Source: Bacteroides sp. (GTDB lineage Bacteria > Bacteroidota > Bacteroidia > Bacteroidales > Bacteroidaceae). From it: DNA of 59,229 nt. The DNA lies in NCBI GenBank assembly GCA_017472925.1, contig JAFUNS010000039.1, positions 1 to 59,229 of the forward strand. The letters run 5' to 3'. This document shows, in pieces, positions 1-59,229 of this stretch (positions within the stretch are counted from its first letter, which is position 1; the number at the start of each line of letters is the position of its first letter). The notes under the pieces are model-generated. The model worked only from the letters and a program-made list of their open reading frames with translations, ran no database searches and had not been told where the DNA came from. The position numbers were made by a program, and so were the translations under genes.

Positions 1-65
1 AATATATATTATATATATAATAGTAAATATTATTTATATGTAAAAACAAGCAAACATACAATCAT

Positions 66-114
66 ACACTCAATGAAAATTACTGAATTTACTGAGTGTA
101 ATGAGTGTTTTTTT
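66..114 (+). terminator. Possible rightward terminator-like hairpin
   Basis: ACACTCA at 66-72 can pair with TGAGTGT at 102-108 (or 93-99), followed by seven T. The sequence TTACTGAGTGTAATGAGT inside it recurs near 19,670 and 35,070, so it may be a dispersed repeat rather than a dedicated terminator. The rest of 1-218 is AT-rich with no gene seen. Confidence 0.3.
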
Positions 115-171
115 GAATTGAACTTGAGAGATTGGACTTGTGACTGATGTTTTGTGAGATGATGTTTGTGA

Positions 172-198
172 GATAACTCGGTAAAACACCGAGTTATC
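172..198. repeat. Palindromic repeat, copy 1 (GATAACTCGGT family)
   Basis: GATAACTCGGT, loop AAAAC, ACCGAGTTATC: a perfect 11-bp inverted repeat just downstream of the nrdG stop codon. Related copies are at 3289-3315, 4446-4472 and 35036-35062. It could end nrdDG transcription, but no long T run follows on the minus strand. Confidence 0.75.
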
Positions 199-218
199 TA
201 TTCTTTAGGAACAAACGG

Positions 219-728
219 TTAGTCATCGGATTCTCCCCAAGACACTTTGCCTTGTAGTGACTCTGCGACATTAATTATTCGTTGATTTCGGCTTCCTCGG
301 AAATGCAATGACAAATCTCGTTCTGCCTCGATATAGCGTCCATCAACAATCACATCACATAACTCAACTAATTTGCGACGAAGAGGATGCGCGAGCAGAT
401 TCTCGAAACGGTATCCAGTATAACACCAGATCGTCTTATCGGTCTGTTCTTTTATCATCTGCGCCAACTGAATAAAACCTTCGGGGTGGAACATCGGGTC
501 GCCACCGGTAAAGGTAACATTCATATCGGCATCGACTATCAGTCGGAACAACTCCTCTATTTCAATGGCTTCACCACCATTTTCGTCCCACGATTGCGGA
601 TTATGACAACCCACGCAATGGTTTTCGCACCCCGCGCAATATAGCGAGGTGCGAAGCCCTATACCATCGACTGAAGTGCCATACTTTATATCGAGGATGC
701 GAATGCTATTTGTGGATAACTCGGTCAT
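219..728 (-). CDS. nrdG: Anaerobic ribonucleoside-triphosphate reductase activating protein
   Basis: This 169-residue protein is the radical-SAM activase of class III ribonucleotide reductase. It uses a [4Fe-4S] cluster and S-adenosylmethionine to put the glycyl radical on NrdD in the cytoplasm without oxygen. The sequence shows the radical-SAM cysteines C34-x3-C38-x2-C41 followed by HNP, and a TGGDP segment near residue 74 typical of the SAM-binding region. Length is normal for NrdG. Its start lies inside the nrdD 3' end (23-bp overlap), so the two are co-transcribed and probably translationally coupled. Confidence 0.97.
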   Translation of the reverse strand: MTELSTNSIRILDIKYGTSVDGIGLRTSLYCAGCENHCVGCHNPQSWDENGGEAIEIEELFRLIVDADMNVTFTGGDPMFHPEGFIQLAQMIKEQTDKTIWCYTGYRFENLLAHPLRRKLVELCDVIVDGRYIEAERDLSLHFRGSRNQRIINVAESLQGKVSWGESDD

Positions 729-2913
729 TCAGCTCTGCCAATTTAGCCTTATTCCAACGCTCGGTTGTTCCAACAAGGTAACCTGTAATACGCTGCAACT
801 TATCAATATTCTCGCTACCACATTTAGGACATACCTCCAATTCCTGCTGAGCATCCTCATAACCGCAATTCATACAGCGGTTACGATTGTGATTCACCGA
901 ACAATAACCGATATCGTACTTATCCATCAAATCCACGATATCCATAATCGCCTGAGGATTGTGCGTAGCATCGCCGTCAATCTCGATATAGAAGATATGA
1001 CCACCACGAGTCAGATCGTGATATGGAGCCTCAATCTCAGCCTTATGCTTTGGTGAGCACTTGTAATACACTGGCACATGATTTGAGTTGGTATAATAGA
1101 TCTTATCCGTTACGCCCGCAATCTCACCAAACTTCTTGCGATCAATGCTTGTAAAACGACCAGACAAGCCCTCGGCGGGAGTCGCCAACACCGAGAAATT
1201 ATGCTGATAACGCTCCGAGAACTCGTTTACTCTATCGCGCATATAGGTAACGATACGCAAGCCCAAAGCCTGTGCCTCCTCCGACTCACCGTGATGCTTG
1301 CCCACCAAAGCTATCAAAGTCTCAGCAAGACCGATAAAGCCGATACCAAGTGTGCCTTGATTAATTACACGACCTACCGTATCGTTTGGTTTGAGATTCT
1401 CGCATCCCATCCACAACGATGACATCAAGAGTGGAAACTGCTTGGCAAGAGCCGTCTTCTGGAAATCGTAACGATCACAAAGCTGCTTGGCGGTAATCTC
1501 CAACAACTCATCCAACTTGGCGAAGAAACTCTCAATACGGTGTGCCTTATCCTCGATAGCCATACACTCTATGGCAAGACGCACGATATTGATTGTCGAG
1601 AACGAGAGGTTTCCACGGGCAATAGAGGTCTTTTCGCCAAAGCGATTCTCAAAAACCCGGGTACGACAACCCATAGTGGCAACCTCATATTGGTAACGCT
1701 TTGGGTCATCCTCACGCCACTTCTCATGTTGGTTGTATGTTGCATCCAGATTCACGAAGTTGGGGAAGAAACGACGTGCAGCAACCTTGCAAGCCATTTG
1801 ATAAAGGTCGTAGTTACGATCCTCAGGCAGATAGCTCACCCCTCGCTTCTTTTTCCAAATCTGAATAGGAAAAATTGCAGTTGATCCACCACCTACACCT
1901 TCGTAAGTTGATTGCAACAACTCACGAATGATACAACGACCTTCGGCAGAGGTATCGGTGCCATAATTGATAGATGAGAAAACAACCTGATTACCTCCTC
2001 TCGAATGTATGGTATTCATATTATGGATAAATGCCTCCATCGACTGGTGCACGCGATTGATGGTACGGTTGATGGCATGCTGCTTGAAACGTCCTTCACC
2101 TTGCATGAAATCGAGGTCACGATAGATATAATCCTGAATCTGAGTGTCGTAGAGGTGTTTAAGATCAATATTGGTTAGCTTTTCAATGGTTTTAATTTCC
2201 TCAATATAGCTGCGGCGCACATAGGGAGCAAGGTAGAAGTCAAAGGCTGGAATAGCCTGACCTCCATGCATCTCGTTTTGTACGGTTTCCATCGAGATAC
2301 ATGCCATGATAGATGCCGTTTCAATACGCTTGGTCGGACGGCTCTCGCCGTGTCCGGCTTGAAAGCCCTGCTCCAAAATTTTGTCTAAAGGATGCTGGAT
2401 ACAAGTCAGCGATTTGGTCGGATAGTAATCCTTATCGTGAATGTGGAGGTAATTGTTACGTACCGCCCAAAGGGCCTGCTCTGAAAGAAGATAATCATCG
2501 ACAAAAGGCTTTGTGGTCTCTGAAGCAAACTTCATCATCATACCTGCTGGGGTATCAGCATTCATATTGGCATTCTCTCGAGTTACATCGTTCGACTTTG
2601 CCTCCACAATTTCGAGGAACATCTCTCGAGTCTTTGCCTTACGAGCTATGCTTCGCTTATCGCGATAAGCGATATAACTCTTGGCAACCTCCTTACGTGG
2701 CGAAGCCATCAACTCCAGTTCAACCATATCTTGAATCTCCTCTACTGAAGATTGCTCCTTACCGCGAAACTCTATGCGGTCAACAATTTTATAGACGAGG
2801 ACTTCGTCCTCACCAACCTCGGTCGTAAGCATCGCCTTGCGTATAGCTGCAGCGATTTTCTCGCGGTTAAAGCCAACGATTCGACCATCTCTCTTTACTA
2901 CTGTCAGTATCAT
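706..2913 (-). CDS. nrdD: Anaerobic ribonucleoside-triphosphate reductase
   Basis: This 735-residue class III ribonucleotide reductase reduces ribonucleoside triphosphates to deoxyribonucleotides under anoxia. Residues 1 to about 95 form an ATP-cone allosteric domain (VVKRDGRIVGFNREKIAAAI). The glycyl-radical barrel follows. Near the C terminus are two zinc-binding cysteine pairs (CMNCG, CPKCG) and the radical motif RITGY, with the radical most likely on Gly711. The ATG at 2913 fits the ATP-cone start. The gene is first in a two-gene operon with nrdG and sits about 120 bp downstream of a cobalamin riboswitch on the same strand, so coenzyme B12 probably represses it. Confidence 0.98.
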   Translation of the reverse strand: MILTVVKRDGRIVGFNREKIAAAIRKAMLTTEVGEDEVLVYKIVDRIEFRGKEQSSVEEIQDMVELELMASPRKEVAKSYIAYRDKRSIARKAKTREMFLEIVEAKSNDVTRENANMNADTPAGMMMKFASETTKPFVDDYLLSEQALWAVRNNYLHIHDKDYYPTKSLTCIQHPLDKILEQGFQAGHGESRPTKRIETASIMACISMETVQNEMHGGQAIPAFDFYLAPYVRRSYIEEIKTIEKLTNIDLKHLYDTQIQDYIYRDLDFMQGEGRFKQHAINRTINRVHQSMEAFIHNMNTIHSRGGNQVVFSSINYGTDTSAEGRCIIRELLQSTYEGVGGGSTAIFPIQIWKKKRGVSYLPEDRNYDLYQMACKVAARRFFPNFVNLDATYNQHEKWREDDPKRYQYEVATMGCRTRVFENRFGEKTSIARGNLSFSTINIVRLAIECMAIEDKAHRIESFFAKLDELLEITAKQLCDRYDFQKTALAKQFPLLMSSLWMGCENLKPNDTVGRVINQGTLGIGFIGLAETLIALVGKHHGESEEAQALGLRIVTYMRDRVNEFSERYQHNFSVLATPAEGLSGRFTSIDRKKFGEIAGVTDKIYYTNSNHVPVYYKCSPKHKAEIEAPYHDLTRGGHIFYIEIDGDATHNPQAIMDIVDLMDKYDIGYCSVNHNRNRCMNCGYEDAQQELEVCPKCGSENIDKLQRITGYLVGTTERWNKAKLAELNDRVIHK

Positions 2914-3031
2914 AATGCACTAATTTATAAATTGCACGCCTATGATACTTGCGGGGAATGTTGCAGATGAAATCTATCCTTTTTCAGACTTAATCTTTGA
3001 CGCTCTATCTCCCGAAAGCATCTAAAAACAG

Positions 3032-3210
3032 ATAAAGGCAGGTCTTCTGACTTGTTTCTTCCGTGCGGCCTTCCCACCCCTACAGGCAGTGACCATAAAG
3101 AAAGCACGGAGCGTAATGAAACTCACAGCTACGGGTATAGTCTCGGATTTACACCGAAGTTCCCTTTTCATTCTTGGCGACTGATGCCACCTCAAACACC
3201 TTAATCCTGC
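3032..3210 (-). promoter_or_regulatory. Cobalamin (B12) riboswitch upstream of nrdDG
   Basis: Read on the minus strand, the region contains the hallmark segments of the cobalamin aptamer in the right order: a GGGAA segment, GGTGTAAATCCGAGACT, CCCGTAGCTGTGA, GTCACTGCCTG, GGGAAGGCCGCACGG, and the B12 box AAGTCAGAAGACCTGCC. It lies between an nrd promoter and the nrdD start, with about 118 nt left for an expression platform. The family normally turns genes off when adenosylcobalamin or a related corrinoid binds. The exact ends are approximate. Confidence 0.95.
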
Positions 3211-3211
3211 A

Positions 3212-3241
3212 CAAAAGTACTCAAATTATGTAAAAGGACAA
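3212..3241 (-). promoter_or_regulatory. Promoter of the riboswitch-nrdDG transcript
   Basis: On the minus strand TTG (3241-3239), a 19-bp spacer and TACTTTTG (3219-3212) match the Bacteroides -33/-7 promoter consensus. The predicted start lies about 3205, at the edge of the cobalamin aptamer. Confidence 0.75.
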
Positions 3242-3277
3242 GTAAAATACAGCTAAAATTTTCAACAATGTGTCAAC

Positions 3278-3412
3278 ATTACTTGTGAGATAACTCGATA
3301 AAACATCGAGTTATCTATTCTTAGGAAGGTTTCAAGACCAAAATTCTTACCTATACCTTGCCAACATATTCTGCAGTTCCTCCTTTATCTCCTGGCGGAA
3401 GGTGGCAGGCTC
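3278..3412. repeat. Copy 1 of a palindrome plus WYL-gene 3' tail repeat
   Basis: This 135-bp stretch is a near-identical direct repeat of 4435-4569. It begins with the palindrome at 3289-3315, in which both arms changed together (GATAACTCGAT and ATCGAGTTATC) so pairing is kept. It ends with about 65 bp matching the last codons of the intact WYL regulator gene, the 'LQNMLARYR stop' end at 5795-5865. The copy stops at 3412, where a short piece resembling the end of a family B repeat follows. No intact gene is present. Confidence 0.85.
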
Positions 3413-3537
3413 TCAGAATGACAAACCATCCCTAAACAACTCACATAGATAGGATTAGGAAGTTTTATGATTCCTATAGGAGGAATTCTGAATTAATTGT
3501 GTATCTTTGTCCTATCTAACTGATAAATGGAAGCTAT

Positions 3538-4017
3538 ATGTCAGAACAACTATTGGATAATAATTTGTATATGGGTTTGGAATCTATCAATACCTCTATC
3601 AACGATAATGGTTTTTCGAGACATACACTCCAATTGATTGAAAACTATACAAATAACATAATCAATGGAAAGACAAATCTTACTCAATTCAATCAAGCAG
3701 AGCATGCAGGCCTCTGCCGTGCAGGTGAGATGCTCATTGGGGCGTACATCGTATGCAACTACGCGCGAACAAGCCTTGAAGCAAGTGCAAATGCTGCAAC
3801 AGGCCAAGGAAGCCCTACAAATTGGGAAATAGCCCCAACCCTACATAGGATGTAAACGATTGGCTACCATGCAGGAAATAAACAAAATGCTATCAGAGAA
3901 AGGTTTCCAAGACAACAATTTCACTTGGAAGACATGCATCCAGCCAATGTATTTGTCGATGTTTTATCTGATGCTCCTATCTGTATCGACTGCATTGTAA
4001 AATTTATCAAGAAATAA
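3538..4017 (+). pseudogene. Broken gene, possibly a polyvalent-protein kinase-like remnant
   Basis: A -7-like box TATCTTTG (3502-3509) precedes an ATG at 3538 and an open frame to 3855. The coding signal then moves between frames: a coiled-coil-like EQALKQVQMLQQAKEAL occurs in a second frame near 3765, and a third frame ends HLEDMHPANVFVDVL...ICIDCIVKFIKK before the stop at 4015-4017. The last part resembles the D-x-H-x-x-N-V...ID pattern of kinase-like domains in mobile-element polyvalent proteins. I infer one ancestral gene with at least two frameshifts. The 105-residue frame at 3538-3855 could instead be a short real protein. The ancestral function is a weak guess. Confidence 0.5.
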
Positions 4018-4041
4018 CAAAGGGTACACCCACTGAATGAT

Positions 4042-4404
4042 ATGAAATTGAAAAACATTTTGATTGTTGTGAAAGATATAGAGAAATCAAGAAAATTCTA
4101 TCACGACTTATTTGGTATAGACTTGGTGCTTGATAACGAGGGCAATATGATTTTAACAGAAGGCCTTGTCCTTCAAGATGAAAGAATATGGAAAACATTT
4201 TTAGATAGAGATATTGTCCCAAAGAGCAACTCTTGCGAATTGTATTTTGAGGAGCAGGATATCGAATCATTTGTCGAAAAATTAGAAAGACTATACCCCA
4301 CAATTGAATATGTAAATCATCTTATGACACATAGTTGGGGGCAACGAGTAATCCGGTTCTACGATTTGGATGGTAACTTAATTGAAGTAGGAACACCGAT
4401 GTAA
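4042..4404 (+). CDS. VOC (glyoxalase/bleomycin-resistance fold) family protein
   Basis: The 120 residues show the vicinal-oxygen-chelate pattern: an N-terminal KNILIVVKDIEKSRKFYHDL strand-helix, a central LYFEEQDIESFVEKLE, and a C-terminal VIRFYDLDGNLIEVGTPM, where the acidic metal-ligand position (the E of NLIEV) is retained. Family members include glyoxalase I, antibiotic-binding proteins and dioxygenases, so the substrate cannot be assigned. It lies alone on the plus strand between a pseudogene and the second WYL-tail repeat, in a region that looks acquired in pieces. Confidence 0.88.
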   Translation: MKLKNILIVVKDIEKSRKFYHDLFGIDLVLDNEGNMILTEGLVLQDERIWKTFLDRDIVPKSNSCELYFEEQDIESFVEKLERLYPTIEYVNHLMTHSWGQRVIRFYDLDGNLIEVGTPM

Positions 4405-4434
4405 TCAACAAATTCCAATATTACAATTGCAATC

Positions 4435-4602
4435 ATTACTTGTGAGATAACTCGGTAAAACACCGAGTTATCTATTCTTAGGAAGGTTTCAAGACCAAAA
4501 TTCTTACCTATACCTCGCCAACATATTCTGCAGTTCCTCCTTCATCTCCTGGCGGAAGGTGGCAGGCTCCAGCAGCTACATTCCATTGTCTTGACGCAAT
4601 TT
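4435..4602. repeat. Copy 2 of the palindrome plus WYL-gene 3' tail repeat
   Basis: It opens with the perfect palindrome GATAACTCGGT/ACCGAGTTATC at 4446-4472 and continues with sequence matching copy 1. Similarity to the intact WYL gene then runs about 30 bp further than in copy 1, to about 4602. The DKNYY gene reads into this segment and stops there: its last residues (QDNGM) correspond to the QGNGM of the WYL protein. Confidence 0.85.
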
Positions 4603-5718
4603 TTCAATTCGCGGATTTGGGGTTCCCTGATAATATCGGTTTTTGTCGAAAGCAAATGATTGTTCTTCAACAAAATCATAGCCACAAATAAAAGAAGCGA
4701 CATCAACGCCAGACATCAGCGAATCACGATAAAACACATTATTGCCATCATGCGAATATTCTGTATTCAAATTATTGTCTGATACATAATCCTCATTTAC
4801 ATAATGGGATGGGAATATCATAAATGTCTGCGGATTGGCACCAGACAAGAGTCGGTTTTCATAATAAACACGCTCCTTGTCAGCATACCAGTCACGATAC
4901 TCTTTCACTCTATATATGGTCAGAAAGTCTGTACCAGTAGGCATTGGCAATAGTTTAGGATTATATATTGTTGTACCATCAGTATGAAATGCGTTATACA
5001 TTCCATTTTCCATATTCTTGTGTCTCAATGTGTTAAAGTCTCGTATTGCCGTGCCATAAGCCTCGTAATATACACGGTGCTTATCTTGAGCATAGTGTAG
5101 TCCCTTCAATACGACAAAAGAAGCAGGGTCTGCTCCTTCTATGATATAATCATTATACCATACATGGTGCATATCGGTTGCATAATTTCCGCTCAGGACT
5201 TTGAATGTACTTGGATCGGCTCCTTCCAGTATCTTATTCCCATAATAAACTTGATTAGCATCTAATGCGTACATTGCGTTTAGGCTTTTATAAGTCGAAG
5301 GATCATAACCTTCTGGTTTTCTTTCTTCGTATACATTTGATGCAAGTGATAGAAACAGGTAGAAAACAACTACGGGTATCAATGGGCACAAATAGAACAA
5401 CCATGTCATTCCCATTCTTTTAGAAAGTTTAAACCACAACTTTATTAATGGGAACAAATAGATGGGATAAAGCCAAATGGTCAGCGTTACACCCCAACGG
5501 CTAATTTCGTCAATAGAGGATTGGATTGGAGCATCCCAGAAAAATACGGACACAAAGATACCTATTGGCCACAACAACAGCGTTAAAAGCATAAACCAGA
5601 CAATAATTTTCTGGTATGCTGTTGGTTGTCCTCCCAAAATACGAGCGGTCAGCCCCTTTGAGTTAGTTTTTTGTTCCATCCTCGCTTCATTTTTAGTATT
5701 ATTGCACCATCTATCCAT
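4576..5718 (-). CDS. DKNYY repeat membrane protein
   Basis: This protein of about 380 residues has an N-terminal hydrophobic region with two or three membrane segments (WFMLLTLLLWPIGIFVSVFF and others), then extracytoplasmic repeats of about 35 residues with a D-x-x-x-V-Y-Y / G-A-D-P-x-x-F pattern typical of the DKNYY family. The function of the family is unknown. The frame is open up to a TTG at 5772, but an ATG at 5718 or 5679 is more credible. Its C-terminal codons come from a duplicated WYL gene tail, so the gene appears to have been inserted next to or fused into an older WYL copy. A role in immunity to a contact toxin is possible but unsupported. Confidence 0.8.
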   Translation of the reverse strand: MDRWCNNTKNEARMEQKTNSKGLTARILGGQPTAYQKIIVWFMLLTLLLWPIGIFVSVFFWDAPIQSSIDEISRWGVTLTIWLYPIYLFPLIKLWFKLSKRMGMTWLFYLCPLIPVVVFYLFLSLASNVYEERKPEGYDPSTYKSLNAMYALDANQVYYGNKILEGADPSTFKVLSGNYATDMHHVWYNDYIIEGADPASFVVLKGLHYAQDKHRVYYEAYGTAIRDFNTLRHKNMENGMYNAFHTDGTTIYNPKLLPMPTGTDFLTIYRVKEYRDWYADKERVYYENRLLSGANPQTFMIFPSHYVNEDYVSDNNLNTEYSHDGNNVFYRDSLMSGVDVASFICGYDFVEEQSFAFDKNRYYQGTPNPRIEKLRQDNGM

Positions 5719-5794
5719 ATACTCATAATCATAGTCTTTTGGGCCTGCATTGTTTCGCTTTATAAAAAACAACTGTTAGGAACTAAACACTCCC

Positions 5795-6700
5795 TTACCT
5801 ATACCTCGCCAACATATTCTGCAGTTCCTCTTTCATCTCCTGCCGGAAGGTGGCAGGCTCCAGCACCTCCATCCCATTGCCTTGCGCAAGCAGTTCCTGA
5901 CGGAAATCGAAGGTGGGATGCAGAAAGTATTCAAAGTCGGCATAATCCGGGGTGCTGACCAACTCCTTCTGCGAGTGATGCAGAGGCAATGTACGCAGAT
6001 AATACACAAAGGGATAGTATGCACGGATAACGATTCGCTCGGCCGGCTTGTCGCTGCCGCATATCACTCCATAGTAGTTGCTGAAGAAAGCATCCACATC
6101 AAAATCGGAAGGCTTTTCAAAACACTCAGTAGTTTCAGCCAAAGAAACGGTTCGGTCCAGCGCATAGACCACGGGGCTGTTCCGTTTGGTATTTTTCGCC
6201 AACAGGTACCACCTCTGCTTGAACACCTTGATGGCATACGGCTCTACGGTAATGGTATAGCTTTCTTGCTGACCGAATTTGCAATAAGTGAGCTCCAGCT
6301 TGTGCTTTCTCTTCATGGCATTGATGATGGGTTGCAGAAACTCCTTACCGGCAGGGATATTCTCCAGCACGATGCTGTCTTTCAGCGATGCGCTTTCCAT
6401 CAACATGTTACTCACAGAGAGTGAGTCGAGCATCCACGTTTGCAGGTCGTTCTTCCGCATGGTCGACTTGCTTTCTATGTAGTAAAGGTACCCTCCCTGG
6501 GGTTGGCATTCTATGTTGATGCCGAACATCTCTTGTATGGCCTCCTTGTGCCGGATGAATGTTTGTCGCAGCATGGGGTTTCCGCCACTCATTCCGGTCT
6601 TCATCCATTGCTCGTTTATTTCCTGAAAGGAGATTCCTTTGGAGCGGAAAATCAGGTCGACAAGCCAGATGTATTGTCTGAAAACTTCTGATACTTTCAT
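5795..6700 (-). CDS. WYL-domain transcriptional regulator
   Basis: The 301-residue protein has an N-terminal helical DNA-binding region (residues 1 to about 95) and a WYL domain around residues 130-230 containing YAIKVFKQRWYLLAKN, the RWYLL signature. A C-terminal WCX-like extension ends LQNMLARYR. WYL proteins bind nucleic-acid-type ligands and often regulate defence or DNA-damage genes. The ATG at 6700 is preferred over an upstream in-frame codon because a TAnnTTTG box (TATGTTTG, 6727-6720) lies just ahead. Two truncated copies of its 3' end lie downstream, making this the parent or a sibling of duplicated sequence. Confidence 0.9.
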   Translation of the reverse strand: MKVSEVFRQYIWLVDLIFRSKGISFQEINEQWMKTGMSGGNPMLRQTFIRHKEAIQEMFGINIECQPQGGYLYYIESKSTMRKNDLQTWMLDSLSVSNMLMESASLKDSIVLENIPAGKEFLQPIINAMKRKHKLELTYCKFGQQESYTITVEPYAIKVFKQRWYLLAKNTKRNSPVVYALDRTVSLAETTECFEKPSDFDVDAFFSNYYGVICGSDKPAERIVIRAYYPFVYYLRTLPLHHSQKELVSTPDYADFEYFLHPTFDFRQELLAQGNGMEVLEPATFRQEMKEELQNMLARYR

Positions 6701-6742
6701 GATATAGAATTTACAACTGCAAACATATCGATTTTCACACAA

Positions 6743-7115
6743 TCCACACTATAAACCACCTATTTTTTTTACATTTTCCGGATAAATTTTCCATTATATT
6801 TCACATTTCCCCGTTGTTTTCAGACTATAAAATCACATTTTTGGGGAAGGAAAGCTTTGGTTGTAGTAGACAAACACGATTATTTATCATGTTTTATCGT
6901 TTATAATCGATAAAATCACTATATTTACAGATGTTATCGAATGTAAATAATAAATGGTACAGAGGCCATGCAACGAGTCTCAGTAATGAGAATCTTAAAA
7001 ATAAGATATTGCATGATACTATTTCCATAATTTATTTACCCTAAAACCCACAAGTTAATAGAGCAAAGATTGCTGTAGAAAATGATTTGTTTAAATGAGA
7101 ACAAAATAATACTAT
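6743..7115. other. AT-rich intergenic region with structured elements
   Basis: No coding gene is seen between the divergent WYL gene and the small gene at 7116. An 8-bp inverted repeat TTTTATCG/CGATAAAA lies at 6892-6915. A three-way-junction-capable element lies at 6967-7015 and is listed separately. The inverted repeat could be an operator for a regulator such as the WYL protein, but this is inference. Confidence 0.5.
6967..7015 (+). ncRNA. Candidate structured RNA or cruciform: three-way junction
   Basis: The outer stem is CATGCAA (6967-6973) with TTGCATG (7009-7015). Inside are hairpin 1, TCTCA-GTAA-TGAGA (6978-6991), and hairpin 2, ATCTTA-AAAA-TAAGAT (6992-7007). All 18 base pairs are Watson-Crick, and both inner loops have four bases. 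It sits about 100 bp 5' of the small gene at 7116 and could be part of its leader. I do not recognise it as a known RNA family. Confidence 0.4.
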
Positions 7116-7499
7116 ATGGAATTAAGAGTATATGAACATTCGGATAACTCTTATCCAATGGATAAAATACTTTGTTTGGAAAAATACACAAAAGAGGATT
7201 TAAATAATTTAATTAAGTGTATAAGATCTGTAACACAAGGAAATATAATAGAGTTGTCACATCAAGATTTTATTAAAAAGAACGAATGTGAACTATTTTT
7301 ATATGTATGTGAAACAGATGAAGGTATTGTGCATATTAAGGACAATCTGTATGAATGCCATCTATCAATAAAGACATACCTAGATATGATAGACCTTATA
7401 AAAGCTGTGATAAATTCATCTTCAAAAGATGGTTTCCAATGGCTCTATAATTTAAATGTTTCAATAGAATTCCTTTTGTCACACAAAGGTAAATGGTAG
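7116..7499 (+). CDS. Hypothetical small cytoplasmic protein
   Basis: The 127 residues are acidic and AT-rich in codon use, with no signal peptide or membrane segment. I do not recognise the family. Predicted helices around DLNNLIKCIRSV and YLDMIDLIKAVIN alternate with short strands, a composition often seen in orphan immunity proteins, but nothing in the sequence proves that role. It stands alone between the WYL gene and the AbiE pair. The structured element at 6967-7015 lies in its upstream region. A shadow frame is unlikely because no competing gene overlaps it. Confidence 0.6.
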   Translation: MELRVYEHSDNSYPMDKILCLEKYTKEDLNNLIKCIRSVTQGNIIELSHQDFIKKNECELFLYVCETDEGIVHIKDNLYECHLSIKTYLDMIDLIKAVINSSSKDGFQWLYNLNVSIEFLLSHKGKW

Positions 7500-7571
7500 A
7501 TTACAGTTTTAGCTTAACAGCCTTTTCTAGGGATAGTCAAACATTTTACATTTTCCCTCAAAAAATCACTT

Positions 7572-7616
7572 ATAATCAGCCAAATCTTAAAAATTATAGG
7601 CGATTTGGCTGATTAT
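7572..7616 (-). terminator. Long inverted repeat, probable abiE terminator
   Basis: ATAATCAGCCAAATC (7572-7586) and GATTTGGCTGATTAT (7602-7616) are perfect 15-bp inverted arms around a 15-bp loop. On the minus strand the stem is followed by AAGTGATTTTTT, which fits intrinsic termination of the abiE operon. It also separates the convergent gene at 7116. Confidence 0.65.
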
Positions 7617-7673
7617 ATCAGTAATTTGTACTATATTTGTGGAGATAAAATTCTACACTCCTTGGAGCAACAC

Positions 7674-8501
7674 TTATTCAATTCTCACCATCCCGGCCAA
7701 TTGTACGAAGTAGTCGTTTGACCAAATGTCAAGTTCCTTGGGATTGCGAACGAATGGTAATACATCCTCTTTTACTTGCTTGATATCAGCAGTAGAAAGT
7801 CGCTCTATAAGTCTCTCTTTGAATAATTCCGGAGTGATTTCTTCATCATTGAACTGCTTGCATCTTTCTGCCAAATGTGCAAAATCGAGGGATACATTAT
7901 GGCGAACATACCACTCAAAGTCGTACCAATCACGTCCCTTTACTCTGTTTTTCCACGCACGATATACAAGGGCGTGCATCTTGCCGGCAAACAAATCAGA
8001 TAGAGTGAAGCAGCTAGTCATAAATGAATACGGCTGAAGTAATAGTTTCTGCTCAGTCTTGAATTTCAATGGTGGACAAGTGTCAACCTCAATCTTGATT
8101 TTTATGGACTTCTCTGTTTGAAATGTTACATCATACACATCGGTATTGTCTTTAAGGAAGGCAGATTCTACCTTACCGAAATTCTTCTTATCCTTTTTCT
8201 TGATTTCCACTTCACGTCCCACCAATGCAAATGTATCTACAATGGGTTGGAAATATTTGCTGAAGTCAAACGTTTCATCTTGCGACAGGAGAGAAAAATC
8301 CATATCTTCACTAAAGCGTTGCAACCCGTGAAAGATTCTCAGACAAGTACCACCATAGAATGCTGCCGACTCAAAAAAACCGCCACTATACAAACCTGCA
8401 AGAATCACTTGTTGGTTTACTTCAAAAATTGCGTTCCGTTTATTCTGTTCTGTTGTCAGATCATAACGTGACAACATGCTATCGTAAATTTCATTCTTCA
8501 T
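7674..8501 (-). CDS. abiEii: AbiEii-family nucleotidyltransferase toxin
   Basis: This 275-residue protein belongs to the AbiEii/AbiGii toxin family (DUF1814, nucleotidyltransferase fold), the toxin of a type IV toxin-antitoxin and abortive phage-resistance system. Motif I is G50-G51-T52 and motif II is R62-F-S-E-D66-M-D68, the metal-binding acidic pair. Later segments AGKMHALVYR and KGRDWYDFEWY match motifs III and IV. The start overlaps the stop of the antitoxin gene by four bases (ATGA). The key catalytic residues are all present, so it should be active. Confidence 0.93.
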   Translation of the reverse strand: MKNEIYDSMLSRYDLTTEQNKRNAIFEVNQQVILAGLYSGGFFESAAFYGGTCLRIFHGLQRFSEDMDFSLLSQDETFDFSKYFQPIVDTFALVGREVEIKKKDKKNFGKVESAFLKDNTDVYDVTFQTEKSIKIKIEVDTCPPLKFKTEQKLLLQPYSFMTSCFTLSDLFAGKMHALVYRAWKNRVKGRDWYDFEWYVRHNVSLDFAHLAERCKQFNDEEITPELFKERLIERLSTADIKQVKEDVLPFVRNPKELDIWSNDYFVQLAGMVRIE

Positions 8502-9124
8502 CGTCTCAGAAACTTTAATATAGTAGCAATGGAGTCGGCCTTCTTGCCAACTTTTATATACTCTTCCAAAATAGTAGCGTCAAACTTATAAAACTCATCC
8601 ATATCCATTCGGATGTCATGCTCAAGATAGTTTTCCACATCCTTCAAAAAGCGCAGATTGACCTTGGAAGAATTTGCAATCAGGTCGCACAAAGCCTTTT
8701 CGGGTGATGCTATCAAAAATGCATATTCGCCCTTATGCATACTCCTTACTCCCACCGAGAATGCATCCCGACCAATATACTTGTAATCGTAATTACCCAT
8801 AGGAGTCTGAAAACTTCGGGAATGCTTTACTGTCATGGATTGATGCGTATACACAGCTTCTGGAATTAAGCCATAATATCTCAATGCTGTCGACATGGAG
8901 ATGTAAGAAGGTGCATAAAGATGATTGGCTATCAATTCATTTGAAAGTGTCTTTCCCGAATGTTCAGGATTAACAACATAGAGTCCTCGCTTCAATCTTA
9001 TGATATAACCATTCTTCTCAAGCCAGGCAACCTTCTTGTCTGGTGACTTGAGTTCTGGATATAACGATTCAATGATTGAAGTCGTTACTGGGATAGCTCC
9101 TATTTCACTTAATTGCTTATTCAT
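8498..9124 (-). CDS. abiEi: AbiEi-family antitoxin / transcriptional autoregulator
   Basis: The 208-residue protein has an N-terminal winged-helix region (residues about 8-55, with VAWLEKNGYIIRLKRGLYVV) and the C-terminal AbiEi antitoxin domain (KALCDLIAN and a helical tail). In characterised systems AbiEi binds inverted repeats in its own promoter and neutralises AbiEii without a stable protein complex. Here a 17-bp inverted repeat covers its promoter. The ATG at 9124 begins only four bases after the -7 box TATATTTG, so the mRNA may be nearly leaderless. Confidence 0.92.
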   Translation of the reverse strand: MNKQLSEIGAIPVTTSIIESLYPELKSPDKKVAWLEKNGYIIRLKRGLYVVNPEHSGKTLSNELIANHLYAPSYISMSTALRYYGLIPEAVYTHQSMTVKHSRSFQTPMGNYDYKYIGRDAFSVGVRSMHKGEYAFLIASPEKALCDLIANSSKVNLRFLKDVENYLEHDIRMDMDEFYKFDATILEEYIKVGKKADSIATILKFLRR

Positions 9125-9128
9125 AATG

Positions 9129-9194
9129 CAAATATAGTAATATTTTGAACAATAAAAGAGTTTTATCTTCTTTTTCTGTTCAAAATATTACTAT
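9129..9194 (-). promoter_or_regulatory. abiE promoter with 17-bp inverted-repeat operator
   Basis: ATAGTAATATTTTGAAC (9134-9150) and GTTCAAAATATTACTAT (9178-9194) are perfect inverted repeats with a 27-bp spacer. The downstream arm overlaps the -7 element TATATTTG (9136-9129) by three bases. The arrangement matches autoregulation of AbiE loci by paired inverted repeats. No good -33 TTG lies at 19 bp, so the promoter may be weak or activator-assisted. Confidence 0.75.
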
Positions 9195-9273
9195 TTATAA
9201 AGTTTAAGAAGGATTTGGCGACATTGGAATTGCACCAATTTTCTGCGTTATGCTTTGTCAAACAACTCTGATA

Positions 9274-9319
9274 CAAAAGTAGCCAAATTCCTTGATTGAG
9301 CAAAGGGGGTGGCTACTTT
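9274..9319. repeat. 11-bp inverted repeat in noncoding DNA
   Basis: AAAAGTAGCCA (9274-9284) pairs with TGGCTACTTTT (9309-9319) around a 24-bp loop. It could be a terminator for plus-strand transcription or an element end. The surrounding 9195-9413 has no gene that I can support. Confidence 0.55.
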
Positions 9320-9355
9320 TTAAGTTATAATCCCCTTTTATAGTTATAAAATACT

Positions 9356-9395
9356 CGTAATTGGTCGTAATTGGTCGTAATTGGTTATAATTGGT
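9356..9395. repeat. Four tandem 10-bp repeats (CGTAATTGGT)
   Basis: Three identical units CGTAATTGGT and a fourth TATAATTGGT run head to tail at exactly 10-bp spacing, about one helical turn. Such phased arrays are often protein-binding sites, for example integrase arm sites or replication iterons. They lie about 20 bp outside the left 59-bp direct repeat. Confidence 0.85.
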
Positions 9396-9413
9396 CATAA
9401 AGTAGATTCAACT

Positions 9414-9472
9414 TTTAAATGCAATCATCCTTATAGAACAAACTCCTTGGCGTTGCCAGGGAGTTTTTGTAT
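9414..9472 (+). repeat. Left 59-bp direct repeat, containing a terminator-like hairpin
   Basis: It matches 14476-14534 with two mismatches. Its second half forms AACTCCTTGGC-GTT-GCCAGGGAGTT followed by a short T run, an intrinsic-terminator shape. The pair bounds a 5-kb segment. Confidence 0.9.
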
Positions 9473-9752
9473 GGGTTGAATACATCTACTTCAATAATGG
9501 AAATTTAACATAGGATTTGAGCAAGGGTATAACCAATATATCGTACAATTCATTATCTTTGCCACAGGTAGTTACGTTTAGGAATTGTTTAATGTTGATA
9601 TAACAAATTCAAAGGATGATTATCATTGGATATTTGGGTATATGGGATTAATGACAATGAAACAATTATAAACCTAGGATATCCTGATATATAAGGACTA
9701 ATACAGATAATTGTGGACAGTAGTGAGTTGGATTAAAAAAAATAGTGATAAG
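9473..9752. other. Noncoding stretch inside the direct-repeat-bounded segment
   Basis: AT-rich sequence without a gene that I can support. A TAnnTTTG box (TATCTTTG, 9554-9561) lies about 190 bp upstream of the small membrane protein gene, but no TTG is seen at the right distance. Confidence 0.4.
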
Positions 9753-10121
9753 ATGAAAAAGAAGAAAAGTGATAAGAAGAAAAATGATAAGGCTCAACAA
9801 ATTCTAAGCTATATCATTATAACAATTCTTACTGTAGTATGTACTTTTTCTTATTGCCAACAAAAAAGAGCGTTGGAAGTATCGGGTTTCACGATATGTA
9901 AAGTCATTAAAAAATACAGGAAACCAGTAAGTGGATTTGCTAGAGGGGATGAAGCTGTAATAGAGTATTATGTATCTGGAAAACGATATGAAGATACGGT
10001 ATGGAATTCTAGTGATTCCTACGGTGTTGGAGATTGCTTTTTACTTAAATTTAGTATTAAGAACCCTGAGATATGTGAAGTTCAATGGGATAATGGAAAG
10101 CAAGACTGCAATTGTAAATAA
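9753..10121 (+). CDS. Small membrane-anchored hypothetical protein
   Basis: Starting at the ATG at 9753, this 122-residue protein has a very lysine-rich N terminus (MKKKKSDKKKNDK), one membrane segment (ILSYIIITILTVVCTFSYC) and a C-terminal domain of about 75 residues with alternating strands (AVIEYYVSGKRYED...). The positive-inside rule puts the C-terminal domain outside the cytoplasm. The open frame extends upstream to a TTG at 9711, but the lysine-rich start is more plausible. I do not recognise the family. It lies alone within the segment bounded by 59-bp repeats. Confidence 0.6.
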   Translation: MKKKKSDKKKNDKAQQILSYIIITILTVVCTFSYCQQKRALEVSGFTICKVIKKYRKPVSGFARGDEAVIEYYVSGKRYEDTVWNSSDSYGVGDCFLLKFSIKNPEICEVQWDNGKQDCNCK

Positions 10122-10338
10122 TAAAATTTTAAGTAGATTCAAAAACTGTATGTAGTAACGCCTAAACAACCATGAGTAACGCAAAATAACTATAACTAAA
10201 GTACTGAATATCAGTGCATCCTAAATTTTAACACTTCGAGGTTCATATTTGTTAGTTCCGAATTTTCCGCCTAATTTTGCATCGTATTTCTACCGCGGAG
10301 AATCTTCGGAGCTTTATTTTTGTCACTTTGTGAAGCCA

Positions 10339-10453
10339 GTTTACCCGGGATGACATAGGTTTACATTGGTTGACAAACTTGGGGCAAGTAGATGCGGTTT
10401 GCAACATCATGCAAGGAGTTGACATGCGTCGACAACGGTTTACATGGAGTGAC
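10339..10453 (+). repeat. Degenerate 16-bp repeats at about 20-bp spacing
   Basis: Copies: GTTTACCCGGGATGAC (10339), GTTTACATTGGTTGAC (10359), a weaker GTTTGCAACATCATGC (10397), GTTGACATGCGTCGAC (10418) and GTTTACATGGAGTGAC (10438). Start spacings are 20, 38, 21 and 20 bp. The array lies just upstream of a zinc-finger gene fragment, as expected for binding sites of a mobile-element recombination or replication protein. The flanks 10122-10338 and 10454-10502 hold no gene I can support. Confidence 0.6.
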
Positions 10454-10502
10454 TTGCGGTGGAGATATGTAATGATGTACAAATCTCAAATCATCGCGAA
10501 CA

Positions 10503-10616
10503 ATGAATATCACAAGGAAATGCGCCCATTGCGGCAAGGAGTTTACTCCACAATCAGGCAGTCAGAAGTATTGCTGTGAGCAGTGTGCTGATACCGCCAA
10601 GCAGCCAAGACTGTAA
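10503..10616 (+). pseudogene. Truncated zinc-finger/excisionase-like gene (37 codons)
   Basis: The frame encodes MNITRKCAHCGKEF...KYCCEQCADTAKQ, with two CxxC-type pairs forming a zinc ribbon. In Bacteroides mobile elements a very similar ribbon forms the N terminus of helix-turn-helix excisionase-like proteins, from memory of the family. Here the stop at 10614-10616 removes the whole helix-turn-helix part, so I read it as a remnant. A functional 37-residue peptide is possible but less likely. Confidence 0.55.
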
Positions 10617-10665
10617 AGGCATCACGTTACGTCCCAACGAAACGGAAAGGTCGTGGTATGTAATA

Positions 10666-11583
10666 CTATTCTAAGTTCTTTCCAAGTTCTATGATTTTTT
10701 CTCTGAACAAGGGTACATTGGCTTTTGAAACAGGCAACACCCGGTCTGTACTGAACATACTGATCTTATAGCCTGCTGAATTGCCGGACACCTGCGTGAT
10801 AAAGTTGATATTGACGAGGAAGGCACGATGGGTGTGTACCAAGAATGGATAAGCCTCAAGTGTCTCCTCAACTTCCTTCAGTGAACTGCGAAGTCGCTTC
10901 TGACACAGTTCGGAATCGTTGAGATAAACAATGCTGAGATAATTGCCCTCCGACTCCACGTATATGACGTCAAGAGGATTCACAGTCAATGATTCGCGGC
11001 TATCGCCATGAATGACGATTTTGTCTGTCACATTATCTTTTGGCAGGCGTGAACGCAGCTTGGTTTGTTCTGTTTCTAACATTCTGTTGATTGAAGCCAA
11101 TTCCAGAAGGGTGTGCTCTATATTTCTGACTCTGGTTATTGCCATCATGGCTATTATCAATATTACGGAAAGCATAGCACATAAATTTATTGTCTTCATG
11201 TACCACTTCAATGTAAATGTCCCGTCTATATCAATCCACGCATAGTAATATCTTGAGAAGTCCCACATCATTATGGTGTTCGATTGATTGAGGAAAATAT
11301 TGAAGATGGGAACTCCGATAACAGCACAAAGTGCGAAATGTTTCAACCGTCCCCAGATACCTGCAGAGTATGTGAAACTGTTTTGGAAGATATAAGTCAC
11401 AATAATTTCACTCAACACCAACGTCAGCAGAAAGAAAAAAACATGCACAATCTTAAATACTGGAAGAGGGACAGCTCTTTGGTCTGGAGTCAGTAACATG
11501 GGATGCGCCAAAAACGTTATGCACATCCACGCGCATTCTACTATTAGATAGTCTTTTATTAGTTGATTAGGTATTCTTTTCAT
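10666..11583 (-). CDS. Membrane LytTR-family transcriptional regulator
   Basis: The 305-residue protein has four predicted membrane helices in residues 1 to about 150, a short coiled coil (LASINRMLETEQTKL) and a C-terminal LytTR DNA-binding domain (VNPLDVIYVESEGNYLSIVY...LEAYPFLVHTHRAFLVNI). There is no receiver domain, so it is probably a one-component membrane sensor. The ATG at 11583 is chosen over an upstream TTG because that TTG lies inside a TAnnTTTG box (TATCTTTG, 11630-11623). It is divergent from the outer-membrane protein gene at 11950, a common Bacteroides pairing, and probably regulates it. Confidence 0.9.
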   Translation of the reverse strand: MKRIPNQLIKDYLIVECAWMCITFLAHPMLLTPDQRAVPLPVFKIVHVFFFLLTLVLSEIIVTYIFQNSFTYSAGIWGRLKHFALCAVIGVPIFNIFLNQSNTIMMWDFSRYYYAWIDIDGTFTLKWYMKTINLCAMLSVILIIAMMAITRVRNIEHTLLELASINRMLETEQTKLRSRLPKDNVTDKIVIHGDSRESLTVNPLDVIYVESEGNYLSIVYLNDSELCQKRLRSSLKEVEETLEAYPFLVHTHRAFLVNINFITQVSGNSAGYKISMFSTDRVLPVSKANVPLFREKIIELGKNLE

Positions 11584-11949
11584 TCTTTCTTTTGGGAGGA
11601 GTGAAATGATCAATATTTCGTGCAAAGATAGTTGATTTCTTTCTTATACACTAACAATCCAACTGAAAACAAGCATATTAGGGATATTTGGAAAGGATTT
11701 GATGATGAATGGAAAGGGGATGTTGTCGGATTGAAAGATATTGTTACGTTTCAATTCGTGTATTTATCGTGACATGTCATCCTTTGTTTTTGTCCCACAT
11801 TGGCTAAATATCCCTATATCTTGGCAGTTGTCCCACTTATTTGGAGGCAGGCAAAAAGATATCTTTCTTTGCAGCGAAATTGCGATGGAAGATTGCCATC
11901 AAAATGTTGGCATCGATAAGATATCAAAAAATATACATTATAAAAAGTT
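11584..11949. other. Divergent intergenic region between LytTR regulator and outer-membrane gene
   Basis: It contains the regulator's -7 box at 11630-11623. TTGTCCCAC-like copies at 11791-11798 and 11829-11836 are spaced 38 bp, a weak candidate for LytTR sites. No convincing small gene is seen. Confidence 0.4.
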
Positions 11950-11998
11950 ATGATTAAACATCTTATTTCAAAAGTTATGATTAAACATCTTATTTCAA
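11945..11998 (+). repeat. 27-bp tandem duplication at the start of the outer-membrane gene
   Basis: The unit containing AAAGTTATGATTAAACATC is repeated head to tail, duplicating the start codon and nine codons without changing frame. It is close to perfect and looks recent. Confidence 0.85.
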
Positions 11999-14340
11999 CA
12001 GCCACTGCGCTGTTCATCATCTGCTGTAGCTTGCAGGCACAAGGTATCAAGGGAAGGGTTGTCGACGAGAATGACAACCCTCTCGAGTTCGTAAACGTTG
12101 TGATGCGTATGCTTCCCGACTCAACGTTCGTGACAGGTACAATCACCTCAAGCGATGGATGCTTTGAGTTGGAAGGAAAAGGCGATATTGTGCAGTTATC
12201 AATGATAGGTTATCAGAAACAGACCTTACCTGTGTCACATTTCAAAGAAGAGGCGCTTGTAACAATGTTCAGCCTTTCGAACACGCTCGACGAGGTGGTG
12301 GTGATAAGCACATTGCCTAAGACCTCACTCAAAGGCAATGCCCTGGTAACAGACATTGCAGGCTCCGTACTCGAGCACGAAGGCAATGCGCTGGATGTGC
12401 TGGGCAAGGTGCCAGGCATGATATCGATGGGAGGCAATCTCGAGGTCATTGGCCGCGGTGCTCCACTCTATTATGTCAACGGACGAAAGGTTACTGACAA
12501 CGCTGAGCTTCGCAACCTTATGTCTGAAGATATCAAGAGCATTGACGTCATCAGCAATCCTGGTGCGGAATATGGTGGGGAGGTGCGTTGCGTGGTGCGC
12601 ATCCGTACTATAAAGCGTCAAGGCGAGGGTTTCAGTTATGCATTGACCAGCCAGGCAAAGCAGTATATTTACGACTGTCATGACAAGGAACCTTCGTGGT
12701 CTGTCCTCGACCTTAATTACCGCTGGAAGGGTTGGGACCTCTTCGGTAATGTGGTCTATTGGAACCAGCGCGGTTATCAGATTTCCAATCTCGATGGTGG
12801 AACCATCACTAAGGTGGGAGACAAGATTCTCGACAACCGTCAAGTGGGTATCATTGACTATCGCAGGCACAATGGTGGATGGCAGTATATGGGTGGCGCC
12901 AACTGGCAAATCAATGAAAAGCATTCGTTGGGATTCCGAACGGAATGGTCAGACAACACCATCGGTAAAACCCAAATGCTGATGGATGTGGACGTATTAA
13001 GAAATGAAGAACTGATAGATCATCTCCATGCCATCAATGACTCGCACCAACCCACAAACCATAATCTGAATGGCAACCTTTATTATGATGGTACTGTCGA
13101 TAAGCTGCACATCAACTTCAATGCCGATTATGTGCGTCGTAAGACAGGTGGGGTAACCGACATCAGCGAAACGAGTTGGACAGGAAAGGCATCAATGCAG
13201 AGTAATACCGAAGCTGTTACGGCTATGACAGCAGCCAAACTGGTGCTGTCGTATCCCGTATGGAAAGGAGAACTGCAGATGGGTATGGAAGAGACCTATG
13301 TGTCTGCAGACGAGACATACGCCATCAACTTTACCCCGATTCCAAATTCGGATGCCTCAATGGAGGAGAATACCCTTGCTGGTTTTGCCCAATATTCGGT
13401 CGCTCTTCCCTTCGGTCAGTTCAGTGCAGGTCTGCGTTACGAGCATGCCAAGTTCGATTATGCAGATCACATTAATACAGACAACAATGTGCATCGCAGC
13501 AACGACAGTTGGTTTCCATCTATCAGCTTCTCAACCAAGCTAAAGCAGGTGAGGCTCAGTCTTAGCTATACAGGCAAGACCATCAGACCTCGATTCGAAA
13601 CTATGTCGAAAGAGATCAGCTACGACAACAAATTCACTTATCAGACAGGCGACCCGTTAATGAAGAATGAGATTCAGCGCACTCTCTCGCTCATGGCACA
13701 GTGGAAATGGATCAGTTTCAGCGGCAACTACGAGCGTGTCGATAACAAGGTGTTCCGACGTGGCTATCCCTACAATGACGAGGGGGTGGCAATGATTCAG
13801 TACACAAATGCTGCCGATCCCGTCCATAAGTTGAGCGCTTACCTCACAACCGCTCCTTCTTTCGGAGTGTGGTATCCTCGTTATACGGTAGGCATACAGA
13901 AACAATTCTTTGAGACCGATGTCATTGACCCTCGCGCTGCGAATGACATGCGTCGCATCAGCTTAGGCAAGCCTATGTATCTGTTGCAGACCTATAACTC
14001 ATTCCGACTGAAGAAGAGTTGGATCATCGACCTCGACTATCAGTACATCAGTCCCTTCGACAAACTGATATATAACTTCGATTCTCCTATCCATGGGTTG
14101 GATGTCTCTGTTGGCAAGTCGTTTCTTAAGAACGATGCACTCTCTTTCAAGCTTTCATGGAGCGATGTTTTCAATACCAAGCATGAGTATGTCATTTCAG
14201 ATTTTGGCAACTGTTATGTAAATCAGGACAACAGATATTATTCGTCTGCACTTACGCTGAGAGTATCATACCGTTTCAACAGCGCCCAGAACAAATACAA
14301 GGGAACAGGTGCAGGCGAATCGGCTAAGAACAGAATGTAA
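11950..14340 (+). CDS. Outer-membrane beta-barrel protein with carboxypeptidase-regulatory-like domain
   Basis: This 796-residue protein (787 from the second start) has a signal peptide, then an immunoglobulin-like CarboxypepD_reg domain (QGIKGRVVDENDNPLEFVNV), a plug-like domain (residues about 110-220, SIDVISNPGAEYGGEVRCVV) and a large C-terminal barrel typical of the outer membrane beta-barrel family related to TonB receptors. Substrate unknown. A 27-bp tandem duplication covers the start region, so MIKHLIS occurs twice and either ATG (11950 or 11977) may be used. It is divergent from the LytTR regulator, its probable controller. Confidence 0.9.
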   Translation: MIKHLISKVMIKHLISTATALFIICCSLQAQGIKGRVVDENDNPLEFVNVVMRMLPDSTFVTGTITSSDGCFELEGKGDIVQLSMIGYQKQTLPVSHFKEEALVTMFSLSNTLDEVVVISTLPKTSLKGNALVTDIAGSVLEHEGNALDVLGKVPGMISMGGNLEVIGRGAPLYYVNGRKVTDNAELRNLMSEDIKSIDVISNPGAEYGGEVRCVVRIRTIKRQGEGFSYALTSQAKQYIYDCHDKEPSWSVLDLNYRWKGWDLFGNVVYWNQRGYQISNLDGGTITKVGDKILDNRQVGIIDYRRHNGGWQYMGGANWQINEKHSLGFRTEWSDNTIGKTQMLMDVDVLRNEELIDHLHAINDSHQPTNHNLNGNLYYDGTVDKLHINFNADYVRRKTGGVTDISETSWTGKASMQSNTEAVTAMTAAKLVLSYPVWKGELQMGMEETYVSADETYAINFTPIPNSDASMEENTLAGFAQYSVALPFGQFSAGLRYEHAKFDYADHINTDNNVHRSNDSWFPSISFSTKLKQVRLSLSYTGKTIRPRFETMSKEISYDNKFTYQTGDPLMKNEIQRTLSLMAQWKWISFSGNYERVDNKVFRRGYPYNDEGVAMIQYTNAADPVHKLSAYLTTAPSFGVWYPRYTVGIQKQFFETDVIDPRAANDMRRISLGKPMYLLQTYNSFRLKKSWIIDLDYQYISPFDKLIYNFDSPIHGLDVSVGKSFLKNDALSFKLSWSDVFNTKHEYVISDFGNCYVNQDNRYYSSALTLRVSYRFNSAQNKYKGTGAGESAKNRM

Positions 14341-14363
14341 CCATATTTAATTATCGAGACATT

Positions 14364-14465
14364 ATGAGAAAAACAATTCTCCTGTTTTTGATTATGCTAT
14401 TGTACTTTTTCGTATGCAATTTTTGCATGGCACAGGAAAAGAACAGCAAGAATCGAGAAACATGA
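14364..14465 (+). pseudogene. Truncated secreted-protein gene (33 codons)
   Basis: The frame begins with a good signal peptide (MRKTILLFLIMLLYFFV...MAQEK) and stops ten codons after the predicted cleavage site. It follows the outer-membrane gene by 23 bp on the same strand and ends 10 bp before the right 59-bp direct repeat. I infer an operon partner cut off by the recombination that placed the repeat. A genuine short exported peptide cannot be excluded. Confidence 0.45.
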
Positions 14466-14475
14466 TAATCCACTG

Positions 14476-14534
14476 TTTAAATGCAATCATACTTCTAGAA
14501 CAAACTCCTTGGCGTTGCCAGGGAGTTTTTGTAT
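14476..14534 (+). repeat. Right 59-bp direct repeat with terminator-like hairpin
   Basis: Same sequence as 9414-9472 with two substitutions. It includes the hairpin AACTCCTTGGC/GCCAGGGAGTT and a T run. It would end transcription of the outer-membrane gene. Confidence 0.9.
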
Positions 14535-14663
14535 TAACAATTTCAGAATACCACGCAAAGAGCCCCAAAAAGTTGAATAAAAAATACAGAAAAATGTAAG
14601 CTGTAACACGAAATATTACACCCCACCCCTACTTTTGTGTCTGAAATATTAATTATTGAGAAT

Positions 14664-16010
14664 ATGTCAGAAATTAGACTTACAATCAGAGGGGTGATTT
14701 TCGCATTGTTTCCCCAATACGATAAGACAAATCCCGACAGCGACGAGATGATAAACCAAACGGTAGAACGGTTGGCTGAACTGGACAGAACACGTCCGGA
14801 AGTGATTCTGATGCCCGAACCCGAGAACATATACGACCACAAGGCCGTCCGAGCCTATTGCAATGGAAGCTCCATAGGCTATGTGGCACACGAAGAGACA
14901 ATGGAGGCGAGCCGACTGTTCGATGCTTCACACCCCATGGTAAAAGCGCGAATTGTAGAGGTGGAAGTGAAAGGAAAGGGCAATCTGTTTGTAGTGGCCG
15001 AACTGCCCGCCGAAGCACTCGTAAAGCCACTACCTAAGGCGGATGCTACGGAGGCATGGAGACAATGGAGGTGCAGCGTCCCCCAACTGCCGATACCCGA
15101 TACATGGAAGGACTGCCGGGTATTGGAATTTCAGATGAAAAATCTGTTCGACAATCCCGACGAAGAGAATATCAAAAGCTTGAAGAACTATCTGTCGGTA
15201 TGGATAGACAAGAGTCTGCATGATTTCAGCGTAGAGGCCATGCAACTGCGCAAACAGTACATCAGCAAGATACGTGCCATGGACAACGGTGCGCTGGAAG
15301 CTATGGCCAAGCGGTTGGAACGCCAGTACACGGCCATCTGTAGCGGGCATCGCATGACTTACCGCATGAAGTGGTGGAAAGAGCTTCAGCAAGCCGAACA
15401 CATGGAGCACTACTGGGACCAATGGCGGAGCGGACGAAAAGAGGACAATCTGTGGAGCGACCTGCATACAGTGGATACCCAGCTGCGCCGTATGCCCGAT
15501 GGTCTCTATGCTCATATAGGCGACCTGACCTGCCTCTTCTCGGCCATGCGCTACCGCGATGATGTATCGCGCACGGTGTTGTGGGAGGTATACACACTTC
15601 TCTTGCTGCGCGAACGCATCTGCCGCGAACTGGGCATCGCCATGAAACCGCTCCCACTGGATGCCTACGGCACATTGGAGAAGGAGGAAACCTTCACTCC
15701 CGAACTTACCGATGCCCGTCTGGCCAAGGCCGTGGAGGAATGCCAACCGTTCTTCTGGGCAAAGAGTGCCTGGGCAGTGGTGTTCTGCGTGTGCCGCGAC
15801 TACTATGGTGTGCCCGACAATGTGAGTGCATTCGAGAAGCGCATCAGAATTCTTCCATTCAGCAAACCCATAGAGGCATATTCTGTCGGAACTATCCAAA
15901 AAACAATCAGTAACAACGATTATATGAAGAGGCACATCGACAAATGGGAAGAGGGACGCGCTTTGACTTTAGCACACGAATTGAAGTCTTTTCTCGACCA
16001 AAGTTTCTGA
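14664..16010 (+). CDS. HIRAN-domain protein
   Basis: The 448-residue protein has an N-terminal HIRAN domain (residues about 3-110) with the signature P-E-P-E-N-I-Y-D-H-K-A-V and SIGYVAHEE. HIRAN domains bind single-stranded or damaged 3' DNA ends in helicases and stand-alone bacterial proteins. The remainder is largely alpha-helical, rich in Trp and Arg, with no nuclease or helicase motif I can see. The ATG at 14664 is preferred to an in-frame GTG at 14637 because that GTG overlaps a -7 box (TACTTTTG, 14630-14637). It precedes a phage-like antirepressor module and ends in a phased TTTCTGA array. Confidence 0.85.
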   Translation: MSEIRLTIRGVIFALFPQYDKTNPDSDEMINQTVERLAELDRTRPEVILMPEPENIYDHKAVRAYCNGSSIGYVAHEETMEASRLFDASHPMVKARIVEVEVKGKGNLFVVAELPAEALVKPLPKADATEAWRQWRCSVPQLPIPDTWKDCRVLEFQMKNLFDNPDEENIKSLKNYLSVWIDKSLHDFSVEAMQLRKQYISKIRAMDNGALEAMAKRLERQYTAICSGHRMTYRMKWWKELQQAEHMEHYWDQWRSGRKEDNLWSDLHTVDTQLRRMPDGLYAHIGDLTCLFSAMRYRDDVSRTVLWEVYTLLLLRERICRELGIAMKPLPLDAYGTLEKEETFTPELTDARLAKAVEECQPFFWAKSAWAVVFCVCRDYYGVPDNVSAFEKRIRILPFSKPIEAYSVGTIQKTISNNDYMKRHIDKWEEGRALTLAHELKSFLDQSF

Positions 16011-16064
16011 GAAGTTTCCGAGAGTTTCTGAAAAAGTTTCTGAACCTTCTGAAATAGTTTCTGA
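16004..16064 (+). repeat. Phased TTTCTGA array spanning the HIRAN gene stop
   Basis: TTTCTGA or close variants begin at 16004, 16015, 16025, 16037, 16046 and 16058, at spacings of 9 to 12 bp. The stop codon of the HIRAN gene is part of the first copy. Confidence 0.7.
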
Positions 16065-16109
16065 ATCGCCGCAACTATTTAAGTCGTCTATCATTTCCCC
16101 ATACATTTG

Positions 16110-16148
16110 CTCCCGTAATCACAACGAAGTGGTTGCGGGAGTTTTTTT
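16110..16148 (+). terminator. Strong intrinsic terminator after the HIRAN gene
   Basis: A 13-bp stem, CTCCCGTAATCAC (16110-16122) with GTGGTTGCGGGAG (16129-16141), has a six-base loop and is followed by seven T. A TACATTTG box immediately upstream (16102-16109) lacks a -33 partner, so I do not call a promoter. Confidence 0.85.
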
Positions 16149-16195
16149 ATCTCCCTTCGCTCTTTGACATGCTGAGACAATATATTCCTTCCCCT

Positions 16196-16334
16196 GTCAT
16201 CCTGAGGAACGAAGTGACGAATGGATCTGTTTACACCCACTTCTCACTTGTCATCCTGAGGAACGAAGTGACGAATGGATCTGTTTACACCCACGTTAAT
16301 GTCTTCAGATCCTTCGCGATGCTCAGGATGACAA
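16196..16334. repeat. Family B repeat, copy 1 (left half duplicated)
   Basis: The left arm GTCATCCTGAGGAACGAAG is present twice (16196 and 16250). The right end CTCAGGATGACA closes the element. It lies 5' of the antirepressor gene. Confidence 0.9.
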
Positions 16335-16341
16335 CCCCAAA

Positions 16342-16376
16342 ATCATAAATCAGAAATTATAAATTATAAATCATAA
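16342..16376 (+). repeat. Heptamer array before the antirepressor gene
   Basis: Five tandem 7-bp units of the form ATYATAA or ATCAGAA end 12 bp before the ATG at 16389. Confidence 0.8.
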
Positions 16377-16388
16377 ATCTTTTTTATT

Positions 16389-17126
16389 ATGAACGAAATT
16401 CAAATTTATCAGAACCAAGAATTTGGTGCCATACGCACCATAAGTGACGAACAAGGCGAACCGCTCTTCTGCGGCAAAGATGTGGCAGAAGCGTTGGGGT
16501 ACAAGAAACCCCTGGATGCGATAGCCAAGCATGTAGATGCGGAGGACTCCGTAAAACGCGGACTCCTCGACAGTCGAGGATGCAATCAAAAGACCATCTT
16601 CATCAACGAGTCCGGACTCTACGCTCTCATCCTCTCCTCCAAGCTCGAATCGGCCAAGCGGTTCAAGCATTGGGTCACCAGCGAAGTGCTCCCCTCCATC
16701 CGCAAGCAAGGAGGTTACCTGATGCTGAAGCAGGGTGAGACCGACGAGCAACTGATGGCAAGAGCCTTGCAACTGGTGAAGACCACCCTCGACACTCGCA
16801 ACCAACAGATAGCGCTGCTCCTCCCCAAGGCCGAATACGCCGAGCAGGTGCTGACCAGCATGAGTTGCCTTACCGTGACACAGATAGCCAAGGAAATGGG
16901 AATGGTGGCGCACGAACTGAACACGCTGCTTTGCGAGTTGGGCATCCAGTACAAGCAAAGCGGTCAGTACTTGCTCTATGCACCCTATGTGCGAAAGGGC
17001 TTGGCGCAGAACCGCACCATTGAGTTCTACCTGAACGATGGCACGCTCTTTACTTACACCTACCTGGTGTGGACAGAACGCGGACGATACTTCATCCACC
17101 AGTTGCTGAAAAGAATCGCTGCGTAA
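16389..17126 (+). CDS. Phage-type antirepressor (BRO-N and KilAC domains)
   Basis: This 245-residue protein has an N-terminal BRO domain (residues about 10-110: FGAIRTI, FCGKDVAEALGYKKP, SGLYALILSSKLESAKRFKHWV, EVLPSIRKQGGY) and a C-terminal KilAC/ANT domain (TVTQIAKEMGMVAHELNTLLCELGI). Such proteins bind DNA and in phages relieve repression. It is the first of three plus-strand genes with phage or mobile-element character, each preceded by a family B repeat and heptamer array. No phage structural or integrase genes accompany it, so this is a domesticated or satellite module. Confidence 0.93.
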   Translation: MNEIQIYQNQEFGAIRTISDEQGEPLFCGKDVAEALGYKKPLDAIAKHVDAEDSVKRGLLDSRGCNQKTIFINESGLYALILSSKLESAKRFKHWVTSEVLPSIRKQGGYLMLKQGETDEQLMARALQLVKTTLDTRNQQIALLLPKAEYAEQVLTSMSCLTVTQIAKEMGMVAHELNTLLCELGIQYKQSGQYLLYAPYVRKGLAQNRTIEFYLNDGTLFTYTYLVWTERGRYFIHQLLKRIAA

Positions 17127-17157
17127 AGAAGCAATTTGGAATGAATGACCCTCACCT

Positions 17158-17243
17158 GTCATCCTGAGGAACGAAGTGACGAATGGATCTGTATACAACC
17201 ACGTTGATGTCTTCAGATTCTTCACTGACGCTCAGGATGACAA
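17158..17243. repeat. Family B repeat, copy 2
   Basis: Complete element with inverted ends TGTCATCCTGAG and CTCAGGATGACA, lying between the antirepressor and DUF3987 genes. Confidence 0.92.
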
Positions 17244-17249
17244 ACCAAA

Positions 17250-17277
17250 ATCATAAATCAGAAATCAGAAATCAAAA
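17250..17277 (+). repeat. Heptamer array before the DUF3987 gene
   Basis: Exactly four units, ATCATAA ATCAGAA then ATCAGAA ATCAAAA, abut the ATG at 17278 with no spacer. Confidence 0.88.
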
Positions 17278-19659
17278 ATGTTTGGAATAGGATATAACAT
17301 CAAGAGCAAGGTTCGGGAATGTACTCCCGAACTGCTCAACAAGGTGCTCGATTCGCCCTCGGTGGCGAAGACGTGTGCCGAACTGGAAGATGCCTTGGAG
17401 AAGTGCCGTCGGGGTGAACTGACCAAGGACGAGTACGAAACCTTGAAAGGAGAATTGAAGAAGCAGTTGCCTATCATGACCTTTCACGCTACGTTTAAAC
17501 ATGGGAGGAGGAAGAACGAGGATGCCATCCCAAGCGGACTTTCTATTTACGATATCGACCATATTCCCAATCCACGTGCCAAGTGGGAAGAAATAGAAGC
17601 CCGCAAGGAAGAATTAGGAATTGTGATGGCGCACATCACACCAAGCACGGAGGGGTTGCGACTGGTGTTTATCATCCCCATGGCTCCTGGTACCAACCGA
17701 CTGATGAGCCTTGCCGAGGCGCAAGCGTGGATGGCTTCGATGTTGGGAGATACTCAGTACGATGCTTGTGTGAAGGATTATGCCCGGTGTTCTTTTGCGG
17801 TGCCACGGGAGTATGTGTTGTTCTTGAGTGAGGGATTGTTTGATTTTAGGCACGGATTACACGGAACCCATCCGCTGCCTAACAAGGCCTCCGGCCATAA
17901 CGATGACGCTGATTCTCCCTCTATAAACAGAGGGGGAAATGGTATGAAAGAAAATCCGTGCAATCCGTGTAATCCGTGCCAAAAAAAGTATCCCGAAACC
18001 TACGACGGAATACCGTACCCCAAAATTGTGGAGACCTTGGAGGAACAAATGGGCGGGAGGCCAGAGCATGGAAGCCGCAACAATTTTATCTTCTCTATGG
18101 CGTGCCATCTCCGCTATATCTGTGACGATGACCCTGATTGGATAGCGACCATCCTGCCCACTTATGGCGAAGCACGGGAGAAGTGGATGAATTCGATAAG
18201 GAGTGCGTGCGCAAGGAACCAGACGCGGAGTTTTCCGAATATCATGAGGCGGACGCTGGGTGTATGTAAACAGATCCTTCGCTACGCTCAGGATGACAGG
18301 GAGGGTGATGAGTTGCAGGGTGATGGACAGAATGACACAGGTGTTGCTCTTCCACCCGAAATGCCAAAGGTGTTACCTCCTTTGATAGAGTTGTTGGTGA
18401 GTCGCACACCGGACATTTACAAACCGGCGGTAGCACATGCGGTCTTCCCGGCTCTTGGGGCGCATTTGTGGCGCACCACCTTCCGCTACATCGATAATGT
18501 GCATCACGAGGCGACACTGATGAACGTGCTGATGGCGGGCACGGGTGCGGGCAAGAATTGCATCACCGAGCCGGTTAACCGAATCTTGGCGGACATTCGT
18601 CGAAGAGATAAGGAGAACATGCTTCGCGAGAAAGCATGGAAGAAGGAGATGCAATCGATGGGCGCCAACAAGAATAAAAGGCAACGTCCAGAAGGATTGG
18701 TAATTCAAGAAATAGATCCGGATATGACTAATGCCGCCTTCGTACAGCGCTTAGCCGATGCTGACGGGAAATTTCTGTATACCAAGATGAATGAAATCGA
18801 CCAATTTGATGCGCTGAAAACCTCGGCCAACCGCAAGTCGCAATTCCAAATCATGTGCCTGGCATTCGACCCGGGGAATGTATATGGACAGACACGTGTG
18901 GGTACCAGTTCGGTCACCGAAAGGGTGTGCATCCGCTTCAATTGGAATGCCTCTACCACCATTCAGAAGGGGCAAGCGTACTTCCGAAGTGTGCTTACGG
19001 ATGGGCCTATCAGTCGTATCAATTTCTGTACCATCCCCGAACGGGAAATCGGGGCACCCATGCCGGTATATGGTTCGTATGATGAGGAATTCGACCACCA
19101 ATTGGCAACTTACATCGACCATCTGAATGCAGCTCGTGGAGAGGTAGAATGCCCAGAAGCCTTCGCTTTGGCCAAAACCCTAAGTGAAGAATGTGCCGAG
19201 TTTGCACGACTTTCACAAAGTAGGGTGTATGAAAACCTTTCGTTCAGAGCCAATGTCATCGCTTACCTGAAAGCCATGGTGCTCTATGTAGCACATGGCG
19301 AGGAATGGAGCAAGGAGATAGAGGACTTTGTGCGCTGGAGTCTGCAATACGACCTTTGGTGCAAGATGGCGTTCTTTGGTGAAAACATCGAGAATGTAGG
19401 AAATGAAGAAGCCAACCATAACACCAATAAAGGACCACAGAACCTGCTCGACTTGTTGCCCAAGGTATTCACTCGCGAAGAAGCCCAGCAAATGAGGGAG
19501 CGACGGGGGATACGAAGCGGGTCGGTTACGAATATGCTGGCCAACTGGAAATCGAGGGGATACATCGAAATTTATGGAGAAACGCACCCTGTAGAACTCA
19601 ACCTAAAGAGATACATCAAAACAAATAAGTATCTGGAAACCCATGCTCAGAGTGCTTGA
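17278..19659 (+). CDS. VirE-N/BT4734-like and DUF3987-domain protein
   Basis: The 793-residue protein begins with a BT4734/VirE N-terminal primase-like domain (residues about 45-190, YDIDHIPNP, MAHITPSTEGLRLVF). It then has a helical linker (YPETYDGIPYPKIVETLEEQ) and a DUF3987 P-loop-like domain (LMNVLMAGTGAGKNC near residue 425, then KMNEIDQF). The family occurs in Bacteroidetes mobile elements and is thought to act in DNA metabolism. Two dispersed repeats are inserted in frame: family A at 17845-17983 (giving NPCNPCNPCQKK) and part of family B at 18262-18299 (giving KQILRYAQDDR). Both lie in linkers, so the protein may still fold. Confidence 0.88.
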   Translation: MFGIGYNIKSKVRECTPELLNKVLDSPSVAKTCAELEDALEKCRRGELTKDEYETLKGELKKQLPIMTFHATFKHGRRKNEDAIPSGLSIYDIDHIPNPRAKWEEIEARKEELGIVMAHITPSTEGLRLVFIIPMAPGTNRLMSLAEAQAWMASMLGDTQYDACVKDYARCSFAVPREYVLFLSEGLFDFRHGLHGTHPLPNKASGHNDDADSPSINRGGNGMKENPCNPCNPCQKKYPETYDGIPYPKIVETLEEQMGGRPEHGSRNNFIFSMACHLRYICDDDPDWIATILPTYGEAREKWMNSIRSACARNQTRSFPNIMRRTLGVCKQILRYAQDDREGDELQGDGQNDTGVALPPEMPKVLPPLIELLVSRTPDIYKPAVAHAVFPALGAHLWRTTFRYIDNVHHEATLMNVLMAGTGAGKNCITEPVNRILADIRRRDKENMLREKAWKKEMQSMGANKNKRQRPEGLVIQEIDPDMTNAAFVQRLADADGKFLYTKMNEIDQFDALKTSANRKSQFQIMCLAFDPGNVYGQTRVGTSSVTERVCIRFNWNASTTIQKGQAYFRSVLTDGPISRINFCTIPEREIGAPMPVYGSYDEEFDHQLATYIDHLNAARGEVECPEAFALAKTLSEECAEFARLSQSRVYENLSFRANVIAYLKAMVLYVAHGEEWSKEIEDFVRWSLQYDLWCKMAFFGENIENVGNEEANHNTNKGPQNLLDLLPKVFTREEAQQMRERRGIRSGSVTNMLANWKSRGYIEIYGETHPVELNLKRYIKTNKYLETHAQSA
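17845..17983. repeat. Family A repeat inserted in frame in the DUF3987 gene
   Basis: TTTAGGCACGGATTACACGG opens the element and ATCCGTGTAATCCGTGCC closes it. The interior differs from other copies and holds its own CCCTC/GAGGG palindrome. The reading frame runs through. Confidence 0.9.
18262..18299. repeat. Partial family B repeat inside the DUF3987 gene
   Basis: Right half only: TGTAAACAGATCCTTCGC followed by TACGCTCAGGATGACAG. It is read in frame as CKQILRYAQDDR. Confidence 0.88.
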
Positions 19660-19729
19660 GTACACTCAGTACACTCATTACACTCAGTAAATTTTCCGCA
19701 CCTTACTATCCAGAGGAACCTTATTTCTT

Positions 19730-19815
19730 GTCATCCTGAAGAACGAAGTGACGAATGGATCTGTTTACCCCCACGTTGATGTTTTCAGATCCTTCACTAA
19801 CGTTCAGGATGACAA
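19730..19815. repeat. Family B repeat, copy 4
   Basis: Complete element between the DUF3987 gene and the P5-like gene. The preceding 19660-19690 holds an ACTCAGTACACTCATTACAC repeat related to that near 66-114. Confidence 0.9.
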
Positions 19816-19829
19816 ACCAAAAACAAGAA

Positions 19830-19857
19830 ATCATAAATCATAAATCAGAAATCAAAA
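19830..19857 (+). repeat. Heptamer array before the P5-like gene
   Basis: Four units, ATCATAA twice then ATCAGAA and ATCAAAA, directly abut the ATG at 19858. Confidence 0.88.
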
Positions 19858-20385
19858 ATGAAAAGAGGAATTAGAAACAACAACCCATTGAATATACGCC
19901 GCACCAACACCGTGTGGCAAGGTATGAAAGAAGAAGTGACCGACAAGGAATTTGTAGAATTCACAAGCACAGCCTACGGCTACAGAGCCGCCTGGCGCAT
20001 ACTCTTCACTTACTTCTACCGGTTCCTAAGTTTGAAAACCCCGTTTACGGTGAGCACCATCATCGACCGATGGGCACCACCCACCGAGAACCCCACCAAG
20101 GCATACATAGACCGGGTACTGGAATTGACGGGATTAGGAGGCAACGAGCGCCTCTACCCTCCCATGAATCCGCGTGGGGTGTGGAAGCTGAGCAGCATAT
20201 TGGCGGCCATGACGGTGGTAGAGTGTGGCATCCGCCCCGAAAAGGTAGACATGGAGGCCATCAAACAGGGATACACACTGGCCTTCGGAGAGCCTTACCC
20301 CGATAAGAGCGACACGATTCCCGTCAAGGAAAATGTGGTGTGGGACGAGTACTGGGACTGGTCGCCCATGGCGTATGGGGAATAA
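19858..20385 (+). CDS. Phage structural protein P5-like peptidoglycan hydrolase
   Basis: The 175-residue protein opens RGIRNNNPLNIRR, the signature of structural protein P5-type lysozyme-like domains. It continues FVEFTSTAYGYRAAWRIL and VSTIIDRWAPPTENPT, which in the family line a transglycosylase-type cleft. No signal peptide is seen, so release would need a holin or lysis. It is third in the antirepressor, VirE/DUF3987, P5 cassette. That combination is common as a small mobile-type module in Bacteroides genomes; its biological role is unsettled. Confidence 0.87.
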   Translation: MKRGIRNNNPLNIRRTNTVWQGMKEEVTDKEFVEFTSTAYGYRAAWRILFTYFYRFLSLKTPFTVSTIIDRWAPPTENPTKAYIDRVLELTGLGGNERLYPPMNPRGVWKLSSILAAMTVVECGIRPEKVDMEAIKQGYTLAFGEPYPDKSDTIPVKENVVWDEYWDWSPMAYGE

Positions 20386-20408
20386 AAAAGTAGGTGTGAA
20401 ATAATAAA

Positions 20409-20533
20409 TTTAGGCACGGATTACACGGAATACACGGATTATTTCGCTTTGTTCAACAACACGTCACGGATAAAGTTGATGTAAAATAAACATACACTAA
20501 AACCGTGTTAATCCGTGTAATCCGCGCCTAAAA
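20409..20533. repeat. Family A repeat, copy 2
   Basis: Inverted arms TTTAGGCACGGATTACACGG and TCCGTGTAATCCGCGCCTAA lie between the convergent P5-like and DPP11-like genes and fill nearly the whole gap. Confidence 0.9.
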
Positions 20534-20539
20534 AGTATC

Positions 20540-22558
20540 TTATTGCAAAATATCCATTTCGCGCAACAGATGGTCGGCACCGGCCAACTTGTCTATCACA
20601 AAGAGGGCGAAGCGGATATCGAGGGCAATGTTGCGACACTTCTCGGGGTCGTAAACCACATCGCTCATGGTACCTTCCCACACACGGTCGAAGTTCACAC
20701 CAATCAGGTTGCCGTTGGCATCGAGCACAGGCGAACCGGAGTTACCGCCACTGGTGTGGTTGGTAGCGATGAAGGCCACAGGTACGGAACCATCCACTTC
20801 CCAACGTCCATAATCCTTGGCAGCATGAAGGTCGCGAAGCTTCTGCGGGATGTTATAGTCGAAGATTTCGGGATTGTCCTTTTCAATCACACCATCGAGC
20901 GAAGATACCGGTGTATAGTACACGGCATCGGCCGGCTTGTAACCCTTTACCTGACCATAAGTCACACGCAAGGTGGAGTTGGCATCGGGATAGAAAATCT
21001 TTCCGCCTTTGGTAGCTTCATTATACTCCATCATACCACGCATGTAGGCTCTATACAGCAAGGTGATTTCCTTGTTCACTTCCTGCAAGGTAGGTGCAAT
21101 GTTCTGCATGAACCACTTGTTAGTTTCGAGGTATATTTCTTCGGCCATGGCAAGGTTGGGTGTTTCGGTAAACAAAGCATCGGCCCAGGCTTCTACAGTA
21201 CCGAACTTCTGAAGTTGTTCCTTGAAATAAGGCGACTTGTATTCGTCCGCAATATTCTGTATATAAGACTTGTAGAGGGCGATGAACGAAGCCTTGTCGA
21301 TAGGCATATAGTAGTCCTTGTAGAACTTCTCGGCACCGCGCTGTCCACGTCCTGCAAAGGATACGAGTTCTACGGCATTGAGGGCTTCGGTCTGATAGTC
21401 GCTCACCAACGAGAGCTGTTCGATGGAGGCATAGAGTTCCTTGAAGCGTTCCACCAAGTTTTCGTATTCGGGTTTGCCTTCGGCCCATTGGTCGAACTTG
21501 GCTTCGAAAGCCTGCTTGTTTTCGATGGCCTTCATACGAAGGATACCCTTGGCTTCGCCCTGCCATTTCTTCCAGGCATTGGATACGCTGGCATTCTTGG
21601 ACGAATACTGGATGCGCACGGCCTGCGACTTGCTCATTTCTTCGCGCTGGATATTCAGACGGAGGGTGCGGAGGGCAATCTTATGCGGATTGGAAATCAA
21701 GGCGGTATACTTCACAGCTTCGGAGAAGAGGTATTCGCGGGTGGTACCGGGGAAACCATATACCATAGTGAAATCGCCTTCGCCTATGCCACCGGCATTG
21801 ATCTTGAAGTATTTCTTGGGACGGAAGGGCACGTTGTTCTCGTTGTATTCGGCCGGTTCGTTATCGGCTCCGGCATACACGCGGAAGAGGCTGAAATCGC
21901 CGGTATGGCGCGGCCACATCCAGTTGTCGGTATCGCCACCAAACTTACCTATCGAGCTGGGAGGTGCACCTACCAAACGTACATCGGTATAAACCTTATA
22001 GACAAAGAGGAAATACTGGTTGCCGTAATAGATGGGCTTGACATGAGCCACAAGGTTCTTGTTGCCACCCACAGCCTTTTCAATAATCTTCTGCGAGTTC
22101 TTTTCCACCAAAGCAATGCGCTTTTCTTCGGTCATCTTCGGCTTGTAGCCCTTCATTACCTGGTCGGTTACATCGACCATGTATTCCAGGAAGGATACGG
22201 AGAGCCCCGGATTAGGAAGTTCTTCAGCACGAGACATAGCCCAGAAGCCATCCTTCAGATAGTCGTGCTCCACGGAGCTATGCGACTGGATTTGTCCGTA
22301 GCCGCAATGATGGTTGGTGATGAGCAGACCTTCGGGCGAGATGAGTTCGCCGGTACATCCACCTCCAAAACGCACTACGGCATCCTTGAGCGACGATTGG
22401 TTGACACTATAGATATCTTCGGCCGAGAGCTTGAAGCCCTGACTCTGTATATCCTTTATCTTCTTGAGGATTTCGGAAGGAAGCCACATACCTTCGTCGG
22501 CACGCATTTGATTAGCTCCCATCAGCAAAAGTGCTAAAAGAAATACGATTTTTTTCAT
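20540..22558 (-). CDS. S46 dipeptidyl-peptidase, probably DPP11 type (Asp/Glu-specific)
   Basis: This 672-residue exported serine peptidase removes N-terminal dipeptides in the periplasm. After a signal peptide (cleavage near MRA-DEG) come the S46 start GMWLPSEI, the catalytic His in TNHHCGYGQ (residues 81-89) and the catalytic Ser607 in GNSGSPV. Arg625 in NFDRVWEG lies 18 residues after the catalytic serine, the same offset as Ser655-Arg673 of Porphyromonas gingivalis DPP11, where that Arg selects acidic P1 residues; DPP7 has Gly there. The specificity is therefore inferred with fair confidence. The ATG at 22558 has a heptamer array and family B repeat upstream. Confidence 0.95.
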   Translation of the reverse strand: MKKIVFLLALLLMGANQMRADEGMWLPSEILKKIKDIQSQGFKLSAEDIYSVNQSSLKDAVVRFGGGCTGELISPEGLLITNHHCGYGQIQSHSSVEHDYLKDGFWAMSRAEELPNPGLSVSFLEYMVDVTDQVMKGYKPKMTEEKRIALVEKNSQKIIEKAVGGNKNLVAHVKPIYYGNQYFLFVYKVYTDVRLVGAPPSSIGKFGGDTDNWMWPRHTGDFSLFRVYAGADNEPAEYNENNVPFRPKKYFKINAGGIGEGDFTMVYGFPGTTREYLFSEAVKYTALISNPHKIALRTLRLNIQREEMSKSQAVRIQYSSKNASVSNAWKKWQGEAKGILRMKAIENKQAFEAKFDQWAEGKPEYENLVERFKELYASIEQLSLVSDYQTEALNAVELVSFAGRGQRGAEKFYKDYYMPIDKASFIALYKSYIQNIADEYKSPYFKEQLQKFGTVEAWADALFTETPNLAMAEEIYLETNKWFMQNIAPTLQEVNKEITLLYRAYMRGMMEYNEATKGGKIFYPDANSTLRVTYGQVKGYKPADAVYYTPVSSLDGVIEKDNPEIFDYNIPQKLRDLHAAKDYGRWEVDGSVPVAFIATNHTSGGNSGSPVLDANGNLIGVNFDRVWEGTMSDVVYDPEKCRNIALDIRFALFVIDKLAGADHLLREMDILQ

Positions 22559-22560
22559 GT

Positions 22561-22675
22561 ATTTATGATTTTGATTTATGATTTTTGATTTGTCATCCCC
22601 AGCATCGCGAATAATCTATGTACATCCATTTTTATGTTTTCATATCCATTCGTCACTTCGTTCCTCAGAATGACA
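22561..22675. repeat. Heptamer array and family B repeat, copy 5, before the DPP11-like gene
   Basis: On the minus strand ATCAAAA/ATCATAA units lie close to the start codon (22559-22590). The B element at 22592-22675 has ends TGTCATCCC and CTCAGAATGACA. This is the mirror of the arrangement before the three phage-like genes. Confidence 0.88.
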
Positions 22676-22730
22676 CGAGGAAGAGGGGCCAATAAATACC
22701 TCTGTGTTACTCTGTGGTGAATCGTCTCAA

Positions 22731-23069
22731 TCATTCCTTCTCCAACTCGGAGGGGATGCGCCAAGCGGTATAGAGTTGCAAAACGGCAGCGATGGTGAGG
22801 CACACTATCCACTCGTTGCGCTTGGAAGTGAACATGAGCACCCCGGCAAATACCAGGAGCATGGCACCAATGATTTGCTGGCGGCGCAACCTACGGATGA
22901 TGAGGTTTTTGCCTTCGTAACGGGCATAGGCCACTTGTATCCAGGCAAACAATACGGCACCTACTGTGTAGAGGTAAGGAGCCAGTTCCCAATGGGTAAT
23001 CTGTAACATGGCACCTATGAGCAACAACCCGGCACCAATCATCTGTATAATTGAAAATTCTTTTTTCAT
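22731..23069 (-). CDS. Conserved small inner-membrane protein
   Basis: The 112-residue protein has four hydrophobic segments (about residues 8-25, 32-48, 65-81 and 87-103), separated by basic loops such as RRLRRQQ, so it is an inner-membrane protein. I know no assigned function. The start codon overlaps the stop of the FtsB-like gene by four bases (ATGA), which indicates translational coupling and shared expression with that cell-division gene. Confidence 0.82.
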   Translation of the reverse strand: MKKEFSIIQMIGAGLLLIGAMLQITHWELAPYLYTVGAVLFAWIQVAYARYEGKNLIIRRLRRQQIIGAMLLVFAGVLMFTSKRNEWIVCLTIAAVLQLYTAWRIPSELEKE

Positions 23070-23362
23070 TCTTCAAAAATAAATACGTCTTCGTTGGGCT
23101 TCTTCATCAGGTATTTCTCACGGGCAATCTTCTCCAAAGCCTCGGGATTGTTGGTGAGTTCCTTCAACTTTTCAGTATCTTCCTCGAACTGCTTGCGATA
23201 CCTGGCTATTTCTGAATTCAACGTATTGATTTCTTCTTGATGCTTGGCACGCTGAATGAGGCTATTCTCGTCGAGAAAAACCATTATCACCCCAAAAGCC
23301 AATAACGTAATGATGTACTTGTGGTATCCGATAATATCCCAAAGGCGCTTGAGTCTGTTCAT
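23066..23362 (-). CDS. FtsB/DivIC-family septum formation initiator
   Basis: From the ATG at 23362 the protein has 98 residues: a short cytoplasmic start (MNRLKRLWDIIGYHKY), one membrane helix (IITLLAFGVIMVFLD), a coiled coil (EEINTLNSEIARYRKQFEEDTEKL) and the conserved NPEALEKIAREKYLM motif. FtsB/DivIC proteins connect FtsL-type partners and FtsQ at the divisome. An upstream in-frame start at 23419 is rejected because a -7 box (TATCTTTG, 23396-23389) lies between the two. It is co-transcribed with the downstream membrane protein and divergent from dnaX. Confidence 0.92.
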   Translation of the reverse strand: MNRLKRLWDIIGYHKYIITLLAFGVIMVFLDENSLIQRAKHQEEINTLNSEIARYRKQFEEDTEKLKELTNNPEALEKIAREKYLMKKPNEDVFIFEE

Positions 23363-23490
23363 ATCTGACAAAGGATTGAATGTTTGGACAAAGATAGTGA
23401 AAAGATAATGAAATTTCATTCATCCGGCGATGAAAAAAAGCAAGAAATTATGTACATTTGCAAATCGCATAACGAAATACATCCTAAGAT

Positions 23491-25269
23491 ATGGAAAACT
23501 ATATTGTTTCGGCACGGAAATACCGCCCGTCTACCTTTGATTCGGTAGTGGGACAACGTGCTCTGACCACCACATTGAAAAATGCCATTGCAACCGGCAA
23601 GTTGGCTCATGCCTACTTGTTCTGTGGGCCACGAGGAGTGGGAAAAACCACTTGTGCACGCATCTTTGCCAAGACCATCAATTGCTTGAACCCTGCTGCA
23701 GATGGCGAGGCATGCAACCAATGCGAATCTTGCCAAGCATTCAACGAACAACGCTCGTATAACATCCACGAACTTGATGCGGCTTCGAACAACTCGGTAG
23801 ACGATATCCGCTCGCTCATCGAACAAGTCCGTATCCCGCCTCAAATCGGTAAATATAAAGTATACATCATTGACGAGGTGCACATGCTCTCGCAAGCAGC
23901 CTTCAATGCCTTCCTGAAGACACTTGAAGAACCACCTCACCATGCCATCTTCATTCTGGCTACCACCGAAAAGCATAAGATTCTACCTACCATCCTGAGC
24001 CGATGCCAGATATATGACTTCAACCGCATGGGAGTGAACGATACGGTAGGACACTTGCAATATGTGGCACAGAAGGAAAACATTCAGGTAGAGCCCGAAG
24101 CACTGACGGTTATTGCCCAAAAGGCCGACGGAGGGATGCGCGATGCACTATCCATCTTTGACCAGGTGGCCAGCTTTACAGGTGGAAACATCACCTACAA
24201 AGGGGTCATAGAAAATCTGAATGTGCTGGATTATGAATATTACTTCAAGCTGACCGACAGCTTCCTGACCAACAAGGTTTCTGATGCTATCCTGCTACTG
24301 AATGAAGTATTGAAGAAAGGATTTGATGGAAGCCACTTCATTACAGGACTGGCCTCACACTTCCGCGACCTGCTGGTGAGCAAAGACCCTGCTACCCTAC
24401 CCTTGTTGGAAGTAGGTGATGGCATACGCCAACGTTATCAGGAACAAGCGCAAAAATGCGACCAGAAGTTCTTGTATCGTGCCATGAAGTTGGCCAACGA
24501 TTGCGACCTGAACTACAGGGCAAGCAAGAACAAGCGCTTGTTGGTAGAGTTGACACTTATTCAATGTGCCCAACTCACCTTGCCCGATGCAGACGACTTG
24601 GTTGGTGGGCGTAGCCCTAAGAGAAGATTAAAACCCATATTCACGCAACAAGCTACTACTGAAGTAGCCAAGCAAGCCCAGTCACAGACAGGGAATGCCG
24701 TTGCACCAACTACGAATAACGAAGTTAATACGGGTGTACGAAAAAGCCCATTGCCGGAGATCAAAAACGAAAGAAAAATTCCGGTAGTGAAGGCCAACAG
24801 GATTGGTATGTCCATGCGAAACATTGTAACCAATGGACAAGCCAAGCCCACCGAAGTACGCCCCCAACAACCAGCAGCTACCAACCAAGCTGACTACGAA
24901 GACTATATGTTCAACGCCAAGGACTTGAGCTACTACTGGCGTGACTTTGCCAACAATCATCTGCCTATAGAAGAAAAGGCCAACTCGGCCCGCATGATGA
25001 ACATGACTCCCAAACTCTTGAACGACACCACTTTCGAAGTGCTGGTAGACAATGAAATGGTAGAGAAATACATGCACAAATTGCTCCCCGATATTCAAGC
25101 CTATTTGCGTGAGCAATTGCATAATCGGAAAATAACCATGACGGTACGTGTAAGTGCCCCCAATGAAGTGGTACGCGCCTATAGCCAAGCCGAACGCTTT
25201 GTACTGATGAGCAAACGAAATCCCAAACTGATGAAGTTGAAAGAAGTTTTCGGGTTGGAGTTGAATTAA
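23491..25269 (+). CDS. dnaX: DNA polymerase III subunit gamma/tau
   Basis: The 592-residue clamp-loader ATPase has Walker A GPRGVGKTT (residues 46-54), a zinc module with Cys65, 75, 78 and 81, Walker B IDEVHMLS, the sensor/arginine-finger SRCQ, and a long C-terminal tau-like tail. It loads the beta clamp and links the polymerase to the replisome. The ATG at 23491 lies 30 bp after TACATTTG (23453-23460). The residue 370-470 linker is low complexity, rich in Gln, Thr and Lys, as usual for tau linkers. Convergent with the porin gene across a family A repeat. Confidence 0.98.
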   Translation: MENYIVSARKYRPSTFDSVVGQRALTTTLKNAIATGKLAHAYLFCGPRGVGKTTCARIFAKTINCLNPAADGEACNQCESCQAFNEQRSYNIHELDAASNNSVDDIRSLIEQVRIPPQIGKYKVYIIDEVHMLSQAAFNAFLKTLEEPPHHAIFILATTEKHKILPTILSRCQIYDFNRMGVNDTVGHLQYVAQKENIQVEPEALTVIAQKADGGMRDALSIFDQVASFTGGNITYKGVIENLNVLDYEYYFKLTDSFLTNKVSDAILLLNEVLKKGFDGSHFITGLASHFRDLLVSKDPATLPLLEVGDGIRQRYQEQAQKCDQKFLYRAMKLANDCDLNYRASKNKRLLVELTLIQCAQLTLPDADDLVGGRSPKRRLKPIFTQQATTEVAKQAQSQTGNAVAPTTNNEVNTGVRKSPLPEIKNERKIPVVKANRIGMSMRNIVTNGQAKPTEVRPQQPAATNQADYEDYMFNAKDLSYYWRDFANNHLPIEEKANSARMMNMTPKLLNDTTFEVLVDNEMVEKYMHKLLPDIQAYLREQLHNRKITMTVRVSAPNEVVRAYSQAERFVLMSKRNPKLMKLKEVFGLELN

Positions 25270-25300
25270 GAAGAAATAATGAAAGTGTATCATTAATTAA

Positions 25301-25419
25301 TTAGGCACGGATTACACGGATTAATACGGTTTTTAGTGTATGTTTACATTAAATTTATCCGTAAAATCTGTGTAATCCGTGCCTAAAAATTAGTGGATGC
25401 GCATTTTAACACATCCACA
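25301..25419. repeat. Family A repeat, copy 3, plus GTGGATG hairpin
   Basis: The A element at 25301-25388 is followed by GTGGATGCG...CACATCCAC (25393-25419), an extension also seen after copy 4. It lies between convergent dnaX and the porin gene and may act as a two-way terminator. Confidence 0.88.
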
Positions 25420-25423
25420 TTAT

Positions 25424-26695
25424 TTAGAACGAGTAAGTGGCACTCAACACCAATCGGTTGTTCGCTACCGAGTGAGTATCGGTTACCTTACCATTCTTTT
25501 GATTCTTGCCATACCAAGCGGTAGTGTAGTTATATTCGGCACCAATCTTCCAATGAGGCACATTATAAGTGAGTTCGAATGTAGTGCTCAACAATTGGTC
25601 GATGTTGGTTCCTGTACCATAAATAGCCTTGTTGTCGCCCATTTCCATATCATCGGCTGTACCCAAGTTCTTGATGTAACCGATGAAGATACCCGGTTTC
25701 CATTTCTTACCATATACAATGTTAATCCAGTTGCTGGAATTGCGGAAAGGAGTATACTCGCGCTTGCCGGTCTTGCTATCTTGAGATTTTACCGCATAAC
25801 CGCCCAACATGGATGTGTGGGTGAAGTTAGCGCCCAATGTACTCTTGGCAGCCAAGAAAAGCTTGTCCTTCTGATACTTGATGTGTGCTTCGTAAGAGAA
25901 GGTAGTGACACGTTCGTCAACCTTATAAGTGTTTCCATCACCACCAATGGCCTTGGTACGAGGAGCAATGGAGAGCATATCCACACCTACACCCAAAATC
26001 CATCCGTTGGCCTTGTAATCCAAGTTCATCGCCAATTCAGGGATGTTCGAGTTCTTGTGCGGATACTGATTACGTGCATTACCCTTACCAGTACCATCAT
26101 CGGCAGTAGGGCCATGCGACTTGAATTGCGATTGCCATACAGCAGCCAACTGGAACTGCATAGGACCACTGTTGTGACGATAACGGATTTGGGGTGCACG
26201 ACCGAAGGGTTGGAAAGGCGAACCTGTATTCAAGTTCAGGATTTGGGGAGAAACCTCACCAAAGAACGGATGTGAAGTCTGACCCACCAACAACTTGTCC
26301 TTGCCCCAATCGAAATTGAAATAGGCATGGCGCAAACGAAGGGCCGAAAGATTATCATTTCCATTACCACGGAAGTCGAACTCAATCTTGGCAGATGTCT
26401 TGGCCTTGCCAATCATAGGACCCGCAAAATCAAAACCCATACGAGAGTATACGGTATACATGTTGCTATTGTCCGAGCCATTGATATCGTTACCATTAGC
26501 ATCGAGCACCTCATCCTTGGGGTACGAATAGAACAATCCGTCTACCGACTGGACATTGTCACGACTATTGTAATAAAAATCTGTACGGACATGACCATAA
26601 ATCTTCAGGCTCATATCCTTACCTAAGTTAATTTGCGCCATGCCACTCATAGCCATCAGCGCAGACAAAAACGTCAATGTAATTCTTTTCATCAC
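25424..26695 (-). CDS. DcaP-like trimeric outer-membrane porin
   Basis: The 423-residue protein has a signal peptide (MKRITLTFLSALMAMSGMAQ) followed by a beta-barrel with alternating amphipathic strands (LKIYGHVRTDFYYNSR, TSAKIEFDFRG, HAYFNFDWGKDKLLVGQTSHPFFGE) and a C-terminal aromatic residue (ATYSF). The pattern matches DcaP-type porins of Bacteroidetes, which pass small anionic solutes. The substrate is not known here. It lies eight bases downstream of the TlpA-like gene on the same strand, so the two probably share a transcript. Confidence 0.87.
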   Translation of the reverse strand: MMKRITLTFLSALMAMSGMAQINLGKDMSLKIYGHVRTDFYYNSRDNVQSVDGLFYSYPKDEVLDANGNDINGSDNSNMYTVYSRMGFDFAGPMIGKAKTSAKIEFDFRGNGNDNLSALRLRHAYFNFDWGKDKLLVGQTSHPFFGEVSPQILNLNTGSPFQPFGRAPQIRYRHNSGPMQFQLAAVWQSQFKSHGPTADDGTGKGNARNQYPHKNSNIPELAMNLDYKANGWILGVGVDMLSIAPRTKAIGGDGNTYKVDERVTTFSYEAHIKYQKDKLFLAAKSTLGANFTHTSMLGGYAVKSQDSKTGKREYTPFRNSSNWINIVYGKKWKPGIFIGYIKNLGTADDMEMGDNKAIYGTGTNIDQLLSTTFELTYNVPHWKIGAEYNYTTAWYGKNQKNGKVTDTHSVANNRLVLSATYSF

Positions 26696-26703
26696 TCTTT
26701 ATC

Positions 26704-27702
26704 TTATTTCAATACTTCTGCTAATTTGTTCAACAAGTCCTCGCCTTCCAAACCTACGGCTAAGATTTCACCTTCTGGGCTAAGCAAGAAACTGGTGGGT
26801 ACCCAACGGATGGCATAAAGTACCGCTACATCCGAACTCCAATCCTTCAAATCAGAAACATGTGTCCAAGTGAGGTTGTCCTTTTCAATAGCAGCCAACC
26901 AAGCTTCTTTGGTTCTATCGAGCGATACACCCAAAACAGTAAAATTCTTATCCTTGTATTGGTTCCATGCCTTCACAATGTTAGGATTTTCCTTGCGGCA
27001 ATCGGGGCACCAAGCAGCCCAGAAATCCACCAACACATATTTGCCACGGAAGGAAGACAAGCTCACAGGATTGCCTTCGGTATCGGGCAAAGTAAAATCG
27101 GGAGCAATGGCACCTACCTGCACCTTTTCCAAACGGGCGATAATACCTTCCAATTGCTTGATGTAGGCTGTTCCATCCAACGAGACATCAAACTTGCCAC
27201 GAATTTCCTTCAACTGGTTCAAGTCGAACTGGTAAGAAAGATTGTTGGCCAAGAAATAAGCAGGTACGGCCGAAGCAGGATGTGCCATAATCAAACTATC
27301 GATGCTGAAATCCTTGTTACGAAGCTTGGATGCATTTTGCTTGTAGAGGTCGTTAATGGGTGAACCGACTACCTCCAATTTATTTTCGTCTTCGTTCAGT
27401 TTTAATGTTACCGATTCGTTATCCAGGAAGAACACTTGCGGACGACGGGCATCCTTTTGTGTACTGATTCCATACGCCATGGGCTCGTCCACACAACCTT
27501 CGAACTTGAATGCTCCATTAGTAATCTGAGCCGAGTCTACCAACACAAAATTCTTTTCTACACTCTTCTTGAGGTAAACCATACCTTCTTGAACACCAAC
27601 TACTTCTCCTTCGAGTTTGTAGCCTTTCTTTTCTTCCGAGCAAGATGTCATCAGGCTCATAGCCAATGCACCACCCAACATTAAATTAACCAGTCTTTTC
27701 AT
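26704..27702 (-). CDS. TlpA-like thiol-disulfide lipoprotein with DUF4369 domain
   Basis: This 332-residue lipoprotein (lipobox LMTSC, Cys21) has an N-terminal DUF4369 domain (KLEGEVVGVQEGMVYLKKSVE) and a C-terminal thioredoxin-fold AhpC/TSA-Redoxin domain with WCPDC active-site cysteines and the cis-proline region RWVPTSFLL. It probably reduces disulfides or cytochrome-type thiols in the periplasm. The CPDC dipeptide differs from thioredoxin CGPC and is usual for this Bacteroidetes family. A promoter box TAATTTTG lies at 27729-27722. The porin gene follows directly. Confidence 0.93.
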   Translation of the reverse strand: MKRLVNLMLGGALAMSLMTSCSEEKKGYKLEGEVVGVQEGMVYLKKSVEKNFVLVDSAQITNGAFKFEGCVDEPMAYGISTQKDARRPQVFFLDNESVTLKLNEDENKLEVVGSPINDLYKQNASKLRNKDFSIDSLIMAHPASAVPAYFLANNLSYQFDLNQLKEIRGKFDVSLDGTAYIKQLEGIIARLEKVQVGAIAPDFTLPDTEGNPVSLSSFRGKYVLVDFWAAWCPDCRKENPNIVKAWNQYKDKNFTVLGVSLDRTKEAWLAAIEKDNLTWTHVSDLKDWSSDVAVLYAIRWVPTSFLLSPEGEILAVGLEGEDLLNKLAEVLK

Positions 27703-27730
27703 CTTATTTTTAATTTGGGTGCAAAATTAC

Positions 27731-27768
27731 AAAAAAAGAATCAGACAATGAAGCTTCATTGTCTGATT
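27731..27768 (-). terminator. Perfect palindromic terminator after the PepSY-like genes
   Basis: AATCAGACAATGAAG and CTTCATTGTCTGATT (27739-27768) form a perfect palindrome. On the minus strand it is followed by CTTTTTTT. It separates the PepSY-like operon from the TlpA-like promoter. Confidence 0.9.
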
Positions 27769-27789
27769 ACTTATATTATCCTACGAATT

Positions 27790-28284
27790 TCAGAAAGAAA
27801 TGGTGGGAAGCACATCGTCATTTTCCTTATCTTCCACATCCTTCAACAACAATCCATCCTGTGAATAGAACAACTTGCGGTCTCTTTGTCCGGCCTTCTT
27901 TACTTCTATCAGGTAGAATGTTTTATCGGGACATTCGTATTTATCAATATCATCTACTGTCCATTGGGAATATCCGCTCGATTGGAAGGTGGTTTGCACG
28001 GCTTCTGGCAACAAGGTCAGGTTTCGCCCAAAATCACTTTCCGTCATCCTCCAACTACCTTGATTGTCGTACCATGCTTCCACATCCATACCATCTTGTT
28101 GGAATTCGGCCACATAATAACCGGCTTTTCTTTCCCATTCCACCCAGGTTGCATCGGGAAATTTGTCATTGAACGCATTTTCTATCACTTCCGGGAGATT
28201 GGTTACATCGTCATTATCGTCGCAACCGGTAAACCCTACCACTCCCCACAAAGCCAAGCACCAAATTAACAATTTACTTTTCAT
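27790..28284 (-). CDS. PepSY-like (DUF2874) lipoprotein
   Basis: From the ATG at 28284 the protein has 164 residues, with a lipoprotein signal (VVGFTGC), an acidic stretch DDNDD and two PepSY-like repeats (LPEVIENAFNDKFPDATWVEWERK..., LPEAVQTTFQSSGYSQWTVDDI...). The family is periplasmic or surface-exposed with unproven function, and often sits beside two-component systems. It lies 25 bp downstream of a second PepSY-like gene and ends in a strong terminator, so the two form a short operon next to the histidine kinase gene. Confidence 0.85.
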   Translation of the reverse strand: MKSKLLIWCLALWGVVGFTGCDDNDDVTNLPEVIENAFNDKFPDATWVEWERKAGYYVAEFQQDGMDVEAWYDNQGSWRMTESDFGRNLTLLPEAVQTTFQSSGYSQWTVDDIDKYECPDKTFYLIEVKKAGQRDRKLFYSQDGLLLKDVEDKENDDVLPTISF

Positions 28285-28309
28285 AGCCAATTTCCTTTCA
28301 TTCGTTAAA

Positions 28310-28747
28310 TCAATGATCCAATTCGATTACCCGGAATCTCTTGTCGAACTTGATATCCCAACCATTGGTCAGTTCCACATCATAATCTTTGCGGTCCTTT
28401 TCAATTTGCTTGATTTTTGCATTGGGATAATTCTTGCTTACATAAGACTGGATAGCCGATGGTGCAATGCCTTGTGGTACTGAGGTATGTTCGCAATCAA
28501 CATTCTTCCATTCGCCTTTATTGTCGAACTCCACCTTGTCGCCATTGGTAAAGATTACATCGTAACTCTTGCTCAAGAAATCGGTTTCCATCTTGGCCAA
28601 AGCCACTTGCTTGTCGGCAAAATACTTCTTGATGAATTGTTGGGCCTTTTGTGGCAACTGGTCGACAGTAATCGGTCTGTCTTCTACGGCTTGAACTGAT
28701 ACACTCAAAGTAAACAAAGCTACTAATACTAATAACATCTTCTTCAT
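28310..28747 (-). CDS. PepSY-like (DUF2874) periplasmic protein
   Basis: The 145-residue protein has a cleavable signal peptide (MKKMLLVLVALFTLSVSVQA) and two PepSY-like repeats (LPQKAQQFIKKYFADKQVALAKME..., APSAIQSYVSKNYPNAKIKQIEK...) ending GWDIKFDKRFRVIELDH. Function is not established. Proteins of this type are strongly regulated by adjacent two-component systems in several Bacteroides. Its upstream region contains two TTCTGAA copies at 11-bp spacing (28813-28830), the same pattern as in the response regulator's own upstream region. Confidence 0.87.
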   Translation of the reverse strand: MKKMLLVLVALFTLSVSVQAVEDRPITVDQLPQKAQQFIKKYFADKQVALAKMETDFLSKSYDVIFTNGDKVEFDNKGEWKNVDCEHTSVPQGIAPSAIQSYVSKNYPNAKIKQIEKDRKDYDVELTNGWDIKFDKRFRVIELDH

Positions 28748-28812
28748 AATGATTCCTCCTATTATTTATTTGAACATTTAATTAATTTTTCTATTGCAAA
28801 GATGATACCCAA

Positions 28813-28830
28813 TTCTGAAAAGATTCTGAA
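28813..28830. promoter_or_regulatory. Candidate response-regulator direct repeat before the PepSY-like genes
   Basis: ATTCTGAA is repeated with an 11-bp period (CTGAA at 28815 and 28826), the spacing used by OmpR/PhoB-type tandem half-sites. It lies about 70 bp upstream of the PepSY-like start. Confidence 0.5.
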
Positions 28831-28890
28831 GTTTTCGTCTTCTCTGCATTTTTTTTTGAAAAAACATTCTTTTCGGAGAAATGTTCATTA

Positions 28891-30162
28891 TTAGTGGCTT
28901 ATAATAAAAGTATGATGCTGATTGACAAACTCATAACGCACCTGCAAACCGAAATGAGAACATACGGCATGTACAATGGCCAAACCCAAACCGGTAGAAC
29001 CTTCCTTCTTTTTTCCTTGATAGAAACGTTGGAATACTTTTTTTCCATCGAGTGGCATATCATCGCCCGTATTTTGGAAGAAAAGTCCTTCTGCCGACAT
29101 TTGTATATGGATTTGTCCGTTATCCCGATTGTGCACAAATGCATTCTTCAGCAGGTTGGTGATGAGCACCACGGCAAGTGTTTCGTTCATTTTTACACAG
29201 AACGTTCCCTTTTCTTCTACGTTCAAGGTAATGTTCCTGTACGCATAGGCTTCCTGATAATCAACTACATAGCGATGCAACAACTGATTCAGATTTACTT
29301 CGCTTACCTCCGAGAACTGTCGATTTTCTATCTTTGAAAGCAACAACAACGATTTGTTCAGTTTGGTTACATGTTCCAATGTCTGGTGAGTCTTTGCCAA
29401 TTCTTCCAACTGGGTTTCGGAAAGCGAATCATCATCCAACAACATTTCAATACGATTTCTACATATAGCTAAAGGTGTCTGCATTTCGTGTGATGCATGA
29501 CCGATAAACAGCTTTTGTTGTTCGTAAAGTGCCTCGCTATGAGCCGCATAATTGGATACAGCCTCGTTCAATTTACGGAATTCAGTAATGTCAGTAGGAT
29601 TGTCCAATGGAGTATATGTCCCACCCAACCGATTATTGTCCAACCAAGCCAACAAGCGATAAAATGGTTTCATGCTCCGGCGGAACACCCATACATGGAT
29701 AATGAGAAAAGCCAACAGCATCACTCCATACAAGCTCAAAATCATTATGAGGATGGTATGTATCAAATCGGCTTTTTCGACGGTAGGAATGGATACTTGC
29801 AATTCAAAATATTGCTCTTCCTTGTCCTTGAAAATGGTAGTCAGTATACGAGCTGGTTCTGTCTCTTTCTTGGCTTCGATATAAACCATGGAATCCTTGT
29901 AACAAATGTGTGAGTGGGATTGGGCATAGTCCAGATCGACAGGCTTCAGGAAATATTGGTTATTCGACCCGCTTGCCTGCGAGGGAAGTTCTTCACCTGC
30001 CAACGAACGGATAATGATCAGTTCGGTATAGTCTTCCAACGTATCATCCACCTCATCATTTATTTCACCCATCATGGCATAATAGAAATACACCGCCCAA
30101 AGAGTGAGTACCAACACAATGCCTATCGACAAATGCAGGAATACCCTATAAAACAATTTCAT
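28891..30162 (-). CDS. Two-component sensor histidine kinase
   Basis: The 423-residue kinase has two membrane helices (about residues 8-30 and 137-162) flanking a periplasmic sensor of about 105 residues, then a HAMP-like linker, a HisKA dimerisation domain with H-box IGHASHEMQTPLA, and a HATPase domain (N-box LLKNAFVHN, G-box GSTGLGLAIVHAVC). It phosphorylates the response regulator encoded 17 bp upstream. The signal is unknown. Neighbours (PepSY-like proteins, TonB receptor) suggest an envelope or metal/haem-type stimulus, but this is inference. Confidence 0.95.
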   Translation of the reverse strand: MKLFYRVFLHLSIGIVLVLTLWAVYFYYAMMGEINDEVDDTLEDYTELIIIRSLAGEELPSQASGSNNQYFLKPVDLDYAQSHSHICYKDSMVYIEAKKETEPARILTTIFKDKEEQYFELQVSIPTVEKADLIHTILIMILSLYGVMLLAFLIIHVWVFRRSMKPFYRLLAWLDNNRLGGTYTPLDNPTDITEFRKLNEAVSNYAAHSEALYEQQKLFIGHASHEMQTPLAICRNRIEMLLDDDSLSETQLEELAKTHQTLEHVTKLNKSLLLLSKIENRQFSEVSEVNLNQLLHRYVVDYQEAYAYRNITLNVEEKGTFCVKMNETLAVVLITNLLKNAFVHNRDNGQIHIQMSAEGLFFQNTGDDMPLDGKKVFQRFYQGKKKEGSTGLGLAIVHAVCSHFGLQVRYEFVNQHHTFIISH

Positions 30163-30179
30163 ACCTACCTCCTTTTCCT

Positions 30180-30857
30180 TTACTCTATCACCAATTTATA
30201 TCCCAATCCATATACAGCCTTCACCTCTATGGTAGCACCAGCTTCCTTCAGTTTCTTACGTAAGTTCTTCATTTGGGCATAGATAAAGTCAAAGTTATCC
30301 ACTTGGTCGATGTGGTCACCCCACACCGACTCGGCCAGCAAATTCTTATTTACCATCCGGTTGGGCCTATTCATAAAATAATGCAGAATATCGTATTCCT
30401 TCCGGCTTAATTCCAATTGTTTACCTGCCACCCATACCTGAAAGCTATCGGGCAACAAGCGCACATTTCCCTGTTCAATGCTATGCTCCCCATCCCGATG
30501 TTTCCTGCGGAGCACACTCTTTACCCTTGCCGTAAGTTCAGCCAGGTGGAAAGGCTTGGGCAGATAGTCATCGGCGCCCAAATCCAGTCCCAGGACCTTG
30601 TCTTCCAACGAATCCTTGGCCGATATGATGATGACATTTTCTTTCTTCCTTATCTTCTTGAGATGTTCCAACAAGTCCAGTCCATTTCCATCGGGCAGCA
30701 TCACATCCAACAAGATACAATCGTAGTCATACACCTCCACCTTGTCCATAGCGGTAAAGAAATCGGGTGCTACCTCTACTACAAAGCGTTCCTTCTCCAA
30801 CGAACGTTGAATCAATTCCCTCAACGAAGGATCGTCTTCTACTATCAAAATCTTCAT
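30180..30857 (-). CDS. OmpR-family response regulator
   Basis: From the ATG at 30857 the protein has 225 residues: receiver domain with D8, D9, phospho-acceptor D51 (CILLDVMLPDG) and K in LPKPFHLAEL, then a winged-helix OmpR-type output domain (LELSRKEYDILHYFMNRPNRMVNK, DFIYAQMKNLRKKL). An upstream TTG at 30875 is less likely. It pairs with the kinase directly downstream. The upstream region has CTGAA copies at 11-bp spacing, suggesting autoregulation and possible control of the divergent TonB receptor gene. Confidence 0.95.
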   Translation of the reverse strand: MKILIVEDDPSLRELIQRSLEKERFVVEVAPDFFTAMDKVEVYDYDCILLDVMLPDGNGLDLLEHLKKIRKKENVIIISAKDSLEDKVLGLDLGADDYLPKPFHLAELTARVKSVLRRKHRDGEHSIEQGNVRLLPDSFQVWVAGKQLELSRKEYDILHYFMNRPNRMVNKNLLAESVWGDHIDQVDNFDFIYAQMKNLRKKLKEAGATIEVKAVYGLGYKLVIE

Positions 30858-30900
30858 AGGCTTTTCTTTTGACAAGTTTGCTTACAAAGTAAAGATTAAT

Positions 30901-30918
30901 TTCTGAAATAAAACTGAA
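30901..30918. promoter_or_regulatory. Candidate response-regulator direct repeat in the regulator/TonB receptor gap
   Basis: TTCTGAAATAAAACTGAA holds CTGAA at 30903 and 30914, again an 11-bp period. Shared by the divergent response regulator and TonB receptor genes. Confidence 0.5.
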
Positions 30919-31022
30919 ATCATAGAAATATTTATAAAAAAACTATCACAAACTTTCCTTGGCTACAAAAATTGAACAAACCTTGTTGAAATTCGTTTTT
31001 ATATCACAATCAAAAACTAATT

Positions 31023-33050
31023 ATGGACTTGAATAAAATGCTTTTCATGGTAGGAATGGCCTCAACCACTTATGCCCTTCCTTGTTTAGGAAACAACGAC
31101 ACCATTCCTCCTACCGACTCCCTTCGAAACATCCTGATGGATGAGGTAATCGTGACCAATCAAGTGAATCACTTAAGCGAGATAGCTAAAGTAGATTTGC
31201 AAGTAAGCCCAGTAAACTCTTCGCAAGAAATACTACAGAAGGTGCCTGGACTCTTCATTGCCCAACATGCCGGTGGAGGAAAAGCCGAACAATTGTTTCT
31301 TCGAGGGTTCGACCTCGACCATGGTACCGATATACATATCTCTGTAGATGGGATGCCGGTCAATATGGTGACCCATGCCCACGGACAAGGGTATGCCGAT
31401 CTACATTTTCTTCAACCCGAAACCATTGAACTGATTGACTTCGACAAGGGACCTTATCATGCCGACAAGGGTGATTTGGCCACAGCCGGCTATGTGGCTT
31501 TCAAGACCAAAGACCGCATGGAGAACGAAGTGTCCCTGGAACTTGGCCAATATAACACCCAGCGATATCGGGCCTCTTTCTCGCTACTGAACAACGATAC
31601 ACAAAGCCTGTATGTAAGCAGCTCCTTCCTCACCACCGACGGATATTTCGATGCTCCCCAAAACTTCGACCGGCTCAATCTCATGGCCAAATACACGCAA
31701 TGGAATGAAAACTCTCGGTTCAACATCATCCTTTCGCACTTCGACAGCCATTGGGATGCCTCCGGACAAATACCCCAACGCGTGGTAGATAAAGGTATCA
31801 TAGGCCGATTTGGAGCCTTGGACGATACAGAAGGCGGGAACACCAGTCGCACCCACCTCAACTTCCTGCACACCCGGAATTGGGACAATGGAGCAAGACT
31901 CAACAATAGTGTGTGGCTCTCGCATTATCGGTTCAATCTGTACTCCAACTTCACCTTTTTCTTGAATGACCCTATCCATGGAGACCAAATCAACCAAACC
32001 GAGAAGCGATTGGGGGCTGGTGCCAATAGCGACTACACCCATCCCATCCGTTGTGGAAACCTGAATGGCGACTTTCAGGCAGGCCTCGGATTCCGCTATG
32101 ATCACATCGACGATTTGGCCCTTCATCATACCGTCAGTAGGGAACGAATTGGCACCTTTGCTCTGGGCGATGCTCAGGAAAGTAGCCTGTATGGATACAT
32201 CGGAACCAATCTGGAATGGGGCAAATGGATAATCAATCCCGCTATCCGTATGGATGCCTTCCGTTTTGGCTATACCGACCGGATGGCCGAAGGTTACCTC
32301 AACCGACAAGAATCGAAAACCATCCTCAGCCCCAAGCTGAACTTCCTTTACCGGCTCAACCCACACACCCAGTTCTTCCTGAAAATGGGCAAGGGATTTC
32401 ATAGCAACGATGCCCGAGTAGTGGTGGCCGAAGAAGGGAAATCCATCCTCCCGGCTGCTTATGGAGCCGATTTGGGTGCCTTGTGGAAACCTTTCCCATC
32501 CCTGGTGCTCAATGCCACTCTTTGGTACCTGCACATGGATCAGGAGTTTGTTTATGTGGGCGACGAAGCGGTAGTAGAGGCCGGAGGGAAAACCCGTCGG
32601 TATGGGGTGGATTTGGGCCTTCGTTGGGAATTCCTGCGTCAGTTTTATCTACAGGCCGACTATACTTATAGCCATGCCCGAAGCATAGGCGAGCCTAAGG
32701 GTGAAGATTACATTCCGCTGGCTCCCATCCATACCTTCGTGGCCGGACTGAACTACAAGCACAAGGGGTGGACAGGGAACCTCCGATGCCGGTTCATGGG
32801 CAATCGTCCTGCCAACGAGGACTATTCCCTTACCGCAAAAGGCTATTGGCTTACCGATGTCAATCTATCCTATCGATGGAAGAACCTCACGGGCGGAATC
32901 ATCATCGAAAACTTGTTTGATGTAGCCTGGAACGAAGCCCAGTTTGCCACCGAAACCCGCTTGCCCAACGAGGCTGAGCCGGTAACTGAAATACATTTCA
33001 CCCCCGGCACTCCCTTTAATGCCCGATGTTTTGTAACTTTGCAATTCTAA
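31023..33050 (+). CDS. TonB-dependent outer-membrane receptor
   Basis: This 675-residue receptor lacks the CarboxypepD_reg extension of SusC-type proteins. It has a signal peptide, a short TonB-box-like MDEVIVTNQ, a plug domain (NSSQEILQKVPGLFI, EQLFLRGFDLDHGTDIHISVDGMPVN) and a 22-strand-type barrel ending in RCFVTLQF with the C-terminal Phe expected for Bam insertion. The HAHGQGYADLHF stretch is His-rich, which might fit a metal or metal-chelate ligand, but the substrate is unknown. It is divergent from the response regulator gene, probably under its control, and followed by crcB after 12 bp. Confidence 0.93.
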   Translation: MDLNKMLFMVGMASTTYALPCLGNNDTIPPTDSLRNILMDEVIVTNQVNHLSEIAKVDLQVSPVNSSQEILQKVPGLFIAQHAGGGKAEQLFLRGFDLDHGTDIHISVDGMPVNMVTHAHGQGYADLHFLQPETIELIDFDKGPYHADKGDLATAGYVAFKTKDRMENEVSLELGQYNTQRYRASFSLLNNDTQSLYVSSSFLTTDGYFDAPQNFDRLNLMAKYTQWNENSRFNIILSHFDSHWDASGQIPQRVVDKGIIGRFGALDDTEGGNTSRTHLNFLHTRNWDNGARLNNSVWLSHYRFNLYSNFTFFLNDPIHGDQINQTEKRLGAGANSDYTHPIRCGNLNGDFQAGLGFRYDHIDDLALHHTVSRERIGTFALGDAQESSLYGYIGTNLEWGKWIINPAIRMDAFRFGYTDRMAEGYLNRQESKTILSPKLNFLYRLNPHTQFFLKMGKGFHSNDARVVVAEEGKSILPAAYGADLGALWKPFPSLVLNATLWYLHMDQEFVYVGDEAVVEAGGKTRRYGVDLGLRWEFLRQFYLQADYTYSHARSIGEPKGEDYIPLAPIHTFVAGLNYKHKGWTGNLRCRFMGNRPANEDYSLTAKGYWLTDVNLSYRWKNLTGGIIIENLFDVAWNEAQFATETRLPNEAEPVTEIHFTPGTPFNARCFVTLQF

Positions 33051-33062
33051 ACAGATACACTT

Positions 33063-33434
33063 ATGATTAAAGCTATGCTCATTGCCGGTGCCGGAGGATT
33101 CCTCGGCACTTGCGGAAGATTCCTGGTAGGCAAACTCATGCACAGGATGTTTGCCTCACCCTTCCCCTACGGCACCTTTGCCGTGAACATCATCGGTTGT
33201 TTCCTCATCGGCCTGTTTTGCGGATGGGCAGAGAAGACCCACCTCATCTCCCCGCAGATGAATGTATTCCTCATTACAGGCTTCTGTGGCGGGTTCACCA
33301 CCTTCTCTTCGTTCTCGAACGACATGTACCTGCTGATGCAAAACAAGCAATGGATATACTTCATCCTTTACTTGGGACTGAGCATCGTATTAGGCATCCT
33401 CATGGTAATCATTGGACGCAGTTTGGTGAAATGA
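33063..33434 (+). CDS. crcB: CrcB/Fluc fluoride channel
   Basis: The 123-residue inner-membrane protein has four helices and the hallmark GFCGGFTTFSSFSND segment, which carries the central Na+ site and the Phe-box residues of dual-topology fluoride channels. NIIGCFLIGLF in helix 2 holds the conserved Asn. A single Fluc gene implies an antiparallel homodimer. It exports fluoride. It follows the TonB receptor by 12 bp, so it may share its transcript. I see no fluoride riboswitch in that 12-bp gap. Confidence 0.96.
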   Translation: MIKAMLIAGAGGFLGTCGRFLVGKLMHRMFASPFPYGTFAVNIIGCFLIGLFCGWAEKTHLISPQMNVFLITGFCGGFTTFSSFSNDMYLLMQNKQWIYFILYLGLSIVLGILMVIIGRSLVK

Positions 33435-33437
33435 AAG

Positions 33438-34892
33438 CTATTTCAAGTAAATACGCTCCAATACATTCTTTGCCCATGAGTGTTCTGCACTGATCCATTC
33501 GGCATCTTCATTAGTATGAGGTTGTTGGTATAAAGTGTCCAATAGTTTTTGATAACGTTTCACCAATGCCACAACCTCGTTCTGTTCATTGGTACGGAGC
33601 TTCAACAAGATTTTCATCTTGGTTACATTCACATCTTCCACTTCGGCAGTAATATCCGCTTTCACCAAGTTCATCCAGCACTCTTCATTACTTTCCGGAG
33701 TATTGGAGAGCTTCATCAGGCTACGTGCCACCAGCAGATAATCGTCCGGACAAGCCAACTGATTGTCGATGTTCTTGGTAGCCATCCTACGGGAATCATT
33801 ATACATCTTGTTGTAGTCATACATATTGGCCTCGAAACTGACAATGCTCCTCATCCGTTTCAAGAAATCGCGGTCTTGTGGCAAGAGTATGTTATTGTTC
33901 TTTTCTCGCTGAAAATGATTGCGTATTTTAAGGAAAGCCGAAGCCAATGCCTGCGGATGACGGCCTACACAAGACAAGTATCGATTGGCTGCTTCATCGG
34001 CCTGATTTTCCTGTTCTTTCGAATAATCCATCCCCATACGGTTGGCTATATTCTGATTAATCAGTGCCTGAACCAAATCGTTGGTGGCAAAGACCAATCC
34101 CGGTTCATAATAATCATAGCGCTCATACAGATATTGTTCCGTAGCGGCTGCTACCCCATCCAACACATTACCCCAAAATGCGGCTCTCTTGGCACGGGTT
34201 ATGTTCTTGCTGACGGTTATCAGCGCATGGTCGGCCATATAGTGGGTGACTTCTCTTGCCAGCAGCGCATACAGTTCATCTTCCGAATCCAGCGTAGCCA
34301 GCATACCCGTTGATATCAAAAGTGTATGATTGGCCAGCATCATAATCTCGGGGGTAGACGATTTCAAGATACGCACCATAGGAATATTCACTTCGTTCTC
34401 TTTCTGAGCATTTTGAGGGAGAATATCCAGTAAGGCACATTGCAGATAATCTTCTGTCGAGGCATCGTCATAGAATAGGTTCGACTTTTCCAGCTCCAAC
34501 AAATATTGGTCGGCTTCTTGTATCAGTTCTTTGCGAAGACCGTTCTTGTCACCTAATTTATCCTTCTCTTCCGCCATCAGCAATTGCTCCACAAGCCAGA
34601 AATTATCCTTATCAAGGCTATCCGGCTTGAAATATTCATACCAATCATCCAGAGGAATCAATTGCCATACATCGTTTATCAGCAAAGCCGCCATATAGCG
34701 TTCATCGCCCGGTTCTACTACGGGACGTTTGACACCAAACAACAACAAGGCCGGAGTGCCCGACTTGATTTCACCATAATCACGGATAACCGTACCTTTT
34801 ACATTGATGGAAGGAGTAATGATTTTACTTTTGGCACAAACCGCACAAACACCAATCATTACAAGGGCGAGGGAAAGCAGAAATCTTTTCAT
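33438..34892 (-). CDS. M48-like protein with degenerate zinc motif
   Basis: From the ATG at 34892 the exported protein has 484 residues, with a signal peptide (MKRFLLSLALVMIGVCAVCA) and an M48-type core (STGMLATLDSEDELYALLAREVTHYMADH). Where M48 peptidases have H-E-x-x-H, this protein has R213-E-V-T-H217. The downstream glutamate in ENQADEAANRYL is kept. Loss of the first zinc ligand suggests a non-catalytic or chaperone-like role. The C-terminal half is helical and TPR-like. The frame stays open upstream to 34997, but a -7 box (TATTTTTG, 34923-34916) lies between. Convergent with crcB, gap three bases. Confidence 0.8.
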   Translation of the reverse strand: MKRFLLSLALVMIGVCAVCAKSKIITPSINVKGTVIRDYGEIKSGTPALLLFGVKRPVVEPGDERYMAALLINDVWQLIPLDDWYEYFKPDSLDKDNFWLVEQLLMAEEKDKLGDKNGLRKELIQEADQYLLELEKSNLFYDDASTEDYLQCALLDILPQNAQKENEVNIPMVRILKSSTPEIMMLANHTLLISTGMLATLDSEDELYALLAREVTHYMADHALITVSKNITRAKRAAFWGNVLDGVAAATEQYLYERYDYYEPGLVFATNDLVQALINQNIANRMGMDYSKEQENQADEAANRYLSCVGRHPQALASAFLKIRNHFQREKNNNILLPQDRDFLKRMRSIVSFEANMYDYNKMYNDSRRMATKNIDNQLACPDDYLLVARSLMKLSNTPESNEECWMNLVKADITAEVEDVNVTKMKILLKLRTNEQNEVVALVKRYQKLLDTLYQQPHTNEDAEWISAEHSWAKNVLERIYLK

Positions 34893-35035
34893 ATTTATAC
34901 GTTTTATTGATGATACAAAAATAGATAAGGGAATTTCCCCTTGCAAAGGGATATCCCTATGAGTTAATAGGGATTTCCCTCTTTCTTTATTTTCCATAAG
35001 CTTGAGGCGACCAGTCCCAATATTCGTCCCATGTA

Positions 35036-35105
35036 GATAACTTGGTGTTTTACCGAGTTATCTCAGTATACTCATTACACTCAGTAATTTCAATGAATTT
35101 ATTAA
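35036..35105. repeat. Composite repeat: palindrome copy 4 plus ACTCATTACACTCAG
   Basis: GATAACTTGGT/ACCGAGTTATC (35036-35062, one G-T pair) is followed by a sequence related to 66-108. The same two modules occur near the window start in the opposite order and orientation, so they travel together. Confidence 0.75.
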
Positions 35106-35123
35106 TGGGGTCCTGATACAAGA

Positions 35124-35159
35124 AAAGATGCACTTCACCAAGGGGTGCACCTTTTTTTT
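35124..35159. terminator. Bidirectional-looking terminator
   Basis: GATGCACTTCACCAAGG pairs with GGTGCACC and is followed by eight T on the plus strand. On the minus strand TTTTCTTG follows the stem. It would end leftward transcription of the fimbrial operon. Confidence 0.6.
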
Positions 35160-35425
35160 GTTAATCCAACCTTAATGATTCCAAACAAACGGAACCTTTC
35201 GGGGGGAAGGGTGTTACTATCCCGTCAGACAAAGAGGTCTGAAGAACCAATCATTCACCTAAACAACTGGACTTATGCATTTATAACCGAAAGACACAGC
35301 TGTCCCATTAAAGTGGATCAATTGTTCTTTGGAATAATTGAGGTTCAGTCTATTAACCAAGTTTTATAATAAAACGGACTTGATTTAATAACTTCGCAGC
35401 TAAATACAATTACTGCTATATTTCA

Positions 35426-35639
35426 GGACAAATACATTTTGCTCAACTTACTATTTTTTGGAACAGACCTCAGTTTAACAACTACATTCACAAGTATAAT
35501 GGTAATCGCTATGTGAAGCATTACATCTGCTTAAATCAATTACTTGCAATAGTGTTCAATCAACTGAGTAATCGTAAGAGTTTTCGTGATTTGATTATTG
35601 TTTTTGAAGCACATCGAGCCAAACAATACCATCTTGGGC
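35426..35639 (+). pseudogene. IS4-type (DUF4372) transposase N-terminal remnant
   Basis: An open frame without a good start reads GQIHFAQLTIFW..., then YNGNRYVKHYICLNQLL and FNQLSNRKSFRDLI...AHRAKQYHLG. This fits the DUF4372 N-terminal domain of IS4-family transposases (typical pattern Y-N-x-x-R-Y, F-x-Q-L-S, S-L-R-D, H-x-G). Similarity stops at 35639, exactly against the stop codon of the fimbrial gene on the other strand, and the DDE domain is missing. I infer a 5' fragment left by a deletion or recombination. Confidence 0.75.
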
Positions 35640-37976
35640 TTATGGCTTTTTACGTGCAGCACGGACTTTCAATGCTGTAGTTCGGTTTTCTGTGCTTATA
35701 CCACCTGAAGCATCGAATGAATTTGCTCTGAGATTACTACTTGAAGTAGAAGTCCAATAGGAACCGGACAAAGACTCATCGTTATTATTCGAATCACTAT
35801 CGCAAACCGTTTGCACCAACGAACTGATTTCAGTAGCCGAAGGTAGGAACCATTGAATGCCATCTTCACTTAAAGACAACTCATTAACAGAAGTGGTTTC
35901 TGTAAAACTTTGTTCATTTACGATTCTTGTTGTATTCGTTATTGTAGTAGTCAGATTACACTTATTTCTCAATATCGCACGATAAGCAGCCGTTTCAGGA
36001 ATCTTTGTCTGGTCGTCAGACGAAGTTTCAGCCCCCTTCGTTAGTCCATTGTTTACCAACCAAGTCTCTGCATCGCTGGTGGTAGAACTGCCACCATAAG
36101 TCAGAATTGCAATGGTATTGGCCAATCCATCACCACTGGTCGAAATATTATTCAACTTTCCATAATCAAGCGTGGCGCTCCAATCTCTATCAGCCGAGCC
36201 GGTCATGGTAACAAAATTTGTTGACTGATTGGTGGTTGTATTGTAATAGGTATCATAAAATGTAGTATAAGCATTACTTCTTGCTTTTTCTCTATCGCCA
36301 ATTACATTATCATATATAATTCTACACAACCAACCTATTAAAAAAGTATTTCTATTATTTTTAACAAAGTTCCATAAATACTGGTAATCTCCCCAATTAA
36401 CCGCATCTATCGCAGGATAAGTATATGTCACCGTACGTGTAGAGGCAAAGCCCCACTTATAACCGGTTTCATCCTCCTCTATTCGTTCAAAAGCCAAATT
36501 ATTATTCCACAAAGGATAATATTGCTTCAACTCGACAGAAGAGACTTCTTTATCCCCCGTCTGAAGTGTTAAGGTGGCAGAACGAGATTCTGTGCCTTCC
36601 CCTACATTTTCTTCCAAATAAACCATAACTACCTGATTGCCCGAAGAACTTATGCTATTGGACAAGCCATAATCTACTGTTTGTGTAGTATTTCCCGTTT
36701 GATTACCACTGCTGTTGTAGGAAATATTATGAGTAATCACCTGATGGTTTTCAAACCAATAATCGCTATACGATTGGTAATCCGCATTGGTTTCATAATC
36801 GGCAGGCAGCAAGCGGAATTTCGCCCACTCCTGATTACTACTTAACGTCCATTCCTTATTGTCATAATTGTTCTTTATGTGAATAACCCTCATATCGTAG
36901 TGACAATCGGCTGTGGCTATATTTTCTTCCTCGATGTACAATTCATAATAAGGAGAGATATTTATCAAATAATTGGTGGTTGTAGCTTTCGCCCATTCAA
37001 TGCCCGCCAAGGAACAAGAAAGTTCTTCTGTTACACCCGATATGGTATGCGTAAAGCTCACAATCATCTCCGCATCATCAGGCAAAGTCTGAGGAATCAT
37101 CATAAAGGTGGCGCTGGCATCGTTTATCTGCGGATTTCCCGTTTGGTTTCCCGAAGTTGGATATTCGTTTTGCGTTCCTACAAAGTCCACAGAAAAGTTG
37201 TCCTTCGAAGCATTGTTTACACTCCAAGCATCGTTTGCAATCGTATAAGTTCCTTTGTTATAGATATTCTTGAACGTGATGGCCTTAATGCTTCCCTGCG
37301 GAATGGTTCCCACCTTTACATTCACGGCGGAGCAGAGGTGACTGAAATTCAAATTTACAGTTTCATAATAATTCCCTTGATAATCAGACGTAACCGCAAG
37401 CAACAAATCATTTTGATTAACAGCATCGGTAGGAACTGTATAATCCAACGATGCAGGCAAAGCATTATTAGCATCCATATTCACCAACAAGCCTTGTGGT
37501 TTGTATGGTGATACGGCCATAAACTTAAGGTTATAACTACTTCCAGGCCAATAATAAGACTTTTCATTCTCAAAAGAGTTATTAACGTCTTTACCGACTT
37601 TTAAGTTATTGAAAAACGATTGGATATCCTTACCTTCCTCCTGTATTGATGCATAAACGCCAAAAGACGAAAGATTATCTGAAGTTACAGGTACACCACG
37701 AGCATAGGATATATTTTCATTTATATTGGATACAAACACGTCCATAGCAAGCGTATCGACAGAGTTTTCTGAACGCAATACACTATTGCCTACATGTGCT
37801 CCATAACACTCAAACAACGAACGTGAAGCATATTCATCCTCCATTTGTATCACACGAAAGCTTATTATTTCTGAAGAGTGCGCCAAAGGAGAATCATCTT
37901 CGTATGGTTGACAAGCTACAGAAGATGTAAAGAGTAACAACCCTATAACTTTACGAATATCCAATCGTTTTTTCAT
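35640..37976 (-). CDS. Fimbrillin-like lipoprotein, probable fimbrial tip or adhesin subunit
   Basis: This 778-residue surface lipoprotein (SVACQ lipobox, Cys22) has a fimbrillin-type N-terminal half (YYWPGSSYNLKFMAVSPY, LNFSHLCSAVNVKV, ATFMMIPQTLPDDAEMIVSF). A BACON-like region follows (DYDNKEWTLSSNQEWAKFRLL near residue 370). It ends in a DUF1566-like adhesin tail with WFLPSATE and SGSYWTSTSSSN. It is last in a minus-strand operon after the DUF3575, DUF5119 and fimbrillin genes. Position and size suggest a tip subunit. The stop codon abuts an IS4 remnant. Confidence 0.85.
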   Translation of the reverse strand: MKKRLDIRKVIGLLLFTSSVACQPYEDDSPLAHSSEIISFRVIQMEDEYASRSLFECYGAHVGNSVLRSENSVDTLAMDVFVSNINENISYARGVPVTSDNLSSFGVYASIQEEGKDIQSFFNNLKVGKDVNNSFENEKSYYWPGSSYNLKFMAVSPYKPQGLLVNMDANNALPASLDYTVPTDAVNQNDLLLAVTSDYQGNYYETVNLNFSHLCSAVNVKVGTIPQGSIKAITFKNIYNKGTYTIANDAWSVNNASKDNFSVDFVGTQNEYPTSGNQTGNPQINDASATFMMIPQTLPDDAEMIVSFTHTISGVTEELSCSLAGIEWAKATTTNYLINISPYYELYIEEENIATADCHYDMRVIHIKNNYDNKEWTLSSNQEWAKFRLLPADYETNADYQSYSDYWFENHQVITHNISYNSSGNQTGNTTQTVDYGLSNSISSSGNQVVMVYLEENVGEGTESRSATLTLQTGDKEVSSVELKQYYPLWNNNLAFERIEEDETGYKWGFASTRTVTYTYPAIDAVNWGDYQYLWNFVKNNRNTFLIGWLCRIIYDNVIGDREKARSNAYTTFYDTYYNTTTNQSTNFVTMTGSADRDWSATLDYGKLNNISTSGDGLANTIAILTYGGSSTTSDAETWLVNNGLTKGAETSSDDQTKIPETAAYRAILRNKCNLTTTITNTTRIVNEQSFTETTSVNELSLSEDGIQWFLPSATEISSLVQTVCDSDSNNNDESLSGSYWTSTSSSNLRANSFDASGGISTENRTTALKVRAARKKP

Positions 37977-38059
37977 TTATATAACATTCACAACTATCCT
38001 ATCCAAAAGAAAGTCTATATAACTGTTACTATTAACTTTATTAAGTTCAATACAACAAT

Positions 38060-39046
38060 TTAATCACTGAAAACCAAAGTATTATTTACAGGTGTCCCCC
38101 AACCAGAAACCGTTGCATCGAAATGAATATAATGAACAGTTCCAGCAAGAGTTCCATTGTATACATAATGTTTGCCATTCTGCCAACTTGAAGTAACGCC
38201 ATACTCTAATAACTTTAATGTAGTATTTTTATTTTCTGCTGTACTAAGAGTATATTCATTACCAGACTTGGTATAAGTACTAACAGGAATAGTAATATTA
38301 ATATCCGTACTTTGAGGTATAAAGAATAATGATGCAACATGCCTTCCAGCTGGTTCAATATATGCATTACCTCCTGTTCCTGCAAATGTATATGCGTTCT
38401 CCTCAGGTGTGCCTGTACTCCAATTGCATGTTTTAGCACCATTATTTATTCTATAAGTACATGTATTTGTCTTGACACCTTTAACAGTAATATCACCTAT
38501 CTGAAGATAATTAGTTCCACCATTCGTTAAACTAAGAGTAATTACACAAAGCATGTGCTCGAATGTCAAATCAACATGTTCTGGAGTATTACTTGCTCCT
38601 GCATTAATAGGAATAGAATCTACGATAGCTGCCATTAAATCATTATCACCTACTGTATAATCTGAAATGACTAATTGACTACCACCGGTAATCTTATTAT
38701 ATACTACATTTGTACAAGTACTATTCCCATTTGAATAAGCAGCAAAATGATAATTTTTAGCTGCTTTCCATTGTTTATGAGGACTATAAGTAAATTTAGA
38801 GCCATCATACTCTACAGTTGTACCATTAAAATAAAGAGAATCATTTTCGTAACCATATACATAAAACATTTTCAAATCATTATCCGCTAAACCGACCCCA
38901 CTAATTGGTGTAATCGCTCTTGTCGTTTTATCAACATGACTATCAAACCCAATCACTCGGCTTTCAGGAATGTCCACCACTTCACTTTGCGTACAACTTG
39001 TCAAGGCTGCTACAGCCATACCAAGCATCCATAACTTTGTTTTCAT
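38060..39046 (-). CDS. Fimbrillin family protein (major subunit candidate)
   Basis: The 328-residue lipoprotein (lipobox AALTSC) has the fimbrillin pattern: a hydrophobic leader, an N-terminal beta-sandwich segment ESRVIGFDSHVDKTTRA with an Arg (TTR-A) fit for gingipain-like maturation of FimA-type pilins, YTYSPHKQWKAAKNYHFAAYS, DLTFEHMLCVITLSL, and a C-terminal strand-rich domain ending GWGTPVNNTLVFSD. The C-terminal strand would serve as donor strand in polymerisation. Start at 39046 is chosen over two codons upstream. It sits second to last in the operon with a family B fragment 5' of it. Confidence 0.9.
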   Translation of the reverse strand: MKTKLWMLGMAVAALTSCTQSEVVDIPESRVIGFDSHVDKTTRAITPISGVGLADNDLKMFYVYGYENDSLYFNGTTVEYDGSKFTYSPHKQWKAAKNYHFAAYSNGNSTCTNVVYNKITGGSQLVISDYTVGDNDLMAAIVDSIPINAGASNTPEHVDLTFEHMLCVITLSLTNGGTNYLQIGDITVKGVKTNTCTYRINNGAKTCNWSTGTPEENAYTFAGTGGNAYIEPAGRHVASLFFIPQSTDINITIPVSTYTKSGNEYTLSTAENKNTTLKLLEYGVTSSWQNGKHYVYNGTLAGTVHYIHFDATVSGWGTPVNNTLVFSD

Positions 39047-39107
39047 AATCATCTTATTTAATTGTTAAACATATATTTATTTTCTCTTTTGTTTCTTTAG
39101 TTTATGT

Positions 39108-39138
39108 ATACAGATCCTTCACTTCGTTCAGGATGACA
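39108..39138. repeat. Family B repeat, partial copy 6
   Basis: Only the right part, CAGATCCTTCACTTCGTTC and CAGGATGACAAA, is present, upstream of the fimbrillin gene. Confidence 0.8.
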
Positions 39139-39168
39139 AAGGAAAGAGTATATGCACAATGTACTCCT

Positions 39169-40185
39169 TTACAATGGCAATGGTATGTCTATCTGCTCTC
39201 CCCAACCTTCTACACCTACGTCAAAACCTCCACTTTTTGGTTCATCAACCTCAATTCCATCCACCACAATCACTCCACCATGAGGTTGCTTTTCCATCTG
39301 CTCTGTAATATCAAAATCAAACTGATGGGTGGTTCCATCCTTCAGCTTCACTTCCAAATTCAAACCATACTGACGGGCAGCACGGTTGTAGTTGGGATTG
39401 GGATAATCGGGCACTCCAAAGGATTTGACCAACGTCTGTGCTCCAAAATTCGTAACTGTGGCATCGAACATCACCGTGGCTTCTTCGGCCGAGGTTCGTC
39501 CATTGCTCAAATCCACTCCTCTGGCCATACCTGCCAAGGCTCCTCGGGCCAACACCACATACTCTGCTCCCTTACTGAACTCGTAGCGAATCAAGTAGGT
39601 GAACGCCAACGGATGAAGCTTAACCTTCAACGTATCGGTTTCAGTAGATTTTTCTACATGCAAATCTTCTATATAGGCTCCAAACAACATGTCGGGGGGA
39701 TTTACCGTTACTTCTTCTCCCCCACGATTCATCAGCGAATTGCCTTTGTACGACGAGCGCACCACCCCACGAGTGGTGGCATAGGCCGACGAAAAGGATT
39801 CCATGCCCTGATATACTATATATTCCGTATCGTTGTTGTGAAACAAGGCCGAATGGCGACCTTCGTTGTTGAAATGGACGGTTGAGCCATCGGTGTTCAA
39901 GTTTCGCACAATTTCGGAACGACCATTATCATCAAAAATATGTACACGCACTCCCTCGGGCTTACTGGGACGGATGGAATCATAATGGATTCCAAAATCA
40001 TCATTCCAATATTGTTCCCAATCGATATGACTTTCGCGGTTATATTCCCACTCTATATCGTACGACAGAGCCAAGTGATATTCCACACGTTCGGTATGGT
40101 TTTCATGGTCGAGACACAATTCCTTGTGCTCGCAAGCCATGAGCATCAAGCAGAAAAAAGTGAGCAAATATCCCCACAACTTCAT
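39169..40185 (-). CDS. DUF5119-domain fimbrial locus lipoprotein
   Basis: The 338-residue lipoprotein (LMLMACEHKELC) matches the DUF5119 family seen in Bacteroidales fimbrial operons: the N-terminal YHLALSYDIEWEYN, GVRVHIFDDNGR and a C-terminal HQFDFDITEQMEKQPHGGVIVVDGIEV segment. It is related in layout to FimB/Mfa2-type anchors that terminate fimbriae on the cell surface. Its start codon overlaps the stop region of the DUF3575 gene by four bases, indicating coupling, and the fimbrillin gene follows. Confidence 0.87.
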   Translation of the reverse strand: MKLWGYLLTFFCLMLMACEHKELCLDHENHTERVEYHLALSYDIEWEYNRESHIDWEQYWNDDFGIHYDSIRPSKPEGVRVHIFDDNGRSEIVRNLNTDGSTVHFNNEGRHSALFHNNDTEYIVYQGMESFSSAYATTRGVVRSSYKGNSLMNRGGEEVTVNPPDMLFGAYIEDLHVEKSTETDTLKVKLHPLAFTYLIRYEFSKGAEYVVLARGALAGMARGVDLSNGRTSAEEATVMFDATVTNFGAQTLVKSFGVPDYPNPNYNRAARQYGLNLEVKLKDGTTHQFDFDITEQMEKQPHGGVIVVDGIEVDEPKSGGFDVGVEGWGEQIDIPLPL

Positions 40186-41449
40186 GGTCGGCCTCCTTTC
40201 TTGGGATTAGTGTTCTGTTTTCCCAACAGCCATACCAACGACACTTCGGCCTTGGTAGGTCCCCACCAGTGCAAACGTTTGGTGACTTGCCACACATAGT
40301 GCCCCTCAATGGGCAGATATTCCCTATACTCTCCACCCAAATAGCCCAAGCCCAGGGTGAAATCCATATTCAATCGTTTGGCAAGAGGCAAGCTATAGCC
40401 ATAAGAAACACCGGCACCATACGTCCATTTGTCGCCCAAATAACCGCGACCTCCAAATTCAAAATCGTATGTCACCAACTGGCCATACACTCCTAAGTGA
40501 TGTCCTTGAAGAGGCTTTTCTGCAGCTTTCTTCCCGAACCATCGACGCACCTCCACATCGCCTCCATAAATGCGCCAGAAGTTATTCTTACCCTGATTGC
40601 TCCACCAGGCATGCATCCAGTTGCCCGCCACACTCCATTGCTTTCCCAAGTATACTTCCACACCTACATTGGGCACCAAAGCCACATCATAAAGCGCATT
40701 GGTCTTCAAGGTCCAATACACATTTCGAGAAGCATCGACATCGGTTTCTATAATAGCAGGGGCTTGAGTTTCCACACTATCTGTCACAACGGGTTGCACC
40801 TGTTCTTCGGTCACTATCACAAGCGTATCGGGGAGCACTTCGGGCTTTAGAGGAAGTTGCTTCAATTCGCCACTCACAATCACTCTTGAGCAACGTAACA
40901 AAGGGAACACATGCTTATACAACCAACGATAAGGGATGCGTCGGTTTATCTGTTTCAATCGCCATAGACGTTCGTTGTGTCCATAGTCTTTTTCAAGCAC
41001 TTCCATCACCTCCACACGATTGGGGAGATTTTCCAAACGGGCCACCAAAGTCTTGAGGTCTTCCCAATCCACTCCTTTCGAACTGACTTGCAAAAGGGAG
41101 TTGGCTATAGAGAGATGTTCTTTCAAATAGGAAGCTACGGAAAGAGCCCGCTGATGAGCCAATTTCTGATTAAAGTGAAAGGCCCCTCTGGTGATGAGGA
41201 ACCCACCACATGTACATTCTTCAATGTAAATAAAGTGTCATTGAAAAGGGGTTTAATGCGCTCTACAAAAGCAGGTAAGGACTCACTCTCCATTACATAA
41301 AGCGTATCGAGAATTGAAACGTTTTGGCGGAAATACACACGGATAGTATCTCGCACTTCCTCTTGAGCCGAAGTGTTTGCCCAACCAAACAAGAGCATGG
41401 TCATCAGGAGCCAAACATGTTTAGTCAACCCACCAAAATAGCGTTTCAT
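40182..41449 (-). pseudogene. DUF3575-domain fimbrial locus protein, frameshifted
   Basis: Two overlapping frames make one DUF3575 protein. The first (41449-41135) gives a signal peptide and VSILDTLYVMESES...VVGSSSPEGPFTL, then drifts to a stop. The second (40182 to about 41175) resumes NQKLAHQRALSVASYLKE and runs through PYRWLYKHVFPLLR to the C-terminal beta-barrel, YWTLKTNALYDVALVPNVGVEVY. Inserting one A in the ACTTTAATCAG stretch near 41171 restores a continuous protein of about 420 residues. Either the gene is phase-off or broken, or this is a sequencing error in a short A/T run. Confidence 0.8.
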
Positions 41450-41471
41450 TTATGTAATAGATATAATTACA

Positions 41472-41502
41472 CAAATGTAAACAATTTGGCGACAATAAAC
41501 AA
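41472..41502 (-). promoter_or_regulatory. Promoter of the fimbrial operon
   Basis: On the minus strand TTG (41502-41500), a 20-bp spacer and TACATTTG (41479-41472) precede the DUF3575 start at 41449 by about 22 bp. Confidence 0.65.
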
Positions 41503-41587
41503 TAAGGTGGGATGTTACATTTTTCGTATTAACGTTCTTTAATATTCCATTGTAATAAGTGTAGTCAGTGTAGTCAGTAGTTTTTGA

Positions 41588-43525
41588 CTACCCTTGTGCC
41601 TCCTCCAATTCCATGGAAACGGTTTCCCACTCCTCTACCACGGCATCGAGTTGTTTCTTCAGTTGCTGGTGCTGTTCGTATAACTTCATGTCCGAAGCGC
41701 CCTCGGGAGTGGCCATCTTAGCCTCCACTTCCCCTATTTGGGCTTCTATCTGCCCAATGCGCTTCTCGCAATCGGCCACTTGCTTTTCCAGCTTCTTTAT
41801 CTTCTTGTTCAACTCTTTCTGTGCCTCATACGAGAGTTTGTTTTCACTCACGGGCACTTCTTCCTTTTTGCCCACCGAAGCCGTTGGCGAAGTGGATAGT
41901 TGCAATTCGTCCAAGCTTTCTATCTGCTTCTTGCGCAATAAATCGTAGATGCCACCCATGTGTTCGCGTACTTTTCCACCACCGAATTCGTATACCTTGG
42001 TCACCAGTCCGTCGAGGAACTCACGGTCGTGCGAAACCACAATCACTGTGCCATCAAACTCACGGATGGCTTCCTTCAGTACATCCTTGGAGCGCATGTC
42101 GAGGTGGTTGGTGGGTTCGTCGAGGATGAGGAAGTTGACGGGTTCCAGCAAGAGCTTAATCATGGCCAATCGGCTCCGCTCGCCTCCCGAAAGCACTTTC
42201 ACCTTCTTTTCTGATGCTTCGCCCCCGAACATGAAGGCACCCAGTATATCGCGAATCTTGAGGCGGATATCGCCCTTGGCCACATAGTCTATGGTGTCAA
42301 ACACGGTTTTATTCTCATCCAACAATTGGGCTTGGTTCTGAGCAAAATAACCTATCTGCACATTGTGTCCCACGGTGAGCTTGCCTTCGAAAGGTATTTC
42401 GTCCATGATGCACTTTACAAGGGTGGTTTTCCCTTCGCCATTCTTGCCTACAAAGGCTACTTTCTCACCCCGTTTGATGGTGAGGTTTACGTGGCTGAAC
42501 ACCGTTTGTGCGCCATAGTTCTTCTTCACCTCATCACAAATGATGGGGTAATCGCCCGAACGCATAGCGGGTGGGAATTTCAATCGCAAGGCTGAGTTGT
42601 CTTCTTCGTCAATCTCAATGGGGACAATCTTTTCCAATTGTTTGATGCGGCTTTGCACCTGTACGGCCTTGGTGGCCTTGTATCGGAAGCGTTCGATGAA
42701 TTCTTCGGTGTCTTGTATCTGTTTCTGCTGGTTTTCGTAGGCGCGTAATTGTTGTTCGCGACGTTCCTTGCGAAGCACCACAAACTCATCGTAGGGCACC
42801 TTGTAATCATAAATGCGTCCACAAGAAATCTCGATGGTGCGGTTGGTTACGTTGTTGATAAAGGCACGGTCGTGCGAAACGAGCACCACGGCCCCTCCAT
42901 TCACCTTGAGGAAGTTTTCGAGCCATTGGATGGACTCAATGTCGAGGTGGTTGGTAGGTTCGTCCAGAAGGAGCACATCGGGCTTCTGCAACAAGAGTTT
43001 GGCCAATTCAATACGCATACGCCATCCGCCACTGAACTCGGAGGTAGAACGGTTGAAATCGTTCCGACTGAATCCCAAGCCCATGAGGGTACGTTCTATT
43101 TCGGCCTGATAGTTCATGCCTCCCATCATCTGAAGGCGTTCGTTTTCGTGGGTAAAGGCATCAATGAGCTGATGGTATTCATCGGATTCATAATCGGTAC
43201 GGTCGGCCAATTGTTGGTTCATCCGCTCCAGATTCTTCTGTATCTCAAAGAGGTGTTCGAAAGCAGATTCGGCTTCCTGCATCACGGTGCGCGTATCACT
43301 CAGTATCATGACTTGAGGCAAATACCCTACGGTAATTTCCTTGGGCATGGCCACTACACCCGAAGTGGGTGCCTGCAATCCGGCCAATATCTTGAGCATG
43401 GTGGATTTGCCCGCACCGTTCTTGCCCACCAAAGCAATACGGTCGCGCTTATTGATTACATAAGACACCTCATCAAACAAGGGTGTCACTCCAAACTCTA
43501 CTTTCAAATTATCTACGGATACCAT
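41588..43525 (-). CDS. ABC-F family ribosome-associated ATPase
   Basis: The 645-residue protein has two ABC domains and no membrane region. Walker A motifs are GKNGAGKST and GKNGEGKTT, and the signature motifs are FSGGWRMRIELAK and LSGGERSRLAMIK. Between them is the P-site tRNA interaction linker (YENQQKQIQDTEEFIERFRYKATKAVQVQSR, shown here only as a region near residues 240-270). A C-terminal coiled coil follows. ABC-F proteins act on the ribosomal E site, some in antibiotic resistance; this housekeeping Uup/YdiF-like type has no evident resistance role. A -7 box TATCTTTG is at 43561-43554. Confidence 0.92.
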   Translation of the reverse strand: MVSVDNLKVEFGVTPLFDEVSYVINKRDRIALVGKNGAGKSTMLKILAGLQAPTSGVVAMPKEITVGYLPQVMILSDTRTVMQEAESAFEHLFEIQKNLERMNQQLADRTDYESDEYHQLIDAFTHENERLQMMGGMNYQAEIERTLMGLGFSRNDFNRSTSEFSGGWRMRIELAKLLLQKPDVLLLDEPTNHLDIESIQWLENFLKVNGGAVVLVSHDRAFINNVTNRTIEISCGRIYDYKVPYDEFVVLRKERREQQLRAYENQQKQIQDTEEFIERFRYKATKAVQVQSRIKQLEKIVPIEIDEEDNSALRLKFPPAMRSGDYPIICDEVKKNYGAQTVFSHVNLTIKRGEKVAFVGKNGEGKTTLVKCIMDEIPFEGKLTVGHNVQIGYFAQNQAQLLDENKTVFDTIDYVAKGDIRLKIRDILGAFMFGGEASEKKVKVLSGGERSRLAMIKLLLEPVNFLILDEPTNHLDMRSKDVLKEAIREFDGTVIVVSHDREFLDGLVTKVYEFGGGKVREHMGGIYDLLRKKQIESLDELQLSTSPTASVGKKEEVPVSENKLSYEAQKELNKKIKKLEKQVADCEKRIGQIEAQIGEVEAKMATPEGASDMKLYEQHQQLKKQLDAVVEEWETVSMELEEAQG

Positions 43526-43675
43526 ATACCTTTATCTGTTATCGAAACGATTGCAAAGATAGTTAATTTTTGTGATACACTATCACACTATACACGAGTG
43601 AATTTCTGAAAAAGTGTAAACGATACACGCAAAATTAAAAATGATGTTAAGAAACATAGTTTTTCCCTCGCATAA

Positions 43676-43706
43676 TTTGCAGATAACCGAAAAAGCCGTA
43701 CCTTTG
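43676..43706 (+). promoter_or_regulatory. Consensus promoter of the candidate sRNA
   Basis: TTTG (43676-43679), a 19-bp spacer and TACCTTTG (43699-43706) match the Bacteroides consensus at every defined position. Confidence 0.85.
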
Positions 43707-43711
43707 CATTG

Positions 43712-43776
43712 TGTTTTTCATAGTATTAGATTTAAGGTTAACAAAAGGTTGGAGCAAAGCGTTGCTCCTTTTTTTT
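43712..43776 (+). ncRNA. Candidate small RNA of about 65 nt with intrinsic terminator
   Basis: A consensus promoter is followed within 45 bp by GGAGCAA-AGCG-TTGCTCC (43751-43768) and eight T, with no start codon and usable frame between. The body TTTTTCATAGTATTAGATTT then AAGGTTAAC looks like a sequence conserved upstream of terminators in other Bacteroides, from memory only. It is divergent from the ABC-F gene and convergent with purA, with a family A repeat after it. Confidence 0.6.
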
Positions 43777-43812
43777 GCCCATACGTTTCAGTATATCATT
43801 ATCATAAATATA

Positions 43813-43897
43813 TTTAGGCACGGATTACACGGATTAACACGGTTTTAGTGTATGTTTACACCAAATTATCCGTGCAATCCGTGTAATCCGTGCCTAA
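43813..43897. repeat. Family A repeat, copy 4
   Basis: Canonical element with interior ACGGTTTTAGTGTATGTTTA, followed by the GTGGATGTG...CACATC extension. It lies between the candidate sRNA and the convergent purA. Confidence 0.92.
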
Positions 43898-43941
43898 AAA
43901 AATAAGTGGATGTGCGTTTTGTCACATCAACTTTCTTTTTT

Positions 43942-45213
43942 TTATTCTTCTGTATAGCGTTCAATGGTCTGGTCGCGGTCGGGACCTACAGAGATAATCT
44001 TGATAGGTGTTTCCAACTGCTCTTCCAGGAAGGTAACGTATGCATTGAATTCTTCGGGGAATTCATCTTCGCTGGTCATCTTCGTCATATCGCACTTCCA
44101 ACCCGGCAATTCGGCATAGATAGGTTCTACACCTTCGGTAATATCGTATGGGAAGTAATCGATTTCTTCGCCATTCACCTTATAGGCCACACAAGCCTTG
44201 ATGGTATCAAATCCATCGAGCACATCGCTCTTCATCATAATGAGATGAGTAACACCGTTCACCATGATGGCATACTTCAAAGCCACCAAGTCAATCCAGC
44301 CACAACGACGTTCACGACCGGTTACAGCACCATATTCATGACCCAAATCACGGATGGTCTTACCTGTTTCGTCAAACAATTCGGTAGGGAACGGACCCGA
44401 ACCTACACGAGTACAATAGGCCTTCATGATGCCATATACATTGCCAATCTTGTTAGGGCCTATACCCAAACCTGTACATGCACCCGCACAGATGGTGTTG
44501 GATGAAGTTACGAACGGATAAGAACCGAAGTCCACATCGAGCAAAGTGCCCTGTGCACCTTCGCAAAGCACGCTCTTTCCAGCCTTAAGCAAACCGTTGA
44601 TTTCATGTTCGCTATCTACCAAATGGAATTCCTTGAGGTAAGCGATAGCCTCCAACCACTGGGCTTCGAGCTCGGTGATATCGTATTCATAATTCATGCT
44701 CTTGAGAATATCTTCATGACGAGCTTTTGCCTTGGCATATTTTTCTTCGAAATTGCATAGGATATCACCCACACGAAGACCGTTACGGCTCACTTTGTCA
44801 GTATAAGTAGGACCAATTCCCTTACCGGTGGTTCCAACCTTGGCATCGCCTTTGGCTGCTTCGTAAGCGGCATCGAGCACACGGTGGGTAGGCATAATGA
44901 GGTGTGCCTTCTTCGAGATATGGAGGCGTTCCTTGAGTGGATGACCACTGGCTTCCAACGCTTCGGCTTCAGCCTTGAACAACGATGGGTCGAGCACTAC
45001 ACCATTGCCAATGATATTCACCTTATCGCCCTGAAAAATTCCTGAAGGGATAGAACGAAGCACATACTTCTGACCTTCGAACTCCAAGGTGTGACCAGCA
45101 TTCGGACCTCCCTGGAAACGGGCTACTACATCATAACGGGGAGTCAATACATCGACAACTTTACCTTTGCCTTCGTCACCCCATTGCAAACCTAACAAGA
45201 CATCTACTTTCAT
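43942..45213 (-). CDS. purA: Adenylosuccinate synthetase
   Basis: This 423-residue enzyme joins IMP and aspartate with GTP to make adenylosuccinate, the first committed step to AMP. The GTP-binding loop QWGDEGKGK is at residues 10-18, with catalytic Asp13. Other conserved parts are GGPNAGHT (catalytic His), GTTGKGIGPTY, GAQGTLLD, the IMP-binding TSSNT and the C-terminal SVGPDRDQTI. Length is normal. It follows the fur-type gene by 18 bp on the same strand, forming an operon often seen in Bacteroides. Confidence 0.98.
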   Translation of the reverse strand: MKVDVLLGLQWGDEGKGKVVDVLTPRYDVVARFQGGPNAGHTLEFEGQKYVLRSIPSGIFQGDKVNIIGNGVVLDPSLFKAEAEALEASGHPLKERLHISKKAHLIMPTHRVLDAAYEAAKGDAKVGTTGKGIGPTYTDKVSRNGLRVGDILCNFEEKYAKAKARHEDILKSMNYEYDITELEAQWLEAIAYLKEFHLVDSEHEINGLLKAGKSVLCEGAQGTLLDVDFGSYPFVTSSNTICAGACTGLGIGPNKIGNVYGIMKAYCTRVGSGPFPTELFDETGKTIRDLGHEYGAVTGRERRCGWIDLVALKYAIMVNGVTHLIMMKSDVLDGFDTIKACVAYKVNGEEIDYFPYDITEGVEPIYAELPGWKCDMTKMTSEDEFPEEFNAYVTFLEEQLETPIKIISVGPDRDQTIERYTEE

Positions 45214-45231
45214 TTTCTTGACTATTTTATG

Positions 45232-45699
45232 TTATTTACTCTTTTTCTTTCTACGCTTGGCCCATGTGCACTTGCTGCACACCCCATATATATATAGGGA
45301 ATAATGAGTGGCGGTAAACTTCTTCAGTTTGGTATTTGCAATGGCCTGCTTCAAGGATTCATCCTGAAATTCGGTCACTTTTCCGCACTCTGTACAAATC
45401 ATGTGGTGATGGGTTTCGTTCTTATAGGCACGCTCGTATTGGGAAGAGGTGCCAAACTGATGCTTGATAACCAAATTGGCATCGACAAGCAGAATGATGG
45501 TGTTATAGAGGGTTGCTCTACTCACCCTGAACTTGCCGTTGGATTCCATGTAGTGATACAGTTCATCTATACCAAAATGTCCCTTGATGGTATAGATGGT
45601 ATCAAGTATGGCATAGCGCTCGGGAGTCTTACGTTGCCCGTTGGCCTGCAAATACTCGGTCAATAACTGCCGTACTGTATCTTTTACATTCTCTTCCAT
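45232..45699 (-). CDS. Fur-family metalloregulator
   Basis: From the ATG at 45699 the protein has 155 residues: an N-terminal winged helix (RKTPERYAILDTIYTIKGHFGIDELYHYM, FRVSRATLYNTIILLVDANLV) and a dimerisation/metal domain with HHHMICTECGK and a second pair CSKC. The four cysteines form the structural zinc site, and the His cluster is the regulatory site. It could be Fur, PerR or Zur type; the sequence alone does not decide. A -7 box TAACTTTG (45728-45721) argues against the in-frame upstream start at 45723. purA follows. Confidence 0.92.
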   Translation of the reverse strand: MEENVKDTVRQLLTEYLQANGQRKTPERYAILDTIYTIKGHFGIDELYHYMESNGKFRVSRATLYNTIILLVDANLVIKHQFGTSSQYERAYKNETHHHMICTECGKVTEFQDESLKQAIANTKLKKFTATHYSLYIYGVCSKCTWAKRRKKKSK

Positions 45700-45753
45700 A
45701 CGGATTTTCTGTTCGAATGCCAAAGTTAAGCGTTTTTATGATAACTTGAAAGT

Positions 45754-46422
45754 TTAACGGCAACATTCTGCCATTAATTTTACTTCTTCTTTTAAGGAAA
45801 GCACTTCAAGCTTGTCGGAGGTGACCATAGTATTCAATAGTTTTCCCAACTTGCGTGCATACTCCCTTTTTTGTGAAGCATACTTCCGAAGGGCGGTTGC
45901 CACGGCTCTAAGTATGGCTTCCTCCTCGCCTTGCAAAGCGGTAAGTGCCTGATCAAGGAACTCGTTTTCAGCCCGCTCATTCAGTTCGCATCCCCGCATC
46001 AGCAAACGTGCCATCAGCAAATAACCGCACATTTGGAAATATTCACCCTCGGAAGCCATCCATTCAAATACTTTGTCCGATGCATAAGGCAAATGCTGGA
46101 AAAGATTCATAACCGTGAGTTCGGCCATTTCGGGATAGTGCATGTCTTCAATCCATATATCGGCTATCTCGGGGTAAAAGGTGTCGACGGGTTGTAGCAA
46201 ACCTGCCATAATCTTGCACTCGCGTATATTTTCCTTCCACAAGGCTTGGGCCACATCGTGGTTTTTCTCGAACTTGGCGGCTATCTCCTTGATGCGGGGA
46301 AGCTCAATGCCAAAGTTCAATTTATAGTCGAGCCCTTTCTCGCGCATACTTTGAGAAACAACTCCGTTCATGAACAAACGGAATTGTTTCTTTATCTCTA
46401 AAATTGTCTCTTTAGTATCCAT
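45754..46422 (-). CDS. AlkD-like DNA alkylation repair protein
   Basis: The 222-residue protein is built of HEAT-like helical pairs (GIELPRIKEIAAKFEKNHDVAQALWKENIRECKIMAG, MAELTVMNLFQHLPYASDKVFEWM, AILRAVATALRKYA, described as regions). This matches the DNA alkylation repair (AlkC/AlkD-like) superfamily, whose members excise bulky or cationic base adducts without base flipping. Key aromatic and acidic residues cannot be aligned reliably by eye, so activity is uncertain. Its start shares one base with the stop of the DPP III gene, so the two are co-transcribed. Confidence 0.8.
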   Translation of the reverse strand: MDTKETILEIKKQFRLFMNGVVSQSMREKGLDYKLNFGIELPRIKEIAAKFEKNHDVAQALWKENIRECKIMAGLLQPVDTFYPEIADIWIEDMHYPEMAELTVMNLFQHLPYASDKVFEWMASEGEYFQMCGYLLMARLLMRGCELNERAENEFLDQALTALQGEEEAILRAVATALRKYASQKREYARKLGKLLNTMVTSDKLEVLSLKEEVKLMAECCR

Positions 46423-48458
46423 TAATTTCTATAAGGAAGGGTGGCATAATCCTTGCTATAGCGGAGCATCTGTTCGGCATATCCTTCGTTATAGCTTACT
46501 TTTACATCCGTAATGTTTCCTTCGGCATCGGTCACTGCTTCGTAAACAGGGTTCACAAATCCCTTATAAGGTGCCAAGTGCAACTTTTCATAGCGTGTCA
46601 ACACTTCCTGATGCAATTCGGGGTCTACCTTCACAGCATAGTTTTCTACCAGCTGACGAGCTGCTTCAAAGTCGCCTTCGCTCTTGATACGCTGGATTTC
46701 GCCCAACAATTGGCCGAACAACTGGCGTAGCTTGTCATAATCGTTCACCTTGACATAAGTCTTTCCGTTTTCCTTGACCATCTCAACCACCTTGTCGGCT
46801 GCTCCCTTTTCGAATGCCCACTTGGCGATGAGCTGACGGTTACGCATGTGTGCTTCTTCTACATTGTTACCCAACTCGATACGCACCAATTGAGTCATCA
46901 ATCCGTTCATCATATACGAATAATATTCGGCCTTGAAAGCATCATCGTGAGGAGTCAATCCCAATTCGCGCATCTTGGCATCGGGCAGATAATACAAGCC
47001 AAACAAATCGGCACGGGCTTCTTCAATGGTAGAGCCATAAGCCTTCAATGCATCAGGGTCTACCCCTGGAAGCAATTGACCCGATCCATGTCCCAAACAT
47101 TCATGCAAGTCGGTATGGAGGTCTCCGGTCAAATCGCCATATTTTTCCAAATAACTTCTTTCTACATCACTATATACAAACTCTTCGGCAAATCCGTTGC
47201 CATGGGCGGCTTTGTTATAGGCATCGGTCAGATTACCGATCGTTACCGATTTAGAGCCATGTACACTACGAATCCAATTGGAGTTAGGCAAGTTGATACC
47301 GATAGCAGTAGACGGATAGAGGTCACCCGCAAGAATAGCAGCAGTAATTACCTTGGCCGATACGCCTTTCACTTCTTCTTTCTTGAAACGCTTGTCTACC
47401 GGCGAATGGTCTTCGAACCACTGGGCATTGGTGCTGATGGTCTCTGTACGCTTGGTGCTTACCAAATCCTTAAAGTTAACGATAGACTCCCAGCTGGCCT
47501 TCATACCCAATGGGTCACCATAACTTTCGGTAAATCCGTTTACAAAGTCCACTCTCGAATCCAAATCCTTCACCCAAAGAATGGCATACTCATCGAAAGT
47601 CTTCAAATCGCCATCCTTATAGAATTGGATGACTTTTTCAATTACAGCCTTCTGCTTGTCGTTTTCGGCTACCTGAGCGGCTTTTTCCAACCAATAGATA
47701 ATCTTGTCAATCGCTTGTCCATAGAGCCCTCCCGATTTCCATACTTTTTCCTGTACTTTGCCATTTTCTTTCACCAAACGACTGTTCATACCAAACATCA
47801 CGGGCATGGTATCGTTAGGATTCTTCATGGCAGCATAGAAATCTTCGGCTTCCTTTTGGGTTACTCCATCGTAGTAGTTGGAAGCGGAAGTAAGAACCAA
47901 ATCTTCTCCATCAGCCTGATTTACACGCTTAGGCATCACGGTAGGGTCGAAAATAACAGGAAACACCTCATCACAAAGAGCATCCAGCGTTTCGCCTTCG
48001 GCCAATGGGAGCTTGGCTGCATCTACACTCTGCAAAGCAGCCTTGAAAAACTCGGGTGTAAAACCAGGTACAAACTTATCGGATGCATAATGATGATGGA
48101 TACCATTCGAGAACCATACACGCTTCAGATATGTTTCCATATTCACAAAATTGGTATCGGTTCTGTCTCCTTGGTAATCCTGATAAACGGTTTCCAACAT
48201 CTGACGGATAATCAGATTGTACTTGCCATTTTGGTCGAACAGGATGTCACGGCCTTGCAATGCCGCTTCATGCAAATAATATACCAATTCTTTTTGCTTT
48301 AAAGGTAATTCTTCAAAACCGTGAACCTTATAACGCAAAAGTTGCAAATCGGCAAATTGCTCTACGGTATAATCAAACGGTTGCTCTTCTTTGGTGGATG
48401 TTCCACAACTTGTAAGCAACATTCCTCCCATAATTCCTATCATAAAATAATTCTTCAT
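46422..48458 (-). CDS. Dipeptidyl-peptidase III family (M49) lipoprotein
   Basis: This 678-residue zinc exopeptidase releases N-terminal dipeptides from short peptides. It starts with a lipoprotein signal (GGMLLTSCGTSTKEE), placing it at the envelope. The zinc motif is HECLGHGSGQ (H-E-x-x-G-H of family M49, near residue 450), followed by the third ligand in EEARADLFGLYYL. The rest fits the two-lobed M49 fold. It heads a two-gene unit with the AlkD-like gene. A divergent family B repeat lies just 5' of it. Confidence 0.96.
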   Translation of the reverse strand: MKNYFMIGIMGGMLLTSCGTSTKEEQPFDYTVEQFADLQLLRYKVHGFEELPLKQKELVYYLHEAALQGRDILFDQNGKYNLIIRQMLETVYQDYQGDRTDTNFVNMETYLKRVWFSNGIHHHYASDKFVPGFTPEFFKAALQSVDAAKLPLAEGETLDALCDEVFPVIFDPTVMPKRVNQADGEDLVLTSASNYYDGVTQKEAEDFYAAMKNPNDTMPVMFGMNSRLVKENGKVQEKVWKSGGLYGQAIDKIIYWLEKAAQVAENDKQKAVIEKVIQFYKDGDLKTFDEYAILWVKDLDSRVDFVNGFTESYGDPLGMKASWESIVNFKDLVSTKRTETISTNAQWFEDHSPVDKRFKKEEVKGVSAKVITAAILAGDLYPSTAIGINLPNSNWIRSVHGSKSVTIGNLTDAYNKAAHGNGFAEEFVYSDVERSYLEKYGDLTGDLHTDLHECLGHGSGQLLPGVDPDALKAYGSTIEEARADLFGLYYLPDAKMRELGLTPHDDAFKAEYYSYMMNGLMTQLVRIELGNNVEEAHMRNRQLIAKWAFEKGAADKVVEMVKENGKTYVKVNDYDKLRQLFGQLLGEIQRIKSEGDFEAARQLVENYAVKVDPELHQEVLTRYEKLHLAPYKGFVNPVYEAVTDAEGNITDVKVSYNEGYAEQMLRYSKDYATLPYRN

Positions 48459-48502
48459 TGTTATAACAATTATTCTTTATTAAAGTACTATTAAAATGAC
48501 AT

Positions 48503-48578
48503 GTCATTCTGAACGAAGGGAAAGATCTGTATATTTAAAGAGAGTATAAACAGATTTTTCGAATAGTTCAGAATGACA
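48503..48578. repeat. Divergent family B-like repeat, copy 7
   Basis: GTCATTCTGAACGAAGG and GTTCAGAATGACA form the ends around AGATCTGTATATTTAAAG. It is 45 bp upstream of the DPP III start. Confidence 0.7.
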
Positions 48579-48621
48579 CTATAATAAGGGGGGACCCTTT
48601 TGTCACACTTCAATCAGTGTT

Positions 48622-49098
48622 TTATTTCTTCTTTTTAGCTTCGAGTACTCTCTTACGGTATCCATGCGGTGTTTCACCCACAATACGATAGAAAGAAGCA
48701 TAAAACGACTGACGGTTGGCAAAACCTACCATAGCACTGATTTCTTCAATATTCTTGTCCGCATTCTTTTTATCCCCCATCAAACGAAGTGCATCTTTAA
48801 TGCGATATTCGTTCAACAAGCAAGAGAAATTCATGCCAAAACGCGAATTAACTACAGCCGACAAATAACGGGTATTTGTCTTCAATTGTTTTGCCAAATC
48901 CTTTGAAGAAAAATTGGGGTCTTTATACATTTTCTTAAGCACCACAATTTCCACGATTTTCTGATACAGCTCATCAGCCAACTCTGGACGAATCATAGAT
49001 CTATAAGCTGCATCCTTAATTTTCTTTTCTCTTAAATTGTACGGCATTTTTTTAGTTTTCTCAGCCTGTACATTTTCTTCATTTAATTTATTGCTCAT
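48622..49098 (-). CDS. AraC-family helix-turn-helix regulator
   Basis: The protein of about 158 residues (ATG at 49098) carries a C-terminal AraC-type double helix-turn-helix (FSSKDLAKQLKTNTRYLSAVVN, then IEEISAMVGFANRQSFYASFYRIVGETPHGYRKRV). It has no ligand or receiver domain, only a basic helical N terminus. An in-frame TTG at 49170 would add 24 residues and cannot be excluded. Stand-alone regulators of this form are common in Bacteroides. The target is unknown. It is divergent from recQ with an overlap of possible 5' regions. Confidence 0.83.
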   Translation of the reverse strand: MSNKLNEENVQAEKTKKMPYNLREKKIKDAAYRSMIRPELADELYQKIVEIVVLKKMYKDPNFSSKDLAKQLKTNTRYLSAVVNSRFGMNFSCLLNEYRIKDALRLMGDKKNADKNIEEISAMVGFANRQSFYASFYRIVGETPHGYRKRVLEAKKKK

Positions 49099-49239
49099 CT
49101 CTTTATTGGGATTGGTTAACAAATCATCTAATTCTTGTACAAAATTGGGCAATCTTTTTGTTTTATGCAACTGTTTATCGTTTTTTTATTTAAAAATTAT
49201 TCAACCAATCAAATATTTCTACATCTACAAAGTTTTTAT

Positions 49240-49247
49240 TACCTTTG
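49240..49247 (+). promoter_or_regulatory. -7 element of recQ, close to the start codon
   Basis: TACCTTTG is at 49240-49247 and the recQ ATG begins at 49255, so transcription would start within a few bases of the start codon. Confidence 0.6.
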
Positions 49248-49254
49248 CTCCACT

Positions 49255-51081
49255 ATGCTACAATTACTGAAGACTCATTTTGGATATGGTTCTTTCCGTC
49301 CTCTGCAACAGGACATTATCCAGCATATCCTCCTTAAGAAAGATGCACTTGTGCTGATGCCCACAGGTGGTGGTAAATCTATATGTTACCAACTTCCAGC
49401 CATTATGATGGACGGAACAGCCATCGTTGTATCTCCACTCATTTCACTCATGAAAGACCAAGTGGAGAGTCTACAAGCCAATGGCATAGCGGCCAGAGCC
49501 ATGAATAGTGCCAACAATGAGACCGAAAACTTGATGCTTCGCAGGGAATGTCAACAAGGAAAAGTAAAACTCCTATACATATCGCCCGAACGTCTGTTGC
49601 TAGAAATGAACTTCTTGTTAAAGGAAATGAAAATATCATTGTTCGCCATAGACGAAGCGCATTGCATTTCCCAATGGGGACACGATTTTCGTCCTGAATA
49701 TACCCAACTGAAAAACATTCGCGAACAATTTCCTGAAGTTCCTATTGTGGCATTAACGGCAACGGCCGATAAAATTACCCGTCACGACATCATCAAACAA
49801 TTGGAATTGAAAGAGCCAAGGATATTCATATCTTCGTTCGACCGCCCCAATTTAAGTTTGGACGTAAAGCGTGGCTTTCAGAAAAAAGAAAAGACAAAAG
49901 CCATATTGGAGTTTATATACAAGCATCCGGGTGAATGTGGCATCATCTATTGTATGAGTAGGGACAACACAGAGAAAGTGGCCGATTTGCTCCTACGTCA
50001 TGGTATAAAAACAACCGTATATCATGCCGGGTTAAGTTCTTCGGCAAGAGATAAGGCACAGAATGATTTCATCAACGATCGGGTGCAAGTGGTATGCGCT
50101 ACCATCGCCTTTGGTATGGGGATAGACAAATCGAACGTTCGCTGGATTATCCATTATAATATGCCTAAAAGCATAGAAAGTTTCTATCAGGAAATAGGAC
50201 GAGCCGGACGTGATGGCATGAAGAGTGACACCCTTCTGTTCTATTCATTGGGAGATTTGGTCATGTTATCCAAATTCGCATTGGATAGTGGCCAACAAGA
50301 GATTAATCTGGAGAAACTTAACCGCATGCAGCAATATGCCGAAAGTGACATTTGCCGACGAAGGATACTACTCAACTATTTTGGCGAAACGATGGAACAC
50401 GATTGCGGGAATTGTGATGTTTGTCGGAATCCGCCCGAACGTTTCGATGGAACCATCATCGTTCAAAAGGCACTAAGTGCCATTATGCGTACCAACCAAC
50501 AAATTGGCACAAGAATGTTGGTAGCTATTTTACGAGGCAATTATTTTCAGGAACTGACCGAAAAAGGATATGACAAGTTAAAAACCTTTGGAGCCGGTAG
50601 AGATATTCCACAAGCCGATTGGATGGATTATTTGCTTCAAATGCTTAATATGGGTTATTTTGAAGTGGCGTATAATGAAAACAATCACCTGAAAGTAACT
50701 CCCAGTGGAGCCAAAGTATTATATGGCCAAGAAAAAGCCATGCTGGTAGTCATCAAACGGGAAGAAAAAGCACCTGCCACCAAAGGACGCAAAAAGAAAC
50801 AAGAAAAAGAAGAGCAACCGATGTTCAATATCGCCACCCTTTCTGAAGAAGGTTTGGACAAGGAATTGTTTGAAGTATTAAGATTGCTACGTTTGCGATT
50901 GGCTGAGCAACAAGCCATTCCTCCCTATATTGTCCTGACCGACAAGACTCTGCATCTTCTTGCAACTCAACGCCCCACTACCATCGAGGACTTTGGAACA
51001 ATCAGCGGTATTGGAGAATATAAAAAGGAGAAATATGGAAAAGATTTTGTGGATGCGATCAACAATTTCTTAAACCGATAA
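49255..51081 (+). CDS. recQ: ATP-dependent DNA helicase RecQ
   Basis: The 608-residue 3'-to-5' helicase acts in recombination and replication-fork repair. It has motif 0 (FGYGSFRPLQQ), Walker A TGGGKSICYQ, DEAHCISQWGHDFRPEY (DEAH box and aromatic-rich loop), motif VI QEIGRAGRDG, a zinc-binding RQC region (C-x-R-R, CGNCDVC) and a C-terminal HRDC domain (TDKTLHLLATQRPTTIEDF). The ATG at 49255 is chosen because the frame upstream to 49135 has low-complexity sequence and the -7 box intervenes. Convergent with the TPR gene, gap seven bases. Confidence 0.97.
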   Translation: MLQLLKTHFGYGSFRPLQQDIIQHILLKKDALVLMPTGGGKSICYQLPAIMMDGTAIVVSPLISLMKDQVESLQANGIAARAMNSANNETENLMLRRECQQGKVKLLYISPERLLLEMNFLLKEMKISLFAIDEAHCISQWGHDFRPEYTQLKNIREQFPEVPIVALTATADKITRHDIIKQLELKEPRIFISSFDRPNLSLDVKRGFQKKEKTKAILEFIYKHPGECGIIYCMSRDNTEKVADLLLRHGIKTTVYHAGLSSSARDKAQNDFINDRVQVVCATIAFGMGIDKSNVRWIIHYNMPKSIESFYQEIGRAGRDGMKSDTLLFYSLGDLVMLSKFALDSGQQEINLEKLNRMQQYAESDICRRRILLNYFGETMEHDCGNCDVCRNPPERFDGTIIVQKALSAIMRTNQQIGTRMLVAILRGNYFQELTEKGYDKLKTFGAGRDIPQADWMDYLLQMLNMGYFEVAYNENNHLKVTPSGAKVLYGQEKAMLVVIKREEKAPATKGRKKKQEKEEQPMFNIATLSEEGLDKELFEVLRLLRLRLAEQQAIPPYIVLTDKTLHLLATQRPTTIEDFGTISGIGEYKKEKYGKDFVDAINNFLNR

Positions 51082-51088
51082 CATGAAC

Positions 51089-51913
51089 CTACTTTTTACT
51101 TGCCTTCAATTTATCATGAAGTTGTGGACGAGGAATGCCCAGTTCTATCGCTTTTTCAAAAGCTACATAGGCTTCACGTTTCCTTCCTTGCATCAAGTAG
51201 ATGTCGCCACACATCACATAGATGTCGGCATCGTTGGGAGTTTTCTTGACAGCCTCTTCCAAATCCAGCAAAGCCAAATCCAAAGAATTCATTTCCACTT
51301 CCAGTTCGGCACGCGCTTTCAATAAAGAAGCGTCATTGGGAAAATCTGTCACCAAACGATTCAGTTCGTCAAACGCTTCTTTATATCGACCATCCTTTTG
51401 ATTCGCCATCACCATACCTATACGGGCCGTCTTGTTGGCTGGTTCTTCTTCCAATAGCATCCGATAATCGTTTCTTGCCTCATTATATTGTCGTTGGCGC
51501 ATATAGATATATGCTCGGAATTGCAAAGCCTCCTTATTCTTGGGAGACAAATCTATCACGTTACAATAATCGGAATAGGCTTTTTCCAAATAATCCAGTT
51601 CCAAATAAAGGGAAGCTCTGTTCAATAGAATTTTGACGGAATGCGGACTCTTGTTCAATGCTAAGGTATATGATTCCAAAGCCTCTTTATTCTTTCCCAT
51701 TCGCCGTTGTATGGTCCCCAAATTAGAAAGCAACAACGAATTTCCCATGTTAGCCGGCTCCTTATTCAAGGCTTCTTTAAAGAATTTTTCAGCATCATAA
51801 AGGCTATCGGCCTCTACGGCATCCATTGCCTTTCCTACCAACTCTTCATAGGTTTGGGCATAAGCCTGCATACCGATACACATCAAAACAACAATATATA
51901 TATACTTCTTCAT
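51089..51913 (-). CDS. Exported tetratricopeptide-repeat protein
   Basis: The 274-residue protein has a signal peptide (MKKYIYIVVLMCIGMQAYA) and six or seven TPR units with the W/L-G-Y-A-F-A-P spacing, for example NSLLLSNLGTIQRRMGKNKEALESYTLALNKSP (one unit, near residue 57). TPR proteins act as periplasmic scaffolds. The partner here cannot be inferred from context, since it is a single gene on the minus strand, convergent with recQ and divergent from msrA. Confidence 0.9.
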   Translation of the reverse strand: MKKYIYIVVLMCIGMQAYAQTYEELVGKAMDAVEADSLYDAEKFFKEALNKEPANMGNSLLLSNLGTIQRRMGKNKEALESYTLALNKSPHSVKILLNRASLYLELDYLEKAYSDYCNVIDLSPKNKEALQFRAYIYMRQRQYNEARNDYRMLLEEEPANKTARIGMVMANQKDGRYKEAFDELNRLVTDFPNDASLLKARAELEVEMNSLDLALLDLEEAVKKTPNDADIYVMCGDIYLMQGRKREAYVAFEKAIELGIPRPQLHDKLKASKK

Positions 51914-52046
51914 CTTCCATTAGTTTTTGCAAAGGTATAAGAATCCATCCAAAAACCTCCCTCTGTTTTTATAAAAAAAGATAAGGTTCGTTTTCTTATC
52001 CAAACAAACAACGTATATTTGTAACGATTAATCAAATTCTATAAAA

Positions 52047-52532
52047 ATGAAACAAGAAAGAGCCATATTTGCCGCCGGATGCTTTTGGGGAGTACAACAC
52101 CAATTCCAACGAGTGAAGGGTGTATTAAACACCGTAGTAGGTTATACAGGTGGACCAGAAGAAAACCCGAAATATCCAGAAGTTAAAGCACACCAAACCC
52201 ATCATGTGGAAGCCATTATTGTGGATTATGATGCAGAAATGGTGACTTATGAAGATCTGTGCAAGGTATTCTTTGAAATCCATGACCCTGCACAAACAGA
52301 CGGTGTAGGACCTGATATAGGACCACAATACCGAAGTGAAATCTTTTACTTAAACGAAGAACAGAAACAAACAGCCGAAAAGGTTATCGAACTTCTACGC
52401 TCAAAAAGACATGAAGTGAATACCATCCTTCGACAGGCCGAGAAATTTTGGGAAGGAGAAGAATATCACCAACATTATTACGACAAGACGGGTGGTGAAC
52501 CGTATTGTCACATTCGGGTGAAGAAGTTCTAA
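52047..52532 (+). CDS. msrA: Peptide-methionine (S)-S-oxide reductase
   Basis: This 161-residue enzyme reduces methionine-S-sulfoxide in proteins, repairing oxidative damage. The catalytic Cys12 lies in GCFWGVQ, followed by VGYTGG and YEDLCKVFFEIHDPAQ. There is no fused MsrB domain and no signal peptide, so it is cytoplasmic. The C-terminal region KFWEGEEYHQHYY is typical. A single-gene plus-strand unit whose 3' end faces leuB across a family A repeat. Confidence 0.97.
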   Translation: MKQERAIFAAGCFWGVQHQFQRVKGVLNTVVGYTGGPEENPKYPEVKAHQTHHVEAIIVDYDAEMVTYEDLCKVFFEIHDPAQTDGVGPDIGPQYRSEIFYLNEEQKQTAEKVIELLRSKRHEVNTILRQAEKFWEGEEYHQHYYDKTGGEPYCHIRVKKF

Positions 52533-52570
52533 AAACATGTAGGGAGGGGGCAAAATATGCATCCACCTTT

Positions 52571-52661
52571 TTTAAGGGCACGGATTACACGGATTAACAC
52601 GGTCTTTAGTATAATGCTTACATCTACTTTATCCGTGCAATCCGTGTAATCCGTGCCTAAA
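52571..52661. repeat. Family A repeat, copy 5
   Basis: Ends TTTAAGGGCACGGATTACAC and GTGTAATCCGTGCCTAA. It directly abuts the leuB stop codon and lies between convergent msrA and leuB. Confidence 0.92.
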
Positions 52662-53723
52662 TTAAGCCATCTTAATGTAATCCACAATCCACGCTCCTAC
52701 TTCCTTAGTGCCGTATTTTTCACCACCGGCAACCTGTATTTCAGGAGTACGTACGTTTGCATCGAGCGATGCATCCACAGCCTTGCGTATCAAAGCACCC
52801 TCCTCCTTCATGTTGAAGTATTCAAACAACATAGCAACCGAAAGGATTTGCGCCAACGGATTGGCAATATTCAAGCCCTTGGCTTGGGGCCATGAACCAT
52901 GAATAGGTTCAAATACAGGTGTGCTTTCACCGGTAGAGGCAGATGGCAACAAGCCCATAGAACCACTGATAACCGAACCTTCGTCTGTTAAAATATCACC
53001 AAACGTATTTTCCGTTACCATCACATCAAAGAAAGTCGGTTCCTGAATCATGCGCATAGCTGCATTGTCCACATACATATAGTCGGTAGTCACTTCCGGA
53101 TAGTTCGGAGCCATTTCCTGGGCAATCTGTCTCCACAAACGGGAAGAAGCCAACACATTGGCCTTGTCTACCACCGTAAGGTGCTTATTGCGTTTCATGG
53201 CATATTCAAAACCCACCTTCAGGATACGTTCTATTTCGGGACGGGTATAGTAATTAGTGTCATATGCCTTGTCATTGTCCTGATACTTTTCACCAAAATA
53301 CATACCTCCTGTCAGTTCACGGATACAGATAAAATCAGCATTTTCTACCAATTCAGCACGAAGCGGAGATTTATGAATCAAGCACTTGAAGGTTTGTACG
53401 GGACGGATGTTGGCAAACAGACCGAGTTTCTTGCGCATGGCCAACAAGCCTTGTTCGGGACGTACCTTGGCAGTGGGGTCATTATCAAATTTCGGATCGC
53501 CTACCGCCGAGAAGAGCACTGCATCGGCATTCTTACAAGTCTGATAGGTTGTTTCAGGAAAGGGGTCACCCACTTCGTCAATGGCATGGGCACCACAAAT
53601 GGCATATTCGTAGGTCACTTGGTGGCCGAACTTTTCACATACGGCGGTCATTACATCCACACCTACGGCGGATATTTCGGGGCCGATACCGTCACCGGCC
53701 AACACTGCAATTTTAATTTTCAT
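52662..53723 (-). CDS. leuB: 3-isopropylmalate dehydrogenase
   Basis: The 353-residue NAD-dependent enzyme oxidises and decarboxylates 3-isopropylmalate in leucine synthesis, and homologues also act on methylmalate from citramalate. It has AGDGIGPEI at residues 9-17, the substrate-binding [21 protein letters not shown] region, [15 protein letters not shown]-type metal ligands ([16 protein letters not shown]) and [10 protein letters not shown]. It is the last gene of the leu operon and overlaps the preceding synthase gene by 11 bases. Confidence 0.97.
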
Positions 53724-55251
53724 ACTCCTTTTCGATTATATTCAACATTTTCATCGTAGCTTTGATGGCAGCCTCCGTCTGGTCGGCATCAAGACCACGT
53801 GTACGGAAATCCATACCTTCGAAACTCCAATGGATGGTAGTCTGTACGAAGGCATCGGTACGTCCACCGGGCGGAATCGTTACCGCATAGTTAGTCAACA
53901 TGGGGAATTTACGTCCCAGTGTTACCTTGTATATTTTGCGCAGTGCCCGCACGAAAGCATCGTACTGACCGTCACCGCTGGAATTCTCTTCGTATTCCTT
54001 ACCGTTTATTTCCACCTTTACGGTTGCCATGGGTTTCAAACCATAAGCCAGATTCACAATGTAACTCTTCAGTTTCACGCGGTCGTCTTCCACATCGTGC
54101 TTCAGCACATCGCTCACGATATAGGGCAAATCTTCCGGAGTCACCTGCTCTTTCTTGTCACCCAATTCAATGATGCGTTCCGTCACCTTGCGCATGGATT
54201 CTTCATCCAGTGCCAAGCCCAACTCCTCCAGATTCTTGCGGATATTGGCCTTACCACTGTTCTTACCCAAAGCATATTCACGTTTACGTCCGAAGCGTTC
54301 GGGCAACAGGTCATTACAATACAAATTGTTTTTGTTGTCGCCATCGGCATGAACCCCTGCCACTTGCGTAAACACATGCTCGCCGATGATGGGCTTATTG
54401 GCCGGAATCATCACACCCGAATAAGACTCCACTACCCTACTCACATCGTTCAGTCTGCTTTCGTCAATGTTGGTAGTCGCCTCGAAATGGTCTTTCAGGA
54501 TAGCCTGTACACTCGATAAGGGTGCATTTCCTGCCCGTTCTCCCAATCCGTTGATGGTGGTATGCAATCCTTTCACCCCACTAAGTACCGCTGCCAGCAC
54601 ATTGCTCACCGCCAAGTCATAATCATTATGGGCATGGAAATCGAAGTGCTTGTCTGGGTAATGTTTCTTCATCTTACGCATATACTCGATAACTTGCAAG
54701 GGATTCAGGATACCCAAGGTGTCGGGCAACATAAACCGGCGGATACAAGTATCTTTCAAACCGTCCATCAGTTGGAATACATACTCGGGCGAATCTTTCA
54801 TACCATTGCTCCAGTCTTCCAGATAGACATTCACGGCTATGTCACATTCATCGGCATAACGCACCACTTCCCGGATGTCTTTGATATGTTCTTCAGGTGT
54901 TTTCTTCAGCTGGTGGACACAATGTTTCAACGAGCCTTTACATAACAAGTTTATAACCTTACATCCTGTCCGTTGTATCCAGTCTACGGATGCATGACCG
55001 TCACAAAAGCCCAACACTTCCACCTTGTGCAACAAGTTTCGTCGTGCAGCCCAGTCACAAATCATTCTCACGGCCTCAAACTCCCCTTCCGATACACGTG
55101 CCGATGCCACTTCTACTCTATCCACCTTCAGCTCTTCCAGCAGCAGACGGGCAATCATCAGCTTTTCATGCGGCATAAACGACACTCCACTGGTCTGTTC
55201 TCCGTCACGGAGTGTCGTATCCATTATTTCTATCTTGACGCGTTCTCCCAT
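53713..55251 (-). CDS. Alpha-isopropylmalate/citramalate synthase family protein
   Basis: The 512-residue HMGL-like synthase has [14 protein letters not shown] (metal and 2-oxoacid site, residues 12-25), [13 protein letters not shown] (metal-binding His pair) and a C-terminal LeuA-type regulatory domain ([13 protein letters not shown]). It is a second synthase distinct from leuA at 57263. Operon context and the TSGVSF motif favour (R)-citramalate synthase (cimA), which makes isoleucine precursors from pyruvate using the same LeuCD and LeuB. A leucine-pathway isozyme is the alternative. It overlaps leuD by 22 bases and leuB by 11. Confidence 0.85.
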
Positions 55252-55847
55252 GCTTCAATCTTATCTTTGTTTTCTACCAGGAAGTCAATGTCGTCCAGGG
55301 CATTCATCAGACAATATTTCTTATAACCATTGATATCGAAGGTTTCGCTATGACCAGTCGTCAGGTTAGTCACGGTCTGGTTGGGTACATCCACGCGTAC
55401 CTCAGCCTGCGGATTGGCGGCTACGGTATCGAACAGTTCTTGTTGGAAGTCCTTGCTTACCACCACAGGCAGTACAAAACAGTTCAACAGATTGTTACGA
55501 TGAATGTCAGCAAAACTACTACTGATAACTACCCGCACACCATAACCGGCAATGGCCCAAGCGGCATGCTCACGACTGGAACCGGAACCCCAGTTCTGTC
55601 CGCCGATGATGATTTCGTGCACACCCGGCTTGGGTGCTTCCGCATATTCTGCACGGTTCATGACAAAATCGGGTACGGGATTTCCTTCGGCATCGTAACG
55701 CAGGTCGTGCATAAAGGCATCGCCAAAGAATTGCGGATCGCGTGTAGTACTGGCCAGATAGCGTGCCGGAATGATGAGGTCGGTATTGCAGTTGTCTATT
55801 TGGATAGGCAAACAGGTCGATTGTATTATGTCAAATTTCTGTTTCAT
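55230..55847 (-). CDS. leuD: 3-isopropylmalate dehydratase small subunit
   Basis: This 205-residue swivel-domain subunit of isopropylmalate isomerase has the conserved NCNTDLIIPARYL substrate segment and GGQNWGSGSSREHAAWAI, the aconitase small-domain signature with the active-site SREHA. It completes the LeuC active site for conversion of 2- to 3-isopropylmalate and equally citraconate intermediates. It follows leuC by 15 bp, and the second synthase gene begins within its 3' end. Confidence 0.97.
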   Translation of the reverse strand: MKQKFDIIQSTCLPIQIDNCNTDLIIPARYLASTTRDPQFFGDAFMHDLRYDAEGNPVPDFVMNRAEYAEAPKPGVHEIIIGGQNWGSGSSREHAAWAIAGYGVRVVISSSFADIHRNNLLNCFVLPVVVSKDFQQELFDTVAANPQAEVRVDVPNQTVTNLTTGHSETFDINGYKKYCLMNALDDIDFLVENKDKIEAWENASR

Positions 55848-55862
55848 ATCACATACATTTAT

Positions 55863-57251
55863 TTATAACTTTCTGGGGTCTGTTACTACACCTGTCACAG
55901 CCGATGCGGCCACAACGAGTGGCGAGGCAAGGATGGTGCGCGCACCGGGTCCCTGACGGCCCACAAAGTTTCGGTTACTGGTCGAGATGGAGAGCTTGCC
56001 GGCAGGCACCTTGTCGGGGTTCATGGCCAGACACGACGAGCACGAAGGCAGGCGCAGTTCAAATCCGGCTTCTTCCAGAATCTTGTCGATACCTTCGTCA
56101 ATAATCTGTTGGCGTACCAACCATGAACCGGGTACCAACCAGGCCACTACGTTCGGAGCCTTCTTCTTGCCTTTTACCACAGAGGCAAACGCACGGAAGT
56201 CCTCAATGCGGCCGTTGGTACAGGCTCCTAAGAAGCAGTAGTCTACGGGTGTACCTTCCAATTTCTGTCCGGGCTGGAACTTCATGTAGTCCAGCATGGC
56301 AAGGAACTGGATACGGTCAGCTTCGGCCACTTCGTCCAACGCAGGGATACACTCGTCGATGGCAATGCCTGCACCGGGATTGGTACCATAGGTAATGCGC
56401 GGAGCGATGTCTTCGGCACGATAAGTCACTTCCTTGTCGAAAACGGCATCGGGATCACTGTAAAGCTGTTTCCAAGCTTCCACGGCCTTGTCCCAAGCAT
56501 CTCCCTTGGGGGCATATTCTCGGTTCTTGAGGTAGGCGAAGGTGATTTCATCCGGGGCGATAAGTCCGGCACGACTGCCCATCTCGATACTGAGGTTCGA
56601 GAGTGTCAGGCGTCCCTCCATACTCATGTTACGCACGGTAGAACCCGCATACTCCACCGCATAGCCGGTAGCGCCGGAAGTGGTCATCTGTGCCATGATA
56701 TAAAGAGCTACATCCTTGGCGGTAGTACCCTGCGGCAATGTTCCTTCGATATTGATCCGCATAGTCTTTGGTTTGCTTTGCAGAATAGTCTGAGAGGCCA
56801 AGACTTGCGCTACTTCACTGGTACCGATACCCATGGCAATAGCACCTACAGCACCGTGAGTAGAAGTGTGCGAGTCACCACAAACAATGGTCATACCTGG
56901 CAACGAGAGTGCCTTTTCGGGGCCTACCACATGGATGATACCATTATCTTTTGTTCCCATGGCAAAGTGTCGGATACCAAACTCCGCACAATTCTTCGCT
57001 AATGTCTCCACCTGTTTGCGTCCTACGGGGTCGTCGATGCGTTCCTGTTGGTCACTCGGGGTGTTATGGTCGGGCATAGCCACTACCTGTTCGGGACGAA
57101 ACACGCCTATGTTCTTATCTCTCAATGTATCGAATGCCTGTGGTGTAGTCACTTCGTGGCAATACAATCTATCAATATAAAGTTGGGTGGGTCCATCTTC
57201 CACTTTCTGCACCACATGGGCATCCCAAATCTTATCAAATAACGTTTTCAT
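55863..57251 (-). CDS. leuC: 3-isopropylmalate dehydratase large subunit
   Basis: The 462-residue aconitase-family subunit carries the [4Fe-4S] ligands in GACTNGR and SCSSCLA, together with [21 protein letters not shown] and [16 protein letters not shown]. It lacks its own swivel domain, which LeuD provides. It follows leuA by 11 bp. The cluster is oxygen-labile, consistent with an anaerobe. Confidence 0.98.
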
Positions 57252-57262
57252 AATGCGTGATC

Positions 57263-58759
57263 TTAATTCTTGAACTTGTTGATACAGTCAATATAAGCTT
57301 CTACGGATGCAGCAATGATATCTGTATTGGCACCGAAGCCGTAATACATCTGTCCGTCATATTCCACCTGCATATGTACCTTACCCATATCGTCAGAACC
57401 CTTGCTGATGGCCTGAATAGTAAATTCCTTCAGTTCCATATGGCGGTCGATAATTTTCTTCAAAGCCTTGATGGCAGCATCCACAGGACCGTTACCACTG
57501 GCAGCCGCTTCAAAGCGTTCACCCGAGATGTTCAATCCCAAACTGGCAACCGAACGTACTCCCACGCCACTGGTCACTTGCAGGAATTCCAACTTGATAT
57601 GGTGGTTATCAGCACGATCTGCACCTGCCAATACGAGAATATCATCATCCGTAATGTCCTTCTTCTTATCCGCCAGTTTCAAGAAATCTTCATATACCTT
57701 ATCCAACTTATCTTGATCCAGTTCTACACCCATCACATGCAAACGATGTTTCAGTGCAGCTCGTCCGCTACGGGCAGTCAATACGATAGAGCTGTCGTCT
57801 ATACCCACATCTTTCGGATCGATGATTTCGTAGGTTTGCACATTCTTCAGTACACCATCTTGATGGATACCGCTGGAGTGTGCAAAAGCATTTCGTCCCA
57901 CAATAGCCTTATTGGGCTGTACCGGCATGTTCATCAGACTCGACACCATACGACTGGCCGGATAAATCTTCTGAGTATTGATATTGGTTTCAATGTCAAT
58001 GTCATGATGACACTTCACAATCATGGCCACCTCTTCCAAAGAAGTATTACCGGCACGTTCACCAATTCCGTTGATAGTCACTTCCACCTGACGGGCACCA
58101 TTCAATACCCCGGCAATTGTGTTAGCGGTTGCCATACCCAAATCATTATGACAATGGGTAGAGATAATCGCCTTATCGATGTTATCCACATGATCCATCA
58201 AATACTTGATCTTAGCCCCGTATTCGTACGGCAAACAATATCCTGTAGTATCAGGAATATTCACTACCGTAGCACCAGCCTTAATAACGGCTTCTATTAC
58301 TCTGGCCAGATACTCATTATCGGTACGACCAGCATCTTCTGCATAAAACTCTACATCATCTACATAACGACGAGCATATTTAACGGCAGCTACAGCCCGT
58401 TCAATGATTTCTTCACGATTAGAATTGAATTTATATTTTATATGCGAATCCGATGTTCCAATACCGGTATGAATACGCTTATGTTTAGCAAATCGTAACG
58501 CTTCGGCAGCTACATCGATATCTTTTTCTACCGCACGTGTCAAAGCACAAATGGTAGGCCAAGTAACAGCTTTCGATATTTCAATCACCGAATTATAATC
58601 ACCAGGACTTGATATCGGAAAACCCGCTTCAATAACATCTACGCCCAAGGCTTCCAATTGCTTGGCCACTTGAATTTTCTCTACCGTATTCAACTGGCAT
58701 CCTGGTACTTGTTCACCATCACGCAAGGTGGTGTCAAAAATAAACAATCTATCGCTCAT
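57263..58759 (-). CDS. leuA: 2-isopropylmalate synthase
   Basis: The 498-residue enzyme condenses acetyl-CoA with 2-oxoisovalerate, the first committed step of leucine synthesis. It has [14 protein letters not shown] at residues 10-23, [14 protein letters not shown] (metal ligands), [16 protein letters not shown], and a C-terminal regulatory domain ([16 protein letters not shown]) that normally binds leucine for feedback inhibition. It is the first structural gene of the leu operon. An attenuator lies between its promoter and start. Confidence 0.98.
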
Positions 58760-58799
58760 AGCAATTCATTTTATAATTTTAAACTTATATTATCTAAAC

Positions 58800-58832
58800 A
58801 AAAAAACCTTTCACACAGGAAAGTGAGAAAGG
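58800..58832 (-). terminator. Attenuator terminator of the leu operon
   Basis: On the minus strand CCTTTCTCAC pairs with GTGTGAAAGG (one T-T mismatch), with a six-base loop followed by seven T (58806-58800). It lies about 40 bp before the leuA start. Ten bases of its 5' arm and loop (CTCACTTTCC, 58827-58818) can pair instead with GGAAAGTGAG in the leader peptide gene. Confidence 0.88.
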
Positions 58833-58862
58833 CTTCAATATATCTTCAACAATTACATACAT

Positions 58863-58958
58863 CTATGCACGACACTCACTTTCCGCTAACTTCGTTAGTA
58901 GAATAATAATACCGCATAGCAAAATATGTAAAAACATTTGGTTCATTTTCTCATTCAT
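58863..58958 (-). CDS. Leader peptide of the leu operon attenuator
   Basis: A 31-residue frame starts at the ATG at 58958 and ends with TAG at 58865-58863. Its centre (residues 12-24) reads ILLCGIIILLTKL, with four Ile and five Leu codons in 13. The 3' end of the gene contains GGAAAGTGAG (58884-58875), which is complementary to the terminator hairpin. A ribosome stalled at the Ile/Leu run would leave this segment free to form the antiterminator. The regulator-type role is inferred from structure. There is no homology claim. Too short for routine gene calls. Confidence 0.85.
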   Translation of the reverse strand: MNEKMNQMFLHILLCGIIILLTKLAESECRA

Positions 58959-58973
58959 TTTAATTGAACGGGA

Positions 58974-59004
58974 CAAAATTATGAGTTTATTTTTTAACCA
59001 CAAA
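58974..59004 (-). promoter_or_regulatory. Promoter of the leu operon leader
   Basis: On the minus strand TTTG (59004-59001), a 19-bp spacer and TAATTTTG (58981-58974) match the Bacteroides consensus exactly. The leader peptide begins about 16 bp downstream. The sequence between here and the rRNA terminator shows nothing else. Confidence 0.85.
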
Positions 59005-59088
59005 ATAAATTGTAAGTTTTTTGACGACAAAAACTACATTTTCTCACAAAACAAACGGCTTTTACTAACAAATTCGTTATTTAATAAC

Positions 59089-59123
59089 AAAAAAATCCTC
59101 CGATACATTTCTGTATCGAAGGA
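59089..59123 (-). terminator. Intrinsic terminator of the rRNA operon
   Basis: On the minus strand TCCTTCGATACA-GAAA-TGTATCGGAGGA forms a 12-bp stem (one G-T pair) followed by seven T. It lies directly after the 5S rRNA 3' end. Confidence 0.93.
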
Positions 59124-59135
59124 CTCTGAAAAAAA

Positions 59136-59229
<94 letters not shown>

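Follow-up and report, generated by a model that had tools for sequence, protein, structure and literature searches.

Closest described systems

The enterobacterial leu attenuator combines a leucine-rich leader peptide, rare CUA codons and alternative antiterminator and terminator structures before leuA, the rare control codons being a trait of this leader; T-box RNAs bring about antitermination in response to uncharged tRNA. Amino-acid attenuation was said in 2010 to have been shown only in Proteobacteria and Actinobacteria, according to the accessible text of PMC2965389. The accessible parts of other papers add three pointers for Bacteroidetes: the Bacteroid-trp RNA (RF01692) appears among the probable cis-regulatory RNAs tabulated for this phylum (PMC2864571); 5' UTRs of B. 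thetaiotaomicron contain short ORFs reminiscent of leader peptides (PMC7366714); and strong indications that leader-peptide attenuators precede amino-acid operons are reported for Flavobacterium psychrophilum, with 5' elements of pheA and hisG being named (PMC9723704). A preliminary description of the locus studied here called such control little documented in Bacteroidetes, a fair statement provided that it is not taken to mean unknown, as the accessible text of PMC9723704 and the Bacteroid-trp entry of PMC2864571 make clear. Our literature search, in which subscription journals were thinly covered, listed no paper in which an attenuator of leu or ilv genes is described for Bacteroides or for Bacteroidales at large; it seems, then, that this kind of attenuator is known and that its branched-chain form in Bacteroidales is undescribed.

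We analysed a contig of 59,229 nucleotides, hereafter the window, and found on its minus strand what is very probably a ribosome-mediated transcription attenuator of a leuACD-cimA-leuB operon. It resembles the enterobacterial leu attenuator, the latter as generally described, in its leucine-rich leader, its rare CUA codons and its alternative antiterminator and terminator before leuA; it differs in having Ile codons too, in the position of segment 2 at the 3' end of the leader ORF, in phylum, and in the lack of any Rfam match. It is comparable to Bacteroid-trp as a probable cis-regulatory RNA of Bacteroidetes, the single Bacteroid-trp match found elsewhere in this genome (70 bits) lying near a leader-like ORF that contains a pair of adjacent Trp codons, but it concerns another operon and another amino acid. 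With the attenuators of F. psychrophilum it shares the phylum and a position ahead of amino-acid biosynthesis operons, and the accessible text of that study names no leu or ilv leader and contains no codon or pairing analysis (PMC9723704). Unlike in the T-box, the ribosome would be the sensor in the leu leader. An Rfam search of the leader returned no match to any family at E values up to 1. Three covariance models also gave no match: RF00512, the enterobacterial Leu_leader (leuL), at the leader, RF01692 at the window leader, and the T-box model in the window or leader. Two other RNAs were recognized elsewhere in the window, a Cobalamin riboswitch at 3020-3218 (minus strand, 93.4 bits) and a member of the FopS family of paralogous sRNAs at 43711-43778 (plus strand, 78.9 bits).

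The leader upstream of leuA

Between 59004 and 58800, the minus strand carries in order a promoter, an Ile/Leu leader ORF, a 10-base antiterminator strand, a terminator and seven T, followed by leuA:

58974..59004, minus strand: promoter TTTG-N19-TAATTTTG, Bacteroidetes-type
58863..58946, minus strand: leader peptide gene MNQMFLHILLCGIIILLTKLAESECRA, 27 codons and a stop, start placed as in relatives
58896..58910, minus strand: control codons Ile13-Ile14-Ile15-Leu16-Leu17 (ATT ATT ATT CTA CTA)
58886..58898, minus strand: hairpin H1, CTAAC-GAA-GTTAG, whose 5' arm takes in the last Leu codon
58875..58884, minus strand: segment 2, the antiterminator 5' strand GGAAAGTGAG
58818..58827, minus strand: segment 3, CTCACTTTCC, inner terminator 5' arm and loop, also the antiterminator 3' strand
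58800..58836, minus strand: intrinsic terminator, segments 3:4 with seven T (stem 58836-58803, seven T 58806-58800)

The promoter proposed in the preliminary description does read on the minus strand from 59004 to 58974, and it follows the Bacteroidetes consensus; a sigma-70 promoter scan, ill-suited to this phylum, reported 3 sites vs 5.7 expected in shuffles. The terminator described ahead of leuA is present with its seven T, and its stretch folds at -16.4 kcal/mol (z = -6.1), a stability that none of 200 shuffles equalled; the whole leader RNA folds with z = -3.4 vs shuffles. The leader frame contains ILLCGIIILLTKL, and a longer reading of the ORF has 31 codons, with a start at 58958 and the same stop at 58863. 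The perfect 10-base complement to the terminator 5' arm was likewise borne out, GGAAAGTGAG being exactly complementary to CTCACTTTCC, in pairings that covary in the genus. Just upstream of the leu promoter lie, on the same strand, a strong terminator-like hairpin (59127-59092) and a 5S rRNA gene (59133-59229); rRNA genes also stand ahead of the leu operon in P. vulgatus (L005, L163), L003 and B. fragilis (L136), and none were found in the examined stretches of L014 and L020.

Downstream of the leader, the operon reads leuA-leuC-leuD-cimA-leuB:

57263..58759, minus strand: leuA, 2-isopropylmalate synthase (NF002086 and TIGR00973 above cut-off)
55863..57251, minus strand: leuC (TIGR00170 above cut-off)
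55230..55847, minus strand: leuD (TIGR00171 above cut-off)
53713..55251, minus strand: second synthase, probable citramalate synthase (cimA-like), best model NF042433 at 656.7 bits
52662..53723, minus strand: leuB, 3-isopropylmalate dehydrogenase (TIGR00169, 426.8 bits, above cut-off)

NF042433 is a Leptospira citramalate synthase model with a cut-off of 950, which the second synthase does not reach; the next family scores 343.8, and the gene is, by its sequence, probably cimA.

We infer from these parts the following course of translation, stalling and termination in cells. Transcription would start near 58966, and a ribosome would enter the leader ORF behind RNA polymerase. When charged Leu-tRNA (and, a little upstream, charged Ile-tRNA) is short, this ribosome would stall at Ile13-Leu17, hold H1 open and leave segment 2 free to pair with segment 3 before segment 4 is made, so that no terminator would form and the operon would be transcribed. 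When the amino acids are plentiful, the ribosome would read on and cover segment 2, and the 3:4 terminator would halt transcription before leuA. The Ile codons would be included because cimA and the shared LeuCD and LeuB enzymes would make 2-oxobutyrate for isoleucine.

Conservation and covariation in the genus

We searched 61 genomes of the genus (Phocaeicola), found leuA in 56 of them, and examined 54 of the 57 leuA matches, leaving out G040 and G041 (contig edges) and G019 (partial). The leader parts are present in 53 of the 54 upstream regions; the 54th (L009) runs into the end of its contig and stands outside the genus count for its short upstream DNA, its 163 visible bases containing the 3' part of the leader. 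All 53 leaders have TAnnTTTG 43-63 nt upstream of a conserved CAT, and the exact TTTG box at N18-22 is absent from 15 of them. This CAT opens the conserved HILL, and nearly all genus leaders have an in-frame ATG 18 nt ahead of it (15 nt in L048). Because this register is shared by nearly all genus relatives, the start is probably the second ATG (58946), giving 27 codons rather than the 31 first proposed; the frame and the Ile/Leu content of the leader gene stand as described.

The peptide HILLCGIIILL is well conserved within the genus. Insertions and deletions occur in three-base steps before the Leu pair and as one-base changes after it, so the frame is kept only up to the control codons; both this part of the frame and the antiterminator pairing are kept in the relatives. 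In L026 and L045, the leader ends right after the Leu pair, ahead of segment 2, and a ribosome at the stop codon would thus be positioned differently.

Among 49 distinct genus sequences, H1 shows changes on both sides at all four counted pairs; for H1 and the antiterminator together, 96.8% of cells are paired and double-sided changes are found at 7 of 14 pairs. Compared with 500 shuffles, four of five measures for these two elements were reached by none, and the fifth (further pair types) by 27. In the genus alignment, 99.8% of terminator cells are paired. The window itself carries a compensatory change, GGAAAG/CTTTCC vs GGGAAG/CTTCCC in most relatives. A mismatch in the terminator is kept in 45 of 49 rows (A1 columns 132 and 145: T-C 26, T-T 17, C-T 1, C-C 1); the 5' base concerned takes part in antiterminator pairing, as though the terminator stem had been tuned to weakness at that position.

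Distribution across Bacteroidales

A covariance model of H1 and the terminator gave matches in 125 of 301 family genomes and in 20 of 30 genera, leu and ilv leaders being pooled in these counts. We read 40 of the matches: the 20 taken from other genera each precede leuA, and the other 20, which are weaker, each precede ilvD. The idea that the weaker matches are noise was rejected for the 20 that were read, as every one lies upstream of an ilvD-like gene.

We also searched the genome contigs of 84,980 species for a pattern of exact antiterminator and terminator strands, for which simple arithmetic on uniform sequence gives about one match by chance; at least 119 stretches matched. Among the 119 matches listed, 114 lie before leuA, 1 lies before ilvD and 4 are undecided. 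The 80 matches listed by record title belong to Bacteroidales (Bacteroides, Phocaeicola, Mediterranea, Parabacteroides, Tannerella, Paludibacteraceae and others), save two from Marinilabiliaceae, which NCBI places in Marinilabiliales; of this pair, L146 looks to be there by chance. L179 and L236 are upstream of leuA yet have no leader ORF by our rule.

We then applied a terminator rule (-12 kcal/mol or better, at most 130 nt), which relies on neither the covariance model nor the pattern. In an order sample made of the best-matching 29 leuA genes, one of them from the window's own family, 22 have a terminator by this rule and 7 have none; among the 22, L284 lacks a convincing leader. For family genomes negative with the covariance model, the figures are 8 of 13 with a terminator and 5 without. 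Fifteen further, more distant genomes of the order gave five clear leaders (L406, L407, L413, L414, L419), two weak ones, one doubtful one (L405) and seven without. Outside the order, no Ile/Leu leader with a terminator was seen by eye in the best 28 of 66 genomes with leuA. The leu leader is, then, widespread in Bacteroidales, though not universal.

Antiterminator pairing and masked-ribosome folding

In order to assess the antiterminator without an alignment, we computed the best duplex between each leader RNA and the terminator 5' arm plus loop and compared it with 100 shuffles, loci selected by the pattern being excluded. The duplex is at or below the 5% shuffle level in 108 of 123 leaders, many of which are kin, so that the counts are not independent; by set, this is the case for 52/53 in the genus, 18/20 for ilv, 17/20 in the family, 5/8 in the model-negative family genomes and 16/22 in the order. 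The other 15 fall short of that level. Five ilv leaders at least (L088, L089, L090, L092, L099) have a best duplex that begins away from the expected segment.

We then masked a ribosome footprint from -15 to +12 around the A site and folded the window RNA up to the terminator loop or at full length. Up to the terminator loop, the antiterminator stands at 0.88-1.0 for A-site codons 3-18 and at 0 from codon 19, compared with 0.16 when no ribosome is present. At full length, the terminator is mostly the stabler state, even for stalls at Leu16-17 (antiterminator 0.15-0.31), and the antiterminator persists mainly for stalls at Ile13-Leu17, at variable levels (0.15-0.96). Given this stabler terminator, the switch modelled here must be kinetic, the capture of segment 3 preceding the synthesis of segment 4.

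Under a strict switch rule, 88 of 122 leaders switch in the model: 34/53 in the genus, 18/20 for ilv, 14/20 in the family, 3/7 in the model-negative family genomes and 19/22 in the order. We looked at the two codons ahead of the last permissive codon: Leu is found there in 43/53 and 47/53 genus leaders, 9/19 and 13/19 of the family set, and 10/20 and 13/20 of the order set, and Val or Ile in 16/20 and 17/20 ilv leaders. In this model, the control codons are so placed that a stalled ribosome would free the antiterminator and a ribosome at the stop codon would block it.

As a separate observation, we had considered that segment 1 always hides segment 2 when no ribosome is present. Such hiding is seen in the genus set (median antiterminator 0.04) and in the order set (0.065); as a general rule it is contradicted by medians of 0.665 in other Bacteroidaceae and 0.795 in ilv leaders.

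Control codons

Across 102 leu leaders, 53 of them from one genus, Leu makes up 21% and Ile 16% of residues, shares that are inflated since the ORFs were picked for most Ile, Leu and Val. As to placement, Leu occupies codon -5 before segment 2 in 82 and codon -4 in 76 of the 102 leaders, and peptides differ widely between families while their Leu codons stay at about the same distance from the antiterminator. The 20 ilv leaders have Val before segment 2 at -5 in 14, at -4 in 12 and at -6 in 10, and Val/Ile codons stand near the control position, e.g., in MNITTLNNLAVLHIIRVVVVTLGA.

Codon choice is skewed as well. CTA accounts for 181 of 535 Leu codons in leu leaders vs 3.9% of 335 in nine window genes, and GTC for 46 of 92 Val codons in ilv leaders vs 5.7% of 264 in the same nine genes; one has to keep in mind that this sets leaders of many species, about half of the leu leaders coming from one genus, against genes of a single one.

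These data bear on a reading in which the ORF encodes an arrest peptide, whose nascent chain would itself halt the ribosome on sensing leucine in its free form or some other ligand, instead of the codons being slowed by a shortage of charged tRNA. The strong peptide conservation in Phocaeicola and Bacteroides, including a Gly and often a Cys between the Leu/Ile runs, is what such a peptide could produce, but in the leaders of Parabacteroides, Tannerella and others nothing beyond the Leu/Ile content and its placement is shared, CTA, a rare codon, is overrepresented, and in ilv leaders Val/Ile codons are found instead; we hold an arrest peptide to be very unlikely and ribosome-mediated attenuation to be the better account of these codons.

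Isoleucine codons and cimA

The preliminary description attributed the Ile codons to the second synthase, through which the operon might serve both pathways. Our prediction linking Ile codons to cimA was fixed before further operons were examined, some leaders being known by then and operon content not. Among the at least 119 pattern loci, 66 operons have cimA, of which 65 have a leader, with a mean of 4.8 Ile codons; 52 of the 119 listed are undecidable for cimA, and the sole decidable one without it (L149) has 6 Leu and 0 Ile codons. Further operons with cimA gave 41 leaders with 1-7 Ile codons and six more with 3-7; L248, with cimA and a single Ile codon, goes against a simple rule.

As for operons without cimA, its absence being judged solely within the DNA stretch examined for each, the Ile codons number 0 in L367, 0 in L380, 2 in L382 and 5 in L419; with L149 included, clear operons of this kind have 0-2 Ile codons in four of five cases, with L419 as the counterexample. 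L405 also has no cimA and 0 Ile codons; it is doubtful as a leader since its operon runs on into ilvD and likely ilvB. A single genus (g14) contains both situations, with 0 and 2 Ile codons without cimA (L380, L382) and 5 with it (L420). A Mann-Whitney comparison of Ile codons by cimA, kinship being uncorrected, gives p = 0.0008 with six operons without cimA and p = 0.003 minus L405. No leader was found for L408, L415 and L416 (without cimA) or for L409, L410 and L418 (with cimA), and four loci were unusable: L421, L423 and L424, where none of the five proteins matched, and L422, with leuC and leuD and no leuA.

The number of Ile codons in the leu leader is, thus, likely linked to the presence of cimA. 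For the attribution to the second synthase, its best score being cimA-like and the few or no Ile codons in most operons without cimA speak in favour, and its score below the cut-off and L419 speak against; that the Ile codons are present because this enzyme would serve isoleucine is supported, not proven.

Two other explanations were weighed. The RNA could be controlled by a binding protein or a ligand, in the manner of a riboswitch, with the ORF being incidental: H1 and the terminator are stable and a long tract is conserved at the nucleotide level in the genus, but codon identity varies with operon content and Rfam offers no match at E values up to 1, so we consider this even less probable than an arrest peptide. 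Least probable of all is that the short ORF simply encodes a conserved small protein, has a terminator of its own and plays no part in leuA control, for despite the conservation of HILLCGIIILL in the genus, the peptides of other families are largely different while Leu codons keep their place, several genus members have single-base frame shifts after the Leu pair, segment 2 covaries with the terminator from inside the ORF, and 114 of the 119 pattern matches listed lie before leuA. We, thus, retain ribosome-mediated attenuation as the reading of this leader.

Other leaders of the same genome and significance

The genome of the window has leaders of a similar kind before ilvD, hisG and pheA, in addition to Bacteroid-trp, an RNA already known, and to a candidate upstream of thrA (G000:C68 for L317, G000:C29 for L318 and L321, G000:C48 for L316, G000:C10 for L319). 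The ilvD leader (G000:C48) reads MNMATSINLSVLHIIRVVVVTSRGEKGYMY and is followed by a terminator hairpin with four T, judged by eye. For hisG, the leader MQRVSTIHHHHYPNE precedes a hairpin and a T-rich stretch, seen by eye and not reported by the terminator scan, with a pairing of -15.9 kcal/mol. For pheA, the leader MKALYNTYFYFFYYFYFSNKVKREFVCVR is accompanied by a terminator (-13.9 kcal/mol) and by a duplex of -22.5 kcal/mol that includes a perfect antiterminator of 11 bases; 58 of 60 genus genomes have DNA matching it. Upstream of the thrA-like gene lies a Thr/Met-rich ORF, MTMCYLHMTATMRMWTMTTTMMTPRG, with no clear terminator.

On this basis, we lean towards the view that leader-peptide attenuators form a genome-wide set in Bacteroidales (leu, ilv, his, phe, trp, perhaps thr), in which the codon mix tracks the enzymes of the operon and the Ile codons of the leu leader follow cimA. 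Such a set, if real, would mean that transcription-translation coupling is at work in Bacteroidetes, and the leu leader would offer a natural readout of it in a phylum that, to our knowledge, largely does without Shine-Dalgarno starts. The bias towards rare codons suggests that these leaders are sensitive, testable sensors in Bacteroides. With this locus, amino-acid attenuation would reach the branched-chain operons of bacteria that dominate in the gut. Of the new points, we find most interesting the tendency of a leader's codon content to follow the gene content of its operon; the link between Ile codons and cimA may then predict which amino acids each operon senses.
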